Shown piece by piece: positions 1-64,000 of a stretch of 64,000 nucleotides of DNA (its first letter is position 1; every line of letters starts with the position of its first letter). The notes below the pieces were generated by a model. The model saw only the letters and a program-made list of their open reading frames with translations. It did no database searches and had not been told where the DNA came from. The translations under genes and the position numbers were made by a program. The stretch spans positions 124,001 through 188,000 of the forward strand of contig WRAZ01000001.1 in NCBI GenBank assembly GCA_009779925.1, read 5' to 3'. This DNA is from Chitinivibrionia bacterium. GTDB taxonomy: Bacteria; Fibrobacterota; Chitinivibrionia; Chitinivibrionales; Chitinivibrionaceae.

Positions 1-2192
1 GCTTCCAAAATTAAAATTATATCTTCTTCTTCGGCAATCCTTCTCTCAAAACCTTCAATAATTTGCTCGTTTTGCTTTGCTGTTTCATCGAAATGTTTGC
101 GGGAAGTCGATATGTTTTCACCCTCCGACGAAATTTCGACCTTGTCGGTCGTTGCCCACGCTCTCATATCTATGGGCGCGAGGTCTTTATCACGGCTCTT
201 TTTGGCGCGTTCAATGCCTGTTCCCGAAATAATTTTGTCTATTTCTTCTTTGTCCAAAAGCTCGTGTTCAATAAGCGCTTCGGCAAGCAGGTCGAGTTTT
301 GCGCGGTGTTCTGTGAGTATTTTTATGGAACGCTCTTCTTGCTTCAGTATTATTCCTTTAACGAGGCGGTCTATTTCTTCCGCCATTTTTTCGGAGTAAT
401 TGCGCGATGTCATCTCATATCCCAAGTACGCTTCTTCTTCTTTTGCGCCCAAAGCAATGGGACCTGCTTCCGACATTCCGTATTCGCAAACCATTTTTCG
501 CACTAAATCGGTTGATACTTTTATGTCGTTGGCGGCGCCTGTCGTAAAGTTGTCGAAAACTATTTTTTCTGCGGCGCGTCCGCCCATTGCTACGCAAATT
601 CTGTCTAAAAGGTAATCTTTGGAATAGGAATGTTTGTCTTCTTCGGGGACGGAGTATGTAATGCCGAGCGCTCTGCCTCGCGGAATAATTGTAACTTTAT
701 GAAGCGGGTCGGCGTTTTCGCAATGAAGCGTACAAATGGCGTGCCCTGCCTCGTGATAAGCGGTCATTTTCCGCTCCTTTTCGGACAATACCATACTCTT
801 TCGCTCGGTTCCCATTGCGATTTTGTCTTTTGCCTCTTCAAAATCAATCATACTCACTTTTTCCGCCTCAAAACGCGCCGCAAGAAGAGCTGCCTCATTC
901 ACTAAATTCGCCAAGTCCGCGCCGACAAAACCGGGAGTACCTTTGGCTATTGTTTCCAAATGAACGTCGTCGGCAAGCGGCAGGTTTTTGGTATGTACCT
1001 GCAAAATTTCTTCGCGACCTTTTACGTCGGGGACATCTACGACAACTTGTCTGTCGAAACGTCCTGCCCGAAGAAGCGCAGGGTCTAAGACGTCGGGTCT
1101 GTTTGTCGCGGCTACTACGATTACGCCCGAATTTTCTTCAAACCCGTCCATTTCTACGAGCATTTGGTTCAGTGTTTGGTCGTCGCCGTTTCCGCCTCTG
1201 AATTCAGAACTGCGTTTGCGACCTACCGCGTCTATTTCGTCTATGAAAATTATGCAGGGCGCTTGTTTTTTTGCGGTGTCGAACAAATCCCGAACACGAG
1301 AAGCACCCACGCCCACAAACATTTCCGTAAATTCACTTCCGCTCATAAAGAAAAACGGCACCTTTGCCTCTCCCGCAACTGCTTTGGCAAGTAGGGTTTT
1401 TCCTGTTCCCGGTGAGCCGAGAAGCAATACGCCTTTTGGAATTTTCCCGCCAAGTTTTTTGTACTTTTCGGACGATTTAAGGAAATCTACAATTTCTGCC
1501 AGCTCGTTTTTAGCTTCTTTCGCGCCTGCCACGTCGGCAAAGGTTTTGGTATTATTGTCCATCAGCTGTTTTGCCCGCGCTTTTCCGAAGCCGAACATCC
1601 CGCTCGCCGCTCCGCGCGCTCCTCTGAACATCATAAACAGAAAAATCGATAATATTATAAGCCACAAATTATTACTGATAAATTGCCAAAATCCGAATTG
1701 TTGTCCTAAAATTCTATAGGACATTCCTACTTCATTCCAGTATTCGACGGTTTGTGGGTCAAGCGGAAATGGTATGTTTACAAAAAAATGGACATTCGGA
1801 GAAGCGACTTGCGCAATTTGCGAAATAACGTTTGAATCGCTTAATAATCCTCTGAGTTGCGCAACGCCGTTTTCCAAAGGTCTGATTTCCGCCGAAATAT
1901 TGAAGTTTTGTTCGGTTTGCTTTATTTGCAGAAGTTCTTGAAATTGGCTGTGTTCGAGCATTGCGGGACCTGTGTTATCCGACATTGTTCGCATAATCAT
2001 AAACATCAAAGCAATAGATATAATCCATACTATAATTGCGCCGAACGGGTCATTGCCTCCGCCGCGTTTCAGTCTTCCCGAACGAGATGGCATAGAAACC
2101 TTTATAGGTTGCTCGCTGTTTTGGGGAGCCGCCGCGCCTATTTTGGCGCCGACATTATTGTAATTTTGCTCGATTTCTTTATCTTCCCGCAT
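1..2192 (-). CDS. ftsH: ATP-dependent zinc metalloprotease FtsH (C-terminus cut by window edge)
   Basis: Membrane-anchored AAA+ protease that degrades misfolded or short-lived membrane and cytosolic proteins. The frame is open to the left edge, giving about 730 codons. In order: a cytoplasmic N-terminal tail, a membrane segment near residues 48-67, a periplasmic domain, a second membrane segment ([14 protein letters not shown]), then the AAA module with Walker A GSPGTGKT (about residue 260; most FtsH have GPPGTGKT), Walker [10 protein letters not shown] and arginine finger RAGRFDR. The zinc site HEAGH is at residues 480-484. The visible C-terminus is Glu-rich. The start ATG at 2192 lies 18 bases past the tatD stop, so rodZ-tatD-ftsH read as one operon. 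Identification is secure. Confidence 0.96.
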
Positions 2193-2209
2193 AAAAATTT
2201 CCCATTCTC

Positions 2210-2986
2210 TTAAAATACAATATCAAAAAAATTCTGAGTGTTCTCTTTTATTATTTTCGCCATTGCATATTCATCAATTTCGCGAATTTCAGCGACCTTT
2301 TCACCGACAAATCGAATATATGACGGTTCGTTTGGCTTTCCTCTGAAAGGTGCAGGGGCAAGCCACGGCGCGTCTGTTTCTATCAAAATTTGCTCTGTCG
2401 GCACCGCTTTTATTACTTCGTTTAAGCCGCTTTTTGCAAATGTTATTATGCCAGAAAATGATATGTAAAAGCCCGCGTCTGTAATTTTTTTCGCACTTTC
2501 GGCAGTTCCCGTAAAGCAATGAAAAAGCGCCTTTTTTATTCCAGAAGAAATGCACATTTCAAGCACCTTTTCGTCTTGCATTCGCGAGTGAACGATAAGC
2601 GGCAAGTTATGCAATTTCGCTAATTCTATTTGCTTTTTGAACGCTGAAAGTTGCAAATCAATCGACGGATAACCGTCTTTTCCTGCGCCGTCAAGCCCTG
2701 TTTCGCCTATTGCGACGACTTCGGGAGATTTCGCCAAATCGCTCAATTCATCGACCCAGTCAAAATTATCTGAAAAATTGCCGCTTTCGGGAACGCATAT
2801 TCCGATTGCGGCAAAGGTCTTTAAAGGCGTCGGCAATTTTGCTCTCCGAATGGCGGTTTTGCTTTCTTCAATATCGGTTCCGATATTTATTATTCCGCAA
2901 ACTCCCGCTTCTTTTGCTCTTTCGAGTTGCGCAAAAAAATCGCTTTCGTTAGTCTGACAAAGATGTGCGTGCGTATCAATCCACAT
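2210..2986 (-). CDS. tatD: TatD family metal-dependent hydrolase (3'-5' DNase)
   Basis: TIM-barrel metallo-hydrolase of the TatD/YcfH family, a predicted 3'-5' exonuclease acting on DNA in the cytoplasm. The metal ligands are visible: THAHL at the N-terminus, GETGLD, a His in IVHSR, HCFTG, and the C-terminal ETDAPWLAP. I take the ATG at 2986, which shares TAATG with the rodZ stop and places MWIDTHAHL at the start, as is usual for the family. An in-frame ATG at 3022 would add 12 residues lying inside rodZ. The overlap suggests translational coupling with rodZ. Substrate is known only at family level. Confidence 0.93.
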   Translation of the reverse strand: MWIDTHAHLCQTNESDFFAQLERAKEAGVCGIINIGTDIEESKTAIRRAKLPTPLKTFAAIGICVPESGNFSDNFDWVDELSDLAKSPEVVAIGETGLDGAGKDGYPSIDLQLSAFKKQIELAKLHNLPLIVHSRMQDEKVLEMCISSGIKKALFHCFTGTAESAKKITDAGFYISFSGIITFAKSGLNEVIKAVPTEQILIETDAPWLAPAPFRGKPNEPSYIRFVGEKVAEIREIDEYAMAKIIKENTQNFFDIVF

Positions 2987-3906
2987 TACGGTGCAGTCGC
3001 TCTTTCTCTTAATCTTTGCCATTCGTTGAAAGTTATGGTTCTGAAATTCCCGTCATTTGTAAAAAGCCAGTTTGTCGGTCTGCTTCCGCTTCTTGCAACG
3101 GAGTTTCCGTTAAACGTAAGCTCTGCCGCCATAGGCGCGCCGAGGCGAATTGCAAGGGTGTCTCTTGCGGTTTCCGTAAATCTGTACGGTCTTGAAAAAG
3201 TTCTGTTGCGTGTAAGCACTCCGTCGTTGATTACTTCTATTGCAGAACTGTCTCTTGCCAAATTAACCACAAGTTCAATGCTCGGAGTTTGCGCAACCGC
3301 CGCGCCGTCTGCTCCTTCTTCGCCTTCGCCGAATTCGTTTTCGTCGCTTTCATCGGGTGGAACTAATGCTTCGCTTTCGGTCGAAACAATCTCTTCGTCG
3401 TAAATATTTTCGTCTCCGAATGTTCCGAAATTTGCGGCAAAATAAGCCAAAACTCCCAATAGAACTAAAAGCAAAATCGGGAAACTGTAGTTTTTGCCTT
3501 TTTTCTGTTCCGACATACTTACATTTATGGTTTCGTCTTTATCACTTTCTTGTTTTCCGCTGTCTCTGTTATCTTTTGCAGAGGATGTATTCGATTTTGC
3601 GCCGTTGCCGTTGCCATTGCTGTTGTTTTCTTCTTCCGACGAGAATTGCTTAAGCAGTTTTGTTGAGTCTATAGACAGATATTCTCCTATAGCTTTTATA
3701 TAACCGCGCACGTATGGAAGCGCAGGAAGAAGTTCGTGCTTGTCGTCTTCAATCGCTTGGACGTAAGTTTTGTTTATTTTCAAATCTCTTGAAATTTTAT
3801 CTATCGATATATTCATCGATATTCTTTGTTTGCGAATTGTTCCGCCAATGGAAATTTTATCGCTTTTTGGTGTCTCTTCCGCCAATGCGTCAAGTTTTTC
3901 GCTCAT
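2986..3906 (-). CDS. rodZ: RodZ-like cytoskeletal membrane protein (XRE HTH + DUF4115)
   Basis: Bitopic inner-membrane protein that in the family links MreB filaments to cell-wall elongation and rod shape. The N-terminal cytoplasmic XRE-type helix-turn-helix spans about residues 20-90 and includes the RodZ-like stretch LPALPYVRGYIKAIGEYL. A charged, Asn/Ser/Gly-rich linker follows, then one membrane helix (SFPILLLVLLGVLAYFAANF) near residue 145. The periplasmic part is acidic, then carries a beta-rich DUF4115-like domain to the C-terminus. 306 residues is normal for RodZ. It is the first gene of the rodZ-tatD-ftsH operon, with a TAGTATTTT box 45 bases upstream. Confidence 0.88.
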   Translation of the reverse strand: MSEKLDALAEETPKSDKISIGGTIRKQRISMNISIDKISRDLKINKTYVQAIEDDKHELLPALPYVRGYIKAIGEYLSIDSTKLLKQFSSEEENNSNGNGNGAKSNTSSAKDNRDSGKQESDKDETINVSMSEQKKGKNYSFPILLLVLLGVLAYFAANFGTFGDENIYDEEIVSTESEALVPPDESDENEFGEGEEGADGAAVAQTPSIELVVNLARDSSAIEVINDGVLTRNRTFSRPYRFTETARDTLAIRLGAPMAAELTFNGNSVARSGSRPTNWLFTNDGNFRTITFNEWQRLRERATAP

Positions 3907-3950
3907 AAAGTTCTCCTGTGTTTCATTAGAGTTTCACAATATAAAGAAGT

Positions 3951-3959
3951 AAAATACTA
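3951..3959 (-). promoter_or_regulatory. Putative -10 box (TAGTATTTT) upstream of rodZ
   Basis: On the minus strand the intergenic region reads GCGCAAAATAGTATTTTAC, 45 bases upstream of the rodZ ATG. The same nonamer precedes fusA, two glycosyltransferase genes and the AAA pseudogene in this window. Assignment as a -10 element is inference; no convincing -35 is visible. Confidence 0.35.
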
Positions 3960-4073
3960 TTTTGCGCACAAGCAAAATATCTCTAAAAAGAAAAATGTGT
4001 AAAAAATAGTCTTTTTACAGCAAATTTGAAAGCGAAAAGGGCTTTTTTATTGGATTTGCTTGGATTTTGTCCT

Positions 4074-6308
4074 TTAAAAATCAAATCCTGCCGAAAATCT
4101 GAAGATGTTTTTCCGCTCCATCCCGAAATTTTCTCTGAATTCTCCCGCAATCAGACGACTCCACGAAAAGCGTAAAGGACCTACGGGAGTTCGCATTGCC
4201 AGTTCGGTCTCTACGCCGACGGGAATATCTTTGAAAAACTCCCTCGAAATACTGCCGCCCTCGTCGTATTGCTCGTAGTTCCAAACGTTTCCGCCGTTAA
4301 CGAAAAGCGTAAAATAAAATGGGTGTCTTTGTGTAAACTGATACCGCCAAGCAAATTCAAACATAAAAAAGTTGTCGGCGAAAAGACGGCGATTGTCAAC
4401 TCCCGCAAAAGGAATTGTGTATAAAATATTTGAAGCCGAAGTAAAATCTTCAAAACGACCGCCTCCTATGTAATAGCGCATTGTAGGCGGCAATTCTTGG
4501 TCTGCCCAAGCGACGAAAACCGACGGCATAAACGTGTGCAATCTGTTTATCGGAACGACGAATGATAAGTTTCCGTTAATTGTAAAGAAGCGGTCTCGGC
4601 TTCCCCATTCATTGCTCGCGCCTGCAAGCCAAAATCTGTGCCTGCCGCCCGATGACGGGAAATATGCGTCGTCTCGGTAGTCTGTTTCTACGCCTGTTAT
4701 CAGCATTCTGAACCTGTCGTTGCCCTCTGTGAAATTAAAGGCGACATCGCCGTCTCTTGACTGTAGGGACTTGTATATTTCACTGCGCAATCCTCCGAAA
4801 ATCGTTATGGCATTTGCAAATTCAAAACCCGAAATCAAATTTATTCCGTTTTTTGTTATATCGGATTCCGAATAATTGATAACTACTCTGTCGATATATG
4901 TTGATTCGTCTATTTGACGGGAAACAAGCCGCTGTGAAGACAAATACGCATTAAAATCGACATACCAGTTGAAGCTTTGTTTTATCGGAACAGTCCAAGA
5001 TAATTCGCTCATAATTCTTTTTCGCAAATAGCCTATCTGAAAAATACCGCCGATGGAAACTCCGTGTCCCATAATGTTGTCGTATCGCGGGGCGACAAGA
5101 ATTTCAGCAAGATTGCGGTTGTCAAAACGTAAGCCTAAGCCCAAACTTCGCCTTTCTTTTTCTAAAACGACGGCGGTCAGAGTATCGCCGTGTCCTGTTA
5201 TGTGAAAGCTTTCAAAAAAATCGGTCGCTTCGGCAATTCTTGTTATGCGCTCAATTCTTTGCGAGGTCATCGGTCTGTCCAAATCCATATCCAGAATTCG
5301 GTTCATATACCATTCTCTTGTTCTTTGCAAGCCGTCCAATTCTATTACGTTTATCCAAAATTCGTCAGGCGGTGTAATAACAACTCTGCCGCTGTTTTTG
5401 TAAATTTGAAGTTCGGGAGAATTTTTAAACGCTTCTTTTGCGGCGTCGTATCCTGCCTGTACAAGTTGGTCAAAAAGAAAAAATTCGGTGTTTTTTATAT
5501 CGTCGCCGAGCGGAGTAATAACAATGTCCGCTAATTCTGCATTTGCCACTTCGGTTTCTTTCATTCCCATTGCAACGGCAAACTGTATTACGTCCACCAG
5601 TGAACGGAGGCGTTTGGTTTTGTTTCTCTCGGAAGTTACGTCCACGGCGAATATGAATGTGTTTTCGTTTCTTACGCTGTCCAGAAGCGGAATATTTGCC
5701 CGAAGTCCGCCGTCAACGTGCCAATCTTCGTCGATTTTTACGGGAGGCATAAATCCGGGAGCGGACGCAGACGCTTTTGCGATTTGCAAAATGTCGCCTT
5801 CTCTGTGCATTTGCGCTTCGCCGCGAGAAAGATTTGTAGTCCAGATACGAAGAGGTATCGGCAATCTGTCGAAGTCTCCGTCGCTGCTTATTTGTGCGGC
5901 AATAACGCTTGAACCTATAATTCCGTCCAACAGTTGCGGAGAAGCAATGCCTTTGGGTAAAATTACGTTTAAGCCTCTGTCGAAGCGAAGCGTTATTAAT
6001 GTTTTTTGTTTTTTATTGCGAACAGACCTTGCGTTTGCGTTCCCATATACGAGGTTTCCTGTGGAAAGCGGTTTCAGAATTCTGTGAATTTCTGCGGGAG
6101 AATGTCCTGCGGCATACAGAGTTCCGACGATTGCTCCCATACTCGTTCCGACGATGGTGTCGGGGATAATACCTTTTTCTTCAAAGAATTTAAGAACGCC
6201 TATGTGGGCAATTCCTCTTGCGCCGCCGCCGGAAAGCGACAAAACAAGCGGTTTTCGGTCGGCAAAACCTAAAAAAGTTAGGGTGAAAATTAAAAAAAAC
6301 GTTTTCAT
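4074..6308 (-). CDS. Patatin-like phospholipase with POTRA/Omp85 barrel (PlpD-like, type Vd)
   Basis: Predicted outer-membrane protein with a patatin lipase domain followed by a POTRA-like segment and a C-terminal 16-strand Omp85-type barrel, the architecture of Pseudomonas PlpD. After a short signal peptide come the oxyanion loop SGGGARG (26-32), the nucleophile elbow GTSMG (Ser56) and the catalytic DGG (Asp199). POTRA-like sequence occupies about 310-380, and the rest is barrel strands ending in Phe (SAGFDF). The Ser-Asp dyad is intact, so activity is likely. A strong AGGAGG sits 22 bases before the ATG, too far for normal use, and no standard in-frame start lies at usual spacing. Either initiation is weak or the 5' end is unusual. 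Substrate unknown. Confidence 0.88.
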   Translation of the reverse strand: MKTFFLIFTLTFLGFADRKPLVLSLSGGGARGIAHIGVLKFFEEKGIIPDTIVGTSMGAIVGTLYAAGHSPAEIHRILKPLSTGNLVYGNANARSVRNKKQKTLITLRFDRGLNVILPKGIASPQLLDGIIGSSVIAAQISSDGDFDRLPIPLRIWTTNLSRGEAQMHREGDILQIAKASASAPGFMPPVKIDEDWHVDGGLRANIPLLDSVRNENTFIFAVDVTSERNKTKRLRSLVDVIQFAVAMGMKETEVANAELADIVITPLGDDIKNTEFFLFDQLVQAGYDAAKEAFKNSPELQIYKNSGRVVITPPDEFWINVIELDGLQRTREWYMNRILDMDLDRPMTSQRIERITRIAEATDFFESFHITGHGDTLTAVVLEKERRSLGLGLRFDNRNLAEILVAPRYDNIMGHGVSIGGIFQIGYLRKRIMSELSWTVPIKQSFNWYVDFNAYLSSQRLVSRQIDESTYIDRVVINYSESDITKNGINLISGFEFANAITIFGGLRSEIYKSLQSRDGDVAFNFTEGNDRFRMLITGVETDYRDDAYFPSSGGRHRFWLAGASNEWGSRDRFFTINGNLSFVVPINRLHTFMPSVFVAWADQELPPTMRYYIGGGRFEDFTSASNILYTIPFAGVDNRRLFADNFFMFEFAWRYQFTQRHPFYFTLFVNGGNVWNYEQYDEGGSISREFFKDIPVGVETELAMRTPVGPLRFSWSRLIAGEFRENFGMERKNIFRFSAGFDF

Positions 6309-6413
6309 AACACAATAAAATAATATTTTTCCTCCTTTGTGTTGCGCAAAAATTTATTTTATGTTGAATAATTTTGATGAAAAACCAAAAAACGGACAAT
6401 GCGAGGGGGGAAA

Positions 6414-8315
6414 ATGTCAATACGACGTAGAAGCAGAAAATGCGGCGAAATACTTCTTTCGCAAGGTCTTATAACCGAAGAACAGTTAACCAAGGCATAC
6501 AGAACACAGTCTCTGACGGGGCAAACCCTCGGCAATATTTTGATTGAGATGGGCGCGGTTTCGGCGCAGGATATGAGTGCGGTTTTGGGTGAATTGGTTC
6601 AGGTTGACAGAAAAAAGCGCTTAGGCGACATTCTCATAGACCAAGGAATTATTACGCAAGAGCAACTGGACGAAGGTCTTAAACAGCAAAAAACGCTCGG
6701 AAAGAAAATCGGCGAAGCGCTTATTGCACTTGGCTTTATAACCGAAAACAAGCTCGTGGACATTTTGAGCGCTCAATTAGACGTTCAGTACGTTGTTTTG
6801 GACGGAATAAAAGTCAGCGCCGAAACAACAATGCTGATAACGGAAGATACCTGTAAAAAATATAAAATCATTCCGTTATATTTAAAAGACGACACCCTCA
6901 CGGTAGCAATGACCGACCCGACAAACTTGCGGGTTATTGACCATATAAAGTTTATAACGGGAAAAGAAATCGATACCGTTATGGCGAACGAAAAGCAAAT
7001 TTTGTCTGCCATAGACCGAGTTTACGGAGACAGGCACGCGCACCTGAGTAAAATTCTGCAGGAAAAAGGCGGCGGCGATACCTCTTTTGATGTTGCAAAA
7101 GACGAAGAAGACCAAGAGGTAATTTCGGACGACGAAGGTCAGCAGATTGTAAATATAGTAAACCTTATTATTCACGAAGCAATCGAAAAAGAGGCTTCCG
7201 ACATACACTTGGAGCCTACCGACAACGGTATAAGAGTGCGCTACCGTATAGACGGCGCATTGCAAACGGTTCAGGAATTGCCGCAGACTATTCGTCCGCA
7301 GGTAATTTCGCGTCTGAAAATTCAGGGCGGGATGGACATCGCCGAAAAAAGAAAGCCGCAGGACGGTCGCATAAAAATTCGCCACCAAGGTCGCCTTGTG
7401 GATTTGCGGGTTTCGTCTTTTCCTGCGCTTACTCGTCAGGCGCAATCCGAAAAAATCGTTATGCGTATAATAGACGCGCAAGGCAAGCAATTTACGCTGA
7501 AGCAACTCGGCTTTTCGGACGATATGCACGACAAATTCGAGAAACTTATACAAATTCCCAACGGAATTATTTTGGTGACAGGTCCCACGGGAAGCGGAAA
7601 ATCATCGACTCTTTACGCGTCGTTGGAATTCATAAATCGCCACTACGAATTTAAGAAGAACATAATAACTATGGAAGACCCCGTCGAAAGCAATGTGGAC
7701 GGAATTACCCAAGGTCAAATTAACGTAAAAGCGGGCTTCACTTTCGCAAGCGGTATGCGTTCAATTCTTCGTCAAGACCCTGACATAGTTATGGTCGGAG
7801 AAATGCGAGACGCGGAAACGGGTGAAATGGCTGTTCAGGCGGCGCTTACGGGACACGTGGTGTTCTCAACACTCCACACAAATGACGCCGCTTCGGCTTT
7901 CACTCGTCTTTTGGATATGGGAGTGCAGTCGTATTTGGTGAGCAGTACCGTCCGCGGAGTATTGGCGCAACGACTTGTGCGAAAAATTTGTTCGGCGTGT
8001 AAAGAAGAAATGGTTCCCGACCCCGAACTTCTCAAAAGCGTAGGACTTCGCGCGGGTGTAAAACTCTATCAGGGCAAAGGTTGTCGCGCTTGCAAAAACA
8101 CAGGCTACAAAGGCAGAATGGGAATTTTTGAATTGCTTCTTCCCGACCGTCAAGTGCAAAAAATGGTTATAGGAAGAGCCGAAAGCGACGAAATCAAAGA
8201 CTATATGGTAAAACGCGGCGACTTTATGACGCTTCGTCGGGATGGGCTGATAAAAGCGCTGAAAGGCGAAACTACATTAGAGCAAGTATTGGGCGCTACT
8301 CAGGAAAATATGTAA
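6414..8315 (+). CDS. pilB: Type IV pilus extension ATPase PilB (GspE/PulE family)
   Basis: Cytoplasmic hexameric ATPase that drives pilin polymerisation. The N-terminus holds two tandem MshEN-like repeats (about residues 8-60 and 68-121; second begins RLGDILIDQGIIT), then a T2SSE N2-like region. The catalytic domain has Walker A GPTGSGKS (about residue 390), an Asp box, Walker B (VMVGEMRDAET) and His box (FSTLHTNDA). The C-terminal zinc tetracysteine is CSAC...CRAC, as in PilB rather than PilT. I choose ATG 6414 because GAGGGGGG ends three bases upstream; an ATG at 6399 would bury that site. pilB converges on pilC-pilT rather than heading the same operon. Confidence 0.95.
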   Translation: MSIRRRSRKCGEILLSQGLITEEQLTKAYRTQSLTGQTLGNILIEMGAVSAQDMSAVLGELVQVDRKKRLGDILIDQGIITQEQLDEGLKQQKTLGKKIGEALIALGFITENKLVDILSAQLDVQYVVLDGIKVSAETTMLITEDTCKKYKIIPLYLKDDTLTVAMTDPTNLRVIDHIKFITGKEIDTVMANEKQILSAIDRVYGDRHAHLSKILQEKGGGDTSFDVAKDEEDQEVISDDEGQQIVNIVNLIIHEAIEKEASDIHLEPTDNGIRVRYRIDGALQTVQELPQTIRPQVISRLKIQGGMDIAEKRKPQDGRIKIRHQGRLVDLRVSSFPALTRQAQSEKIVMRIIDAQGKQFTLKQLGFSDDMHDKFEKLIQIPNGIILVTGPTGSGKSSTLYASLEFINRHYEFKKNIITMEDPVESNVDGITQGQINVKAGFTFASGMRSILRQDPDIVMVGEMRDAETGEMAVQAALTGHVVFSTLHTNDAASAFTRLLDMGVQSYLVSSTVRGVLAQRLVRKICSACKEEMVPDPELLKSVGLRAGVKLYQGKGCRACKNTGYKGRMGIFELLLPDRQVQKMVIGRAESDEIKDYMVKRGDFMTLRRDGLIKALKGETTLEQVLGATQENM

Positions 8316-8334
8316 GAAAAAATATCTTAAGATA

Positions 8335-8365
8335 AAAAAAAGGGGATTGTAAAATCCCCTTTTTT
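8335..8365. terminator. Bidirectional rho-independent terminator between pilB and pilC
   Basis: GGGGATT and AATCCCC pair around a four-base loop, flanked by an A-run on the left and a T-run on the right. The hairpin therefore terminates in both directions, serving the convergent pilB and pilC-pilT transcripts. Confidence 0.85.
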
Positions 8366-8384
8366 GTTTTGATTTCACGGTTTT

Positions 8385-9587
8385 TTATCCGACCAATCCT
8401 ATCATATCGAACATCGGCAAATACATCGCAATAAGCAAGCCGCCGATTACTGCGCCCATTACCACTATCATTATCGGCTCCATCATTGCCATTACGGCAT
8501 CAACGGCGGCGTCAACTTCTTCTTCGTAAAATGCCGCGACTTTTTCGAGCATCGATGATATGTCGCCTGTTTTTTCGCCAACGCTTATCATGTGAGTTAC
8601 CATAGGCGGAAACAATCCTGTCTGCTGAAGCGGCTCGGCGATTGTGTGTCCCGCGGTAATTTTTTCGAGTGAGCCCAAAAGTCCTTTTTCGATAACCTTG
8701 TTGCCCGAAGTTCTTGCCGTGATGTCGAGCGCCTGCAAAATTCCTACGCCTGCCGCAAGAAGCGTTGCGAGCGTTTCCGAAAATCTTGATACGGCGGTTT
8801 TTCTGAGTAAATCGCCCAGAACAGGGACTTTAAGCAACGCCGCGTCGGTTGCGTAATGCCCGGGGGGAGTTTTATACCATCTGCGGAAAAGAAATGCACC
8901 GACTGCAATACCTGCTATTATGTGCAAAATATAACTCTGCAAAAAGTCCGACAAATCCATAACTATACGCGTGGGGGCGGGGAGTGCGCCGCCCATATCG
9001 GTAAACATTCCTGCAAATTGCGGCACTACAAAAGTAAGCAAAACAGCAGTTGCACCGACCGCGATTATTGAAAGAATGAGAGGATAAGCCATAGCGCCCT
9101 TGATTTTTCTTTGTAAACGACTGCTTTTTTCCATATATGTTGCCAAACGATTTAAAATTCCGTCCAAGTCGCCCGACTGTTCACCCGCCGACACCATATT
9201 GCAGTACAATTCGGTGAAAATTTTGGGGTGTTTTCGCAAAGAATCCGCCAAAGTATTACCGCTCTGAATGTCAATCGAAACCTTTTTGAGCGCTTCTTGC
9301 AATACAGTGTTTTCGGTTTGCTCCGCCAAAATGTCCATACACTGCACAAGCGGCAGACCCGCCGAAGCCATAGCCGAAAACTGACGAGTGAAGCGTGATA
9401 AATCATCGACTTTTACTCCGCCCGAAAGAAACGGGATTTGCAAAGATTTCGGCTTTTGGCGTATCATTGTTGTGCGAATTCTTTTTGACCGAAGTATGTT
9501 TATGGCGACAGTTCTGTCCTTTGCATTCAATTCGCCCGACACCTGATTTCCGCTTTTGTCGGTTCCTGCGTACATATAAATTGGCAT
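8385..9587 (-). CDS. pilC: Type IV pilus inner-membrane platform protein PilC (GspF family)
   Basis: Polytopic membrane platform that couples the PilB/PilT motors to pilin in the inner membrane. 400 residues, normal for PilC. Two T2SSF domains are seen: the first around 65-190 (DLSRFTRQFSAMASAGLPLV, GEQSGDLDG) and the second around 265-385 (FSETLATLLAAGVGILQAL, GEKTGDISSML). Membrane helices are near 170-190, 220-235 and 370-395. It starts 2 bases after the pilT stop with GGAAGG 8 bases upstream, so pilT and pilC are co-transcribed. The second gene of a two-gene motor operon. Confidence 0.95.
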   Translation of the reverse strand: MPIYMYAGTDKSGNQVSGELNAKDRTVAINILRSKRIRTTMIRQKPKSLQIPFLSGGVKVDDLSRFTRQFSAMASAGLPLVQCMDILAEQTENTVLQEALKKVSIDIQSGNTLADSLRKHPKIFTELYCNMVSAGEQSGDLDGILNRLATYMEKSSRLQRKIKGAMAYPLILSIIAVGATAVLLTFVVPQFAGMFTDMGGALPAPTRIVMDLSDFLQSYILHIIAGIAVGAFLFRRWYKTPPGHYATDAALLKVPVLGDLLRKTAVSRFSETLATLLAAGVGILQALDITARTSGNKVIEKGLLGSLEKITAGHTIAEPLQQTGLFPPMVTHMISVGEKTGDISSMLEKVAAFYEEEVDAAVDAVMAMMEPIMIVVMGAVIGGLLIAMYLPMFDMIGLVG

Positions 9588-9589
9588 AA

Positions 9590-10657
9590 TTATAACCTTC
9601 CTTGTTCTTGCAGAAGCCGTTTAAACGCCTCCTGATTGGGACTTTTGGATATTGCGTCGTTCAGCGTTATTTGCCTGTCGTTGTAGAGGCGCGCCAAATC
9701 GCTGTTCATCGAGTGCATTCCTTCTTTTGCGCTGATTTCCATCATACCCGGAATCTGGTGTGTTTTGTCGTCGCGAATAAGTGCGCGAATAGCGTCCGAC
9801 GCCACCATAATTTCGGTAGCCAAAGTGCGCCCGCCCGAAATTTTCTGCACGAGAGTTTGTGAAATTATCGCCACCAAAACCATAGAAAGCTGCGCGCGAA
9901 TAGTGTCCTTTTGGTTTGCGGGAAACGCGTCCACAATACGGGAAATCGACTTTGCCGCCGAGTTTGTGTGCAATGTTCCGAATGTTAAGTGTCCTGTTTC
10001 CGCAATGGATAACGCCGCCTGAATGGTTTCCAAATCGCGCAACTCTCCCACCAAAACAATATCGGGGTCTTGGCGAAGCGCAACTTTGAGCGCCGCAGAA
10101 AATGAGTCTGTATCTTGCAAGACTTCGCGCTGATTTACCATACAGCCTTTGTGTTTATGGACAAATTCTATGGGGTCTTCTATAGTTAAAATGTGCGATT
10201 TTCTGTTAACGTTAAGGTAGTCAATCATTGCCGCAAGCGTTGTGGATTTACCGCTTCCCGTGGGTCCTGTTACCAAAATAAGCCCGTTGGGTTTGTCCAT
10301 AAGTCCGCGAATAATTTTCGGCAGTTTCAGGTCTTCAAAACTTTTAATTTCGGTCGGAATAGAGCGCAATGCTACCGATACCGCACCCTTTTGCAGATAA
10401 ACGTTCGCACGAAATCGTCCGACATCTTTTACCGAAAACGAAAAATCGACTTCTTTGTTTTGCTCGAACATTTTTCTCTGCTTTTCGTTCATAACGCTGT
10501 AAGCCAACTGCTCGGTCATCTCTCTTGTTAGGCGATCGACAGGTAGCGGCGTCAAATTTCCGTCCACGCGATACATAGGCGGAAGTCCAACAGTCAAGTG
10601 CAAATCCGACGCTCGCATTTCCGAAGTTTTTCTGAGGAGTTCTTGAATATTAGCCAT
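9590..10657 (-). CDS. pilT: Type IV pilus retraction ATPase PilT
   Basis: Cytoplasmic hexameric ATPase that depolymerises the pilus and powers twitching. 355 residues. Visible: N-terminal ASDLHLTVG, Walker A GPTGSGKST (about 130), Asp-box region LTIEDPIEFVH, Walker B IVLVGELRD, His box FGTLHTNSA. The PilT-type C-terminus ends in small helices and has no zinc tetracysteine, which separates it from PilB. Two adjacent ATGs are available. The second, at 10657, puts AAGGA six bases upstream and is preferred over 10660. Upstream lies about 135 bases of AT-rich non-coding DNA. Confidence 0.95.
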   Translation of the reverse strand: MANIQELLRKTSEMRASDLHLTVGLPPMYRVDGNLTPLPVDRLTREMTEQLAYSVMNEKQRKMFEQNKEVDFSFSVKDVGRFRANVYLQKGAVSVALRSIPTEIKSFEDLKLPKIIRGLMDKPNGLILVTGPTGSGKSTTLAAMIDYLNVNRKSHILTIEDPIEFVHKHKGCMVNQREVLQDTDSFSAALKVALRQDPDIVLVGELRDLETIQAALSIAETGHLTFGTLHTNSAAKSISRIVDAFPANQKDTIRAQLSMVLVAIISQTLVQKISGGRTLATEIMVASDAIRALIRDDKTHQIPGMMEISAKEGMHSMNSDLARLYNDRQITLNDAISKSPNQEAFKRLLQEQGRL

Positions 10658-10797
10658 CATTTATCCTTATTTTAGAGTTTTGCGCATTCTCTTTTACAAA
10701 AAATTAAAGTAAATATAGTATATTTCCAAGAAACATAGCAACACTTAATTAAATTTCGAGAAAAAAAGAGCGAAAAAACTTTGTTTTACCTCAACAA

Positions 10798-11652
10798 TCA
10801 CCAAATACTCACCGATCTCTCCTGCGAATATGCGCCGCGCCCGTATTCATTATGAACTAAATATACGCGATAATGCACAATTCCGTCGTCTGACCAAACG
10901 CCTGAAATGTTGTCGATAAAGGACGTTTCGGAAAAGTTTGCGGGGCTTATGGTATTCCACTCAATTACAGAAGTTATGCCTTGAAATCCAAAAGAATGTT
11001 TTGCAATTCCCCGCTGAACAACATAAGTGCAGTTTTCTGCCGCGTTCCACGAAAGCTCAACAGTGTTGTTTGCGCCTCTCGATGCTGAAAAGTTAGATAT
11101 TCTTCCGCTAAACAGCGTTCTTGTCGGCAAACTCATTCTTTTTTCGCTTGGACCTGCTCCGTTGTAAGCGGCTATTGCATAAATGTAGGTAATCCCTTGC
11201 GATACGTTTCGGTCTGTGAAAGTGTACTCGTCTCTGTTGTCTTCGCCTATAATAATATCAAACAAACCGCCCGAATTTCTTGTTTGTTCCACGAGAACTA
11301 CTGCGATTTCTCTCCATTCGGCTCTTGGGTCTCCGTCGATTTTTCTGAAAATTTCATAGCCTCTCGGATCGTAAACGCCTTCATAAATAAAATTGTTCAA
11401 TTCGTTGCCCGCAAGGCTTCCGATACCTCCGCTTACGTCGTCTAAAAAATCTCTTTCGGGCGGACCTTGCCAAGCTAAAATTATATAATTCTCACGCGGT
11501 TCTGTCAAAAGTTCTTCGACTTTATCGGGAATTTGTGTCGGCTTTCTGTCGGTTCCAACACTTGCTATAAGCGCGTCTCTAAGTTGACAAGACGACAAAA
11601 ACAATGCCGCCAAAATAAAAATCACCGTAAATGTTTTATTTATTCCTTGCAT
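10798..11652 (-). CDS. Lipoprotein with fibronectin type III-like domains, unknown function
   Basis: Secreted lipoprotein: signal peptide with lipobox LFLSSC. The mature part begins with a charged linker and then shows two FN3-like modules. In the first, NYIILAWQGPP matches strand B and YEIFRKIDGD the Y-x-I-x-R core. In the second, NTVELSWNAAENCTYVVQRG follows the same pattern. Start at 11652 is fixed by GGAGGT seven bases upstream and by the signal peptide; it overlaps the end of the preceding barrel gene by 17 bases. Third gene of an operon with 11636-12613 and 12600-14009. Likely an envelope or surface adhesion/assembly protein, inferred from the fold only. Confidence 0.75.
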   Translation of the reverse strand: MQGINKTFTVIFILAALFLSSCQLRDALIASVGTDRKPTQIPDKVEELLTEPRENYIILAWQGPPERDFLDDVSGGIGSLAGNELNNFIYEGVYDPRGYEIFRKIDGDPRAEWREIAVVLVEQTRNSGGLFDIIIGEDNRDEYTFTDRNVSQGITYIYAIAAYNGAGPSEKRMSLPTRTLFSGRISNFSASRGANNTVELSWNAAENCTYVVQRGIAKHSFGFQGITSVIEWNTISPANFSETSFIDNISGVWSDDGIVHYRVYLVHNEYGRGAYSQERSVSIW

Positions 11653-12613
11653 TTTGCACCTCCGCTTTTTTTGTTTTTCCCAGTTTGTAAGACATTTTCG
11701 TTGCAAGTCCGAACGAATATCCTATTTTTATTGTATTAAATGCGTCGTATTCCACTATTCCGCTTCCTCTCTGAAAACCGACAAAGGCATAGCCGTTCCA
11801 CGCTTTTACTCCGATGTCTAATCCCGCGGTCATTCCGGGAGCGGAGTTATCCAAGTTGCCGCCGAAATATACGCCGCCGTAAAGTTGCGTAGAAATCATT
11901 CCTCTGCGAACCGCCCACTCAAAAAGAACGGGAATTTGCAAGGTTCTTGCGGTATCTTCCACAAATGCGATTTCGCCGCGATAGCCCTTAATGTCGTGAA
12001 CAAATTCGGAGCGTATCCAGTCCACGCCGCTTCGTAATGCCAAAATTTTCCCGATTTGCCAAGAAGCCGAAAATCCGCCGTTTGGTTTTCTGGAAAAACT
12101 TCCCTCGTAATCGGCAAAACCTGTACCGCCGCCTACCCACACTCCCAAATAAAACTTTTTGTTTGCCAAAATGTTTTTGTTATACTCTTCGAGATTTTGC
12201 TGTCTTTGCATAAAAACCGCTCTTGACGCAAGCCATCTGTCTCTTTCGCGAGCAACTCTTTGGCTTTCCAATTCTCTGAGAAGAACAGTGTTTTCATTTC
12301 TCAGCGAATCGAATTTTACTCTTGCGGTTTCTCTGAAACGCGTTGCTTTTTCCACAATATCGCGCAAAGAATCGACCTCGCTCGTGTTGCTCATATTTAT
12401 CATTTCCAAAAACATACTGTCTCTTTGAGCAACGACCTCCAAAAGCGAAGTTTGCAAACTACCGGCAAGCGCCTGCGTTTGCGAAAGTTCTTCTCGCACA
12501 GTTTCAAGGGTATCTAAAAGGAGTCGCTGTTGAGCGGGAATTGCGGGAGTTCGCGCAAAAACAGAAGCAAATGCTAAAACTGCGACAATCGCAAAAATTT
12601 TAATCGTTTTCAT
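11636..12613 (-). CDS. Secreted protein with N-terminal coiled coil and outer-membrane barrel-like domain
   Basis: No named family recognised. A signal peptide (cleavage after ASVFA) is followed by about 120 residues of predicted coiled coil rich in Glu, Arg, Leu and Ser (LETVREELSQTQALAG, VDSLRDIVEKATRF). The C-terminal half (about 155-310) alternates glycine and aromatic strands such as FYLGVWVGGGTGFADY and GYAFVGFQRGSG, typical of a small outer-membrane barrel. A periplasmic coiled coil joined to a barrel suggests a tether between peptidoglycan or partner proteins and the outer membrane. It overlaps genes on both sides (14 and 17 bases), and its site GAGGTGCAAAATG nearly repeats that of the next gene. 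Confidence 0.7.
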   Translation of the reverse strand: MKTIKIFAIVAVLAFASVFARTPAIPAQQRLLLDTLETVREELSQTQALAGSLQTSLLEVVAQRDSMFLEMINMSNTSEVDSLRDIVEKATRFRETARVKFDSLRNENTVLLRELESQRVARERDRWLASRAVFMQRQQNLEEYNKNILANKKFYLGVWVGGGTGFADYEGSFSRKPNGGFSASWQIGKILALRSGVDWIRSEFVHDIKGYRGEIAFVEDTARTLQIPVLFEWAVRRGMISTQLYGGVYFGGNLDNSAPGMTAGLDIGVKAWNGYAFVGFQRGSGIVEYDAFNTIKIGYSFGLATKMSYKLGKTKKAEVQNARNK

Positions 12614-14009
12614 TTTGCACCTCTTCTTTCACTTCTTCGGTATTCTCCACAGTCTCGTTGCTTTCCTCGTTCGTTTCTTCTTTGTTTAAAGTTTCTGTTT
12701 CGACGGTTTCTTCTTGATTTTCTTCAGGATTTTGTACAACTTCGATTGTTTCTTCGATTGTTTCTTCGATTGTTTCTTCGACTTCTTCAAGCTCTTCGGA
12801 AATTTCGAGTTTCATCAATTCTTTGTCCGACATTTCTTCGTAATAGTCGTAATCTTCTGTTTCAATTCCCTGAGTTGCTTTTATTTTTTGTATAAGGTCT
12901 TTTCCGCGCACAAATCTAACGTTTTCAAAGGAAAGCATATAGTCCATAACGCCTTCAATCATTTTTCGGCGCTCGCGATGATTTCCTGCAAAAACCGCCG
13001 ACCTGTCGTTCTTGGCAACATACAAAAACGCTGTTATAGGGAACGAAAACGGAACGCCCGCCTCCATTGCACCGTGGAAACTATGCTTTATTGTTGCGGC
13101 GGCTTCGTTTGCTTTCATATCAAAACCGCCGATTGCCGAAGTTCCTATAAGCCGCAAGTCCGTGCCTGTCGTTCTTCCCGAAATTGTGTCAAATGTGTTG
13201 TCTGCCGCGAAACTTCTTTGGCGCAAACCCGCCTCAAAACCGTAAGTTGCCGCTAAACTATCGTGCGGGACTATCCATTGCAAAGTCGGAATTACCCACA
13301 AACCTTTGTGCTTTCCTGCTGTTCTGAAGCCCTCGTTTCTTCGTGTCTGCGCCCACAAACTGTCGGTGCGGCTTCCGTGTTCCAAATCGAAAGGCGCGAC
13401 AAAATCCGCTTCCTGAATAGAGGCGTCGTAAATGATGTTTTGCTGTCTTCTTATTGCTCTGAATGCTCCCTCGTTATACTCTAAACGCGGCGCCAAAAAT
13501 CCGACAAGTCGCTTCTTTGGAATTCTCAGATTTGCTCTTAACAATGAGTCGTTTTGATGGATTTCTTCAAACCAAGCCGCTTCATCCAAAAAGCGCGCGT
13601 CAATTCTTTCTCCCACAGTATCTACAAAGCCCGAAAATGTGTGATTGCCGATTTCGTGTCCTTTACGATACGCTTTTCGCAAAACTTTTCGCGAATTTTG
13701 CAAATTAAGACCATTTGCGAAAAACGTAATTTTCGCTTTTGAATTGTCGCCGTTTCTGCGCTTGTTTACGGCGCTCAAAATCCACGATAAACTCTGCGGC
13801 TCCGTGTTGCCTTCTACGCGAAACACCACAAATTGCGGCGATACTTCTTCGTTTTCCTGTTCTTGTTGCGAAGCTATTTCCTGTACTTCGCTTGCGGGCT
13901 CTTCCGCTTCCTGTTCTTTTTCATCTGAAAATACAGGTGAAAAAACAAAAAGCACCATTACGATTGTAAGAATACCCATTGGTTTTTTGCAAAAAATCAG
14001 TCGAGTCAA
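12600..14009 (-). CDS. Secreted NodB/chitin-deacetylase-like protein with degenerate active site and Glu-rich tail
   Basis: The core (about 57-365) follows the CE4/NodB plan of chitin-deacetylase-like proteins: PQFVVFRVEGN, ITFFANGLN, GHEIGNHTFSG, VGFLAPRLEYNEG, YDASIQE. Key residues are changed. The TFDD aspartates are FRVEG, the second metal His of HSxxH is Gly (HTFSG), and the motif-3 Arg of RAP is Leu (LAP). Deacetylase activity is therefore doubtful. A signal peptide is present. The last 75 residues are Glu/Thr/Asn-rich and include an EETI repeat from a 12-bp tandem. TTG at 14009 follows GGAGGG by nine bases; the ATG in between meets a stop after two codons. First gene of the operon. Confidence 0.75.
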   Translation of the reverse strand: MTRLIFCKKPMGILTIVMVLFVFSPVFSDEKEQEAEEPASEVQEIASQQEQENEEVSPQFVVFRVEGNTEPQSLSWILSAVNKRRNGDNSKAKITFFANGLNLQNSRKVLRKAYRKGHEIGNHTFSGFVDTVGERIDARFLDEAAWFEEIHQNDSLLRANLRIPKKRLVGFLAPRLEYNEGAFRAIRRQQNIIYDASIQEADFVAPFDLEHGSRTDSLWAQTRRNEGFRTAGKHKGLWVIPTLQWIVPHDSLAATYGFEAGLRQRSFAADNTFDTISGRTTGTDLRLIGTSAIGGFDMKANEAAATIKHSFHGAMEAGVPFSFPITAFLYVAKNDRSAVFAGNHRERRKMIEGVMDYMLSFENVRFVRGKDLIQKIKATQGIETEDYDYYEEMSDKELMKLEISEELEEVEETIEETIEETIEVVQNPEENQEETVETETLNKEETNEESNETVENTEEVKEEVQNEND

Positions 14010-14036
14010 AATACCATTCCCTCCTCTGTAAAGTTG

Positions 14037-14068
14037 AGGCAGAAACAGCTGAATGGCTGTTTCTGCCT
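14037..14068. promoter_or_regulatory. Perfect 13-bp hairpin in the leader of the NodB-like gene
   Basis: AGGCAGAAACAGC and its exact complement flank a six-base loop. On the minus strand it ends about ten bases before the GGAGGG ribosome site of the NodB-like gene and has no T-run, so it is more likely a 5'-UTR structure affecting translation or mRNA stability than a terminator. Confidence 0.45.
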
Positions 14069-14159
14069 ATAATCATAATCTTGTTAATTCTATTTAAATG
14101 TTGAAAAATATATTGAAAAAACGAATTCCTGTATTTTGCCCACATAATACAGCCTGCCC

Positions 14160-14180
14160 CTATATACCGTAGGTATATAG
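14160..14180. repeat. Small palindrome CTATATACC-GTA-GGTATATAG
   Basis: Perfect nine-base arms around GTA, followed on the plus strand by ATTTTTT. It could be an operator or a weak terminator. It lies inside the divergent region between the NodB-like operon and the small-membrane-protein operon. Confidence 0.3.
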
Positions 14181-14203
14181 ATTTTTTGAAGGATGGGTGA
14201 GTA

Positions 14204-14275
14204 CTAGAGAGAGAGAGAGAAATTTCGACCTCTCGCTGTTGTCAAGGGATTTCGGCATTTTTGTGCAAATTTCAT
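14204..14275 (-). CDS. Possible 23-codon leader peptide ending in a CT repeat
   Basis: On the minus strand GGAGGA sits seven bases before ATG 14275. The frame runs 23 codons, passes through a CT dinucleotide tract and stops at TAG exactly at its end. Change of the tract by one CT unit would open a frame of roughly 118 codons that overlaps the NodB-like gene out of frame. There is no similarity to any protein I know. The ribosome site is good, but coding evidence is otherwise absent. Confidence 0.2.
   Translation of the reverse strand: MKFAQKCRNPLTTARGRNFSLSL
14206..14221. repeat. AG dinucleotide microsatellite
   Basis: Seven AG units plus AA, in the non-coding region upstream of the NodB-like operon. 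Such tracts are prone to slippage. It is the only dinucleotide microsatellite of this length I noticed in the window. Confidence 0.6.
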
Positions 14276-14328
14276 TCTTTTCTCCTCCACATAATAAAGT
14301 ATAAGTTAAGGCATAAAGCAACAAAGGC

Positions 14329-14494
14329 TGTTCTGCCGAAAATTCTTAATTTCGCTCAAAATGTGAATTTTCTTATACAATAATAATCGCAACCTACAAG
14401 CAGAACAACCCGAAGAAGATTATTCGTTGCAAACAAAAAAATGTAAAGAAACAGCAAAAAATAAGGATAAATCCTTAGTAATCACATTTTGAGC
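14329..14494. other. Long-range inverted repeat in divergent intergenic region, candidate structured RNA
   Basis: GCTCAAAATGTGA at 14354-14366 pairs perfectly with TCACATTTTGAGC at 14482-14494, enclosing 115 bases. A further eight-base pair, TGTTCTGC at 14329 with GCAGAACA at 14400, would cross that helix. An inner AAGGATAAATCCTT hairpin lies at 14463-14476. Together with the hairpins at 14037 and 14160, the 600 bases between the NodB-like operon and the downstream small-membrane-protein operon are unusually rich in pairing potential and hold no convincing gene. Whether this is an RNA, a binding region or chance is open. Confidence 0.3.
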
Positions 14495-14642
14495 AGTAGT
14501 AATATAATTTATGCTTACGGTGAAGTGGGGGAAATATTTTGTTTTTGTGTGAAATTAAAAAAAACCTTGCGTGGTAAAAAGTAAAAAAGGTATTTTAGCA
14601 TAAGATGACAATTTGAAAATTTTGCAGAAAGGTGCGGATATT

Positions 14643-14846
14643 GTGCGAGTTATATTGAAGTTCTTTGCGAATTTGTGGTGGTTTATTGCAGAGCGTAAAG
14701 AAGTTTTAAGCAGTTTGTTGCTAAATGCAGGCTTGGTTTTTCTTGCAACTATGGTTTTAAGTGATTACGAGGACACTCGGCTTGGTCTTTTGCTTACGGT
14801 AGTAAGTTTATTAGTTGGTTTTATTTTATCGAGAGGTGGTAAATAA
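14643..14846 (+). CDS. Small two-helix membrane protein, unknown function
   Basis: 67 residues with two hydrophobic stretches, LLLNAGLVFLATMVL and LGLLLTVVSLLVGFIL, separated by the charged loop SDYEDTR, and an aromatic N-terminal amphipathic piece (FFANLWWFIAE). GTG 14643 is preferred because AAAGGTG lies about eight bases upstream; a TTG at 14613 would add ten residues but has no ribosome site. Its stop overlaps the next start as TAATG. The size and topology resemble holin-like or small regulatory membrane proteins, but no family is recognised. Confidence 0.55.
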   Translation: MRVILKFFANLWWFIAERKEVLSSLLLNAGLVFLATMVLSDYEDTRLGLLLTVVSLLVGFILSRGGK

Positions 14847-14995
14847 TGGATGCGCTTCAAACGATAGGCATACCTTTGGTTGCTTTTGGTGTTATTGCGG
14901 CAATAATTATTCAAACAGAACCTGTTTGGAGTAAATGGGAAATAATGAAAGAAGTTAAGGCAGAAAGAGCGGCAAAGTTAGCAACAAGGGTTTAG
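14846..14995 (+). CDS. Very small single-helix membrane protein, unknown function
   Basis: 49 residues, short enough to be missed by length filters. One helix, IPLVAFGVIAAIIIQ, is followed by a cytoplasm-like charged tail (WEIMKEVKAERAAKL). The ATG overlaps the stop of the preceding small membrane gene (TAATG), and GAGAGGTGG lies just upstream. The barrel gene starts ten bases after its stop with AGAGGAA before its ATG, so this looks like gene two of a four-gene operon. Function unknown. Confidence 0.55.
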   Translation: MDALQTIGIPLVAFGVIAAIIIQTEPVWSKWEIMKEVKAERAAKLATRV

Positions 14996-15005
14996 AGGAA
15001 AAAAA

Positions 15006-15749
15006 ATGAAAAAAATATCCGTTTTATTTATTTTGTTGTTTGCTTGCAAATGTTTTTCTGCTCTGCCTTTTTTGATTGGGCTTGAGGGCGGCTATGTCGC
15101 CAATCGTCTGAACACAAGTACGGGCTACAGAATTTGGACGGAATACGAGAGAGGGTCTGGGTTTCTTGTCGGGGTTCCGATATTTATTCCTATTACATCC
15201 AATGAAGACCATATAAACTACCCCTCGGGCTCGCTGAACAGCTATATTTCTTTGGGGACAGGAGTGCGATATATCCAAAAAAACTATACTTTTAGACGCA
15301 CTATTCCAAGAGAACATCTTGCGGCGATTTACGGATTTCCGATAAATGTTCCCATATATTCCGACCACACAAACGGTTTTCTGCAATTTCCGCTTTACGT
15401 AGATTTTGCACTCGGACAAGACTCTTGGCGAGCGTATTTTGAAATGGGCGCAACTTTCGATTATTGGCTTCACAGCAACAGAAGCGGCACCCTGCTCGGC
15501 TTGTTTAACGTGTATTCTTTTGACGAAAGCGTCGAATTTTGTTCGATAAGAGACAGGCGTTATCAGGTATCGCTTTTTGCGGGGCTCGGATTTAGATACG
15601 TTTTAAGCGGAATTACGTCTTTTATCGGCGTTCAGTATCATCGTGGGCTTACCGATTTGCAAAAAAACTATATGGAACGCGGGCAAGTCGCAAGATATAA
15701 CAACGCCGTCGCAGTAAACGCAGGCTTTTTATTTGGGAGAATGAGATGA
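15006..15749 (+). CDS. Outer-membrane beta-barrel-like protein
   Basis: 247 residues with a signal peptide (MKKISVLFILLFACKCFSA) and no lipobox. The mature protein has alternating strands rich in aromatic and glycine residues (IGLEGGYVANRLN, LNSYISLGTGVRYIQ, VSLFAGLGFRYVL, AVAVNAGFLFGRM), consistent with an 8-10 stranded barrel. No named family recognised. Its TGA overlaps the ATG of the S41 lipoprotein gene (ATGA), so the two are probably made together. Confidence 0.65.
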   Translation: MKKISVLFILLFACKCFSALPFLIGLEGGYVANRLNTSTGYRIWTEYERGSGFLVGVPIFIPITSNEDHINYPSGSLNSYISLGTGVRYIQKNYTFRRTIPREHLAAIYGFPINVPIYSDHTNGFLQFPLYVDFALGQDSWRAYFEMGATFDYWLHSNRSGTLLGLFNVYSFDESVEFCSIRDRRYQVSLFAGLGFRYVLSGITSFIGVQYHRGLTDLQKNYMERGQVARYNNAVAVNAGFLFGRMR

Positions 15750-16945
15750 AAAAAATACTTTTGCTGATAGCAGTCGCTTTTTTTATGTTAGGATGTCAAA
15801 GTTTTGAGGAGCTTACCGAGCCCGAAGATTTTCGCAATCATCCTCGAACTTGGGAAAACGTCTTTGAGGGATTTTGGACGGGAATGAACAACAATTACGT
15901 ATTTTGGGACATAGACCCGACCGATTGGGACAAAATTTACAGAGATTTTCGTCCGAAATTCATAGATTTGGACAGGCGCCACGGCTTTTTTTTCGAGCAT
16001 ATTCCCGCCGCAAGAGAACTTTTTGAAGAATTGACAAAAGACTTGATAGACGGACATTTTGCAATGCTTCTGACAGGCGACCCGTTGGGCTATATATATC
16101 CCGCTCTAAACCGAGTGCCGCCGACAGAAAGAATAGAAGGCTTGGAATTGCCGCGAATTGTAATACAAAATTATCTTACGGAAAATTTGGCTTACAATGT
16201 TTTGGAGGAGGGAAGCGAATTTCACGGATTTACCGCGATTGTCGGTAAAATACCTTTCAGTCAAAATTCGTCGGATGGCGAAATTCTCTATTTCTATTTT
16301 TCGAGTTTCGAATGGACGGGAATTATGGGTTGGGACAATCCGCATCGCGCCCCATTGCTCGAAATATTTGACTATTTCTCTCAAAATCTGCATTCTCCGA
16401 ACACTCGCGGCGTTATTGTCGATGTGCGGAGCAATCCCGGAGGATACGTCAGCGATTTACAACTGATTTGGGGGCAAATGTTTGCTTATCATTCGCATAA
16501 AATCGGCTACTCCAAACAAAAAACAGGAGACGGTCGCTTGGATTTCGGTCCTTTGCTTCCCATAAATATTCCCCGCCATCCGACGAATGCAAGAAATTTG
16601 AATGCTCCGTTAGTACTTTTGGTAAACAATTGGTCGGTTTCCTCTTCGGAATCAAGCGCGCTGTTTGTTCGTTCTTTTGCCAACGGCACAGTTGTCGGTT
16701 CAAGAACATTCGGCGGCTTGGGAGTGCTCATCAATAATTGGGTATGGAACGCAGGGCAATTTTCTACCCTCGGCATTACTCTTGCCTACACTCCTTCCAA
16801 ACAAATCCTCGACTTAAACCAAGAAAGTTGGGAAGGCAGAGGCGTTCCGCCCGATGTCGCAGTTCCGTTCAACGAAGCGGAATTTTTAAGCGGAAGAGAC
16901 GCTCGGCTTGAGCGGGCTATTGAGATTATCAGGACGAGACGGTAA
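15746..16945 (+). CDS. S41-family peptidase-like lipoprotein
   Basis: Lipobox MLGC after an 17-residue signal. The S41 core is visible: NTRGVIVDVRSNPGG (about 210-225), LVLLVNNWSVSSSESSALF with the serine region (about 290-308), and GTVVGSRTFGGLG. The CtpA-type catalytic Lys in TFGKG is replaced by Gly. This is also seen in the tricorn-like S41B group, which uses other partners, so activity cannot be ruled out. There is no PDZ domain. The N-terminal 150 residues are unassigned. Translationally coupled to the barrel gene upstream. Likely a periplasmic or surface processing protein; substrate unknown. Confidence 0.78.
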   Translation: MKKILLLIAVAFFMLGCQSFEELTEPEDFRNHPRTWENVFEGFWTGMNNNYVFWDIDPTDWDKIYRDFRPKFIDLDRRHGFFFEHIPAARELFEELTKDLIDGHFAMLLTGDPLGYIYPALNRVPPTERIEGLELPRIVIQNYLTENLAYNVLEEGSEFHGFTAIVGKIPFSQNSSDGEILYFYFSSFEWTGIMGWDNPHRAPLLEIFDYFSQNLHSPNTRGVIVDVRSNPGGYVSDLQLIWGQMFAYHSHKIGYSKQKTGDGRLDFGPLLPINIPRHPTNARNLNAPLVLLVNNWSVSSSESSALFVRSFANGTVVGSRTFGGLGVLINNWVWNAGQFSTLGITLAYTPSKQILDLNQESWEGRGVPPDVAVPFNEAEFLSGRDARLERAIEIIRTRR

Positions 16946-16955
16946 TAGGTAAATC

Positions 16956-19900
16956 TTACCGCAAAACCGCCATTTTCCAGAACAGCACTCTTTCTTCATT
17001 TCCGAACATAACCGACAAACGGGCTCTGTAAACCGCCGAGCCGAAAGTTATGTTGTTTAACACAAATTCGTTTACGCCTTTTGTGCTTCTCAGATTTCGG
17101 TCGTCGAAAATTCGCTGTCCTTGAATTGTATAGATGGTTAAGCGCACGGACGTTGCATTTGCGCCGAGTCTGTATCGGAAAGTCGCCGAGCCGTTTTGTC
17201 CTCTCTGAATTCTTACGGGATTGGGATACGAGTAAAAATATTCTAAAGTATTGCCGCTTTGTTGCGAAGAATTGTCGAGCGGCGCAAAATTAAACTGCCG
17301 CATAGCGTTTCCGCCTGTCATATCTATATTGCTTTCGTCTGCCGGAAATCGCGGAGGAAGCCCAAATCTGTGGAGCATTCCGTTGTCGGAAATTACGGTT
17401 ATAAAAAGCGTATTGCCGCTTGGCGCAATAACAACTCCTTGAGACAGCGGGTCGCCTATGCTTGTTAAATACGGATAAATTCGCCTGTTTCCCGTAAGCA
17501 GATTAGAAACCGTTAAATCGGGTCGTCTGCCCGTTCGTCCGTCTCGGATGTCAATAAGTCCTCCCGGGGCGAAATTCAGCAGAATTGTGCTGTCGCTCAT
17601 AGTTAAAAGCGTGTCGATAAAAGCTCTCGAAAGCCCTATCAGAGAGTCGGGGTTGCCGTGGAAGTTGTTAAACCATATTATCCGTCTGTCTAAGTCCGCT
17701 CTCGTAATTTTTGCCTGATATACATTTCTTGTATCGCCCGTTGTTGTCGTGAAAAACACCATTGTTTCGTTGTTTCGTGTTCTGGCGGTTGTCGGAGTGC
17801 TGAGCACGGATTCTCTTATCCACCATTCCGCTCTGTCTAAAACTGCGGGGTAGTTTTCGAGCAAATTTCCTTTTTCGTCAAACGCCCAAATTCCGTTTGT
17901 GCCGCCGAGGAGCAAGTGCAACTCTCCTCTTGCCGCTAAATTCGCCATTGACAAAAATCCGTGATTTACGGGAATGTTTTCGCGTCCTGTCTGCTCTCTG
18001 AAAGTTCCCGCCCAATCTATGGGAAGCTGTGCCTGTTCACGTCTGCCGCGCCAATTTTCGTGGAGTTTTATTTTTTCGTCGTCTTCGCAGTAAATCAAAA
18101 ACCACAAACCCTGCCTGTTGTCGGCAACAAATATGTTGTTGCCCGATACGGCAATTTTGAACGGCGCAAATATGGACTGATTATTTCTCGGAAGCGAAAA
18201 ACGGTCTTCGGGTCTTATCATTTCGTTCCGGGTTGCTATAAAAACCGTTCCGCTTTCGTCCACAGCCGCCACTCTTCCGTCATCGAATTTTGCTATAGCT
18301 GAAATTGCTCGATTGCTCGCAGAAACTCTGTGTGTGGTATCGTCGTTGCTTCCAAACATCAAATGTCCGTCGCTTGTGCCGAAAACCCAAGAATTTTCGG
18401 TAAGTCCGACTACATACGTGGAAACATTGACGCTTATTTCGCGCGGTTGTATGCTTCTTCCTGCGTTGCCGTCAAAAACGCTTCTGTAAATCAAGAGCCT
18501 GTTCAGAGCGGGAACAAATAAATTTCTTCCTATAAAACTCGGCATATTTACAGGATTTTCTATTTTTATGGGGGCATAAGGATTTAAAACGCCGTCTTGC
18601 GAAACTATGCTCAAAAAACCGTCTTTTGAGAGTGCAATTATGTCGTTTTCGTTAAAAAAATCTGCGGTTAAAAGTGGGAAAAAGCCTCTGCCTGCAACTC
18701 TTACGGGAAATTCCGGGTGCGGCGAAAGGAAATTTGTGTCGTTTTCGTGGGTAATGGTTAAAATAATTGTGCTGTCGCTGAAATTTTTTATCGTGTAATT
18801 CTGAAATCTGCCCGACCCTCTGTGCGAACGATACTCTTCTCGCGGCAATCTGTTTGTGTCTCCCGCATTTCTGAATTGTAGCGTCAAAAATGTGTTTCCG
18901 CCGTCGTTTGCGGTGGTTGCGGGGGCTGTTGTCGGCGACATTGTATTTATCACAAATGACGGACGATTTGCCTCTCTGTCAAATATGTTTGTGTGCGGGA
19001 AAACGTCTCCGGCAGTTCCGTAGTCCCACGACGCACCTCCGAAAATATCGCTGAATTGTATGCCTATATCCCTTACGCCGTCCGCTTCCACAAGGCGCAC
19101 CGCCATATCCGCCGAATCGCTGTTCAGCATATTGAGTTCGAGGCGGTTTCTGATGAGTTTTTCGTCTATGTGCCACACAAGCGCGCCCGAAGCGGGAATT
19201 CCTATGTCTCTGCTTTTCACACTCATTATAACCCTGCGGCGATTTGACACGCTATCGACATTATTTGCCAATTCTACGTGAAATCCCGCCTGAATAAAAT
19301 CGGGATTGTTTGGGTCAAATACAAAAAGATTACGCACTTGGTTGCCCGCTACGTCGCGGACTAAGTTTCGTTGTCGATTTTCTATAAGGTAGTATTCGGT
19401 ACTGTTTATGGGAACTAAAATGAGGTTGTTCCCGCCGACGGTGAGCCTGTTGGTATCGGTAGCCAAAGTAGGCGGTTCCCATCCCATAAACGAACGGACA
19501 AATGCGCTCGGACGAGGAGGAATGAAGCCTTGTGCCCCTGAATATCCTGCAAAATCCATAATGCAGAAACCGCCGATACCCGTTGTACCGCTCATTGTCG
19601 AAAACAGGTCGGGAATGCCGATTTGTCGGGCGAATTGGTTTACCAAAATTCCGTTAATTCCCCAATTAAGACCATCTTGATTTGCAGTTTCGCTTACCAT
19701 CATCAATTCATTAACCAAAATAAAATTTTCTCTGATAATGGTGTCTATTATAATAGTATCCGTGATTATGTCGCCTATGGAATCTCTGATAATTATTTCT
19801 CTTATAATAGTGTCATTACCCGTAGAAACATTTGCGCCTGTTCTTGTTCGTCCCGCGACTTCCCGAGTTTCGACCAATCTGCCGAAAACGCTGTCAACAA

Positions 19901-20768
19901 AAATGTTTTCGTGCGGCAAATTAAAATATCTGAATAATTCTTCGCCGATAAAACTCGCCGTCAAATCGCTCGGACTGTCGTTGTCATTGTCGGTCAGCGC
20001 GGAGGAGCCCGCGTGAATAAGCAGGAAAAAGACAGGTATGTTATCTTGATTTACCACCATTCCGTTTGAGTTGTCTATTCGCAAACCTGCAAAAGGGGTT
20101 TCGGCGTGGTGGTTTGCCCTCATAATCGACTGCGAAACAAATCGCATAAGTTCGCGCGCCAATCTCATATTAAATTCGTCGTAGGTTTCGTCTCGTCGCT
20201 TCAGTCCGGGTGAAAATCTCGCCATTTCTCGGTCTAAACGATACGCTCCAAAGGCGCCGCTCGGAAATATTCGGTGTCCTATTCTAACGTTTCCGTTCGA
20301 CGCTTCAAGAAAATAGTTTCGCAAAGATTTAAGATGATAGTCGAAATATATGGAGTCGTGCGGAAGGTTGTCAAATCGATATGTTCCCGTTGCGTACCAT
20401 TCAAATTCTCTTCTGTCCGTGCGGGAAAGCGGCATTCTCGGAATGCCGAGCGAGTCGGTTATTCTGTTTGTCGCCGCTATGTGCGCCGTTGTGTCTGCGC
20501 GCATAAAAAGTCCGTTTCCGGTAGTGTTTATAACGCTGTCGGGGCGAAATTCTATGCGAATTGCGTGAATTAGCACGCTGTCTAATGTTCTGTCGCTTTG
20601 CAGGCGTACGTAATTATAATTAAACGGACCGAAAGGCGCACTTGTTGAACGCATATTTCGTGTGGAGTGAAGATTAAGAAGATTTACAGACGGCGTCGTT
20701 TGCGAAAAAATAATCGTCGCAGAAATAAAAAGCATAAAAATTATCGCGTTTTTTATTTTCACTTTCAT
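16956..20768 (-). CDS. Large secreted M6-peptidase-like protein with lost zinc site, propeller-like middle and C-terminal sorting domain
   Basis: About 1270 residues. A signal peptide is followed by an immune-inhibitor-A/M6-like domain: LIHAG (about 252), GILVNQFARQIGIPDLF (about 374-389), GIGGFCIMDFAGYSG and SAFVRSFMGWEPP. Where M6 enzymes have HEFGH before GLPDLY, this has NQFAR, so both zinc His and the Glu are gone. The Ile/Asp-rich insert around 319-347 (IIREIIIRDSIGDII) is unusual. The middle 600 residues look like propeller blades. The last 85 residues begin YPNPVRIQRG and match the FlgD/Por-type sorting domain. ATG 20768 is four bases after the preceding stop; a TTG at 20780 would overlap it. 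Confidence 0.8.
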   Translation of the reverse strand: MKVKIKNAIIFMLFISATIIFSQTTPSVNLLNLHSTRNMRSTSAPFGPFNYNYVRLQSDRTLDSVLIHAIRIEFRPDSVINTTGNGLFMRADTTAHIAATNRITDSLGIPRMPLSRTDRREFEWYATGTYRFDNLPHDSIYFDYHLKSLRNYFLEASNGNVRIGHRIFPSGAFGAYRLDREMARFSPGLKRRDETYDEFNMRLARELMRFVSQSIMRANHHAETPFAGLRIDNSNGMVVNQDNIPVFFLLIHAGSSALTDNDNDSPSDLTASFIGEELFRYFNLPHENIFVDSVFGRLVETREVAGRTRTGANVSTGNDTIIREIIIRDSIGDIITDTIIIDTIIRENFILVNELMMVSETANQDGLNWGINGILVNQFARQIGIPDLFSTMSGTTGIGGFCIMDFAGYSGAQGFIPPRPSAFVRSFMGWEPPTLATDTNRLTVGGNNLILVPINSTEYYLIENRQRNLVRDVAGNQVRNLFVFDPNNPDFIQAGFHVELANNVDSVSNRRRVIMSVKSRDIGIPASGALVWHIDEKLIRNRLELNMLNSDSADMAVRLVEADGVRDIGIQFSDIFGGASWDYGTAGDVFPHTNIFDREANRPSFVINTMSPTTAPATTANDGGNTFLTLQFRNAGDTNRLPREEYRSHRGSGRFQNYTIKNFSDSTIILTITHENDTNFLSPHPEFPVRVAGRGFFPLLTADFFNENDIIALSKDGFLSIVSQDGVLNPYAPIKIENPVNMPSFIGRNLFVPALNRLLIYRSVFDGNAGRSIQPREISVNVSTYVVGLTENSWVFGTSDGHLMFGSNDDTTHRVSASNRAISAIAKFDDGRVAAVDESGTVFIATRNEMIRPEDRFSLPRNNQSIFAPFKIAVSGNNIFVADNRQGLWFLIYCEDDEKIKLHENWRGRREQAQLPIDWAGTFREQTGRENIPVNHGFLSMANLAARGELHLLLGGTNGIWAFDEKGNLLENYPAVLDRAEWWIRESVLSTPTTARTRNNETMVFFTTTTGDTRNVYQAKITRADLDRRIIWFNNFHGNPDSLIGLSRAFIDTLLTMSDSTILLNFAPGGLIDIRDGRTGRRPDLTVSNLLTGNRRIYPYLTSIGDPLSQGVVIAPSGNTLFITVISDNGMLHRFGLPPRFPADESNIDMTGGNAMRQFNFAPLDNSSQQSGNTLEYFYSYPNPVRIQRGQNGSATFRYRLGANATSVRLTIYTIQGQRIFDDRNLRSTKGVNEFVLNNITFGSAVYRARLSVMFGNEERVLFWKMAVLR

Positions 20769-20772
20769 ATTC

Positions 20773-21936
20773 TTAACCAATCCCCAAAGCGCTTTTTAAA
20801 CTCAATCCCAAATATGCGGCAATTCCGAGCATTACCAAACCCACAATAACTTTCAGAAGCGCCAAATGCTTTTGCGTAATGGTTGATAAACGTTCCCACG
20901 TCAGTCCGAAATACGCCGCCACCATCACAAACAAAAGCGGAAGAACGAAAAGGAAATTGTAATAAAGAAGCCACATTATCCCCTGTGTTCTGAAACTTTC
21001 GTGATGGGTCATTAAAATTATTGTCGGCAAATAAGTTTGTCCTGTGCAAGCCGCTTCAAAAATCGTCACCAAAAATCCCGTAATAACTGTTCCGATTACA
21101 AGATGTCGCGAATTAAGGTTTTTGGAAATGACTTTATGGATGCTCTTTTTTACGGATTTTGGAAGTTGCAGGGTCATTTCTTCGCTCTTTTTGCCCAATG
21201 CGTGTTTTATTGCGTCAAATAAAGACAAAAGTCCCACAAGCGTGGCAAATGCAACGCCCGCCCAACCTATTATTTGCGAAACTATTGTAAATCGTCCCAA
21301 ATGATTAAGCAACTTAAACGCGCCCAACCCGAGACTGAAATATGTTATAAAAACCGTTGCCGTGTACAGCAGACCTATTAAAAGCACCTCTGTTTTTCTG
21401 CGTTTTTTAAGGGTCAAAAACGAAATCAGAAAAATCATAGTCGCTATTGCACAAGGGTTTATGCCGTCTGCAAGCCCTGCAAATGTTATCGCCCAAAATC
21501 CGAACGCGTCCACTCTTGCCTGTATCAGGTCTTCGATGTCGGCGGTTTCACCCAAGATTATCGGTCGCCATTTCTCGCGATTGCCCAGACGTTCCGTTAT
21601 CATTTTATGAGACAGCCGCGAGATGTCTTCAAATCCCGTCAAAAATGTGTCGGCGAAAAATAATGTTATCGGAGAGGGATTTTGAACGCCGAAATAATAG
21701 TCGTATTGCATAAGCTTTTCGATGTTTTGCGGGTTATCCAAGTCAAATTTGGAAAATTCGAGGGAATCGCTGTGCAAGGCAATGAGCGGGGCAAAAATAC
21801 GGTGCTTTAATTCGTGGCATTCCATACAGGTATTCGAGCCGAAAAAATGAACTTCGAGCTTATCCGGCGCAACGTTTTCCGCAAAACTGAGCGCGAAAGC
21901 CATTAGTGCAAAGATTATCGTTGTTATATTTTTCAT
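20773..21936 (-). CDS. Thioredoxin-like/DsbD-CcdA-like membrane thiol-disulfide protein
   Basis: A signal peptide (KNITTIIFALMAFALSFA) leads to a short thioredoxin-like periplasmic domain with the redox motif TCMEC (about residues 34-38). Roughly six membrane helices follow. Conserved cysteines occur in GINPCAIATM and EAACTGQTYLP, the positions used by CcdA/DsbD to pass electrons from cytosolic thioredoxin. The order, thioredoxin first then membrane domain, differs from E. coli DsbD. ATG 21936 has GGGAG six bases upstream; an upstream ATG at 22035 would add a non-signal extension and is rejected. It lies in an apparent operon with the M6-like gene, which may need disulfide handling. Confidence 0.75.
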   Translation of the reverse strand: MKNITTIIFALMAFALSFAENVAPDKLEVHFFGSNTCMECHELKHRIFAPLIALHSDSLEFSKFDLDNPQNIEKLMQYDYYFGVQNPSPITLFFADTFLTGFEDISRLSHKMITERLGNREKWRPIILGETADIEDLIQARVDAFGFWAITFAGLADGINPCAIATMIFLISFLTLKKRRKTEVLLIGLLYTATVFITYFSLGLGAFKLLNHLGRFTIVSQIIGWAGVAFATLVGLLSLFDAIKHALGKKSEEMTLQLPKSVKKSIHKVISKNLNSRHLVIGTVITGFLVTIFEAACTGQTYLPTIILMTHHESFRTQGIMWLLYYNFLFVLPLLFVMVAAYFGLTWERLSTITQKHLALLKVIVGLVMLGIAAYLGLSLKSALGIG

Positions 21937-22091
21937 AGAAAACTCCCGTTTTTTATCGTTTTTTGGGTAAAATACGTAATTGTCGCACAAGAATTTTGAC
22001 TTTTGTGCAAATTTTTCACAATATTTACCTTTCAATTATTTATTTTATGGTAAATTTATTGTATTTTTTTCAAAAAACGGAGGATTTGGTT

Positions 22092-22823
22092 ATGAAAATT
22101 TCAGTTATCGGTATCATTGTTTTGTTGCTTGCGGCAACAGCGTTCGGACAAAATCAGAGGCAAGTTGTAGAGGGATTGCAATCTCAAATCGGCGATTTGC
22201 GGATGGAAAACAATCGACTTAAACAAGACAATCAAAATTTGACGCGCGATTTGGAAGCAGCAAGACGTGCCGCTCAAACAACAAGCCCCGCAGAGCTGGA
22301 ATTGGAAAGAAACAGAGCTCAGCGTGCAACAGGCAGAGCCGACTCGCTTCAAAGAAGAGTGGACGAATTGTCGCCGAAAGCCGCTCAAGGAGAAGTTTGT
22401 GCGGAAAATTTAAGAACGCTTTTGGCTCAACAATCTGCCGCGCCCGCTACTCCTGCTCCAGTGGTAGCCGCTCCTGTAGCAGTTTTTCGTTATCCTGTCG
22501 GTGGAATGCTTACGGGAATGAACAGACAAATGGTTAATAACGCCGACGTGCTTGTTTCGGATTTTTCTTTTACCAATCTGGGCTCGCGCACAATTACGGC
22601 TTTTGACGCCACTATCAAATTTTATTTTCAGGAAAGATTGATTTTTGAAATGCCGTTTGCTAACGTTCGTCAAGCAGGCGCGGGCGGCGCAAACATCGCC
22701 ATACCCAGAGGCGGCAACTTTGCTTTCCGCGCGGGAATTCCGGTTAGTCCGCAAAGCCAGCAGTTAATTGGACTTCGTCCCGAGCAAATTGACTTGGTCA
22801 TTGAAATAACAAGGGTGCAATAA
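22092..22823 (+). CDS. Periplasmic coiled-coil protein, unknown function
   Basis: 243 residues. Signal peptide [19 protein letters not shown], then about 90 residues of heptad-rich coiled coil ([20 protein letters not shown]), an Ala/Pro hinge ([15 protein letters not shown]) and a C-terminal beta-rich domain of about 110 residues ([30 protein letters not shown]). ATG 22092 follows GGAGG by about eight bases; longer in-frame starts would bury the signal peptide. The purH-like gene starts two bases after its stop. No family recognised. Confidence 0.65.
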
Positions 22824-22825
22824 TA

Positions 22826-23419
22826 ATGAAGATAAGCCGCGCACTAATAAGCGTAAGCGATAAAACAGGCGTCGAAGAATTTGCTCGCTTTTTGCAAGAC
22901 AAAGGCGTAGAAATTCTTTCGACGGGCGGAACGGCAAAATTGCTGAAAGAAAAGGGCGTCGCCGTAAAAAGCGTGGACTCGCATACGGGACATCCCGAAA
23001 TTATGGACGGGCGCGTAAAAACGCTTCATCCCAAAATTCACGGCGGCATTCTTGCAATACGCCAAAATTCAGCGCACGAAAAGGATATGGACGACAACAA
23101 AATAGTCCCGATAGACTTGGTTGTCGTCAATCTTTATCCGTTCAAGCAGACCATTGCCAAGCCCGACTGTACGCTCGAAGAAGCAATCGAAAACATCGAC
23201 ATCGGCGGTCCCGCAATGATTAGAAGTTCGGCGAAAAATCATAAATACGTAGCGGTCGTCGTGGAGCCGAGCGACTACAAAAAAGTAATGGACGAAATCC
23301 AAAACTCAGGCGAAGTATCGCAAAAAACAAGGAACGATTTGGCTGTGAAAGCGTACAAGCACACCGCCGAATACGATACGGAAATATCAAAATATCTTGC
23401 ACGGAAATATTCGGAGTAA
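22826..23419 (+). CDS. purH: Stand-alone IMP cyclohydrolase (PurH N-terminal domain only)
   Basis: Catalyses closure of FAICAR to IMP, the last step of purine synthesis. The 197 residues match only the MGS-like IMPCH domain of bifunctional Pur[11 protein letters not shown] at the start, [54 protein letters not shown]. The frame ends where the domain normally passes into AICAR transformylase, and topA follows directly, so no second half is adjacent. Either the transformylase is a separate gene or it is replaced by formate-dependent PurP. The sequence looks intact rather than truncated by mutation. Confidence 0.9.
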
Positions 23420-23425
23420 AAAATT

Positions 23426-25783
23426 ATGTCAAAACTGCTGATCGTAGAGTCGCCGACAAAATGTAAAACAATTCTGCACTATTTGGGGGCGGGCTATATC
23501 GTAAAAGCGTCGATGGGACACGTTTGCGATTTGCCCGAAAGAGGTTTCGGTATCGACATTCAGAATAATTTTAAGCCCGAATATGTCGTATCTTCCGATA
23601 AAAAAAGTTTTATCGCCGAATTAAAAAAAGACGCCGCAAAAAGCGACGAGATATTTTTGGCGCCTGACCCCGACCGCGAAGGAGAGGCGATTGCGTGGCA
23701 TATAGCCAACTGTTTGGGCGAAAGCGGCGCGGGGAAAATTAAACGAATACAGTTTAACGAAATTACGAAATCAGCAATAACTCACGCTATAGAAAACCCT
23801 CGCGATATAGATATGGACAGGGTAAACGCTCAGCAAGCGCGCCGAATTTTGGACAGAGTTGTCGGCTTTAAGGTTTCCCCGATTTTGTGGAAAACGCTCT
23901 ATAAAGGGCTTTCCGCAGGGCGAGTTCAGAGTGTTGCGCTCAGAATTATCTGCGAGCGCGAAGAAGAAATCCGCAAATTCGATTCAAAAGAACATTGGCA
24001 ACTAACAGCAAATTTTCACGAGCAAAAAACAGACTTTTCCGCAAGGCTGGTCGAGGTTGACGGCAAAAAAATCACAGTTCCCGACGAAAGCGGCAAGGGC
24101 TATTTTGTAGGCAACGAAGGCGCGGCGACAGAGATTTTTGAGCGCATAAAAAACAAAGCGATGAAAGTGGCGGACATCGTTCGTCAAGAGAAAAAACGTC
24201 AGCCGTACGCGCCTTTTATAACGTCGTCGCTTCAACAGGACGCGGCGCGCGCATTCGGTTTTTCGTCGGCAAAAACAATGCAGGTCGCTCAGCAATTATA
24301 CGAGGGCGTGGAACTCGGAAAAAAAGGTAGCGTGGGTCTTATTACATATATGAGAACGGACTCCACAAGGGTCGCCGCAGAGGCGCTTTTTGCCGCAAAA
24401 AACCTGATTTCGCAACTTTATGACGCGCGTTATCAATTGGAAAAACCGCGGTTTTACGGCAAATCGGGAAGCGCGCAGGACGCTCACGAAGCAATTCGCC
24501 CTGCGCACATAGATTTGGCTTTCGCGCCGCAAAATATACAAAGCTATCTTTCAAAAGACCAATTAAAATTATACGAACTTATATGGAAAAGATTTGTTGC
24601 CTCGCAAATGCCCGACGCGGTTTTGGACGCGACAAGAATTGACTTTTCGGTCGAAAATTGCGTTTTCAGAGCAAACGGCTCGGTGATAAAATTTGACGGA
24701 TTTTTGGCGATTTACGAAGAAACAAACGAAAATACCGACGTCGAAAACGGAGAAAACGGCGTTTTGCCCGCGCTTTCGACAGAGCAGAAACTTTTGCCCG
24801 AAAGTATCGACAAAAAACAGCATTTTACAAAGCCGCCCGCGCGATATTCGGAAGCCTCTCTTGTGCGCGAACTCGAAAAGCAAGGCATTGGCAGACCATC
24901 GACTTACGCCTCTATTATCGAAGTTCTTCGCAAGCGCAAATATGCCGAAATGGAGAAAAAACGCTTTATCCCGACCGAAATCGGCTTCAAGGTAAACGGT
25001 ATTTTGGTGCAAAATTTCGATAAAATTTTCGCAGTCGGATTTACTGCGGATATGGAAACAAAACTCGACGAAGTCGAAGCCGGAAACTCCGATTGGATAA
25101 AGACCTTAAAGGATTTCTACGACCCGTTCGAGAAAAATCTTGCCGCGGTAATGGGCGACCTTCAGGAATTGAAAAAACAAAATCAGGAAGTCAGCGATAA
25201 GCCTTGTCCGAATTGCGGCTCGCTTCTTCTTGTAAAAACAAGCAAAAACGGCAAGTTTTTAGCCTGCCCCAAGTTTCCCGAATGCCGACACATAGAGTCG
25301 CTCGACGGCAACAACAATCGCGTAGAAACAGACGAAGTCTGCGAAAAATGCGGCGCAAAAATGCTTATGATAACGCGCGGAAAAACCAAGTTTTTAGGTT
25401 GTAGCGCATATCCGAAATGCGAAAACACCAAATCGCTTTCAAAACCGACGGGAATAAAATGCGTTAAATGCAAAGTAGGCGACTTAGTCGAGCGAAACGG
25501 AAAGCGCGGCTCATTTTTTGCGTGCAATCAATATCCAAAGTGCGATTTTGTAATTTGGAATAAACCCGTTGAAGATACCTGCCCAAGTTGCGGTTGCACG
25601 GTCGCCAACGAAAAAGAGACCAAAAAAGACGGCGCAATCCACATCTGCCCGCTCTGCAATGCCGCGTGGGATTTACAGGGAAATAAAATAGAAGTAGCCG
25701 CGAAAAAGGAGAAACCCGCGGCGAAAACCAAAACTGCAACAAAGAAATCCGCAACTGCCAAAACAACGAAGGCGTCTAAGTAA
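23426..25783 (+). CDS. topA: DNA topoisomerase I (type IA)
   Basis: Relaxes negative supercoils by single-strand passage. The Toprim domain is at the N-terminus (LLIVESPTKCKTI, with DPDREGEAIAWH). The active-site Tyr is Tyr308 in GLITYMRTDST. Four Cys4 zinc ribbons follow from about residue 594: CPNCG, CEKCG, CVKCK and CPSCG, each closed by CP/CS/CN/CP pairs. The Lys/Ala/Thr tail (AAKTKTATKKSATAKTTKAS) probably binds DNA. 785 residues. GGAG lies nine bases before ATG. A partial, decayed copy of the last zinc ribbon and tail occurs at 27533-27615, beyond the hipBA genes. Confidence 0.97.
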   Translation: MSKLLIVESPTKCKTILHYLGAGYIVKASMGHVCDLPERGFGIDIQNNFKPEYVVSSDKKSFIAELKKDAAKSDEIFLAPDPDREGEAIAWHIANCLGESGAGKIKRIQFNEITKSAITHAIENPRDIDMDRVNAQQARRILDRVVGFKVSPILWKTLYKGLSAGRVQSVALRIICEREEEIRKFDSKEHWQLTANFHEQKTDFSARLVEVDGKKITVPDESGKGYFVGNEGAATEIFERIKNKAMKVADIVRQEKKRQPYAPFITSSLQQDAARAFGFSSAKTMQVAQQLYEGVELGKKGSVGLITYMRTDSTRVAAEALFAAKNLISQLYDARYQLEKPRFYGKSGSAQDAHEAIRPAHIDLAFAPQNIQSYLSKDQLKLYELIWKRFVASQMPDAVLDATRIDFSVENCVFRANGSVIKFDGFLAIYEETNENTDVENGENGVLPALSTEQKLLPESIDKKQHFTKPPARYSEASLVRELEKQGIGRPSTYASIIEVLRKRKYAEMEKKRFIPTEIGFKVNGILVQNFDKIFAVGFTADMETKLDEVEAGNSDWIKTLKDFYDPFEKNLAAVMGDLQELKKQNQEVSDKPCPNCGSLLLVKTSKNGKFLACPKFPECRHIESLDGNNNRVETDEVCEKCGAKMLMITRGKTKFLGCSAYPKCENTKSLSKPTGIKCVKCKVGDLVERNGKRGSFFACNQYPKCDFVIWNKPVEDTCPSCGCTVANEKETKKDGAIHICPLCNAAWDLQGNKIEVAAKKEKPAAKTKTATKKSATAKTTKASK

Positions 25784-25790
25784 TAATCGC

Positions 25791-25900
25791 TATTATAGCA
25801 GTTTAACTTATTGTAGGCGCACCGCATACGCTATATTCCACGGTATTACGGTTTCTTAGAGCGCATTCAATACGCCTACAATAACTTAAACTGTATAATG
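25791..25900. repeat. Large imperfect inverted repeat between topA and hipA
   Basis: Arms of about 28 bases: left 25791-25819 contains CAGTTTAACTTATTGTAGGC, right 25873-25900 is its complement with one substitution and one small indel. The arms surround a 53-base loop. It fills the space between convergent topA and hipA. It could act as a two-way terminator but lacks clear T-runs, and it resembles a short MITE or REP-type intergenic element. Confidence 0.5.
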
Positions 25901-25910
25901 TGCTGTAATC

Positions 25911-27131
25911 TCACTCAAACGCTGAAGCCATATAATCAATTTCGCTTTTCTTTATTCCAAAACGCAGGGCAACATTCCGCCATTCTTTTTTCACGATTGC
26001 CTCGATATTTCCCGTGATTTCTTTTGCTTGTGCAAGCGACAGCGAAAATTCGTTGCAAACCGATAAAGCAATATCCGTGTTTGCCGAATAGTTGTCGTAG
26101 TCAATTTTAGTCGATAAAATTTTTGCTTTTACGTCGCGAGGAGTTGGGTTTATATCGTAAACAGGAGAAAGTCGCCACCCGTTGTTTTCGTATAAAAATC
26201 CGTGATTGCGCAAATGGTCGTCGGTGTTGGAAATCAGTATCGAGAAAATTATTCGCTTGAATAATTCCATTTTATCGGCGTTTGGATTTGAGCCGTATTG
26301 CGCCAAAGAATAAGCAATTTCCAGATAACTATGCTCTTCGTTGTCGTTGGCGTTTAACATTGTCATCGCCGAAATAAACGGAATTCTTTTTTCGCCGAGC
26401 CTGTCAAACCTTTCTATAATTAACACATTCTTTTTATCGACCGTTTCAATGCGAAACTTTGGAACATTTACGCCTGCTTTTTGCGCAAGCGTTAATGCAA
26501 CCGCTTCCCATAAAACAACGTTGTAAAAGTCGTCTTTTTTCGGGAATTTTGCTATCGAAATATGCCCGTTTATATCTATCATAGACGACTTTGGTCTTGC
26601 GCCGCCAAGCGACGAACCGGGCTCGAGCAGTAATTGCAAGTCCTGTTCTTTTTCGGATTTATCTATAATTTTTTGCGAGGCGTAAAGCAATTTTGAAAGC
26701 AAAATCAGCGGCGGAATACTATTTTTTTGAGAGTTGTGCAGAAAAATTTCGTCGTTTTTTTCCGTAAATCTAAGCGCTCCTTGACGAACAAAGTCATTAA
26801 CTCCCAACAAATAATCACATTCGCTTAAGGTTTGCGGCGGGCGTTTTTCGTTTTTTGCGTGCAACTGCTCGGCTCTGTTCATCAAAATTCGCCCCCACCT
26901 GTCAGGCATAGTGTCGCCAATAGCGCCGAAAGGGGCTTTGTTTCTGTGAAATTGCCCTTGCGATAATTTTAACAGCGGCTCTATTGCAAAACGTCGTTTG
27001 TCGTTGAGCCATTCCTGTGAATATTCAAAAGAAAATGTTTCCTGTCCATTGCGAAAATTACTCCACAAAGTTGCAATTTTGTGGTTTTGCCCGTCCGAAT
27101 TTAACCAAACGCCGATATTTCTGTTGCTCAT
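25911..27131 (-). CDS. hipA: HipA-family toxin kinase
   Basis: Serine/threonine kinase toxin; characterised HipA proteins phosphorylate aminoacyl-tRNA synthetases and induce persistence. 406 residues. The N-terminal HipA_N domain includes GDTMPDRWG. The kinase signature SSLGGARPK is at 173-181, ERFDR at 240-244, the catalytic loop NTDDHLRNHGF at 302-312 and the metal-binding YDINP at 325-329. All key catalytic residues appear intact. It overlaps the antitoxin gene by four bases (ATGA), as usual for this pair, with antitoxin first. The target cannot be told from sequence. Confidence 0.93.
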   Translation of the reverse strand: MSNRNIGVWLNSDGQNHKIATLWSNFRNGQETFSFEYSQEWLNDKRRFAIEPLLKLSQGQFHRNKAPFGAIGDTMPDRWGRILMNRAEQLHAKNEKRPPQTLSECDYLLGVNDFVRQGALRFTEKNDEIFLHNSQKNSIPPLILLSKLLYASQKIIDKSEKEQDLQLLLEPGSSLGGARPKSSMIDINGHISIAKFPKKDDFYNVVLWEAVALTLAQKAGVNVPKFRIETVDKKNVLIIERFDRLGEKRIPFISAMTMLNANDNEEHSYLEIAYSLAQYGSNPNADKMELFKRIIFSILISNTDDHLRNHGFLYENNGWRLSPVYDINPTPRDVKAKILSTKIDYDNYSANTDIALSVCNEFSLSLAQAKEITGNIEAIVKKEWRNVALRFGIKKSEIDYMASAFE

Positions 27132-27448
27132 TTTTCACTCCTCGGCGACCGAATTCTCTTCGGAAGTTGCTCGTCTGCAAGGACTTTTCCCGTAAAATCA
27201 TATTTTATATCGGCGATGTCTTTCAGGCGCTCTATCATATCCAAACAAAACAAAACAGAGGCATACGCCGCCATAGAAACGCTTGCCTCGCCCTTTTCTA
27301 TTTTGGAGAGAGTAATCTTCGATATTCCCGCTCTTTCCGCCATAAGAGCAGTCGTTATTCTCCTGCGTTTTCGCGCGTTGCCAATGTCTTGCCCTAATTT
27401 GATTATGGCAAATTTTACAGGAATATAGATATTTATCGCTTTCGACAT
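27128..27448 (-). CDS. hipB: HipB-like XRE-family antitoxin
   Basis: 106 residues with a helix-turn-helix near 19-75: LGQDIGNARKRRRITTALMA, ERAGISKITLSKIEKGEASV. It is expected to bind HipA and repress the operon. The C-terminal tail (KRIRSPRSEK) is basic. AAAGGAG lies before ATG 27448, and a short AT-rich palindrome (27476-27488) stands where an autoregulatory operator would be. It overlaps hipA by four bases. Confidence 0.9.
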   Translation of the reverse strand: MSKAINIYIPVKFAIIKLGQDIGNARKRRRITTALMAERAGISKITLSKIEKGEASVSMAAYASVLFCLDMIERLKDIADIKYDFTGKVLADEQLPKRIRSPRSEK

Positions 27449-27475
27449 TTTTCGCTCCTTTTGCAGTTAAAGCAT

Positions 27476-27488
27476 AGTATAATATACT
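27476..27488. promoter_or_regulatory. Candidate hipBA operator/promoter palindrome
   Basis: AGTATA-A-TATACT, a perfect 13-base palindrome 28 bases upstream of the hipB start. It fits autorepression by an XRE protein, but it could equally be part of the AT-rich promoter. Confidence 0.35.
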
Positions 27489-27532
27489 TTGTGCCGCGTA
27501 TTGTATGCGATAGTTTGTTTTATTTTTGAAAA

Positions 27533-27615
27533 ATGGCTTGGAGTAAACCTGTTGAAGGTGCTTGTCCAAGTTGCGGATGTACCGAAGAAAGAAGATTAAC
27601 TAAAACTGCAACCCT
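27533..27615 (+). pseudogene. Relic of topA C-terminal zinc ribbon and tail
   Basis: Reading from ATG 27533, the frame gives MAWSKPVEGACPSCGCT, then EERRL, then TKTAT. The first block matches topA codons at 25556-25600 (WNKPVEDTCPSCGCT): 12 of 15 residues and 36 of 45 bases are identical. The TKTAT block matches the topA tail near 25727. The sequence between these blocks in topA is missing. The short frame continues to a stop at 27646, but its end only reads antisense through znuA. It is best explained as a deleted duplicate or ancestral remnant of topA, now separated from it by hipBA. Confidence 0.75.
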
Positions 27616-28481
27616 CGAAACAAATTCTCGTAGTTTCTTTGCATAAATTCAAAGAAACTTGTTCTTTGGTCGAAATCTTGCTGAGTTATTGTATGAACGC
27701 TGTAAAGCGGAAGAATTTCCACGCCTGTTTCGTTGGCTATTGTTTGGGCGAGCGCTTTGCTTTCGAGGGCGTCGTAAAAGATGTATTCTGTTCCGTTTTT
27801 GCGAATTTGGTCGATAATCGTCGCAACTTGTTTTGGCGACGGCTCCACCGATGAGGTAAATCCTTGCATTACGGGTATGAATTCTAAATTGTACCTGTTT
27901 GCAAAATATGAAAATGAATTGTGTCCTGCGAAAAATACTTCGCGTCGTTTGACTGTTGCAAACTGCTCTTTGTAGCGCAAGTCCAAATCACTGAATAGCT
28001 TAATTAAATTTTGTGCGTTTTCATTAAAAAACTCTGCGTTTTTAGGCAAAAGTTTGATTAAATTATCGCGGATTGTTTCTATTATATGCGGTATTCTTTC
28101 GGGATCTATCCAAATGTGCGGGTCGGCGGCGCTGTTTTGAGCGTGGCTGTGGTCGTGGTTGTTGTCATTGCAAATATGAAGCTCTCCCGCCGCGGCAAAA
28201 GAGACGGACGATTTCGCTCTTTGAGCAAATTTACTCGCCCACGGCTCAAAATCCGCGGAAATGTAGAAAAATAAATTTGCCGCGCTTATATTGGCGACGT
28301 CTTTGGGTTTCGGATTAAAAGAGTGCGGGTCTATCCCCGGTCCTGCAAGAAGTATAAGGTCAACCTCGTTTTGGGCGACAACGGATACCATATCGTATAT
28401 CGGATAAATAGAAACAACAACAAGCGGTTTGTTGGAAAAAACCGCTGAAGTTAAAAGTAAAAGCGCCGCAAAGAACCTCAT
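27600..28481 (-). CDS. ZnuA/TroA-like metal-binding ABC transporter solute-binding protein
   Basis: Periplasmic zinc/manganese-binding protein of cluster 9. Signal peptide FFAALLLLTSAVFS. The conserved metal ligand regions are DPHSFNPKPKD, ADPHIWIDPE, FFAGHNSFSYFA, and the late Asp in YFYDALESK-like sequence. A short His/Asp-rich loop (NDNNHDHSHA) of the type found in zinc-specific members precedes ADPHIW. ATG 28481 has GGAG five bases upstream; an ATG at 28499 is less likely. No permease or ATPase gene is adjacent. The neighbouring L28 has CxxC zinc motifs, so zinc homeostasis may link them. Confidence 0.88.
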   Translation of the reverse strand: MRFFAALLLLTSAVFSNKPLVVVSIYPIYDMVSVVAQNEVDLILLAGPGIDPHSFNPKPKDVANISAANLFFYISADFEPWASKFAQRAKSSVSFAAAGELHICNDNNHDHSHAQNSAADPHIWIDPERIPHIIETIRDNLIKLLPKNAEFFNENAQNLIKLFSDLDLRYKEQFATVKRREVFFAGHNSFSYFANRYNLEFIPVMQGFTSSVEPSPKQVATIIDQIRKNGTEYIFYDALESKALAQTIANETGVEILPLYSVHTITQQDFDQRTSFFEFMQRNYENLFRGLQF

Positions 28482-28502
28482 AGTTCTCCGTCCGTCCAAA
28501 GA

Positions 28503-28685
28503 TTAAACCTTAGACAAAGATTTTAGACATCTCATACAAATTTTTGCATTTTTGTTGACGCCGTCGATTTCGAGTTTCACATTACGAATATTAGGTTTAA
28601 ATATTCTTTTGCTCACGTTATGAGCGTGTGATACCGAACCGCCCGAAACAGGCGCTCTTCCGCAAACATCACAAGATCTTGACAT
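28503..28685 (-). CDS. rpmB: 50S ribosomal protein L28
   Basis: 60 residues: MSRSCDVCGRAPVSGGSVSH, then the family stretch RIFKPNIRNV and the C-terminal ICMRCLKSLSKV. Two CxxC pairs make this the zinc-binding (C+) form. A GGAGGA ribosome site is seen upstream of the ATG. It stands alone with znuA downstream rather than next to rpmG. Confidence 0.95.
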   Translation of the reverse strand: MSRSCDVCGRAPVSGGSVSHAHNVSKRIFKPNIRNVKLEIDGVNKNAKICMRCLKSLSKV

Positions 28686-28860
28686 TTATATATCCTCCAA
28701 ATTTTTTTGTTTTCGTAGAAAATCAGCACTAAAATATTTTTTGCCGCAAACAAAAAACAAGAAAATGACAAATTATTTGCATATTTTTTGTTTTTCACTC
28801 CTTTGTTGAGGGGAAAATGATTTATTTTGTACACATAAACTAAAAACAAAAGGAGAAAAT

Positions 28861-29364
28861 ATGAATAATTTCTTAAAAACCGCGATTATATTTGTCGCTT
28901 TAATTTCAATACCTGCTTTTGCGCAGATGGAACTTATTTTAGGCGGACAAAGAGCAAGACAGGACACGACAGGCAGGGCGGGAATAACCGACGAAAGATG
29001 TCCTGAATATTTTATGAGCGCCGAAGAGGTCGCGGCGCTTGAAGGCATTCGCGGACAAACCATAACCGGCGCAAGAAGCCGCGCGAGCGTTATGCGCTTT
29101 ATTGACAGAAACTCCAATACCGTTCGCAGAGAATATCGCGACCATATTCTTGCAGGCAACACTCTTTCGGGCGGAATGATAGTCCGCTTCAAAATTGACG
29201 CGCAGGGAAACGTATTTGAGTGCAGAATTGTAGAAAGCAATATAGAGCACGTAATTTTTCAGAAAAACGTAGTAAATGCGATAAGAAGATGGCAATTCCC
29301 GCAAATAGACGTCGAAAATGACACAACGATTGTGGAATATCCGTTTGTTTTTGACCGAATGTAG
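28861..29364 (+). CDS. Secreted protein with TonB/AgmX-type C-terminal domain
   Basis: 167 residues: signal peptide ending PAFA, a polar middle, and a C-terminal TonB-like fold (GGMIVRFKIDAQGNVFECRI, VVNAIRRWQFP, TTIVEYPFVF). It lacks the N-terminal membrane anchor and Pro-rich spacer of true TonB, so it resembles the AgmX/PglI or energy-transducer C-terminal domain found in periplasmic proteins. AAAGGAG precedes the ATG. A hairpin follows the stop. Confidence 0.7.
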   Translation: MNNFLKTAIIFVALISIPAFAQMELILGGQRARQDTTGRAGITDERCPEYFMSAEEVAALEGIRGQTITGARSRASVMRFIDRNSNTVRREYRDHILAGNTLSGGMIVRFKIDAQGNVFECRIVESNIEHVIFQKNVVNAIRRWQFPQIDVENDTTIVEYPFVFDRM

Positions 29365-29395
29365 AAAAAAAAGGGCGACCGATGGCGGTCGCCCC
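29365..29395 (-). terminator. Rho-independent terminator of the modular secreted protein gene
   Basis: GGGCGACCG pairs with CGGTCGCCC around a four-base loop, followed on the minus strand by eight T. It lies just past the stop of the gene at 29404. On the plus strand it has no T-run. Confidence 0.8.
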
Positions 29396-29403
29396 TACAA
29401 AAA

Positions 29404-31338
29404 TTATCTAATCGAAATTCTTCTTACCAAAGATGCGTTTGCACCTTGAACACGAACGATTGCAATACCTCTTGCCAAATCGTTTCCGACTGTCAATGAG
29501 TTTGCGCCCGCAACAAGATTTGCTTTTGTCTGCGCAAGACGTCTGCCGTCAACGCTGTAGATACCGATGGTATAGCTTCCTGCGGTTGAAACATTCAGGT
29601 TAATGTTTCCAGCGGAAATTCCCGTTACCGCAATTCTGTTAGCCGTTCTTGCCGTTCTTGCATTGGAGATTATTCCGCTGGAGCCGCCTCCGCAATCTGT
29701 GGGAGCTGTTCCGAAAATCAGTTTAAGCGAAATAACTTCAAGCTCAACGGTTTGCCCGTAGTTCAAGTGAGAGAACGTAAGTCCTGCAAAATCGCCTCTT
29801 CTGCCCGCTACCGCCGCCAAACAAAGATTATCGGGACTTTCGGGGTCGAAGCCTGTAGGGGGATGCGGAGGTCTTAAAAACTGGCTCAGTTGCAACATTA
29901 CAGGAGTTGGGGTGGTAGCGGGAACTAAAGTTGCATTGTAATTTACGGATGTTGGCGCACCTGTGTTGTTTAAGCCGATACCGAGAAGAAGCGGACGGTT
30001 GGAAGTATATGTAATTTCAACGGATACAAGTTCGTCAAAATCCATGGGCCACGTTCCGAGTCCAAGGAAGGGCCAGTTGTCTCCCTCAGGTGTTCCCAAA
30101 GTCAATTCCGCAACCAAAGCTCCGTCAACTTTCAAGCCCGTCTGATTTGGTATCGGAGCTCCGTCGAAATCAACTCTTGAGCCGCCAAAATTGTCAGTGA
30201 ATGATGACCAGCTGTTCCATTCCCAATCGATAAGTTGAAGATAATTCGTAGGCTCAAAAACAGCCGTTATTGTTGTGTCGCTGTTTACTATAACAGTAAG
30301 CGGATTATCGGTGGATGCAATTCCTTCCCAACGAACAAATCTATGCCTGTCCGCCGCAATTGCCGCTACTATAACCTGAGAGCTCCCGTCCACGGAGCCC
30401 CAACCTTCAGGAAGTGTCGGTGAGTTAACCCAGCCCATACTGTGGTCAGCAGGATTTGCCGCCAGCGTTATTAAAAATTGTTGTGCTGCCGCAGGATTAA
30501 CTGTAATAGAGAAATCCTGCGTGTAGTCTGTTGTTTCTGTTTCTCCGTTGATAATCGTTGCTCTTACTATTACAGTTCCTTCCGTTGTTGCAGTCAATGA
30601 ATTTCCTGTAATTGTCGCGCCTTCCGTTGTGTTTGTCGGCGAAATCGACCAAGCAATCGTTTTGTTTGTTGCGTTTGCCGGAGCTACCGTTCCCGTCAAA
30701 GGCAAAGCTGTGCCTACCGTTGCTGTTGTCGGAACGCCTGTGATGTTGCTTACAGCAACAAACCCTAAGGGATTGTCTTCGCCGAAATTTAATATGAGAG
30801 ATGAAACAACAAAACTGCCGCCCGTTCCGAAAGGGACAGTCAAACCGAAACCTGTAATTTGGTCTAACACGGTCGCAACATCTATTTGCTCTACACCCTG
30901 CCAATCAGGACGAACAATCGTATTCAAAGGAATATTTACGGGCGTTGGATTTTCCGCGGCAAGAAGTTCTCTTCTGAAACCTGTACCGTCATTTTGCCCT
31001 ATCGGAGACATCAATGTAAGGCGAAGCGTTCCCGTTGCCGTGTATATAATGTCTATGCTTGCGAGCCCGGTCAAATTGATAAAACCGGCAGATTGACTGC
31101 CTAATGCTGTGGTTATCGACGCCCATGGATTGACTGCCGGTGATGGCGCCAATTCAATTACACCGTTTAGTGGGTTCTGAACATCGTCTACAATTCTGGA
31201 AGTAGAGCCCATAGCGTCCATATCCCACGATGCTGCTCCCCACAAAATTCTGGAATCACCCATTAATTCAATTGGCTCTGGCGTATTCGCCCATACCATT
31301 GATACCGCCGCCAATGCTACCATTAAAAATTTCTTCAT
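29404..31338 (-). CDS. Modular secreted protein: two CBM-like domains, Big2-like, InlB-like repeat and C-terminal sorting domain
   Basis: 644 residues. Signal peptide MKKFLMVALAAVSMVWA, then a carbohydrate-binding-like beta-sandwich (about 20-190), a bacterial Ig-like Big2 domain (about 192-280, VSNITGVPTTATVGTALPL), an InlB B-repeat-like module (about 283-360, HRFVRWEGI, TTITAVFEP), a second sandwich (about 362-545) related to the first, and an 80-residue C-terminus (NLNVSTAGSYTIGIYSVDGR) of the T9SS/Fibrobacter type ending RRISIR. No catalytic domain is seen. Likely a cell-surface polysaccharide-binding or matrix protein. ATG 31338 has AAGGAG; an in-frame start at 31386 is rejected. Confidence 0.75.
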   Translation of the reverse strand: MKKFLMVALAAVSMVWANTPEPIELMGDSRILWGAASWDMDAMGSTSRIVDDVQNPLNGVIELAPSPAVNPWASITTALGSQSAGFINLTGLASIDIIYTATGTLRLTLMSPIGQNDGTGFRRELLAAENPTPVNIPLNTIVRPDWQGVEQIDVATVLDQITGFGLTVPFGTGGSFVVSSLILNFGEDNPLGFVAVSNITGVPTTATVGTALPLTGTVAPANATNKTIAWSISPTNTTEGATITGNSLTATTEGTVIVRATIINGETETTDYTQDFSITVNPAAAQQFLITLAANPADHSMGWVNSPTLPEGWGSVDGSSQVIVAAIAADRHRFVRWEGIASTDNPLTVIVNSDTTITAVFEPTNYLQLIDWEWNSWSSFTDNFGGSRVDFDGAPIPNQTGLKVDGALVAELTLGTPEGDNWPFLGLGTWPMDFDELVSVEITYTSNRPLLLGIGLNNTGAPTSVNYNATLVPATTPTPVMLQLSQFLRPPHPPTGFDPESPDNLCLAAVAGRRGDFAGLTFSHLNYGQTVELEVISLKLIFGTAPTDCGGGSSGIISNARTARTANRIAVTGISAGNINLNVSTAGSYTIGIYSVDGRRLAQTKANLVAGANSLTVGNDLARGIAIVRVQGANASLVRRISIR

Positions 31339-31512
31339 TAAAAACTCCTTTGAAAAAACATTTATATCATATAATTTCCGCAACAAATATAATAAATTAC
31401 ACAGGGTTTTGCACTAAAAAGTGTGTTTTTTATGGAAATAAAACGTAAAAACCCCTTTTGTCTGCAGAAAAAAAGTATTTTCCCCTCGAAATTTTACAGA
31501 GGATATAGAAAA

Positions 31513-33309
31513 ATGGAACAGAAAAACTTACGAAACGTCGCAATTATCGCTCACGTTGACCACGGAAAAACCACGCTTGTAGATAAACTTTTTGAACAAG
31601 GCGGTATGTTTGGAGAAAGAGAAGCCCGACAAGACAGAATGATGGACTCAATGGACATCGAAAAAGAACGCGGAATAACGATTGCCGCTAAAAACGGAAC
31701 GCTTCACTATCGCGACCACTGCATAAATATTATCGACACTCCGGGGCACGCGGATTTCGGCGGACAGGTCGAGCGCGTTTTGCGAATGGCGGACGGCGTT
31801 TTGCTTGTGGTGGACGCTCAGGAAGGTCCTATGCCGCAGACGTTTTTCGTGCTGAAAAAGGCGCTTCAATTCCGCTTGCCTATTATTGTAGTGGTAAATA
31901 AAATAGACAAACCCGCGGCTCGTCCCGACTATGCCGTGGATATGGTTTTTGACTTGTTCGTAAAATTGGACGCTCCAAGCGAACTGCTTGATTTTCCTAT
32001 AATTTATACTTCGGCAAAAAAAGGAATAGCAACGCTCGATTACAAAAAAGAAGGCACCGATATGAAGCCGCTTTTGGATATGATTATCGAAAAAATTCCG
32101 ATGCCGAAAGGGTCAATTACAGAACCGCTTCAAATGCTTGTAAGCTCGCTCGACTATTCGCCGTTTTTGGGACGCTTGGGTATCGGAAAAATCACATCGG
32201 GCAAAATGAACATTAACGCGCCAATCGTGGTTATCGACCGCGACGGAAACTCAAAACCCGCGAGAATTTCAAAAATTTACCGTTTTGAAAAGAACGAAAA
32301 AGTGCCGACAACAGAGGCGATTTGCGGAGAAATTGTTGCCGTTGCAGGGCTCGAAGACATTACTGTCGGCGTTACTTACACCTGCCCACAAAATCCGCGC
32401 CCGCTTCCTCCAGTTGAGATAGACCCGCCGACAATTTCTATGAATTTTGTTCCTAATGACTCGGGTTTTGCGGGAAAAGAAGGCGAATTTGTAACATCGC
32501 GCCACATCGGCGACCGTCTCGCAAAAGAAACATTGTCCGACGTTGCGCTTAAAGTAGAAGAATTAACCGATCGCGTTGGTTTTAAGGTTTCGGGAAGAGG
32601 CGAATTACACCTTTCGATTTTGATAGAAACAATGCGCCGCGAAAAATACGAATTGCAAGTGACACGTCCGCAGGTAATCTACAAAGAAGGCGAAAAAGGC
32701 GGAAAGCTTGAGCCGTGGGAAGAGCTTACAATCGACGTTGACCCGCAATACCAAGGCGCGGTAATCAGCAGGTTGGGCGAGCGCAAAGGGCAAATGGTTT
32801 CTATGGAGCCAACCGACGGCGGAATGACGCGTCTTATATACCATATTCCCACGCGCGGACTTTTGGGTTATCGCGGCGAATTTATGACCGACACTCGCGG
32901 AATGGGAATTATGAACTACATTTTCCACGCTTATCTGCCTTTTGCAGGCGAAATAAAAAACCGTCATAAAGGCGCAATGATTGTAAAAGAAAACTGTACA
33001 TCTCTTGCATACCCGCTCGACAACCTGCAAGAACGCGGCACCTTGTTCATAGGACCGGGAGTAGAATGCTATGCGGGAATGATAATCGGCGAACATTGCC
33101 GTGAGAACGATATTGTAGTAAATCCCGCAAAAGGCAAAAAACTCACCAATCACCGCGCTTCTGGCAGCGACGACGCCGTTGCATTAACTCCGCACAGAGT
33201 TATGGGATTGGAAGACTGCATAGACTGGATTAGCGATGAAGAAATGGTCGAAGTTACTCCTAAAAACATAAGAATGCGTAAAATGCACGGCTACGGAACG
33301 AATTTGTGA
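31513..33309 (+). CDS. typA: Ribosome-binding GTPase TypA/BipA
   Basis: Translational GTPase that acts on the ribosome during stress and large-subunit assembly. 598 residues. G1 [11 protein letters not shown]2 region ERGITI, G3 [11 protein letters not shown]4 NKIDKP, G5 TSAKKG. Domains II and III follow, and the TypA-specific C-terminal domain includes [15 protein letters not shown] and TPKNIRMRK near the end. ATG 31513 has AGAGGA nine bases upstream; the start at 31423 would add 30 residues before the conserved start. Confidence 0.96.
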
Positions 33310-33319
33310 GAATAGAACG

Positions 33320-33430
33320 TTGCTAAAAGTTGAAAAACACACTGTTTTGCATTGCGAAAAGTTGAGGTTTTGGCGTATTTTCAATTGCGAAAAGTTGTGT
33401 TTTTTGTTTTTTTGCCCTTGCGAAAAGCTG
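33320..33430. repeat. Four 13-bp direct repeats at a 32-33 bp period
   Basis: TTGCGAAAAGTTG occurs at 33352 and 33385 exactly, with one-base variants at 33320 (TTGCTAAAAGTTG) and 33418 (TTGCGAAAAGCTG). Starts are 32, 33 and 33 bases apart, so the unit is 13 bases plus a 19-20 base unrelated spacer. The last copy ends eight bases before the TAGTATTTT box that precedes the AAA pseudogene. The layout is that of an iteron or operator array. It is too short in repeat and spacer for an ordinary CRISPR, and no cas genes are nearby. Confidence 0.8.
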
Positions 33431-33438
33431 TGGTGATA

Positions 33439-33447
33439 TAGTATTTT
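33439..33447 (+). promoter_or_regulatory. Putative -10 box (TAGTATTTT) upstream of AAA pseudogene
   Basis: Same nonamer as upstream of rodZ and fusA, 23 bases before the pseudogene ATG and directly after the repeat array. TTGCGA of the last repeat lies 15 bases upstream and could serve as a -35. Confidence 0.4.
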
Positions 33448-33469
33448 CTCCTTAAAACAGGAGGTTCTT

Positions 33470-33741
33470 ATGCTAAAAAGAAAAATGACGGATAAATTAC
33501 TCGAATGTGGGCAAAAAATATAACGTCGGACGTTATTGACAAATTGAGAGAGGCATACGAAAACACCTACCCGCTTGACGATTTTTTGCACGAACGGGTT
33601 TAAAAAAATTACAGAGAATTTTTGATTGTCGGCGAAATACAGGGAAAACTTAACAAGCGTATTGTCCTGAGCAAATACAATACGGAGGTGGGCGACAACG
33701 GCGTTATTTATTATCCGCTGTATATGGCTATGTTTTTGTGA
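33470..33741 (+). pseudogene. Decayed AAA-family ATPase (DUF4143-type)
   Basis: The ATG with GGAGG ribosome site begins MLKRKMTDKLLE, the usual opening of this ATPase family. The frame then shifts at about 33505 into DVIDKLREAYENTYPLDDF, HERV, an in-frame TAA, KNYREFLIVGEIQG, and jumps to the family's C-terminal end KRIVLSKYNTEVGDNGVI, YYPLYMAMFL. Family members have roughly 400-480 residues; about 90 remain, and the Walker motifs are absent. Frameshift, nonsense and internal deletions all agree on decay. The leader and promoter region look preserved. Confidence 0.8.
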
Positions 33742-33831
33742 TTTAAGGGGCGAATTCCGATTGTGTTTAGCCAAGAACATTTTATTTTCAGTTTCAAAAA
33801 AATGAAATTATCACTTGCATTCGGCGGCATT

Positions 33832-33840
33832 TAGTATTTT
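33832..33840 (+). promoter_or_regulatory. Putative -10 box (TAGTATTTT) at the head of the glycan island
   Basis: 49 bases upstream of the first glycosyltransferase gene (33889), with AAGGAG and a three-codon ATG-AGG-TTT-TAG mini-frame in between. Same nonamer as elsewhere in the window. Confidence 0.35.
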
Positions 33841-33888
33841 TTGGCATAAGGAGCAAAAATAAAGTCAAAATATGAGGTTTTAGTATCT

Positions 33889-34731
33889 ATGAAAAAAATT
33901 TGCGTAATAACAATGGCAAGAAACGATGAGTTCTTTTTGAACCGTTGGGTTGCTTATTACGGCAAAATTTTCGGCGAAGAAAACTTATATATATATTTGG
34001 ACGGTATTGACCAAGTTGCTCCGAGCGGCGCGGGAAAAACAAATGTGAAAATCGTGGAAAAGCAAGGGATAAAGGTGGTGGACGCCGAAAAACGCCGCCT
34101 TGATTTTTTGTCGGACAGAGCTACCGAGTTGTTTTCTGTCGGCTACGAATTGGTAATCGGTTGCGACGCCGACGAATTTCTGATAGTAGAGCCGAATTTG
34201 CACCTTTCTTTGGCGGAATATTTGTCGCAAATTAAAATAAAAACAAGCGTTTCCGCTCTCGGAATTGATGTCGGGCAACATTTAACCAAAGAATTACCTC
34301 TCGACAAGTCAAAACCTGTTTTGGAGCAACGAAATTTTGCGCTGATAAATTCCCGTTTTACAAAGACAAGCATTATTGCAAAACCTGTTCGTTGGGGGCG
34401 GGGGTTTCATCGTGTAAATGGGCATAATTTTCGTATAGACAAAAATTTGTATCTTCTTCATTTCGGCAATATTGACTATGACGCGCTTATGGAAAAATTT
34501 AATTCGCAGGATATTATTGCACGAGGCGAACAAAAGCATTACAAGCGAGCGAGATTTCGCGTTATTGATACTATTTCAAACAAAAAAGCGACGGACGGCG
34601 ATAAAAATTTCGGACTTGCGCGTTTAATTCAGACGGTTTTTCGCCCGATTTATGCTTGGAATAAACCGAGTATGCTCGGTATGAGATGGATTGTAAAAAT
34701 TCCGGAGAGGTTTAAGGAGATGGGGATATGA
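33889..34731 (+). CDS. Glycosyltransferase family 2-like (GT-A) protein
   Basis: 280 residues. The N-terminus KKICVITMARNDEFFLNRWV and the metal/nucleotide motif CDADEFLI (about 91-98) are those of Glyco_tranf_2_4/GT92-like enzymes, which add sugars to surface glycans from nucleotide sugars on the cytosolic side. The middle has GRGFHRVNGHNF and LLHFGNIDY. The end is basic. First gene of the plus-strand half of the glycan island; it overlaps the next gene by four bases (ATGA). Donor and acceptor unknown. Confidence 0.8.
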   Translation: MKKICVITMARNDEFFLNRWVAYYGKIFGEENLYIYLDGIDQVAPSGAGKTNVKIVEKQGIKVVDAEKRRLDFLSDRATELFSVGYELVIGCDADEFLIVEPNLHLSLAEYLSQIKIKTSVSALGIDVGQHLTKELPLDKSKPVLEQRNFALINSRFTKTSIIAKPVRWGRGFHRVNGHNFRIDKNLYLLHFGNIDYDALMEKFNSQDIIARGEQKHYKRARFRVIDTISNKKATDGDKNFGLARLIQTVFRPIYAWNKPSMLGMRWIVKIPERFKEMGI

Positions 34732-35735
34732 AGCCTACACAAAATTATACGTTTGTCTTAAAACGTTTTAGCAGACTGTTAAAGTATTTTATGTCGGATA
34801 TTCGGGCGTTGCCAAAATTTTATTGCAAAAGTTACGGAGTAGAAAATCAAGACAAGAAATTCTTGGTCTTTCCGATACACGGCAACAGCGGAGGCTTGTT
34901 TTCAATAGTAAATACGGTTTTACTGATTCTCCGTTATTGCGTAAAGCACAATATTAATCTTGTTGTGGATATGCGAAGCGATAAAGGTCAATTTTGGGAT
35001 ACATCAAAAATAAGCAAAGAAAATGGTTGGGAATATTTTTTTGAACAACCTTTTGGCTTTGATTTGAAACAAATCTCAAACAGTAAAAACATATTGTCTC
35101 TCAATGAAAAAAAAAAGAAGCGCCCGTTTTCCTGTATAAGCAAGTATAGTTTTTTTGATATTTACAGTATCGATAAAGATTTTGCATTGTTCCAAGAATA
35201 TAAAAATGATTTCAAACGATATATTAAATTTAGTGAAACAGCCAAGAATTATCTTGATTCGGAATATGAAAGAATATTTAAGAACAATGGTCGGGTTTTG
35301 GGAGTACTGGCAAGAGGGACAGATTACTATTTGAAGAAGCCAAAGAGTCACAGAGTTCAGCCCGAGCCGAATTTGATTTTGGAAACGTCCGAAAAAGTAA
35401 TGCGAGAGTGCAACTGTGATTATGTTTATTTGGCTACGGAAGACGACTATATTTATACAATTTTCTCAGAAAAATTTGCAGACAAACTATTAACAAACAA
35501 GCAAAAAAGAGTTGATTCGCGCCGATTAAATCTTAATGAAAATGAATTTTTGGCTAATGTTAACTTAGACAGCGGTAAGTATGATTTAGAATTAACATAC
35601 CTAAGTTCGATTTATAATTTATCGAAATGTGAATGTTTTGTCGGCGGAGTTACTTCCGGCACAACCGGAGTATTTCTTATGAAAGAAGGTGATTTTGAAT
35701 ATAAACATTTATTTGATTTAGGGTATTATTCGTAA
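34728..35735 (+). CDS. Putative fucosyltransferase-fold (O-FucT/GT23-like) protein
   Basis: 335 residues, no signal peptide. The stretch VLGVLARGTDYYLKKPKSH resembles the peptide-O-fucosyltransferase/NodZ-type GDP-fucose site (R-G-T-D). YVYLATEDDYIYTIF and ECFVGGVTSGTTGVFLM follow the same fold pattern. A basic N-terminus precedes FLVFPIHGNSGGLFSIV. The sequence is AT-rich compared with flanking housekeeping genes. ATGA overlap with the preceding glycosyltransferase. The fold assignment is fairly good; the sugar is inference. Confidence 0.6.
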   Translation: MKPTQNYTFVLKRFSRLLKYFMSDIRALPKFYCKSYGVENQDKKFLVFPIHGNSGGLFSIVNTVLLILRYCVKHNINLVVDMRSDKGQFWDTSKISKENGWEYFFEQPFGFDLKQISNSKNILSLNEKKKKRPFSCISKYSFFDIYSIDKDFALFQEYKNDFKRYIKFSETAKNYLDSEYERIFKNNGRVLGVLARGTDYYLKKPKSHRVQPEPNLILETSEKVMRECNCDYVYLATEDDYIYTIFSEKFADKLLTNKQKRVDSRRLNLNENEFLANVNLDSGKYDLELTYLSSIYNLSKCECFVGGVTSGTTGVFLMKEGDFEYKHLFDLGYYS

Positions 35736-35765
35736 TGACGTCAATAATCAATATGGAGGTGTGTT

Positions 35766-36638
35766 TTGACAGATGATTGCAAAATAAAAATTCCGATTTG
35801 CTACTACCAACCTTGGGAATTGCCTAAAAATGACATTTTTTTGCCGATTCAAGCAGGAAAAGCGGTTTCAAAATACGACCTGAAAATGCAAGGCGACGAT
35901 ACCGAATGCAATATCAGTGAAAAAAACGCAGTGTTTGGCGAATTTACAGTATGGTACTGGGTGTGGAAAAACATCAAAAAACTTTATCCTGACTTGGAGT
36001 ACATAGGACTGTCGCATTACAGACGTTTCTTTGACTTGGAGCACCCTTCCAGTGAGTTCTCGGTGTTTCGCGTACCCAAAATACCAAATATGAACGGATA
36101 CGGAGAACGATTCATTGACAAACTTTCTTCGGCGGATATTATTCTGCCCAAACCGGCTTTCTTCAGCTGTGATGTAAAATCTCAACACTTACCACCCGGG
36201 TCGGTTTATCAATGCATCAAAGAATTTATGCACGAAATTTGTCCGGAATATGACGAAGCATTTCGGGCTGTTTTTGAAAACAACAACGGAATATCGCTAT
36301 ACTGTATCTTTATTTCAAGATACGAACTGTTTGACGATTATTTTTCGTGGCTGTTTCGGATATTGTTTGAAGCGGAAAAACGCCCCGAACTTTTTGCCCA
36401 TACCGGATACGAGAAAAGATACCTTGCATTTTTTGCCGAAAGGCTACTTAGCGTATATGTATTGCATCATAAACTGCGAGTTCAATACGAGCCGCTGTAT
36501 TTTATAAGCCCGAACATTAATTACAGAAACGGTATTGTTAAGCTCTGTGAAAGCATACTTAGATATTGTACGCCTCACGGTTTGATTGATTCGCCAAAAC
36601 GCAGAAGTAAAGAACACAGAGTGCAGTTTGCTGTTTAG
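35766..36638 (+). CDS. DUF4422 family glycosyltransferase
   Basis: 290 residues typical of DUF4422: CYYQPWELPKNDIFLPIQAG, an acidic segment, then WVWKNIKKLYPDLEYIGLSH and HYRRFFDL. The family occurs in capsule and O-antigen clusters and is regarded as GT-A-like. The start is TTG 35766 with GGAGGT five bases upstream; a GTG in another frame meets TGA at once. Next gene begins eight bases after its stop. Confidence 0.85.
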   Translation: MTDDCKIKIPICYYQPWELPKNDIFLPIQAGKAVSKYDLKMQGDDTECNISEKNAVFGEFTVWYWVWKNIKKLYPDLEYIGLSHYRRFFDLEHPSSEFSVFRVPKIPNMNGYGERFIDKLSSADIILPKPAFFSCDVKSQHLPPGSVYQCIKEFMHEICPEYDEAFRAVFENNNGISLYCIFISRYELFDDYFSWLFRILFEAEKRPELFAHTGYEKRYLAFFAERLLSVYVLHHKLRVQYEPLYFISPNINYRNGIVKLCESILRYCTPHGLIDSPKRRSKEHRVQFAV

Positions 36639-36646
36639 GGTTTTTT

Positions 36647-37564
36647 ATGAGTGTTTCGCAAAATATTACCAAATTTTATACAAAAACAGCCGTATTGTTT
36701 TTGCGCTTAACAGGCAAAAGCAAAAATGAATGCTATTCATTGAAAGGGGAAATGCTTGTAAATTATTTTGCTCGGAAACACTTGAAAACGATAGAAAACC
36801 TGCCTCAAAAAGCAATTGCCGTTGAAAAAAGCCCCGAAATAATTTGGCAGTTTTGGGATAATCCGACAGGAAAAAAAACTCCCGAAATAGTAAAGTCGTC
36901 GCTTGAAACCGTCAAAAAGTTCAAGGGTAATTTTGAGCATAAGATACTGAATAATTCTACAATAGAAAATTATTCGGATTTGCCCGGATATATTTTGGAT
37001 AAACTTAAAAAAGGACATATAGATTATGCGCATTTTTCGGATTTGTTGCGCCTGAATTTACTGAAAAACCACGGCGGAATTTGGCTTGATGCAACTGCTT
37101 ATATGACGAATTTTGTGCCGCAATATATCGCGGACGAAGATTTTTTCGTTTTTTTGACCGGAAATCTGACGCATTTTCCGTATTCTTTTATGCAAAATTG
37201 TTTTATACGAAGCAAAAAGGGCAATTTTTTATGTGAAGCGTGGTATGAAATGTGTGTCGAATTTTGGAAGAAAGAAACGAAAACTCTTGACTATTTTCAG
37301 CACCAGTTAATGTTTAAGGCGTTAGTTCTTAACAATCCGACCGCAAAGAATTTATTTGAAAAAATGCCGCATATATCCGAAGACCAAACGCATCAACTTG
37401 TCGGAGATAATTTGATAAGGAAATTTGACGAAAACGAGTGGGCGCAAATCAAAGGAGCGTCTTTTTTTCAAAAGACGCGGTATAAAATAAAAAGGAATGA
37501 AATCGCTTGTTCGGCTGATTATTCCGATACTTATTTCTCAATGCTGTGCAACGAAAACTTGTAA
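36647..37564 (+). CDS. Capsular polysaccharide synthesis protein-like (PF05704/GT32-like) glycosyltransferase
   Basis: 305 residues. EIIWQFWDNPTGKKTPEIV, then DYAHFSDLLRLNLLKNHGGI followed by WLDATAYM, the acceptor/metal core of the OCH1-like superfamily. It is the more divergent relative of 45073-46254 and 47041-48000. It is the last plus-strand gene before a run of minus-strand genes, converging with the WbsX-like gene nine bases away. Confidence 0.82.
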   Translation: MSVSQNITKFYTKTAVLFLRLTGKSKNECYSLKGEMLVNYFARKHLKTIENLPQKAIAVEKSPEIIWQFWDNPTGKKTPEIVKSSLETVKKFKGNFEHKILNNSTIENYSDLPGYILDKLKKGHIDYAHFSDLLRLNLLKNHGGIWLDATAYMTNFVPQYIADEDFFVFLTGNLTHFPYSFMQNCFIRSKKGNFLCEAWYEMCVEFWKKETKTLDYFQHQLMFKALVLNNPTAKNLFEKMPHISEDQTHQLVGDNLIRKFDENEWAQIKGASFFQKTRYKIKRNEIACSADYSDTYFSMLCNENL

Positions 37565-37572
37565 ATGTAAGT

Positions 37573-38655
37573 CTATTTATATTTTTCTAAAACACTCTTT
37601 GTTGCTTCCAGATATTTCAATCCCCACTTCAAATCCGGCTCTAAATGATTACCTTCCGCCCATTCGTTCATAGCGTTCAAAAATATAAAATTTTCTTCTT
37701 CGCTGTACGGCTCAAATTTTTCACAAGTGTCGGCAAGCCATTTCTCATAAAGTTCGGGAGTAGAATTGTGTAAAACCAACGCTTTTTTCTTTCTTCGCGG
37801 AGAATTATCCCAACCGGGATACACTGTCGGATATTCTTTCCATTCTTTTACGGGTTTATACTCTTTCAAAGCAGTATCGACTACACCGCTATACGGATTT
37901 ACTTTATCTTTAGAACTAAAAAAACTTCTTATTTTTCTTGCTATTCTGAAGAAGTCGTTTTTCTTTGCAAAAATGAACGGCAAAAAATTCCAAGAAGCGT
38001 CAAATCCTGTCGGAAGCGGCTCTTTAGACCCATCGGCTCCAAATGCTGTTGCCGATAAAACATAAAGCCCGTTTTCAAAACCCGCTTTTTTTGCCTCTGC
38101 ATTCCACTTGTTTATCATATCTTCGACATTGGGAATGTTTTTTTGCCTATATATAATAAAAAGAGGTTTGCCGTTAACTTTTATATAGCGCTTATCCTTA
38201 AACATTTTAAGTAAATAATTGATGTGATTTAGGTGGTCTTCGTCGCTATATTTTTGCTCTTGAATAATGCATTTTTCATTTCCGCCCCAATTTCTGCCCC
38301 AAGATTCGTTTGCCCAGCACAAACAAAAAGGAAAATCGGGTTTGCCGCTTGCCACAATCTCGTTTACCGGTCTTTCCAACAGTTGTTTGCCGTGAAACCA
38401 ATAGTGATAATAACAAAAACCGTAAATATCGTGTTTTTTTGCCAATTCGGCTTGCGCAATTCTTGCTTCTTCCAAGCGTAAATCGTAAAATCCCAAATCA
38501 GCGGGAATATGCGGCTGATAATGTCCCTTAAAGCGCGGAGTTGCTTTTGCAACATTTGTCCATTCGGTAAAACCTTTACCCCACCATTCGTCATTTTCGG
38601 GAATCGGGTGAAATTGCGGAAGAACAACACCTAAAGCGCGAAGTTTTTTATTCAT
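37573..38655 (-). CDS. WbsX-like glycosyltransferase/glycan-processing protein (PF14307)
   Basis: 360 residues with the WbsX hallmarks: LGVVLPQFHPIPENDEWWGK at the N-terminus, GFTEWTNVAKA, YGFCYYHYWFHGKQLLERP, CLCWANESWGRNWGG and, near the C-terminus, FIFLNAMNEWAEGNHLEPD. Members are found in O-antigen clusters and have a TIM-barrel fold close to GH99-type enzymes. AAAAGGAG precedes ATG 38655. Role in this glycan not predictable. Confidence 0.9.
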   Translation of the reverse strand: MNKKLRALGVVLPQFHPIPENDEWWGKGFTEWTNVAKATPRFKGHYQPHIPADLGFYDLRLEEARIAQAELAKKHDIYGFCYYHYWFHGKQLLERPVNEIVASGKPDFPFCLCWANESWGRNWGGNEKCIIQEQKYSDEDHLNHINYLLKMFKDKRYIKVNGKPLFIIYRQKNIPNVEDMINKWNAEAKKAGFENGLYVLSATAFGADGSKEPLPTGFDASWNFLPFIFAKKNDFFRIARKIRSFFSSKDKVNPYSGVVDTALKEYKPVKEWKEYPTVYPGWDNSPRRKKKALVLHNSTPELYEKWLADTCEKFEPYSEEENFIFLNAMNEWAEGNHLEPDLKWGLKYLEATKSVLEKYK

Positions 38656-38667
38656 TGTTTTCTCCTT

Positions 38668-40008
38668 TTACAAAGGCCAACTTTTTAATTTAATTTCCTT
38701 AAAGTTCTCATACTGTTTGTCGTCTATTTCCAAATCAAAAGTATTTGCATTTAATACGTTTTCAACAACGTTATGTCCTTCAAATTTTTCCAAAAAATGC
38801 TCAAAGTTTATGTTTTTGATTCGTTCTTGCTCGTCTTTACTTTGATATAACTTTTCGATTCCTGCTTGCATATCTGAAATATTTTCAAAAAGATAATCAT
38901 AGTTTTTGGGCAAATATTCGTGAAATGTAAATGCTAAATTATCGGTGTTTTTGAATGCCACAATCGGTACTCGTAAGCTCATTAAATCCACCATAGTAAG
39001 CGCGCTCGAATGCGGAATACTATCTATAAAAACGTCGGCGCACTTAAAATATAACTTAAAGTTATCTTTGAAATCCATAAGTATAAACCTCTTGGGCATA
39101 TTTTTTTTATCAAAGATTTCTTTTTGTTTTTTGTCAAATCTGGTAATTAGTACATGCCATAGATTTTCGTTTTTTTCCAGTAATTTTTTTATCATTTCCA
39201 AATACGGAGAAGTATCATTTTCGAAAAGCTTATAAGCCAAACAACCGGTCATAGTACAAATTGCATTTTCGGGAATACCCATATTTCGTCTTACCGTTGC
39301 GATTTCTTGCTCGCTAAAAGTCGGCAAATTGTCTTTTGTTAAATAACATAAGCCTAAAACTTTTGTGTTCTTAAATCCTCTGTATTTTTGAGTTAAATAG
39401 GCAGTCGCAGGCATACCTTCCCAAATTAAGTGGGCAAAACTCATCCCTAAACTTGAATGTTGCGAGCCTATATTGCAAAAAATAATTTTAATTTTAGTAT
39501 ATTTATTCAGCAAGGCAAGCAAACCAACGGCAAAAGAGTCGTCCATGTGAATAAATGTTATCAACACGCTCGGAGAAAACTTCATCAATTTTTTCATCAA
39601 TTTTTTCAACAACCCTTTTTCATTCATCCAATCAAAATCGACGCCGCTTATTTTAGAGTATTTTTTAATTTCCGCCACTTTTAAAGAAGCATTTTTTTCA
39701 GTGTCGGTCTTTTTGGTTAAAAACAAATTGCTTTTATATTTTTTCGGCAATGCCTGTGCAAAATTTTTCAACAACTCCGTATGCCCTCCCGTACGACCAA
39801 GCGTAGATGCAAGAAAGGCTACATTGTTTTTGTTTATAGCGGTATCGGATGCGGGGCGCGGAACAATAGATAAAGCATAGTCGCCAATTTTTTTATCCAG
39901 ATAACGAGTGTCAAATATGGGATTTATTGCAACAAACTCTTCTTTAAGGGCATAAAACTTAGAAAATTTTCTTCCCCAAGTTTTCCTCATTTTAGTTTTC
40001 AAACCCAT
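38668..40008 (-). CDS. GT-B glycosyltransferase (family 1/4-like)
   Basis: 446 residues. The N-terminal Rossmann region carries AFLASTLGRTGGHTELLKNF, and the C-terminal donor domain FKLYFKCADVFIDSIPHSSA and LTMVDLMSLRVPIVAFKNTD, where the SALTM segment holds the GT4-type diphosphate-binding position. A short KLMKKLMK duplication is seen near residue 137. One base separates its ATG from the GNAT gene stop, with GAGGCTCG as ribosome site. Likely cytosolic, adding a hexose-type sugar; specificity unknown. Confidence 0.75.
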   Translation of the reverse strand: MGLKTKMRKTWGRKFSKFYALKEEFVAINPIFDTRYLDKKIGDYALSIVPRPASDTAINKNNVAFLASTLGRTGGHTELLKNFAQALPKKYKSNLFLTKKTDTEKNASLKVAEIKKYSKISGVDFDWMNEKGLLKKLMKKLMKFSPSVLITFIHMDDSFAVGLLALLNKYTKIKIIFCNIGSQHSSLGMSFAHLIWEGMPATAYLTQKYRGFKNTKVLGLCYLTKDNLPTFSEQEIATVRRNMGIPENAICTMTGCLAYKLFENDTSPYLEMIKKLLEKNENLWHVLITRFDKKQKEIFDKKNMPKRFILMDFKDNFKLYFKCADVFIDSIPHSSALTMVDLMSLRVPIVAFKNTDNLAFTFHEYLPKNYDYLFENISDMQAGIEKLYQSKDEQERIKNINFEHFLEKFEGHNVVENVLNANTFDLEIDDKQYENFKEIKLKSWPL

Positions 40009-40009
40009 A

Positions 40010-40522
40010 TTACGAGCCTCTAACTTTTTTTTTAGAATTTACCACTGCCATCAAAAGCATATCTCTGAACTTCCCATCAACAAAAACCGTATCTCTCAAA
40101 ATACCCTCTTTTACAAATCCCGCTTTTTCATAAGTTTTTATTGCTGGAATATTGTCCGGAAATACTCGTAAATATATCCTGTGTAAGTTTAATTCTTCAA
40201 AGGCTATTCTCAATATTTCTATTGTTGCTAAATAACTTAACCCTTTCCCGACAAAATCCTGTTCTCCTATGAAAATTCCAAATTCTCCTTTTTTATGAGT
40301 GTTGTCAATATCCCTTATGTAAACAGAACCTATGGGTATATTATCACACAGTATTATATATTGAACCGCTTTTCCTTTGGCAATAACATTTTCAAGCCAA
40401 TATTTATGACCTTGTTCGGTAAATTGCTCTCTTATGACAAAGTTGTTCATAACAAAATCCGAATTTCTCCACTTTAATATAAGCGGAGTGTCGCTTTCTG
40501 TAATTTTTCGTAAAGAAACCAT
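40010..40522 (-). CDS. GNAT N-acetyltransferase (WecD/PseH/RimJ-like)
   Basis: 170 residues, full GNAT fold: VSLRKITESDTPLILKWRNS at the N-terminus, the acetyl-CoA loop GIFIGEQDFVGKGLSYLATI, LHRIYLRVFPDNIPAIKTYE and KAGFVKEGI. It directly follows a WecE-type aminotransferase gene. By position it most likely acetylates the 4-amino sugar made by that enzyme, giving an N-acetylated 4-amino-4,6-dideoxyhexose such as Fuc4NAc. The sequence alone does not separate WecD- from PseH-like roles. Confidence 0.8.
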   Translation of the reverse strand: MVSLRKITESDTPLILKWRNSDFVMNNFVIREQFTEQGHKYWLENVIAKGKAVQYIILCDNIPIGSVYIRDIDNTHKKGEFGIFIGEQDFVGKGLSYLATIEILRIAFEELNLHRIYLRVFPDNIPAIKTYEKAGFVKEGILRDTVFVDGKFRDMLLMAVVNSKKKVRGS

Positions 40523-41656
40523 TTATAATCCTCTAAAAAACTGATTTGCTTTTTCTATGACTTTGTTCTGTGTTTCAAAGTCCATTCCATAAAAAAGAGG
40601 CAATCTGACTAATGTCTCGCCGACATTGTTTGTGGTTTCCATTTTACCGGCAACGCGTCCGTATTTTTGTCCGGCAGGGCTTGAATGCAACGGAACATAA
40701 TGAAATACACACATAATACCGCTTTGCTTCATAAAATTTATAAATTTTGTTCTGGTATCCATATCGTTAAACCGCAAATAATACATATGCGCATTATGTT
40801 TGCAATTCGCGGGAATAAAAGGTCTATTTATTACACCTTTTTTCTCAAATTCTTCAAAATTTTTATGATAATTATTCCAAAGCTCAATTCGCTTGCCGTT
40901 GATTTGTTCACATTTCGAAAGCTGCGGATACAAATATGCCGCAAGCATATCGCTCGGTAAATAAGAACTTCCCAGTTCCACCCAAGTGTATTTATCCACT
41001 TGTCCTCTGAAAAACTTACTGCGATTGGTGCCTTTTTCTCTTATTATTTCTGCAAGTTCAATAAAGTTTTCATTATTTACAAGTAATGCCCCGCCCTCTC
41101 CGCAAGAGATGTTTTTTGTTTCATGAAATGAAAAACACCCTAAATCTCCGATAGAACCACAAGGTTTATCTTTGTAAAAACTGCCGACTGCTTGTGCTGC
41201 GTCTTCTATTACTGCAAGATTATATTTTTTTGCAATCTCTAAAATTTTATCCATTTCACACGAAACACCGGCGTAATGCACGGGTATAATTGCTTTGGTC
41301 TTGGAAGTTATTGCTTGCTCCAGTAAGCTTTCGTCTAAATTCAATGTATCATTTTTTATATCCGCAAAAACGATTTTTGCTCCTCGCAAAGCAAAAGCGC
41401 TTGCAGTTGTGACAAATGTAAAACTGGGACAAATTACTTCGTCGCCGGGCTCTAAGTTTAGCATTAAAGCGCTCATTTCCAGCGCAGCGGTACAAGAACT
41501 TGTTAAAAGCGCTTTCTTTGCACCGGTTTGTTTTTCTAAAATGCTATTACAGAGCTTGGTGTATTTACCGTCGCCGCTTATATGCTTTGAATCTATTGCT
41601 TCTTTTATGCAATCAAACTCGTTGCCTAAAAAAGGCGCTTCGTTGAAGTTAATCAC
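40523..41656 (-). CDS. wecE: DegT/DnrJ/EryC1 aminotransferase, WecE-type (dTDP-4-amino-4,6-dideoxygalactose transaminase)
   Basis: PLP-dependent sugar aminotransferase. 377 residues. Characteristic stretches: SGDGKYTKLCN, LLTSSCTAALEMSALML, VIEDAAQAVGSFYKDKP, the PLP lysine region CFSFHETKNISCGEGGA, and GTNRSKFFRGQVDKYTW with GSSYLPSDM, the last two typical of WecE/RffA. The start is GTG 41656 with GAGG five bases upstream. With the GNAT gene it forms a two-gene sugar-modifying pair. dTDP-4-keto-6-deoxyglucose synthesis (RmlA/B) is not encoded in the window. Confidence 0.9.
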   Translation of the reverse strand: MINFNEAPFLGNEFDCIKEAIDSKHISGDGKYTKLCNSILEKQTGAKKALLTSSCTAALEMSALMLNLEPGDEVICPSFTFVTTASAFALRGAKIVFADIKNDTLNLDESLLEQAITSKTKAIIPVHYAGVSCEMDKILEIAKKYNLAVIEDAAQAVGSFYKDKPCGSIGDLGCFSFHETKNISCGEGGALLVNNENFIELAEIIREKGTNRSKFFRGQVDKYTWVELGSSYLPSDMLAAYLYPQLSKCEQINGKRIELWNNYHKNFEEFEKKGVINRPFIPANCKHNAHMYYLRFNDMDTRTKFINFMKQSGIMCVFHYVPLHSSPAGQKYGRVAGKMETTNNVGETLVRLPLFYGMDFETQNKVIEKANQFFRGL

Positions 41657-41722
41657 GTTTCCTCAGTCTTTCAGAGAATATTTGTAAGATAAAATAATAT
41701 TTTTCTCAAAGAAGTAGGGAAA

Positions 41723-43096
41723 CTATTTGCAGTTTTTGTCAATTATGGCGCACAATACACCTTTCCCTGTGAAAAAATTATAACCGTGAATATAAAACTT
41801 GTATTCCGGCACAAACTGTAAAAAGCAAGCCGGCAATTCTACTATATCCTGCTTACTATAAATGTTAATGGTTAAATCCGGTTTACAACGGCGAATAGTT
41901 TCTTTTGCTTCCACTATAGAAGTAAAACTTAAAAAATTTGTTTTACAGGGAAATAATTTGCGAATAAATTTTTGAAATTTACTGCAAAAACGCAAATGTT
42001 TATTGCTGTTAGATACATAGTTAAGGTAAAATAATTTTATGAAAATCATTCGCGATTTGTCGTCTTGCAGTTTTTCATAAACATCTAAACCGCTATTTTT
42101 TAAGTAATAAGGATGCCGAAGTTGCGACAACGCTTGTTGTATCAACGATTCCTTTTCTCTTATTTCTTTTGCTATATTGCCTGAAAAACTTCGACCAAGT
42201 TGTTGAACAATTTTATTAAAAACAATTTCATTATGGTTTCTTACAATGAAATCAACCTTGCCGTGCATAGCCGCGATTCTTGGAATTGCACTTCTATACA
42301 TAAGACCGTCAATTATTTGATAAATTCGTAGAGAATGTTTCAGAAGAAAATAATCTAAAAAATATTTTGTCCAAACATTTTTTTCGATATTTTTCAGTGA
42401 ATCGTTACCCGCATGCGCAATTTCTCCGGGAACAACATAAACATAATCTAACTTTTGCACAGTAGTAAGAAATGAAATGCTGTCGGAAGCAACAAATACC
42501 TTTTTTTCTAAATTCTCTTTGTGAATTTCGTCTAAATGTTTAAGGCATTGTTTTAAAAACACCTCTCTTTTCGGCGAAGTCAGCACTATTGGGTCATTTC
42601 CGCCATCATCTGTAAAATCGCCTAATAATTGCTGAAATCTAAAAGTTGCCGAAACAAAATTGTTGCCAATCCGCTTTAGATGTAAATCAATAGCGTTGCG
42701 CAACTCTTCTGTTGGTCGAAATAATTCTTCAAACAATTCGCCGTATTCTTCTTTTTGTGCGAATTCCGAATTGCTTACGACAAATAAGTAGTTGTGATTT
42801 TCGCATTTTGCTTTAATTTTGTGAAGCGCGTCTTGCGCCGAATCATAACCTGTAAGGTCTATTTTGTTGTTTTCTTGCTCTGCAACAGCAATCTCTTCTT
42901 GCGAGATTTTCCAATTATATTTGTTCGGCAAAAGAAAATCCGACAAGTTAATCGGCTCAACAATGTTTATTTTGAACTGCAATTCAAGATTTTTGCACAA
43001 CTTATAAATGCTGACAAGCCCTCTTATAATGTCTGTGAGCCCGTATTTTTGCCCCTCATAAACACAAATAACCGTAGGTTTATTACTGTTACTCAT
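41723..43096 (-). CDS. Putative glycosyltransferase, fucosyltransferase-like fold
   Basis: 457 residues, cytosolic. No named family certain. TVICVYEGQKYGLTDIIRGL at the N-terminus resembles the donor-side opening of O-FucT-like proteins. FVSATFRFQQLLGDF and KKVFVASDSISFLTTVQ fit their R-x-GD and FVATD patterns, and YVYVVPGEIAHAG could be the late binding loop. The C-terminal 180 residues are helical and basic. It overlaps the DUF268 gene end by eight bases. Confidence 0.5.
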   Translation of the reverse strand: MSNSNKPTVICVYEGQKYGLTDIIRGLVSIYKLCKNLELQFKINIVEPINLSDFLLPNKYNWKISQEEIAVAEQENNKIDLTGYDSAQDALHKIKAKCENHNYLFVVSNSEFAQKEEYGELFEELFRPTEELRNAIDLHLKRIGNNFVSATFRFQQLLGDFTDDGGNDPIVLTSPKREVFLKQCLKHLDEIHKENLEKKVFVASDSISFLTTVQKLDYVYVVPGEIAHAGNDSLKNIEKNVWTKYFLDYFLLKHSLRIYQIIDGLMYRSAIPRIAAMHGKVDFIVRNHNEIVFNKIVQQLGRSFSGNIAKEIREKESLIQQALSQLRHPYYLKNSGLDVYEKLQDDKSRMIFIKLFYLNYVSNSNKHLRFCSKFQKFIRKLFPCKTNFLSFTSIVEAKETIRRCKPDLTINIYSKQDIVELPACFLQFVPEYKFYIHGYNFFTGKGVLCAIIDKNCK

Positions 43097-43988
43097 TAAA
43101 AAAACTTCCCTTTTGTTCTTCCGCTATTTGCATTTGTAGAACTATTTCCAGCAACACTCCGTCACGAGTGCCGGTTTTTTCTTGTTTCTGCAACTCTTTT
43201 GCGTGATTTATACGAGATGTAAAATCTTGTTCTTTGATTTCCGAAACATTTTTCAAAACAACAAGCGGTTGTACGTAAGTTCCCAATTCACCGTCAAATA
43301 TTTCCGCGCTTTTTATATGATAAACGTCTAAGCAAAGATAACCCTTAATCAAAATCGGAAATCTCAGCGCACCATATATGCGATGCGCGTTCCAAGTCAG
43401 ACAATCTTTGCCATTTGGAACGCCTAAAAACAGCAAACCATCTTCTTTAATCAATGATTTTGTGTATTGCATGGCTTTCAAATCACCGTTTGGCGAAATG
43501 GGATCGCCGTATCTTCCGAGCCCGTCGTGTTCAAAGGAAGAGAACGAAATACCTATATCAAATTTCAGCCCCGTTTTTATAAGTTCATTATGCGTAAGTA
43601 CTTCTATTTTTTCGTGTTCGCAGATTGGTTTGTTGTAATCTACCACATAAACTTTTTTTGCATTTTTCCATATTGCCATTGCTTCACAATTAGGGTCGGT
43701 TAAACCAAAAATTAAAACCGTTTTGTTTTCAAGCGAATAATCCGTAAAAGCATCATAGAACGCCCAAACGTCATCGCCATAATATTTGAACAGCTTACCA
43801 TCTAACTGCGAAAATACGTCTTTATATGCTTGTTGAGTAATTTTTACAGGATTACTTACTGTACCGTCAAAATAATAATCAATAACCGGAATTCTTCCGT
43901 TCATAGTAAACTCGCTCTCTAATTCTACCGGAATATTACGCGGCGGACATATTTTTTTCTTGAAAAAACTTCTAATTTTTCTAATCAT
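43089..43988 (-). CDS. DUF268 family protein, SAM methyltransferase-like
   Basis: 299 residues. The DUF268 signature is clear: SFSSFEHDGLGRYGDPISP, NGDLKAMQY, GLLFLGVPNGKD, plus VLIFGLTDPNCEAMAIWKNA as a Rossmann-like start. The family sits in capsule clusters of many phyla and is predicted to methylate sugars. GGAGGTG lies before ATG 43988. It overlaps the gene downstream by eight bases. Confidence 0.82.
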   Translation of the reverse strand: MIRKIRSFFKKKICPPRNIPVELESEFTMNGRIPVIDYYFDGTVSNPVKITQQAYKDVFSQLDGKLFKYYGDDVWAFYDAFTDYSLENKTVLIFGLTDPNCEAMAIWKNAKKVYVVDYNKPICEHEKIEVLTHNELIKTGLKFDIGISFSSFEHDGLGRYGDPISPNGDLKAMQYTKSLIKEDGLLFLGVPNGKDCLTWNAHRIYGALRFPILIKGYLCLDVYHIKSAEIFDGELGTYVQPLVVLKNVSEIKEQDFTSRINHAKELQKQEKTGTRDGVLLEIVLQMQIAEEQKGSFFNE

Positions 43989-43991
43989 TAC

Positions 43992-44930
43992 TCACCTCCA
44001 TTTGTTTTTTTTTTGCGCCCGTATTACTCCTTTTCGTAAATACGGTTCTTTATCGTCCCAGTACACAACCAAGTAACCTTTTGAAAATTCGGTTGCAAAA
44101 CCGCTTTCTTCCAAAATTGATTTTATGTTTTCCGCATCATCGCTTTTGTGGTATGTGCATAACAGTAATTTCAAATCGTCTTTTTCCCGCCGTGAAAGCG
44201 TTTGCGCACAACCGCGCAACATTGCCTGTTCTGCGCCTTCGATGTCCGCTTTAATAACATTGATTTCTTTGTCTTTTATGAAATCGTCAAAAGTTATACA
44301 TTTCTCATTAGTTGTATCAGAAATAAATTTATTAACAATCTCAACCTTATCTTTCCAAGGTTCAAATGTTTTTTGTAATGCGGTTATCCATTCCTGTTCG
44401 CATTCAAACAAATATATTTTCCCGGCTGTTTCTACGTGTGCTAAAGCCCAAACCCCCTCTGCCGCGCCAATGTCGGCAATTACATCGCCAATCTTGGGTG
44501 AATATTCCGGAGTATCATATCTGTGCGGAGACCTGTGATCTTGTTCTACACACAGAGAGCAATAATAATTGCGGCAATTTTCCGTATCAAACGCTTGTGG
44601 GAAATACAACCGTTTATTGTTGTGTACAACATAATTCATATTACACTCTTCATCTGTAAGGACATTTATGTTTATCGGATTATATTCTTTTATGAAGTCA
44701 TGCGCATACATCATGTACAAATTGTTGTTTTCAACAAATTTAATTATTTCTGTCGTTTCAGCATTTTGTTCATTTGGGTTTAATCTAAGCAGATAATTTC
44801 TGGCATTATTTATTTTTTGATTCAAACAAATTATATCGCTTTTTATTTGTTTGTATTTTTCCAAATCTTTTAAGTTTTTGCTCACTCCGTCACGAAACAA
44901 AACACCTATTTTTCTTACGACATTTTTCAT
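43992..44930 (-). CDS. FkbM-family SAM-dependent methyltransferase
   Basis: 312 residues. A helical N-terminal half precedes the methyltransferase core: GDVIADIGAAEGVWALAHVE (motif I), KIYLFECEQEWITAL (motif II acidic), TFDDFIKDKEINVIKADIEG (FkbM core with DIEGAE), KLLLCTYHKSDDAENI. FkbM enzymes O-methylate sugars and natural products. The cysteine pair YYCSLCVEQDH at about 126-136 is unusual. First gene of this minus-strand run, 142 bases from a divergent glycosyltransferase. Confidence 0.85.
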   Translation of the reverse strand: MKNVVRKIGVLFRDGVSKNLKDLEKYKQIKSDIICLNQKINNARNYLLRLNPNEQNAETTEIIKFVENNNLYMMYAHDFIKEYNPININVLTDEECNMNYVVHNNKRLYFPQAFDTENCRNYYCSLCVEQDHRSPHRYDTPEYSPKIGDVIADIGAAEGVWALAHVETAGKIYLFECEQEWITALQKTFEPWKDKVEIVNKFISDTTNEKCITFDDFIKDKEINVIKADIEGAEQAMLRGCAQTLSRREKDDLKLLLCTYHKSDDAENIKSILEESGFATEFSKGYLVVYWDDKEPYLRKGVIRAQKKNKWR

Positions 44931-45040
44931 AAAAATTAACCACCCTTGTTTTTTTTGTTTATAAAATAATATTAGGCAAAGAAGAAATGATGTGTTATTA
45001 CTGCTTTATTTAATATTTTCAAATTTTCTGCTTGCCAATA

Positions 45041-45049
45041 TAGTATTTT
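45041..45049 (+). promoter_or_regulatory. Putative -10 box (TAGTATTTT) upstream of GT32-HTH fusion gene
   Basis: 24 bases before the ATG at 45073, preceded by CTTGCCAATA. Same nonamer as upstream of rodZ and fusA. Confidence 0.35.
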
Positions 45050-45072
45050 TGTGCGCGTAAGAAAGGAAAAAA

Positions 45073-46254
45073 ATGGGACTTTTAATAAATGTTTCAAAAA
45101 TATATAAACAGTGGAAGAAAGCGCGACAAGCCAAAAAAGACCTTCCGGTGCAAGTTGCAATAGCCAAAAAACTGGATAGTTACGTTGCGAATTTTTTAAG
45201 CGGGAAAATAGAGCGATTTTCTGCTGTTCCTAAAAAGCCCGAACTCGTCGGCAAAAAAATTATCTGGCAATTTTGGTATCAGGGAATTGATGAAAACACG
45301 CCGAAACTTGTCCGCACTTGCTTTGATTCCGTTAAAAAACAAATGAGCGACTACGAAGTAATTGTATTGTCAAGCGAAAATATGAATGAATTTCTCGAAT
45401 TACCCGAATTTGTTTTCAAAAGATTAGGCGCGGGCGGCTACAAACTCGAAAAACTTGCAAATCTTGTGCGCTTGTACTTGCTCTCTGCTTACGGCGGTGT
45501 TTGGCTTGACGCGACAATTTATTTGACTGCGTCCATCGAAGAAAAATACTTGCAAAAAGACTTTTTCGCGCTTCAGCGCGGCGAAACACCTCCGAGCGAC
45601 CTGAAATATTTTACAAATTTTGACCCGATAGGTCTTTCTTGGTCTGAAAAATCTTTTGTGAGAATGCAAAATTCCTATATGATTGCAAAGCCGAATAATA
45701 AAATTATAAACGACCTTCTTTCCATATTGCTTGAATACTGGAAAAAAGAGGAGCAAACAGGGCATTATTTCTTTTTTCAAATTTGCTTTAATCAAATGAT
45801 GCAACACGACGAATGGAAAAAACAGAATTGCGAAATTGTCTGCTACGCCGATTTTCATAGATTTTTGATAGCGGGATTTGACCGCTTCAACCAAGTGTTA
45901 TACGACGAAATAACGGCTCGATGCAACGTGCATAAATTGACACTTTACTGGACAAGAAAGAAGATTCCCATCGGCTCATTGGCAGATGTTATTGTGAATA
46001 AAAAAGGTCAGAATAAAGGGGACAATAAAGGGGACAATAAAGGGGACAATAAAATATCTGCCAACCAACAGATGATACTAAAATGTATTGCTGATAATTC
46101 TGCGATTACAATAACAGAATTATCAGCAATGGTAAAAATTGTTGAAAGCAAAGTGAAAGAAAATATCGCTAAACTTAAAAATATGGGTTTAATCGAACGC
46201 ATCGGAAGTCGGAAAGTGGGTTATTGGAAAATTACCAACGGAGGGAAAAAATGA
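45073..46254 (+). CDS. GT32/PF05704-like glycosyltransferase fused to C-terminal winged helix
   Basis: 393 residues. The first 310 are a glycosyltransferase like 47041-48000: AVPKKPELVGKKIIWQFWYQ, LVRLYLLSAYGGVWLDATIY, NSYMIAKPNNKIINDLLSIL. Its relatives end right after ADVIVNEK or DVIANGK. Here three GDNK units, encoded by a 12-bp repeat at 46012-46047, lead into a winged helix: ANQQMILKCIADNSAITITE, SKVKENIAKLKNMGLIERIG and KVGYWKI. This is the C-terminal module common in AlbA_2/RecG-like transcription regulators, including their GDN linkers. The next gene's ribosome site and ATG overlap its stop, so the extension is translated in the current layout. Confidence 0.85.
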   Translation: MGLLINVSKIYKQWKKARQAKKDLPVQVAIAKKLDSYVANFLSGKIERFSAVPKKPELVGKKIIWQFWYQGIDENTPKLVRTCFDSVKKQMSDYEVIVLSSENMNEFLELPEFVFKRLGAGGYKLEKLANLVRLYLLSAYGGVWLDATIYLTASIEEKYLQKDFFALQRGETPPSDLKYFTNFDPIGLSWSEKSFVRMQNSYMIAKPNNKIINDLLSILLEYWKKEEQTGHYFFFQICFNQMMQHDEWKKQNCEIVCYADFHRFLIAGFDRFNQVLYDEITARCNVHKLTLYWTRKKIPIGSLADVIVNKKGQNKGDNKGDNKGDNKISANQQMILKCIADNSAITITELSAMVKIVESKVKENIAKLKNMGLIERIGSRKVGYWKITNGGKK

Positions 46255-47027
46255 AAATCAGCGTAATTATTCCGATTTACAACGCGGAGAAATATTTGAA
46301 GGCGACATTAAATTCTATTCGTTTTCAAACATATGAAAATTTGGAAATCGTTTGCGTTTTGGATTGTCCGACTGATAATTCCGCTAAAATCGCCAACGAA
46401 ATCGCCCGGATTGACAGCCGTGTAAAATTGGTGGAGCATTCAAAAAACAGCGGTTTGCCCGCCGCAAGAAATTCGGGTGTTGAAAATGCAACAGGCGAAT
46501 ATATTCATTTTATGGATTCCGATGATTTGCTTAGCCCTGATTTTTATGAAACAATGATAATTGCTGCGGAAGAAACAAATGCCGATGTCGTAGCGTGCTC
46601 TGTCTTTTATGAGAAAAAGCCGAAAAGAAGCATTTGGTTTCAAAAAAGCGAAGTTTTGTCGGAAACTAACGATAAAATCGGAAAAACAGAGGTTGCGATT
46701 CAGGGTTGGGCTTGGCGGTATTTAATCAAAAGGAGTTTTTGGAACGAGCAAAAATTTTCTTTTCCCGATTTAGTTCCGATGGAAGATAAACCCGTTATGA
46801 TTCCTATGATTTATTATGCAAACAAAGTTGTTCTTTGTCCAAATGCCGTTTATTTTTACAAAAATCGGGATTCGTCAATATTGAACAAAAAGTATGACCC
46901 TGTTCGAGAAAAACAAAGAAGCGAAAACAGACAAAAAGCGCGAAGTATTTTCAAAAATTTTATGCGAGTAAATAAAATCAAGCGCCCAAATAGATATTTG
47001 TATTACATTAAAAAACATTTTGCTTAA
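46251..47027 (+). CDS. Glycosyltransferase family 2
   Basis: 258 residues, classic GT2: ISVIIPIYNAEKYLKATLNS, VCVLDCPTDNSAKI, GLPAARNSGVENATGEYIHF and the DxD-type MDSDDLLSP. WAWRYLIKRSFW then VPMEDKPVMIPMIYYAN in the acceptor half. ATG 46251 is in an ATGA overlap with the HTH-fused gene; GGAGGG upstream. It lies between two paralogous GT32-like genes. Confidence 0.9.
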   Translation: MKISVIIPIYNAEKYLKATLNSIRFQTYENLEIVCVLDCPTDNSAKIANEIARIDSRVKLVEHSKNSGLPAARNSGVENATGEYIHFMDSDDLLSPDFYETMIIAAEETNADVVACSVFYEKKPKRSIWFQKSEVLSETNDKIGKTEVAIQGWAWRYLIKRSFWNEQKFSFPDLVPMEDKPVMIPMIYYANKVVLCPNAVYFYKNRDSSILNKKYDPVREKQRSENRQKARSIFKNFMRVNKIKRPNRYLYYIKKHFA

Positions 47028-47040
47028 AATCGGAGAGAAA

Positions 47041-48000
47041 ATGTTGAAAGTCAGATATAAAATAGTTTCTAAAATAAGTATAACTCTTAAAAAAATAAGA
47101 GCGATAACAAGCGTTCCGAAACAAAATAGAGTTGCGAAAAAATTAGACAATTATATCGCGGATTTTTTAGACGGGAAAATAGAAAAATTTACCGCTGTTC
47201 CCAAAAAGCCCGAATTAGTCGGAAAAAAGATTTTTTGGCAATATTGGCATCAGGGAGTAAATGAAAATACGTCGAAAATGGTTGTCGAATGTCTTAATTC
47301 CGTGAAAAAACACTGCGACGATTACGAAATAATTTTGCTGACCGACAAAATTGTGTGGGATTATGTTGAATTGCCCGCTTTTGTCTTTGAAAAATTCGGA
47401 AAAAACGGATTTAGTTTTGCAAAATTGGCAAATCTTGTGCGTTTATATTTGCTCTCAGCTTACGGCGGCGTTTGGCTCGATGCAACAATTTATTTGACAA
47501 AGCCAATAGACGAAAAAATGTTGAATGAAGATTTTTTTGCGTTTCAGCGCTCTAAGATACCGCCGCCGGACGCAGATGTTTTTATTAAAGCCGACCCTTT
47601 GTATTTCTCTTGGAAACCGACATTTCAAGCAGGAATGCTGAATTCTTTTATGATTGCAAAACCAAATAATAAAATTGTCGTCGACCTGCTTAGTATTTTG
47701 CTTGAATACTGGAAAAAAGAGAAAAAAATGGGACATTATTTCTTTTTTCAAATTTTATTTAACCGAATGATGGAGAATTCCGAGTGGAAAGACTTAAACT
47801 GCGAAATTATCGGCGATACGGATTGCCACAGATTGCAAATGAAAGCGCTTGAAATTTTTGACCAAAAAGTTTTTGACGAAATTAAAGCAAAAAGCAATAT
47901 CCATAAATTGACTTACAGATTTGACAAATTTAAGCAAGTTCCTGTAAGCTCTTTTTTTGATGTTATTGCTAATGGGAAAATAATATTGGAGGAAAAATGA
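47041..48000 (+). CDS. GT32/PF05704-like glycosyltransferase
   Basis: 319 residues, a close paralogue of 45073-46254 without the winged helix: AVPKKPELVGKKIFWQYWHQ, LVRLYLLSAYGGVWLDATIY, NSFMIAKPNNKIVVDLLSIL, ending SFFDVIANGKIILEEK. ATG 47041 follows GGAGAG. A four-base ATGA overlap joins it to the next gene. Tandem duplication with the GT2 gene in between is likely. Confidence 0.85.
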   Translation: MLKVRYKIVSKISITLKKIRAITSVPKQNRVAKKLDNYIADFLDGKIEKFTAVPKKPELVGKKIFWQYWHQGVNENTSKMVVECLNSVKKHCDDYEIILLTDKIVWDYVELPAFVFEKFGKNGFSFAKLANLVRLYLLSAYGGVWLDATIYLTKPIDEKMLNEDFFAFQRSKIPPPDADVFIKADPLYFSWKPTFQAGMLNSFMIAKPNNKIVVDLLSILLEYWKKEKKMGHYFFFQILFNRMMENSEWKDLNCEIIGDTDCHRLQMKALEIFDQKVFDEIKAKSNIHKLTYRFDKFKQVPVSSFFDVIANGKIILEEK

Positions 48001-48995
48001 AAATTCTTTTTATCAACATCGACAGAAAAGTCGATTATCAAAGTGATGTCGTGTTTCACGGGCTAAAAACATTGTACGGAAGAGACGTTTATGAAATTTC
48101 TAATAACTGGTTTATGTTCAACGATATGTCCGAAGAACAAAAACAAAAACTGAAAAGAATGCACGGAAAAGGGTTTTCGACAACAGGATTGCTTGACTCA
48201 AAATTAAGAAACGTCATCACAACACGTGAAGTTCGAAAAAAAGTTAAACAGCGTTTTTTTGACCTTGTTGTTTACGGCGCAATATGGCGTTGCCAAAAAC
48301 ACTTTGATTTGATTTCTATTTTTTATCCCAAAGAAAGGATAATATCTATCGATGGCAAAGATCAAACTTATATTCATAGTTTTTTTGCCAATAAAACACT
48401 CCATTTTAAAAGAGAATTGATTGATAATCACAAAGGCATATTTCCGATTTCTTTCGCTATTCCCAAAGAGAAAATAATAAACGAGATAAAGCCAAAAGAA
48501 AAAATGCTTGCACATATTATACCCGGAGATGTTTCTACGTATATTTATGAAAACGAAAGTGATTATTACCATGATTATGCAATATCTTATTTTGGCAAAA
48601 CTACAAAAAAATCAGGCTGGGATTGCTTCCGACATTACGAAATAATGGCTAACGGCTGTATTCCTTGGTTTCCGGATTTATCGGATTGCCCCAAAGAAAT
48701 AATGACCTCTTTTCCCAAAGAACTTATTCTGAAAACTAACAATGTTTTTGATGAAATTTCCAATAAAGCAGGTGTGTGCAACCATGAATTGTTGAATGAA
48801 TATTGCGAGCAAATCAGAAATTTCACAAAAGAGCATTTAACGACAGATAAAATTGCCGAATATTTAATAAATACTGCTCTTAGTCAAAAGATTATTAAAA
48901 CCGATAATAAGTCCCCGTTTTTTTTGGCGCTTATTGTTGCTGAACTTTGGAATAAAATAAAAAGAATGATTAACGATATGAAAAATCGTCGTTAA
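47997..48995 (+). CDS. Putative glycosyltransferase (GT-B-like), unknown family
   Basis: 332 residues. MKILFINIDRKVDYQSDVVF looks like the opening strand of a GT-B enzyme. DYAISYFGKTTKKSGWDCFR and HYEIMANGCIPWFPDLSDCP match the donor-site helix of CgeB/exostosin-like transferases, where E-x-x-A-x-G-x-P is common. The C-terminus is hydrophobic then basic. No exact family recognised. Overlaps the preceding gene by four bases. Confidence 0.55.
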   Translation: MKILFINIDRKVDYQSDVVFHGLKTLYGRDVYEISNNWFMFNDMSEEQKQKLKRMHGKGFSTTGLLDSKLRNVITTREVRKKVKQRFFDLVVYGAIWRCQKHFDLISIFYPKERIISIDGKDQTYIHSFFANKTLHFKRELIDNHKGIFPISFAIPKEKIINEIKPKEKMLAHIIPGDVSTYIYENESDYYHDYAISYFGKTTKKSGWDCFRHYEIMANGCIPWFPDLSDCPKEIMTSFPKELILKTNNVFDEISNKAGVCNHELLNEYCEQIRNFTKEHLTTDKIAEYLINTALSQKIIKTDNKSPFFLALIVAELWNKIKRMINDMKNRR

Positions 48996-49010
48996 AAAAG
49001 GAGAAAACTA

Positions 49011-50138
49011 ATGGCGTTAAAACCAATGATAATTGAAAAAGGAATAATACAGCCGTCTTTTGGTAAAAGCGAAAGGATTTTTCGTACAAGTTTTTTTTCG
49101 GCGGGCGTTCTTGACGATAAAGGATGTCCCATACGTCAAAGCAGAACGGTTATTATGGAACAAGACGTTTTATCTCCGTCTCGCATAAATTTATCCAAAA
49201 CCGCGATAAAATATATTGACGACGACGCGATTTATTTCGGCAGACCTCAAAATCATTTCGGGCATACTTTGGTTGGGACAATGGCGGTTGCTTATATTCT
49301 TTTGAATAGCGATTACAAAAATCACAAAATAGTATTTATTGACGAAGAGCCAAGTGAGCCTACTTTAACATTGCTTGGATATTTGGGAGTAAATAGAAAT
49401 AACGTTATTACAATAAAAGAATACATTCAACTTAAAAGCGTTGTTGTGGTAAAACAGTCGTTTTCTGCGACGTGGATGCCGCGAAACGGCAAAGGTCCAT
49501 ACAGAATAAGTGAAGAATTTATTGATACATTCCGTGCAATTGCAAAGAAATTTTATAAAGAAGACGGAGATTATCCCGACAAAGTATATTTTTCTCGCTC
49601 CAAACTACATCCCTTTTTAACTCTTATGAATGAAAACAAGATAGAGCGTGTGTTTGAACAGAACGGCTATAAAATATTTTACCCCGAACAATTGCCGTTA
49701 GAAGAACAAATTAAACTTGTTGCTAACGCTAACTTTTACGCTTGTATTGCAGGAACGCTCGAACATCACAGTTTGTTTATGAAAGACGGAGCAACATTGA
49801 TTGTTATGACAAGAGGCAAAAAACCTGTATATAGACAAGTTTATATAAATAAAATGCAAAAAGCAATTAAGCATATATATTTGCGAACAAACGTTCAACC
49901 TTTGGGCGAAAAAGGATTTAGAGGAATTTTAGGCGCAACAAAAGATTTGATTGATTTTTTTGATAATAATAAATTTGTATATGACGCACAAGAGTTAAAA
50001 CCTAAGTTTCAGGATTTAATAAATTACATAGAATGGCATTTTTCTAATGAACAAAAGCGCACGGAGAAAAACTTAAAGAAAATATTCAAAAAACTCATTA
50101 CTCACAATAAAAATTTCTGGAAACAAATTAACGGATAA
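49011..50138 (+). CDS. GT61/DUF563-like glycosyltransferase
   Basis: 375 residues. The GT61 pattern is visible: GRPQNHFGHTLVGTMAVAYI, KIVFIDEEPSEPTLTLLGYL, DKVYFSRSKLHPFLTLMNEN, NGYKIFYPEQLPLEEQIKLV, then ACIAGTLEHHSLFMKDGATL. Leader AAAGGAGAAAACTAATG is almost the same as those of the two following genes, suggesting a duplicated or shared cassette edge. Sugar unknown. Confidence 0.8.
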   Translation: MALKPMIIEKGIIQPSFGKSERIFRTSFFSAGVLDDKGCPIRQSRTVIMEQDVLSPSRINLSKTAIKYIDDDAIYFGRPQNHFGHTLVGTMAVAYILLNSDYKNHKIVFIDEEPSEPTLTLLGYLGVNRNNVITIKEYIQLKSVVVVKQSFSATWMPRNGKGPYRISEEFIDTFRAIAKKFYKEDGDYPDKVYFSRSKLHPFLTLMNENKIERVFEQNGYKIFYPEQLPLEEQIKLVANANFYACIAGTLEHHSLFMKDGATLIVMTRGKKPVYRQVYINKMQKAIKHIYLRTNVQPLGEKGFRGILGATKDLIDFFDNNKFVYDAQELKPKFQDLINYIEWHFSNEQKRTEKNLKKIFKKLITHNKNFWKQING

Positions 50139-50149
50139 AGGAGAAAACT

Positions 50150-51064
50150 ATGACTTTATGGAAACGCTTCAAAAAGAAGAAAAGAGCCCTGCACGAACAA
50201 TGGCGCAAATTTAAGAAATTTGTAATAATTCCGTTTGTTAAGCCATTGGAAAGCAAAAAAGATTCGCCGCGATATATCGTTTCTCTGACTTCTTACGGAA
50301 AACGATTAAAAGATGTAGCACCTTACGCAATTATTACACTTTTGAACCAAAGAGTAAGACCTGATAAGGTTGTTTTATGGGTAGGACATAAAGATAAAGA
50401 AAATATTTCCAAAACAATGAAGTCCTTAACGAAAAAAGGTCTCGAAATTCGTTTTTGCGAAGACATAAGAGCATACACCAAACTTCTTCCCGCGCTTGAA
50501 ATGTTTCCGGATGATTATATTATCACAGCTGACGACGATATTTATTATCCGAAAAATTGGCTTGAAAAATTGCTGAACAAGCACAAGGAAAATCCTACAA
50601 AAATCATTTGTCATCGCGCACACGGAATAAAAGTAGATAAAAACAACAATCTTCTGCCTTATTGTCAATGGAATAATTGCAACGGACAAACTAATCTGAA
50701 AAATTTATTTCCCACGGGTGTCGGCGGCATATTGTATCCTCCGAAGTGTTTTCACAAAGATATTAACAACAAAGAATTATTCAAAAAACTTGCCCCCTTT
50801 GCCGACGATATTTGGTATTGGGCGATGGCGATTATTAACAAAGAGTATTTCGGTGAAGAATATCCGCATATTGTTATTGAAAACGGTTATTCTATAAAAT
50901 TACGAAATGTCGATACTAGTCAAGAGGCAAACGAAAATGCATTAGAAAACTACAACGTTCACCAAGATGGAAACGATGTTCAATTCAAGGCGGTTGTTGA
51001 ATACTATCCGCAGATTAAGGAAGCCTTAAAAAAAATTGAGCCAACCGCAATAACGAAGGATTAA
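50150..51064 (+). CDS. GT2-like glycosyltransferase
   Basis: 304 residues. A basic N-terminus, then RYIVSLTSYGKRLKDVAPYA, ITLLNQRVRPDKVVLWVG, the metal motif ITADDDIYYPKNWLE (about 125-139), FPTGVGGILYPPKCFH and FADDIWYWAMAII. The last two resemble acceptor motifs of GT2-like capsule transferases. AAAGGAGAAAACTATG precedes it. Last intact gene of the plus-strand glycan run. Confidence 0.78.
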   Translation: MTLWKRFKKKKRALHEQWRKFKKFVIIPFVKPLESKKDSPRYIVSLTSYGKRLKDVAPYAIITLLNQRVRPDKVVLWVGHKDKENISKTMKSLTKKGLEIRFCEDIRAYTKLLPALEMFPDDYIITADDDIYYPKNWLEKLLNKHKENPTKIICHRAHGIKVDKNNNLLPYCQWNNCNGQTNLKNLFPTGVGGILYPPKCFHKDINNKELFKKLAPFADDIWYWAMAIINKEYFGEEYPHIVIENGYSIKLRNVDTSQEANENALENYNVHQDGNDVQFKAVVEYYPQIKEALKKIEPTAITKD

Positions 51065-51075
51065 AAGGAGAAAAA

Positions 51076-51351
51076 ATGATAAAATATTTAAGAGAAATAC
51101 CCGAATTTTTTAACGGCGCCAATCGAAGAAAAATATCTGCAAATGGACTTTTTTGCGCTTCAACGCGGCGAAGTTCCGCCGAAAGACCTGAAATATTTCA
51201 CGAATTTTGACCCGTTAATCCGAAATTATACGACGAAATATCTGCACGATGGAACGTACACAAATTATCGCTTCATTGGGCGAGAAAAAAGGGACTTATA
51301 AAAAATTCGTTTGCGGATGTTATTGTTAACGAAAAATTGCCGAAATCCTAA
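51076..51351 (+). pseudogene. Decayed GT32-like glycosyltransferase
   Basis: After a normal AAAAGGAG and ATG, the reading frame is broken. In one frame PIEEKYLQMDFFALQRGEVP and PKDLKYFTNFDP match 45073-46254. In another LYDEISARWNVHKLSLHWAR and SFADVIVNEKLPKS match its end. About 130 residues between the two blocks and most of the N-terminal half are missing. It shows where the family normally stops (ADVIVNEKLPKS), which supports the fusion call for 45073-46254. It ends two bases before the argJ stop. Confidence 0.88.
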
Positions 51352-51353
51352 AC

Positions 51354-52568
51354 TTAAGTACTATACTCCGCATTGATTTTCACATAATCATAACTGAAAT
51401 CGCAGGTGTGTGCAACGGCAAAGGAGCCGTTTGCAAAGCCGAGGTCGATTTCTATCAGCACTAATTTTGATTTCATTTTTGCGCTTAATTCTGCGGCGTT
51501 GAATTTTGCGGGGGAGCCGTATTCAAACACGGGCGTGCCGCATAGTTTTACTACGATTTTTGCGGGGTCGAGTTCCGCGCCCGAATATCCTGTTGCGCAC
51601 AAAATTCTGCCCCAATTCGGGTCGTTTCCGAACATTGCGCATTTTGTAAGGTTGGAATTTGCTACGGATTTTGCCGCGAGTTTGCAGTCGGTAAAGTTTT
51701 TGCCGTTTGAAACGCGAATTTCCACTCTCTTGGTTGCGCCCTCTCCGTCTTCGGCGATTTTTGCGCACAATTCGTTGTAAACCGTGAAAAACGCTTCTTC
51801 CACAAGTTTTTTGTCTTCGTCGGTTTTTGCAGAAGTTTTGCTTGCGCCGTTTGCCATTACTATAACCATATCGTTTGTGGAGGTGTCGCCGTCAACTGTT
51901 ACGTTATTGAATGTGGCGTTAACGGTTTTTTTGTGGAGAGTGTTTAGTGCGTCTTGGTCTAAATTCAAATCGGTGGTGATAAATCCGAGCATAGTTGCCA
52001 TATTCGGAGCAATCATTCCCGCACCTTTGCAACAGCCGCCGATGGTGAATGTTCCGCTCGAAAGTTCGATTTCATACGCGCACTCCTTTTGTTTGGTGTC
52101 GGTTGTCATAATTGCCGTTGCGAAAGAATGCGCGCCGTTTCTCGATAAATTTTTTTCAAGCGCGGGTATGGCGGCGGTAATTTTTTCGACGGGAAGAAAT
52201 TCGCCGATAATCCCTGTGGAGGCGGTCAGGACGCTTTCGGCTTCCAAATTAAACGCGGTTTCTACATTTTTTGCGACCGTTTTTGCGTCGTCAATTCCGC
52301 GTTGTCCAGTGCAGGCATTGGCGTTTCCGCTGTTGCAGATAACGGCGCGAATGTTCTTTGCGGGAAGCATTCCTGAGTTTTGCAAAACGCAAGCGGCTTT
52401 AACGCGGTTTGTGGTAAAAGTTCCTGCCGCAACACAGTCAATATCACTGTAAATAATTCCCAAGTCGGAATTTCCCGATTTCTTAATTCCTGCCGTAGTT
52501 CCGCAGGCGTAAAAGTTTTTTGCGGCACAAACACCCTCTGATACTGCCGTAAATTTTGGATTTGTCAA
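51354..52568 (-). CDS. argJ: Bifunctional ornithine/glutamate N-acetyltransferase ArgJ
   Basis: Transfers acetyl from N-acetylornithine to glutamate (and may use acetyl-CoA) in arginine synthesis. 404 residues, self-cleaving Ntn-type precursor; the nucleophile Thr lies in GMIAPNMATMLGF. Other family stretches: AVICNSGNANACTGQ, STGIIGEFLPVEKI, NNVTVDGDTSTNDM, FGNDPNWGRILCATGYSG. TTG 52568 is the start, with GGAGGA five to six bases upstream. It stands alone, convergent with the glycan island. Confidence 0.96.
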   Translation of the reverse strand: MTNPKFTAVSEGVCAAKNFYACGTTAGIKKSGNSDLGIIYSDIDCVAAGTFTTNRVKAACVLQNSGMLPAKNIRAVICNSGNANACTGQRGIDDAKTVAKNVETAFNLEAESVLTASTGIIGEFLPVEKITAAIPALEKNLSRNGAHSFATAIMTTDTKQKECAYEIELSSGTFTIGGCCKGAGMIAPNMATMLGFITTDLNLDQDALNTLHKKTVNATFNNVTVDGDTSTNDMVIVMANGASKTSAKTDEDKKLVEEAFFTVYNELCAKIAEDGEGATKRVEIRVSNGKNFTDCKLAAKSVANSNLTKCAMFGNDPNWGRILCATGYSGAELDPAKIVVKLCGTPVFEYGSPAKFNAAELSAKMKSKLVLIEIDLGFANGSFAVAHTCDFSYDYVKINAEYST

Positions 52569-52691
52569 AGCAATCCTCCGTTTTTTGCGTAAATTTTGTA
52601 TAAAATTACATTATTTTCACATAAAATAATACATTGTCGGCGAACTTGTATTATATTTACTATGAAAAATCGTTATTTGTTGAGGAAATGT

Positions 52692-53879
52692 ATGAGAAAA
52701 CACATAGTGTCGCTTATTATTATATTTGTATTCGGAATATTTGCATTTGCGCAAGTCGGTACACAGCAACCCGAAGCGAATTTAGCGCTTGGGCAAAACA
52801 ATGCGCCTAATTATACTGTTATCAGAGGCGATAATCTTTGGGATTTGGCTACGACCCATCTGGGCGACCCGTTTATGTGGCGCAGAATTTGGGAATTTAA
52901 CCGATGGATAGCCGACCCGCACTGGATTTTCCCCGGAAATATGCTTTTTATCCCCGGCATTGCGACTGCTTCCGTTGCAGAGCAGACAATTGTTCCCGCC
53001 GCCGAAATTACGCTTTTCGATACCGCGGCAACGCTTCCTCAGATTAGCAACGAACTTGAACGCCAAAACAGGGTTAATTCAAGAAACGCCGAGTTTTTGT
53101 CTTTGTTTGAAATGTTCCGTTATCACATATCGCTTGAAGCGCAAATACAACAGCCGTTTGTTTATGAGTTTAACCGCAAAGGCAAACACGTAGGCAGAGC
53201 TCGCAGAAACTCTCTGTTCAGGAGTGAAAACGGCGCAATTCGCAGTTTGGGAAAAGTGGTAATCAACGACGGACGACCGCTTGTAAGGCAACATCAGAAT
53301 GCTAATGTAAAACTTACAATAAGCGAAAGAGAGGCGCAGGAACTTGTGAAAGTCGGCGAAGAACTCGGTTTTTTTGTGCCGAGATATGACATTCGTTGCA
53401 AAAACGGCGTTATTGTTGTTCCCGTCGCATTGGGAACGGTCAGAGAAACAGACGGCAATTCAGCGACGATTTTTACAGAACAAGTGTGGGGAAAACTTTC
53501 TCGCGGTGCAATACTTGCTCCCGTCCGCGATTTTTATTCAATAAGCACGTCGCTGACGTACAGACCGCTTTCGGACTCGCTTAAAATTCAAGTTGCCGCA
53601 AGATTAAGACCGAGCGCACCCATAAAACCGTTTGAGGCAATGTTTATAAATAAGGGAGCCCGCGACGGGATTGTTATGGGCGACCACATAGTTTTAGTAA
53701 GCGAGCCTACACGGCGTTCTGTCTCAAGAAGACGCTTTTTTGAGCCCGCAACTTTGGAGGGCTTGGTAGTAGGGGTAGAGGATGGAAGTGCGACGGTAAG
53801 AATTACAAGCATTTCCGCTATGACAACCGCCGATATGTTTAACGGTGTAAGAATAGGCAGAGTAGTTGCGAGAGACTAG
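52692..53879 (+). CDS. Secreted LysM peptidoglycan-binding protein
   Basis: 395 residues. Signal peptide ending IFAFAQ, then a LysM domain (NYTVIRGDNLWDLATTHLGD, FMWRRIWEFN, HWIFPGNMLFIPG) that binds peptidoglycan glycan. The remaining 280 residues are beta-rich, basic and unassigned (PFVYEFNRKGKHVGRARRNS, PFEAMFINKGARDGIVMGDH), similar to the C-terminal part of LysM proteins seen next to DNA-processing genes. ATG 52692 has GAGG upstream; longer starts at 52662 or 52596 are less consistent with a signal peptide. slyX follows 12 bases later. Confidence 0.82.
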   Translation: MRKHIVSLIIIFVFGIFAFAQVGTQQPEANLALGQNNAPNYTVIRGDNLWDLATTHLGDPFMWRRIWEFNRWIADPHWIFPGNMLFIPGIATASVAEQTIVPAAEITLFDTAATLPQISNELERQNRVNSRNAEFLSLFEMFRYHISLEAQIQQPFVYEFNRKGKHVGRARRNSLFRSENGAIRSLGKVVINDGRPLVRQHQNANVKLTISEREAQELVKVGEELGFFVPRYDIRCKNGVIVVPVALGTVRETDGNSATIFTEQVWGKLSRGAILAPVRDFYSISTSLTYRPLSDSLKIQVAARLRPSAPIKPFEAMFINKGARDGIVMGDHIVLVSEPTRRSVSRRRFFEPATLEGLVVGVEDGSATVRITSISAMTTADMFNGVRIGRVVARD

Positions 53880-53891
53880 TTTGTTCTGATT

Positions 53892-54095
53892 ATGAAAGAA
53901 AGAATTGTTGCAATTGAGGAGAGAATAGCATTCTACGAAAAAACCGTTGATGAGTTAAGCGGCGTAATCTACGAACAGCATAAAGAAATAGCTGTTTTAC
54001 AGCAAAAAGTCGCCTCGCTCGAATTATTTCAAAAAACAAGCGGAGACACAGCACTAAAAGACGCAAAAGACGAAACTCCGCCTCCACATTGGTGA
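53892..54095 (+). CDS. slyX: SlyX-family coiled-coil protein
   Basis: 67 residues: heptad coiled coil (ERIAFYEKTVDELSGVIYEQ, IAVLQQKVASLE) and the family's C-terminal PPPHW (PPPHY in E. coli). Function is not known; SlyX is a small cytosolic trimeric coiled coil in many proteobacteria. It is 33 bases upstream of the repeat lipoprotein gene and 12 bases after the LysM gene. Confidence 0.85.
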   Translation: MKERIVAIEERIAFYEKTVDELSGVIYEQHKEIAVLQQKVASLELFQKTSGDTALKDAKDETPPPHW

Positions 54096-54128
54096 TATAA
54101 ACAAAAAACAAGTGAAAGGGTTATTTTT

Positions 54129-56357
54129 ATGGATAAATTATTAAAATCTATTGGCGTGTCGGCGATTTTGGTTGTCGTGAGCTTTCTTTTATTCGGTTGC
54201 TTCGGCGGCGGTGGTAGCGGCGGAGGCGGCGGAGGAGGAGGCGGAGGTGGTGGCAGGGACGTATTGATTAATGCCGCGAATGAGGCGTGGGTTAATACTG
54301 CTTCTGTCGGTGAGCGTAGCGGATTTATTTTAAGAGCAGACGGTACGATTTCGTGGATTCAAGAGACGAGCGCAAATAATTGGGCTGTCGGTATTAATGG
54401 TACTTGGGAGGCTAACAACAATATGCTGACTACGACTGCTTTCGGTGTATCGGTGTCTGCGAGTTATACAGTAATAAACAACGACAGAATAGTGCACAGC
54501 GACAATATATTCAACAGAATGAGCGGTGTATTTATCGGCGGCGGTGGTGGCGGCGGCGGAGATATTGGAAATCGAGACAGCCGATTGATAAACACAGCAA
54601 CCAACGAAGCGTGGATTGAAGAGGGACTTGTTGGCGACCGTGATGGAATGATTTTCAGACAAAACGGCACATTTACGTCGATTTATGAGATAGGTCCAAA
54701 TGTTTGGACTGACAGTTATGAAGGTATTAGGCTTGAAGGTACTTGGCATACAATTAACAACAATGTTTTGTCTTTATCTCTTTCTCTTTTGGGTATTACG
54801 CGACAAGTAAATTATTCGGTAGCCAACAATAACAGAATAGTAATGGACGGCGAATATGTATTTAACAGAACAAGCAATGTAGTAATCGGCGGCGGTGGTG
54901 GCGGAGGCACAACTTATACAATAAGTTTTAATTCGCAGGGCGGCTCTTCGCATTCTCCGATAACGGGTGCGGCGGGCTCGCAAATAACTTTACCGACCCC
55001 GACCAGAAACAATCATTCGTTTGACGGTTGGTTTAGCGAAGCGCAAGGCGGCACCCGTTTTGGTGGCGGCGGAGCAAGTTTTACTATTACAAGAACTTTA
55101 ACTATGCACGCTCAATGGACTCAAGGCGGTGGCAGTGGTGGTGGTGGTGATATTGGAAATCGAGACAGCCGATTGATAAACACATCGACCAACGAAGCGT
55201 GGATTGGAGGGGGACTTGTTGGCGACCGTGAGGGAATGATTTTCAGACAAAACGGTACATTTGTGGCGATTTTTGAGATAAGCCCAAATGTTTGGACTGA
55301 TAGTTATGAAGGTATTAGACTTGAAGGTACTTGGCATACAATTAACAACAATGTTTTGTCTTTGTCGTTGTCTCTTTTGGGTATGGAGATTACGGATCAG
55401 ATGAGTTATTCGGTAATCAACAACGACAGAATAGTAATTGATGGAGATGTATTTAACAGAACAAGTAATGTAGTAATCGGTGGCGGTGGTAGTGGTGGAG
55501 GAGGAGGTAGCCAAGACAGCAGGTTGGTTAACATTGCCGCCAACGAAGCGTGGATAGACACCTATTCTGCTGGCAACCGCGACGGATTTATTCTTCGCGC
55601 TGACGGTACATATACTGCCGTAAGTGATTTTGGCGGAACTTGGCAATCAAACGGAAGCGGCACGTGGCACACAAGCGGAAACACCTTAACCTTAACAGGT
55701 AGCGGCTATTATTCGGGGTCAGGCACTTTCAATCTTTCAAATAATAATAATACTTTGAGCTTTCAAGGCGAAACCTTGCTGAGGACAAGCAATGTAGTAA
55801 TCGGCGGCGGCGGCGGTGGTAGCGACCCCGGTCCTCGAGACGTCACATTGGTAAACTTTTTCGATAACGAAGCGTGGGTTGAAGAGGGGTTTCTTGGCGA
55901 CCGAGAGGGAATAATTTTCAGACAAAACGGTACATTTGTGGTGATTTTTGAGACAAGTCCGAATGTTTGGACTGACAATGATGAAGGTTTCAGATTTGAA
56001 GGTACTTGGCATACAATTAACAATAATATTTTGTCTTTGTCTTTTTTGGGTATGACGGATCAGATGAGTTATTCGGTAATCAACTACGACAGAATAGTAA
56101 TTGATGGGCATGTATTTAACAGAACAAACAATATAGTTGTATCGGGGTCTGGTTGGGCGGTCTGGGCGGCTCCCGAATATCCGCAACAAACCCGCAGTGC
56201 AAGACAAACGGAAAGTGCTTTCAGGCAAAGATTGCTTGAAAACAGAAACGCAAATCCGCAGACAGCACGCGCACCGCGGCAAGTTATCGGCAATGAAGAA
56301 AGCGGCAAGTCGTCGTTTATACAAAATTTGTTTGAGAAGATAAAGAAAAGTCGTTAA
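54129..56357 (+). CDS. Repeat lipoprotein with five tandem modules on glycine linkers
   Basis: 742 residues. Lipobox LFGC (Cys24) is followed at once by a poly-Gly/Ser linker. Five related modules of about 100 residues follow (near 43-137, 147-253, 343-450, 460-560, 570-680). A typical one reads NEAWIEEGLVGDRDGMIFRQ ... EGTWHTINNNVLSLSLSLLG ... FNRTSNVVI and is a small beta domain. GGGG linkers join modules, and one InlB/Listeria-Bacteroides-type repeat (about 262-333, SFNSQGGSSHSPITGAAGSQ) is inserted after the second. Modules 2, 3 and 5 are nearly alike, so recombination between them is likely. Surface exposure is inferred. A terminator follows at 56374. Confidence 0.85.
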   Translation: MDKLLKSIGVSAILVVVSFLLFGCFGGGGSGGGGGGGGGGGGRDVLINAANEAWVNTASVGERSGFILRADGTISWIQETSANNWAVGINGTWEANNNMLTTTAFGVSVSASYTVINNDRIVHSDNIFNRMSGVFIGGGGGGGGDIGNRDSRLINTATNEAWIEEGLVGDRDGMIFRQNGTFTSIYEIGPNVWTDSYEGIRLEGTWHTINNNVLSLSLSLLGITRQVNYSVANNNRIVMDGEYVFNRTSNVVIGGGGGGGTTYTISFNSQGGSSHSPITGAAGSQITLPTPTRNNHSFDGWFSEAQGGTRFGGGGASFTITRTLTMHAQWTQGGGSGGGGDIGNRDSRLINTSTNEAWIGGGLVGDREGMIFRQNGTFVAIFEISPNVWTDSYEGIRLEGTWHTINNNVLSLSLSLLGMEITDQMSYSVINNDRIVIDGDVFNRTSNVVIGGGGSGGGGGSQDSRLVNIAANEAWIDTYSAGNRDGFILRADGTYTAVSDFGGTWQSNGSGTWHTSGNTLTLTGSGYYSGSGTFNLSNNNNTLSFQGETLLRTSNVVIGGGGGGSDPGPRDVTLVNFFDNEAWVEEGFLGDREGIIFRQNGTFVVIFETSPNVWTDNDEGFRFEGTWHTINNNILSLSFLGMTDQMSYSVINYDRIVIDGHVFNRTNNIVVSGSGWAVWAAPEYPQQTRSARQTESAFRQRLLENRNANPQTARAPRQVIGNEESGKSSFIQNLFEKIKKSR

Positions 56358-56373
56358 ATTAAAACAAGTCAAT

Positions 56374-56406
56374 AAAAGCCAATCTGTATTTTCAGGTTGG
56401 CTTTTT
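56374..56406 (+). terminator. Rho-independent terminator after the repeat lipoprotein gene
   Basis: AAAAGCCAA pairs with TTGGCTTTT, extended inward by CTG/CAG, and runs into a T-run (TTTTT). 17 bases past the stop. Confidence 0.85.
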
Positions 56407-56429
56407 GACTATAAAAAAAGGGGCGTTTT

Positions 56430-57221
56430 ATGAACATAGCAGTTGCCACATCGATATTTGCGGAAAATAAATTTGACCCGTTTTTGACGATTTCTTACGC
56501 CGAAGAAAAGAATATTTCGGCAGTTCAGTTTTATATGAGCGAAAATTTGCAGAAAGATAAATCGCAAATAGAAAAAGTTCGTGATTTATGCGCGAAAAAA
56601 TCAATTAAAATGTTGTGCCATTCGCCCTTAATGCTCGGAAACGCCTCTGCCGACACCACCCACTGCGAGGCGCTCGTCTCAATTTTCCCTGATGGCGCGG
56701 ACAAATACTGCATTTTCCACTTTGACGAAAATTGCGACGTTGATTTAATGGTACTGGACTGCAAAAAACTTGTCGAATTCGGAATTATTCCTTGTGTAGA
56801 AAACTTTTATATGGATAAAAGCAGGCACGGTTTGGTTGCGAATATAGAAAAGTTTCTGGCGTTTTTCGACAGAATTCACACCCAAAATATTTCCGTGTTG
56901 CCCGTCCTCGATTTTCCGCGAATGTTTATTGAGCAATTTACGAATTTTCACCCCATTCTTTTGTCGGAGTTGCTTATTCAAAAATTTGCGCGACAAAAAA
57001 TAATAATTCACGCGATAGATTCCGTTTCTCCTCAGCAAAAAAGAGAGGATTGGTGTGCAATCGGCAGAGGAATTGTCGGCTGGATAGATATTTTCGACTT
57101 CATAAAAAAGTCGGGCGTTTTTGTGGAAAACCTTGTTTTGGAATACGAAAGCACCGATTTTATCGACGAAAGTATCGCAGTTCTTAACAAATATAAAAAT
57201 ATGCCTTTGGCAAGCAAATAA
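56430..57221 (+). CDS. Xylose-isomerase-like TIM-barrel protein (AP endonuclease 2 superfamily)
   Basis: 263 residues, cytosolic. Strand/ligand pattern of the superfamily: EKNISAVQFYMSE, IKMLCHSPLMLGN (strand with His), YCIFHFDENCDVD, IPCVENFYMDKSRHG (Glu ligand), VLPVLDFPRMFIEQF, KIIIHAIDSV, and LVLEYES at the end (second Glu). Usual members act on sugars or, as Nfo, on abasic DNA; the exact ligands are not all conserved, so no substrate is assigned. AAGGGG lies upstream. fusA is 125 bases further. Confidence 0.72.
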   Translation: MNIAVATSIFAENKFDPFLTISYAEEKNISAVQFYMSENLQKDKSQIEKVRDLCAKKSIKMLCHSPLMLGNASADTTHCEALVSIFPDGADKYCIFHFDENCDVDLMVLDCKKLVEFGIIPCVENFYMDKSRHGLVANIEKFLAFFDRIHTQNISVLPVLDFPRMFIEQFTNFHPILLSELLIQKFARQKIIIHAIDSVSPQQKREDWCAIGRGIVGWIDIFDFIKKSGVFVENLVLEYESTDFIDESIAVLNKYKNMPLASK

Positions 57222-57292
57222 ATCAGATAAATATTGATTTGCAATTATTTTGCGCCAAATACAGAGAAAATTCGGTTTTTCCTGTTGGCGGA

Positions 57293-57301
57293 TAGTATTT
57301 T
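57293..57301 (+). promoter_or_regulatory. Putative -10 box (TAGTATTTT) upstream of fusA
   Basis: 46 bases before the fusA ATG, preceded by CTGTTGGCGGA. Same nonamer as upstream of rodZ and three other genes. Its presence before a strongly expressed gene supports promoter function. Confidence 0.4.
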
Positions 57302-57346
57302 TCCCCCGAAAAAATGTAATAATTTCAGTAAAAAGAGGTTTTTGTT

Positions 57347-59473
57347 ATGGCTATTGATTTGAAAAAAGTGCGCAACATCGGTATTTCGGCGCACATTGAC
57401 TCGGGAAAGACAACTCTTTCCGAGAGAATTTTGTTTTACGGCGGACGTATTCACGCTATTCACGACGTAAAAGGTAAAGACGGCGTCGGCGCAACTATGG
57501 ACTCTATGGACTTGGAAAGAGAGCGCGGAATTACCATTCAGTCGGCGGCGACTCGCGTTCAGTGGAACGGCAATCCCGTTAACCTTATCGACACTCCCGG
57601 ACACGTGGATTTTACTGTTGAAGTAGAGCGTTCGCTTCGTGTTTTGGACGGCGCAATTTTGGTTTTGTGCTCGGTTGCTGGCGTTCAATCGCAGTCGATT
57701 ACCGTTGACAGACAAATGAAAAGATACGGCGTTCCACGTTTGGCATTCGTTAATAAAAACGACAGAAGCGGCGCAAATCCAATTAAAGTTTGCGGACAAC
57801 TTCGCGAAAAATTGGGGCTTAACGCGGTTATGATTGCGCTTCCCATCGGGCTCGAAGACAAACTCAAAGGCACAGTGGATTTGATTACAATGAAAGGCTA
57901 TATTAACGAAGGCGACAACGGCGAAATCGTAAAAGAAGTCGAAATCCCTGCCGATATGCTCAAACAAGCAGAAGAATTCCGTGAAAAAATGCTCGAAGAA
58001 GTATGTATGTTCGACGACGAACTTATGGAAATGCACTTGGAAGGCAAAGAATTGCCGATAGACAAAGTTCGCGCGGCTATTCGCAAAGGCGTTTTGTCGC
58101 TTAAATTAGTGCCCGTTTTGTGCGGTTCGGCATACAAAAACAAAGGTGTTCAAAAACTTCTTGACGCGGTAGAATACTATTTGCCCTCGCCGCTCGACAT
58201 CGTAAACAAAGGTATTAAAGCAAGTACAGGCGAAGAAATCGTTGTTCCGTCAGACTCTGCAAAGCCGCTTGTTATGTATGCTTTCAAACTTACGCAAGAC
58301 AAATTCGGTCAATTGACTTACGTTCGTATTTATCAAGGCGAACTCGAAAAAGGCGCTGAAGTAGAAAATATGCGGACAGGCAAAAAGGTGAAAGTCGGAC
58401 GTTTTGTAAGAATGCACGCCGATAAAATGGAAGATTGCGAAAAGGCGCACACAGGCGACATCGTTGCGCTTTTCGGCGTGGATTGCGCTTCGGGCGATAC
58501 TTTCTGCGTTCCCGGCACAGATATTTCTATGGCTTCAATGCACGTTCCGGAGCCGGTTATTTCTATAGCGATTAAGCCGAAAGACAACAAATCGCAAGAC
58601 AATTTGTCGAAGGCGCTCAACCGCTTTACGAAAGAAGACCCTACTTTCCAAACATATATGGACGAGGAATCGGGCGAGACAATTATTCGCGGTATGGGTG
58701 AGTTGCACTTGGAAGTTTACGTTGAGAGAATGAAACGCGAATATTCCGTAGAACTCGTTCAAAGCCCGCCGCAAGTTGCTTATCGCGAAACCATTATCGG
58801 CAACGTAGATTTCAACTACACGCACAAAAAGCAAACAGGTGGTGCGGGTCAGTTCGGACGCGTTGCGGGAACAATGAGTTTCTTGGAACCCGGTTCGGAA
58901 AAAGATCCCAAAACCGGCGAAGATTTGATTTACTTCTTTGAAAACAATATCAAAGGCGGCGCAATTCCGACCGAATATATTTCATCTGTCGATAAAGGTT
59001 TCCAAGAGGCGATGAGAGAAGGTACAATGATTGGCGCGCCCGTTGTAAATGTAAAAATGATGATTAACGACGGTTCGTATCACGCGGTTGACTCGTCTGA
59101 CCAAGCGTTCCGCACAGCGGCTATCGGCGCGTTCCGTGAAGCATACGACAAAATTAAAAAGCAAGTTCTTGAGCCGATTATGAAAGTAACCGTTGAAGGT
59201 CCGACGGAGTTCCAAGGAGCAATCATCGGCTCGCTTAACCAAAGAAGAGGCGTTATCTTGGGAACAAACGAAGAAGGCGATACTAAATATTGCTCAGTTG
59301 ACGCGGAAGTCCCGCTTTCTGCAATGTTCGGATACTCAACAGACATTCGTTCGCAAACGCAAGGTAAAGCAGAGTTCACAATGGAGTTCGCAAAATACGG
59401 TCCCGTTCCGAACAACATTGTTGACGACTTGAAGAAGAAGTATCAGGAAGAGAGAGCGGCGAGAAATAAGTGA
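57347..59473 (+). CDS. fusA: Elongation factor G, spdEFG1/mitochondrial EFG1-like
   Basis: Translocase GTPase of translation. 708 residues. G1 [21 protein letters not shown]2 [12 protein letters not shown]3 [15 protein letters not shown]4 NKND rather than NKMD/NKLD. Domain IV and V stretches are present ([40 protein letters not shown]). The start, with [20 protein letters not shown], is of the type shared with spirochaete, planctomycete, deltaproteobacterial and mitochondrial EFG1 forms rather than the ordinary bacterial EF-G. AGAGG lies eight bases before ATG. No rpsL/rpsG/tuf nearby. Confidence 0.95.
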
Positions 59474-59482
59474 TTTTTAATC

Positions 59483-59511
59483 GTAATGGCGGGTTTGAAA
59501 CCCGCCATTAC
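59483..59511 (+). terminator. Rho-independent terminator after fusA
   Basis: Perfect 13-bp stem GTAATGGCGGGTT/AACCCGCCATTAC around a three-base loop, followed by ATTATTTTG. Ten bases past the stop. Confidence 0.8.
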
Positions 59512-59600
59512 ATTATTTTGCCTTGGTGATTTTTGCTTATTGTATATAAAAAAACGTTTGTGTTTTGCTACTTTTATGTTAAAATACGTTTTGCCGACAG

Positions 59601-59631
59601 CAAAAAGGAACGACTCTGATGAGTCGTTCCT
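59601..59631 (-). terminator. Rho-independent terminator of the gtrII-like gene
   Basis: AGGAACGACTC pairs with GAGTCGTTCCT around TGAT; on the minus strand it runs into TTTTT. It is 30 bases past the stop of the gene at 59661. Confidence 0.82.
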
Positions 59632-59660
59632 ATAAATTTTGGTGAAACTGATTTTTTATC

Positions 59661-61361
59661 TCACTCCGATAGTTTCGGGTCTATCCAAATATCGTCCGAC
59701 AATTTAACTACAATAAAGTCCTGTGCGCGTTTCATAAATCCTTGCTTAGGATAAGCAGGCATAAACGCCGCTATTTCACGTGCTTGAACTATCTGTTCTT
59801 GGCTTGGACGGTTGAAATGGAAGCCCAAAGAACTCATAAAACCTAATCCGCGAATCGCTGTGCCGTTAAACAAAAAATCCCATTCAAACAGAGAATGTCC
59901 CATTGTTTCTCCTTGCAAAAAACTTCTCTGTGGAAATCGTAATGCGGTTTGGTATCTGCCGACTAGAACGACTGGGAGACTTTTTTCTTCCGGCTGAATT
60001 TGTATAATAAGGTCGTTGAGTTTATTCGCGAGGCGGACATCGTCGTTATAGCGCACGTGGTCGGAAAAAAATAGCCGAGAAGTTGTTTGTGCTTGATAAA
60101 GAGCGGCAATCAAAGCAAAACTGATAATAATGGCGGCGAAAGGTTTTTTGTGAGATCTTATAAGATAGAAAAACATAAATGCATATGCAAACGGTAAAGC
60201 ATACAATGCTCTGGTTACGGGAGGATTACCTCCCATAATTGTCAATAATATTATGCTTAAAGGGACGCCTATGCCTGCAAGTACATACAAAAACTTTCGC
60301 CCATTTGGAATTGCTTTTCGCATAACCTCAATAGCTTTTACAAGAAAAAGCACAGTAAGCGGTAATAAGAGGAAAGTTCTAACTGCTACAGGTGTATTTT
60401 CAGGTGATAGAAAAATTTCCGCACCCTGTATGCCTGTTCTAAAAAAAGGAGCAATGACAGACGGAGGAACAATCCGTTGTAAAACAGTAGTATGACCGAC
60501 AAAAACATCATAAGTCCAAATTAAAACAGCCATAATATTCGTGGTAATAGGTTTCCTGCCCCATTGGTTCATATTATCGAAGTAATCTGCTTTTTCTATG
60601 CCGAAAGCGATAGGGATAACAATTCTGTCAATAAGCGAATAAACCGCCATTGCAGCGACCAATACGGCAAAGAACTTTATGCACAAATTTCGATAGACCT
60701 TTGGCTCATAGTTTGATCGCTCCTGCAAAAGCAAAAAGAAAGCAAATACTCCGCCGCAAAATAGCGGAACTATCGCCTGATATACGGAAGTCATAAAGAT
60801 AAGTAAAACAAAAGCGCTGACAATTAAGCGTTTTTCGTTATTAAGAAATCCCTTGTAAAAAAAGTAAATAACATACGGGCACAAAGCAACAATAAGTGCA
60901 TTTTCTGCCGCTTGGAACACAAAATAAAATTGCTCCGCCCAAACAGGCATAGTCATAAGAACAAGAGCAAATGGAATTAGTTTATTGTTTCTACCTGTGT
61001 TTCCGTCGAAAATAGCAATGATATAAGACCACGAAATTGCGAAAAACCATATCAAACAAAATCCTACAAAAAAACCGGTAAAAGGATTAAATTCGTTGAA
61101 ATTCCAAATATTTGACAAAAAAACTAAGCCAAATCGTCCTATTCCGACACAAAACCTGAATACTCCTTCTCTGTTTACTAAAACTGCTTCGGTGTCAATG
61201 CCGATATTATACCAAAACAACTTTGCTCCGTAAGTAAAAAACAGGGCGAAAGTTACGGCAATAATCAGCGGCAAATTGTTTTTGCAGAAATTGCAAAATC
61301 CTGCAATACTTACATTTTCCAAGTCGAAAAGTTTGACTGCGGTCACTTCTTTACGTTTCAT
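59661..61361 (-). CDS. GtrII-like membrane glucosyltransferase (PF14264)
   Basis: 566 residues with about 11-12 membrane helices. GIDTEAVLVNREGVFRFCVG and GRFGLVF near the N-terminus match the periplasmic acidic loop of GtrII-type O-antigen glucosyltransferases, which transfer a sugar from a lipid carrier in the periplasm. Later helices: LIIAVTFALFFTYGAKLFWY, IPFALVLMTMPVWAEQFYFV. The C-terminal ~100 residues are soluble. AAAGGAAAG precedes ATG 61361. It heads away from an HAD/SDR/methyltransferase group, so sugar modification of surface glycan is likely. Confidence 0.8.
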   Translation of the reverse strand: MKRKEVTAVKLFDLENVSIAGFCNFCKNNLPLIIAVTFALFFTYGAKLFWYNIGIDTEAVLVNREGVFRFCVGIGRFGLVFLSNIWNFNEFNPFTGFFVGFCLIWFFAISWSYIIAIFDGNTGRNNKLIPFALVLMTMPVWAEQFYFVFQAAENALIVALCPYVIYFFYKGFLNNEKRLIVSAFVLLIFMTSVYQAIVPLFCGGVFAFFLLLQERSNYEPKVYRNLCIKFFAVLVAAMAVYSLIDRIVIPIAFGIEKADYFDNMNQWGRKPITTNIMAVLIWTYDVFVGHTTVLQRIVPPSVIAPFFRTGIQGAEIFLSPENTPVAVRTFLLLPLTVLFLVKAIEVMRKAIPNGRKFLYVLAGIGVPLSIILLTIMGGNPPVTRALYALPFAYAFMFFYLIRSHKKPFAAIIISFALIAALYQAQTTSRLFFSDHVRYNDDVRLANKLNDLIIQIQPEEKSLPVVLVGRYQTALRFPQRSFLQGETMGHSLFEWDFLFNGTAIRGLGFMSSLGFHFNRPSQEQIVQAREIAAFMPAYPKQGFMKRAQDFIVVKLSDDIWIDPKLSE

Positions 61362-61404
61362 TTTTCTTTCCTTTCATTTATAAGAAAAACCATTCAATAA
61401 ATCT

Positions 61405-62010
61405 TCAATTCCGATTAAATTTTTTGTAGAATCCATCGTCTGCGAATTCTAACAACTCTTTATCGCCTCGACTGTCGCCGTAAGCAATTAGTTTGTAATC
61501 GCCTCTTTGAGGGAATTTTTCCAAAAAACGATTTACTTTTTCTTGTCCATAGCAATTTTTTGTCAGAAATTTTCCAGAGAGTAGTCCGTTTTTGCCTGTT
61601 TCTATTTTTGTTGCCAAAACTATGTCAATTCCCATTTTGTTCGCCCAAGGTTTTATCCAGTTTTCAACAGACGCGCTGATAATTATGATTGTATCGCCGC
61701 ATTTTTTGTGTGAAATTATGGCTTCGGTTGCTTCGGGATATAATATTTTGTCTGCAATCGCGCAAAACTCGGCGCACCATTCATTAAATTTTTCGATATG
61801 AATGCCTTTATACAGATATGAAAACAAGGTCTGTTTTACTTTCCGATTCGGCAATAATTTTAACTTCATTGCGACAAGTAAAGGCGAAAAAAGAAACATA
61901 ACGAAGTAAAACCCAAAATGTCCTTTTGTGAACTTAATAAATTCAAGCAAAGTGTCTTTTCGGGTAATAGTGCCATCAAAATCAAAGGCGGCAATAGTTT
62001 CTTTTTTCAT
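61405..62010 (-). CDS. HAD-IB family phosphatase
   Basis: 201 residues. HAD motifs in order: DFDGT (motif I, near residue 10), ISAS (motif II), a Lys-rich segment, and GDSRGDKELLEF (motif III/IV). A hydrophobic helical patch (FYFVMFLFSPLLVAMKL) marks the IB cap. Similar to phosphoserine-phosphatase-like proteins that accompany polysaccharide genes. ATGA overlap with the SDR gene. Confidence 0.85.
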   Translation of the reverse strand: MKKETIAAFDFDGTITRKDTLLEFIKFTKGHFGFYFVMFLFSPLLVAMKLKLLPNRKVKQTLFSYLYKGIHIEKFNEWCAEFCAIADKILYPEATEAIISHKKCGDTIIIISASVENWIKPWANKMGIDIVLATKIETGKNGLLSGKFLTKNCYGQEKVNRFLEKFPQRGDYKLIAYGDSRGDKELLEFADDGFYKKFNRN

Positions 62011-62981
62011 ATACTCACACCCTTTTTATATATGTGATATGCCTGTTTTATCATATCCGCATCATTGAACTTTGGCGTCCAATTCAAATCTTTTTCGGTA
62101 TCGGAAATATCAAGAACGTATTCTTCGTCGGCTATCATAAATTGCTCTTTATACATAATTGTCAATCCGACAGCGTCGAATATGCTTAACGCAAATTTAA
62201 CCAATTTTTCGGGTGTGGGAATTACGATTGATTTTGAGCCAGCCGAGCCAATAACTGATTTTAGCAAATCTTTAACGTTAGGCGATTCTTTGGAGCCGAG
62301 ATTGTATTCCTTGTTCGGCAAATTCCTGTCTAAAGCGCAAATTGCCGCCGAAACACAGTCAAATACGGAAATCATTTGATAATGATTTTTTCCGCTTCCT
62401 ATTGTGGGAACGGGCAATCCCATATCGATGAGTTTGAATAATTTCACAAGAATGCCTAAACGCCCGGGACCATTAATCATTCTCGGTCGCATAATTGTAA
62501 TATTCATTCCTTTTTCTCTGTATTTTCGGCAGATTTCTTCCGCTGCTTTTTTACTTTGCCCATAAGGACCAAATGGAAGTTGCGGGTGTTGAGTATTAAC
62601 AGGCAAATAAAGCGGTTTGCCGTAAGTCATATCGGTAGTAAAGATTAAAAAATTCCGACAACCTTTTTCGTATATTGTCTCCAAAATATTTTCTGTTCCG
62701 ACCGCATTTACACTAAAAAAATATTCTTTCCTGTTGCGAGGAACTTTTGTGTGATATTGGTTTGCCGCTAAATTTATAACGACATCTTCCTTTGATATGG
62801 ACAATTTTTGAATGTTTTCAATGCGTCGAATGTCCACTTGACAATACTCGCAAGAAGCATTTATTGCATTGTTAAGTTTTTCTTGCAAATCGCAAACGAC
62901 TACTTTTTTATCTAACGTTAATAATTCGTTAGCTAAATATTGTCCAACAAAACCGTTTCCGCCAAAAATGTAATGTTTCAT
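62007..62981 (-). CDS. NAD-dependent epimerase/dehydratase (extended SDR)
   Basis: 324 residues. Nucleotide-binding motif GGNGFVGQYLANEL at the N-terminus, VVINLAANQYHTKVPRN, TDMTYGKP, and the catalytic YGQSK (YxxxK). The C-terminal substrate part (YNLGSKESPNVKDLLKSVIG) resembles nucleotide-sugar epimerases. AAAGGAG before ATG 62981. Overlaps the HAD gene. Confidence 0.88.
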   Translation of the reverse strand: MKHYIFGGNGFVGQYLANELLTLDKKVVVCDLQEKLNNAINASCEYCQVDIRRIENIQKLSISKEDVVINLAANQYHTKVPRNRKEYFFSVNAVGTENILETIYEKGCRNFLIFTTDMTYGKPLYLPVNTQHPQLPFGPYGQSKKAAEEICRKYREKGMNITIMRPRMINGPGRLGILVKLFKLIDMGLPVPTIGSGKNHYQMISVFDCVSAAICALDRNLPNKEYNLGSKESPNVKDLLKSVIGSAGSKSIVIPTPEKLVKFALSIFDAVGLTIMYKEQFMIADEEYVLDISDTEKDLNWTPKFNDADMIKQAYHIYKKGVSI

Positions 62982-62983
62982 AT

Positions 62984-63730
62984 TTAGCTCTCTCCTTTAT
63001 TTTTAGTTTTTTGAGCGATAACCACATATTGCGCGCCTAATGGCAACCAAAATAAAAAGCACTCAATAAACTCAACAAATTTATTTCTCAAAGGCGAAAA
63101 ATATGTATATCTTAAGCTAACACTATCTTTGTTTAGCACTATATCTTTGTCTTTGACGCTTGTTTCGTAAAACCTATTTAACAATATGCGTTTGCAATAT
63201 TTTGAACTGAGCATTGTAGCGTTTTCGTCTATTTTAGTTCTTTTAACAAACTGGTTTGTTATCGGATTTTTCATATTGTGCTCAAATATGACAAGCATTC
63301 CGTCTTCCGACAAAATATTATATAAACCGTTTAACCACGTTTCGTGTTCGTCTTGCGGAATATGGTGCATAACCGTATTTATGATTATACAATCTATTTT
63401 TCCGTATTTTTGCAAATCGGTTGTATTTTCCACAACCATAAAATCGCAATAAGGATGACTTTTTTTTGCTGTTTCTATTGAATCGGAAGAAATATCACAG
63501 CCATGCAATTTAGTTTCTTTGAATTTTTCATGTAAATACGGTATAAGCGACCCAATACCGCAACCGAAATCTAAAATAGTTTTGGGTGCAATTTTCAAAA
63601 GATTTTTCAAATAATTCGCTTTGTAAACAAACGCAGTATCTCTGTATTTGCCGAATTTTCCCAAATCTTGCACAATTGTTTCGTTGTAGTCCTCTACAAA
63701 TTTGTCAAACTCCGCTTTTTCTTTCGCCAT
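62984..63730 (-). CDS. Class I SAM-dependent methyltransferase
   Basis: 248 residues. Motif I ILDFGCGIGSLIPYL, motif II KLHGCDISSDSIETAK, IDCIIINTVMHHIPQDEHET, LSEDGMLVIFEHN. The C-terminus has a hydrophobic segment (FIECFLFWLPLGAQYVVIAQ), perhaps membrane associated. It starts after AAAGGGG and its stop is two bases from the SDR gene start. Acceptor unknown; context suggests a lipid-linked or glycan substrate. Confidence 0.85.
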   Translation of the reverse strand: MAKEKAEFDKFVEDYNETIVQDLGKFGKYRDTAFVYKANYLKNLLKIAPKTILDFGCGIGSLIPYLHEKFKETKLHGCDISSDSIETAKKSHPYCDFMVVENTTDLQKYGKIDCIIINTVMHHIPQDEHETWLNGLYNILSEDGMLVIFEHNMKNPITNQFVKRTKIDENATMLSSKYCKRILLNRFYETSVKDKDIVLNKDSVSLRYTYFSPLRNKFVEFIECFLFWLPLGAQYVVIAQKTKNKGES

Positions 63731-63742
63731 AACAACCCCTTT

Positions 63743-64000
63743 CTAACTCCTCGAAATTAAATAAACACCTATGCACACTACCAAAATTCCTATTGTGCGC
63801 AACAAACTTACATTTTCATTGAACAGAAAATATCCCGCTACCGCCACGACAACAAATCCTAAACTTTGAAACGGAAGCGCATAACTTACTTCGACCCTTG
63901 AAAGAGCTGCCATCCAGACGAAAATACCTATTGCATAGCAGAACATTGCCGCCCAAAGGAACGGATTTGTCGCCATTGGAACGAACGATTGCACTGCATT
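63743..64000 (-). CDS. DMT/SMR-type small transporter (5' end beyond window edge)
   Basis: Open to the right edge, so the N-terminus is missing; a GTG at 63994 is probably not the start. Three hydrophobic helices are seen: FLWAAMFCYAIGIFVWMAAL, VEVSYALPFQSLGFVVVAV and TIGILVVCIGVYLI, with AGYFLFNENVS between the last two. This is the last part of an EamA/SMR protein, close to the ArnE/ArnF-like flippase type that moves lipid-linked sugars. It precedes the methyltransferase gene. Confidence 0.75.
   Translation of the reverse strand, partial: NAVQSFVPMATNPFLWAAMFCYAIGIFVWMAALSRVEVSYALPFQSLGFVVVAVAGYFLFNENVSLLRTIGILVVCIGVYLISRS

Follow-up and report, generated by a model that had tools for sequence, protein, structure and literature searches.

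A probably decayed second copy of the topA 3' end beyond hipBA in a Chitinivibrionia bacterium, a candidate case of insertion with long target duplication

Some integrative elements regenerate the 3' end of the gene in which they insert, leaving an intact end on one side of the insert and a displaced fragment on the other. Insertion with long target duplication has reportedly been described for restriction-modification (RM) genes, by Nobusato et al. in 2000. According to an excerpt of one account, RM systems can insert with long target duplications of variable length, on the order of 100 bp, and the movement of RM genes is often tied to rearrangements (PMC3874152); excerpts of two further papers also report the insertion of RM genes with long target duplication (PMC1643837, PMC3031569), and a passage of a fourth likens the apparent mobility of RM systems to that of toxin-antitoxin systems, citing Nobusato (PMC2654758). 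The locus described here, in which a toxin-antitoxin module lies between an intact topA gene and a degenerate fragment of its 3' end, bears on how addiction and defence genes come to enter chromosomes when no known mobile element carries them.

The topA-hipBA-znuA locus

The window analysed is a stretch of 64,000 nucleotides from a Chitinivibrionia bacterium (assembly GCA_009779925.1, contig WRAZ01000001.1, positions 124,001 to 188,000, forward strand), and coordinates of the locus refer to it. It holds an intact topA gene for DNA topoisomerase I (23426..25783, plus strand, 785 aa), with Pfam matches to Topoisom_bac, Toprim and three Zn_ribbon_Top1 domains and a protein 79% identical to that of the sister genome (G001, 97% complete). 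Beyond it come an imperfect palindrome (25799..25893), the toxin kinase gene hipA (25911..27131, minus strand, 406 aa; Pfam HipA_C, 1.2e-46), the adjoining antitoxin/repressor gene hipB (27128..27448, minus strand, 106 aa; Pfam HTH_3, with HTH_31 just under the cut-off) and znuA (27600..28499, minus strand; Pfam ZnuA, 5.2e-72). The two hip genes stand in hipB-hipA order and overlap, encoding side by side a HipA kinase-like protein and an HTH antitoxin. The original observation that hipBA and an inverted repeat separate topA from the relic is borne out by the HipA_C match and by the palindrome arms (25799-25835 with 25857-25893; 37 nt, 81% complementary). Other full or partial copies of this dispersed element of about 100 bases occur on contigs C45 and C14 (two places) and at C1:101413; the element may be a terminator scattered through the genome or a repeat of MITE-like type.

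The relic lies past hipB, just short of the znuA stop codon. Its best ungapped match, at 27538..27582 on the plus strand, agrees at 37 of 45 bases (82%; direct repeat family D1) with the topA source segment WNKPVEDTCPSCGC at 25555..25599, also on the plus strand, and a gapped alignment extends to about 27595. A recount of the 15 codons that share a frame (27539-27583 against 25556-25600) returned the 12 identical residues and 36/45 identical bases originally claimed. When the 114 bases from 27533 to 27646 were searched against the own genome at E <= 0.001, only the query itself and topA (E 3.1e-6) were recovered, and when the whole 270-kb contig was compared with itself, the relic/topA pair reached E 8e-4. 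Chance was discarded as the source of the match, 0/200 dinucleotide shuffles of 27449-27599 reaching 37/45 against topA (best 45-base window, 29). Judged from its sequence, the relic thus defined is a real duplicate of topA.

The extent of the duplicate is short. Sequence derived from topA stops at about 27582-27595, at most 18 bases before the znuA stop codon at 27600, and the bases from 27600 onward are the reverse complement of the znuA end (..YENLFRGLQF-stop; the sister-species ZnuA C-terminus reads ..YENLTKGLKCPQ-stop). The claim that TKTAT of the topA tail resumes after a gap has therefore been dropped, the five residues being a chance reading of znuA antisense. Additional homology 5' of 27538, offered by a lenient alignment, was distrusted as gap-rich. 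Of the eight positions at which relic and topA differ, seven show a transition, in each instance C-to-T or A-to-G as read along the plus strand, in a sample too small to interpret.

Origin of the relic

Whether the fragment is a self-copy or foreign was addressed by alignment to other topA genes, as first proposed, and the answer is in favour of a self-copy. Across the 45-base segment, relic and own topA share 37/45 bases, own topA and that of the sister genome 36/45, and relic and sister topA 30/45. At the nine sites where own topA differs from the sister gene, the relic carries the own base at seven and a base unlike both at two. With the sister gene deciding, all six polarisable changes fall on the relic side, own topA keeping the sister base (two-sided p 0.03), which argues that the relic split from the own topA lineage after divergence from the sister genome and has changed faster since. 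The relic is hence supported as a decaying self-copy of own topA.

Comparison with other genomes places the relic at what reads as a double junction, where the gain of hipBA meets a split of the znu operon. On the one hand, a hipA search of the sister genome gave no match at E <= 0.001, and of 11 genomes searched, four, counting the own genome, had a hipA-like match. On the other hand, znuA-znuC-znuB form one run in the sister genome and znuC adjoins znuA in genome G003; the own genome has its best znuC match, along with znuB, away from znuA, on contig C5 behind a 547-aa ORF. The check originally suggested, an inspection of relatives without hipBA, was answered in part: the sister genome is such a relative by this search, with a gene after topA that differs from the one in the own genome, and a clean empty topA site was not seen.

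The explanation regarded as probable takes the relic for a second copy of a stretch of the topA 3' end, since decayed, that was produced when hipBA inserted with a long target duplication and was later cut short against znuA. Under this explanation, hipBA would have entered at the topA end and a stretch of the target would have been duplicated in the same event. The left copy would have stayed joined to topA, intact under selection, and the right copy, past hipBA, would have been free to decay. A later deletion or rearrangement would then have joined the right copy to the znuA 3' end, truncating the copy and parting znuA from znuCB. That second event must be assumed because the right copy ends inside the ribbon and meets znuA; plain target duplication predicts a right copy running through the topA stop into the old downstream sequence, and this is not the case here. 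The insertion and the duplication would constitute a single event, the steps would have followed one another in the order given, and the molecular route may have been single-ended and homologous, or replicative with microhomology-driven joining. Of the insertion, duplication and decay at the topA end that had been proposed, the self-copy and its decay are thus seen, and the link to hipBA is one that we infer.

Less probable, and still to be weighed seriously, is an origin of the relic as a by-product of the rearrangement that separated znuA from znuCB, that is, as a breakpoint duplication to which hipBA, arriving before or after, would not have been the cause. The relic ends within 18 bases of the znuA stop, and a breakpoint is placed at its end because znuC is expected there, just past that stop; moreover, an excerpt of PMC3031569 links RM genes to inversions and translocations. 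The relic nonetheless lies beyond hipBA and is oriented like topA, as target duplication predicts, and the 12 kb around znuCB yielded no topA or znuA remnant, the one match being of 16 bases at E 0.07.

Arrival of the relic together with hipBA, as the topA tail of another species, is unlikely. The excess of relic/topA differences at third codon positions (5/8, p 0.09) resembles that of a gene diverging under selection, but a sister allele should split the polarisable changes between the two sides, and all of them are on that of the relic. Furthermore, WSKPVEGACPSCGC occurs in none of the 11 topA genes read, and the sole near topA in the genome contigs is that of the sister genome, at 69% over the C-terminal part, followed by one at 44%, in a genus that is thinly sampled. 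A degenerate pattern for the relic peptide had no match in viral contigs, and a DNA search at E <= 0.001 found the relic in 0/59 other relatives; this search also missed their topA genes and therefore excludes close copies only. A close foreign topA allele is, on these comparisons, a possible but not favoured source.

An assembly error joining a topA-like piece to the znuA region would be conceivable in a draft of 88 contigs, but it is very improbable: the relic differs from topA at 8/45 bases, so that it is not a misplaced copy of topA reads, and the nearest genes on each side keep the gene order of the sister genome. Least credible of all is a real 37-codon gene at 27533-27643 (stop to 27646) with a CPSCGC motif, which has an ATG start and a frame open across its 37 codons but covers just part of the ribbon, consists in its second half of znuA antisense and is without a Pfam match; conservation of such a gene, named at the outset as the result that would contradict a relic, was not seen in the DNA search of the 59 other relatives, to which distant forms are invisible.

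Direct repeats elsewhere in the genome

The reading of the relic as a product of hipBA insertion is set in context by a screen for repeats of at least 40 bases and at least 75% identity with 300-3000 bases between them, from which pairs lying more than 90% inside ORFs of at least 100 aa on both sides were dropped. In the own genome (G000), the screen took in all 270 kb of contig C1 and roughly 90 kb from each of C2-C5, 629 kb in total, and found 23 direct and 2 inverted pairs before filtering against 14 and 0 after it, the 14 direct pairs forming 11 loci (41-146 bp). Counts before and after filtering were 11 and 5 direct pairs, with 0 inverted, in 341 kb of the sister genome, 0 of either kind in 232 kb of G003, and 5 and 2 direct, with 2 inverted at both stages, in 160 kb of G013. 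A control of 79 loci of other bacteria (886 kb) gave 89 direct and 0 inverted pairs before filtering and 2 direct pairs (1 locus) and 0 inverted after it; the own genome differs from this control at p 0.0002 by pairs and 0.0005 by loci, with the proviso that the control loci, which are short and centred on topA, may give too low a count. Both control pairs concern a single Fic-family gene, flanked directly by one of them and spanned by the other: in this deltaproteobacterial locus (L067, 9212-10698), the gene lies between 57-base direct repeats of 95% identity. Ordinary tandem duplication likewise yields direct rather than inverted repeats, and some of the 11 loci are likely to have other causes.

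About half of the 11 loci enclose toxin-antitoxin or defence-type genes, and the impression is that toxin and defence genes are enriched among them. Besides the topA locus, with hipBA as its insert, a YhcG nuclease (Pfam) adjoins the repeated 3' end of a 226-aa gene at C1 12674, a DUF4143 ATPase at C2 43943 is flanked on both sides by the 3' end of an rlmB-like gene, and a RhuM-family protein adjoins a partial copy of a transporter-like gene at C5 39673. The inserts at two loci are of neither toxin nor defence type: at C3 59896, repeated gene starts flank a PagL-like protein, and at C1 75289, ispG and ssb are parted by two genes, of which one has a zinc ribbon. The repeats are mostly intergenic around a nucleotidyltransferase-HEPN pair that is accompanied by an HTH gene at C1 20570, where at least four copies fall within 2.2 kb, around a DUF2442 gene (below cut-off) at C1 43527 and around a Schlafen AlbA_2 protein with a Fic-like C-terminus at C2 34378; the repeats of these three could represent dispersed terminators. 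The locus at C1 54792 looks like paralogous gene starts and that at C3 30022 like a dispersed repeat. An additional case beyond the 11 loci, an antitoxin-like ORF without a Pfam match at a thiH-like locus (C1 104189/104792), was lost to the ORF filter because of a probably spurious ORF. The designations ispG, ssb, thiH, rlmB, RM-split gene, transporter, antitoxin-like and MNT are presumptive and in part read by eye; Pfam assigns Radical_SAM/BATS to the thiH-like protein and SpoU methylase to the rlmB-like protein.

PADLOC has candidate-defence matches at E 8e-21 or better for three of the ten proteins compared with it, namely YhcG, DUF4143 and the nucleotidyltransferase, and one at 6e-11 for HipA; the HEPN matches are weak, and nothing was obtained for DUF2442 or the antitoxin-like ORF. 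The topA relic, at 45 bp and 82% identity, falls within the range of the nine other listed loci (41-98 bp, 80-98%). Comparison by eye of the insert ends of the ten listed loci revealed no common sequence, and a Pfam search of the inner genes revealed no transposase.

Five loci could be compared with the sister genome (topA, thiH-like, the ribH side, ispG and rlmB-like), and a clear empty site is present in one of them, ispG/ssb, where 76-bp repeats of 93% identity surround the two extra genes and ispG and ssb are adjacent in the sister genome. There, the rlmB-like gene is followed by another neighbour and no DUF4143 gene, and the neighbours differ likewise for the thiH-like gene and for ribH, which adjoins the YhcG locus in the own genome; the transporter-like gene of C5 had no match in that genome. 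The C5 relic is in two pieces (39673-39727 and 39716-39792), whose match offsets differ by 174 bases and which overlap at a 12-base near-repeat, a pattern that reads as internal loss.

Within the sister genome itself, an N6 methyltransferase gene at L202 6515-7646 is apparently split by a PIN-like gene (below cut-off) with a small partner, between repeats of 72 bases and 96% identity. This is the only one of its five direct pairs that is clearly of such a kind; a second lies among paralogous chemotaxis-type genes and encloses a DUF2442-DUF4160 pair, and the remaining three look like tandem paralogues.

Relation to known insertion systems

The interest of these observations lies in the number of similar scars and not in the topA relic alone. 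As a tentative proposal, this lineage might possess a working, transposase-free route by which toxin-antitoxin and phage-defence genes come to lie at gene ends, the target being duplicated over about 40-100 bp, and which leaves scars of graded age (80-98% identity) among which the topA relic would be one of the oldest. The presence of several scars of differing age, together with a sister genome, makes insert borders readable both fresh and decayed, and suggests that toxin-antitoxin and other defence genes may share the route described for RM genes. A literature search confined to the opening parts of abstracts of openly licensed papers returned no case of this kind for hipBA.

As a toxin-antitoxin module, the pair described here agrees with hipBA type II systems in gene order, gene overlap, HipA_C domain and HTH antitoxin, toxicity and its neutralisation being predicted; the genes are ordinary, and the sole point of interest is their placement beside topA. 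With integrative elements that regenerate a 3' end, the locus shares an intact topA end on one side and a displaced fragment on the opposite one, but it differs in that none of the genes separating topA from znuA encodes an integrase, and in repeats that vary in length and sequence among loci.

The closest likeness is to the insertion of RM genes with long target duplication. In both cases, small addiction or defence genes are accompanied by direct repeats of variable length, on the order of 100 bp, with no tie to a known mobile element and with a link to rearrangements. At the loci described here, direct repeats of target sequence do flank the inserts and vary in length (45 bp at topA, 41-98 bp at the nine other listed loci), and neither a transposase, by Pfam among the inner genes, nor terminal inverted repeats, by eye at ten loci, are associated with them. 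The differences lie in the inserts, which here comprise toxin-antitoxin and candidate defence genes, in the host, an uncultured organism related to a Chitinivibrionia MAG, and in the state of the topA case, an old one with a truncated second copy: copies complete at both insert borders are not found at topA, where the right copy ends inside the ribbon, and the locus would belong to this class by way of a later truncation. With that qualification, the event at topA and hipBA resembles, by analogy, a kind of insertion that is already known.
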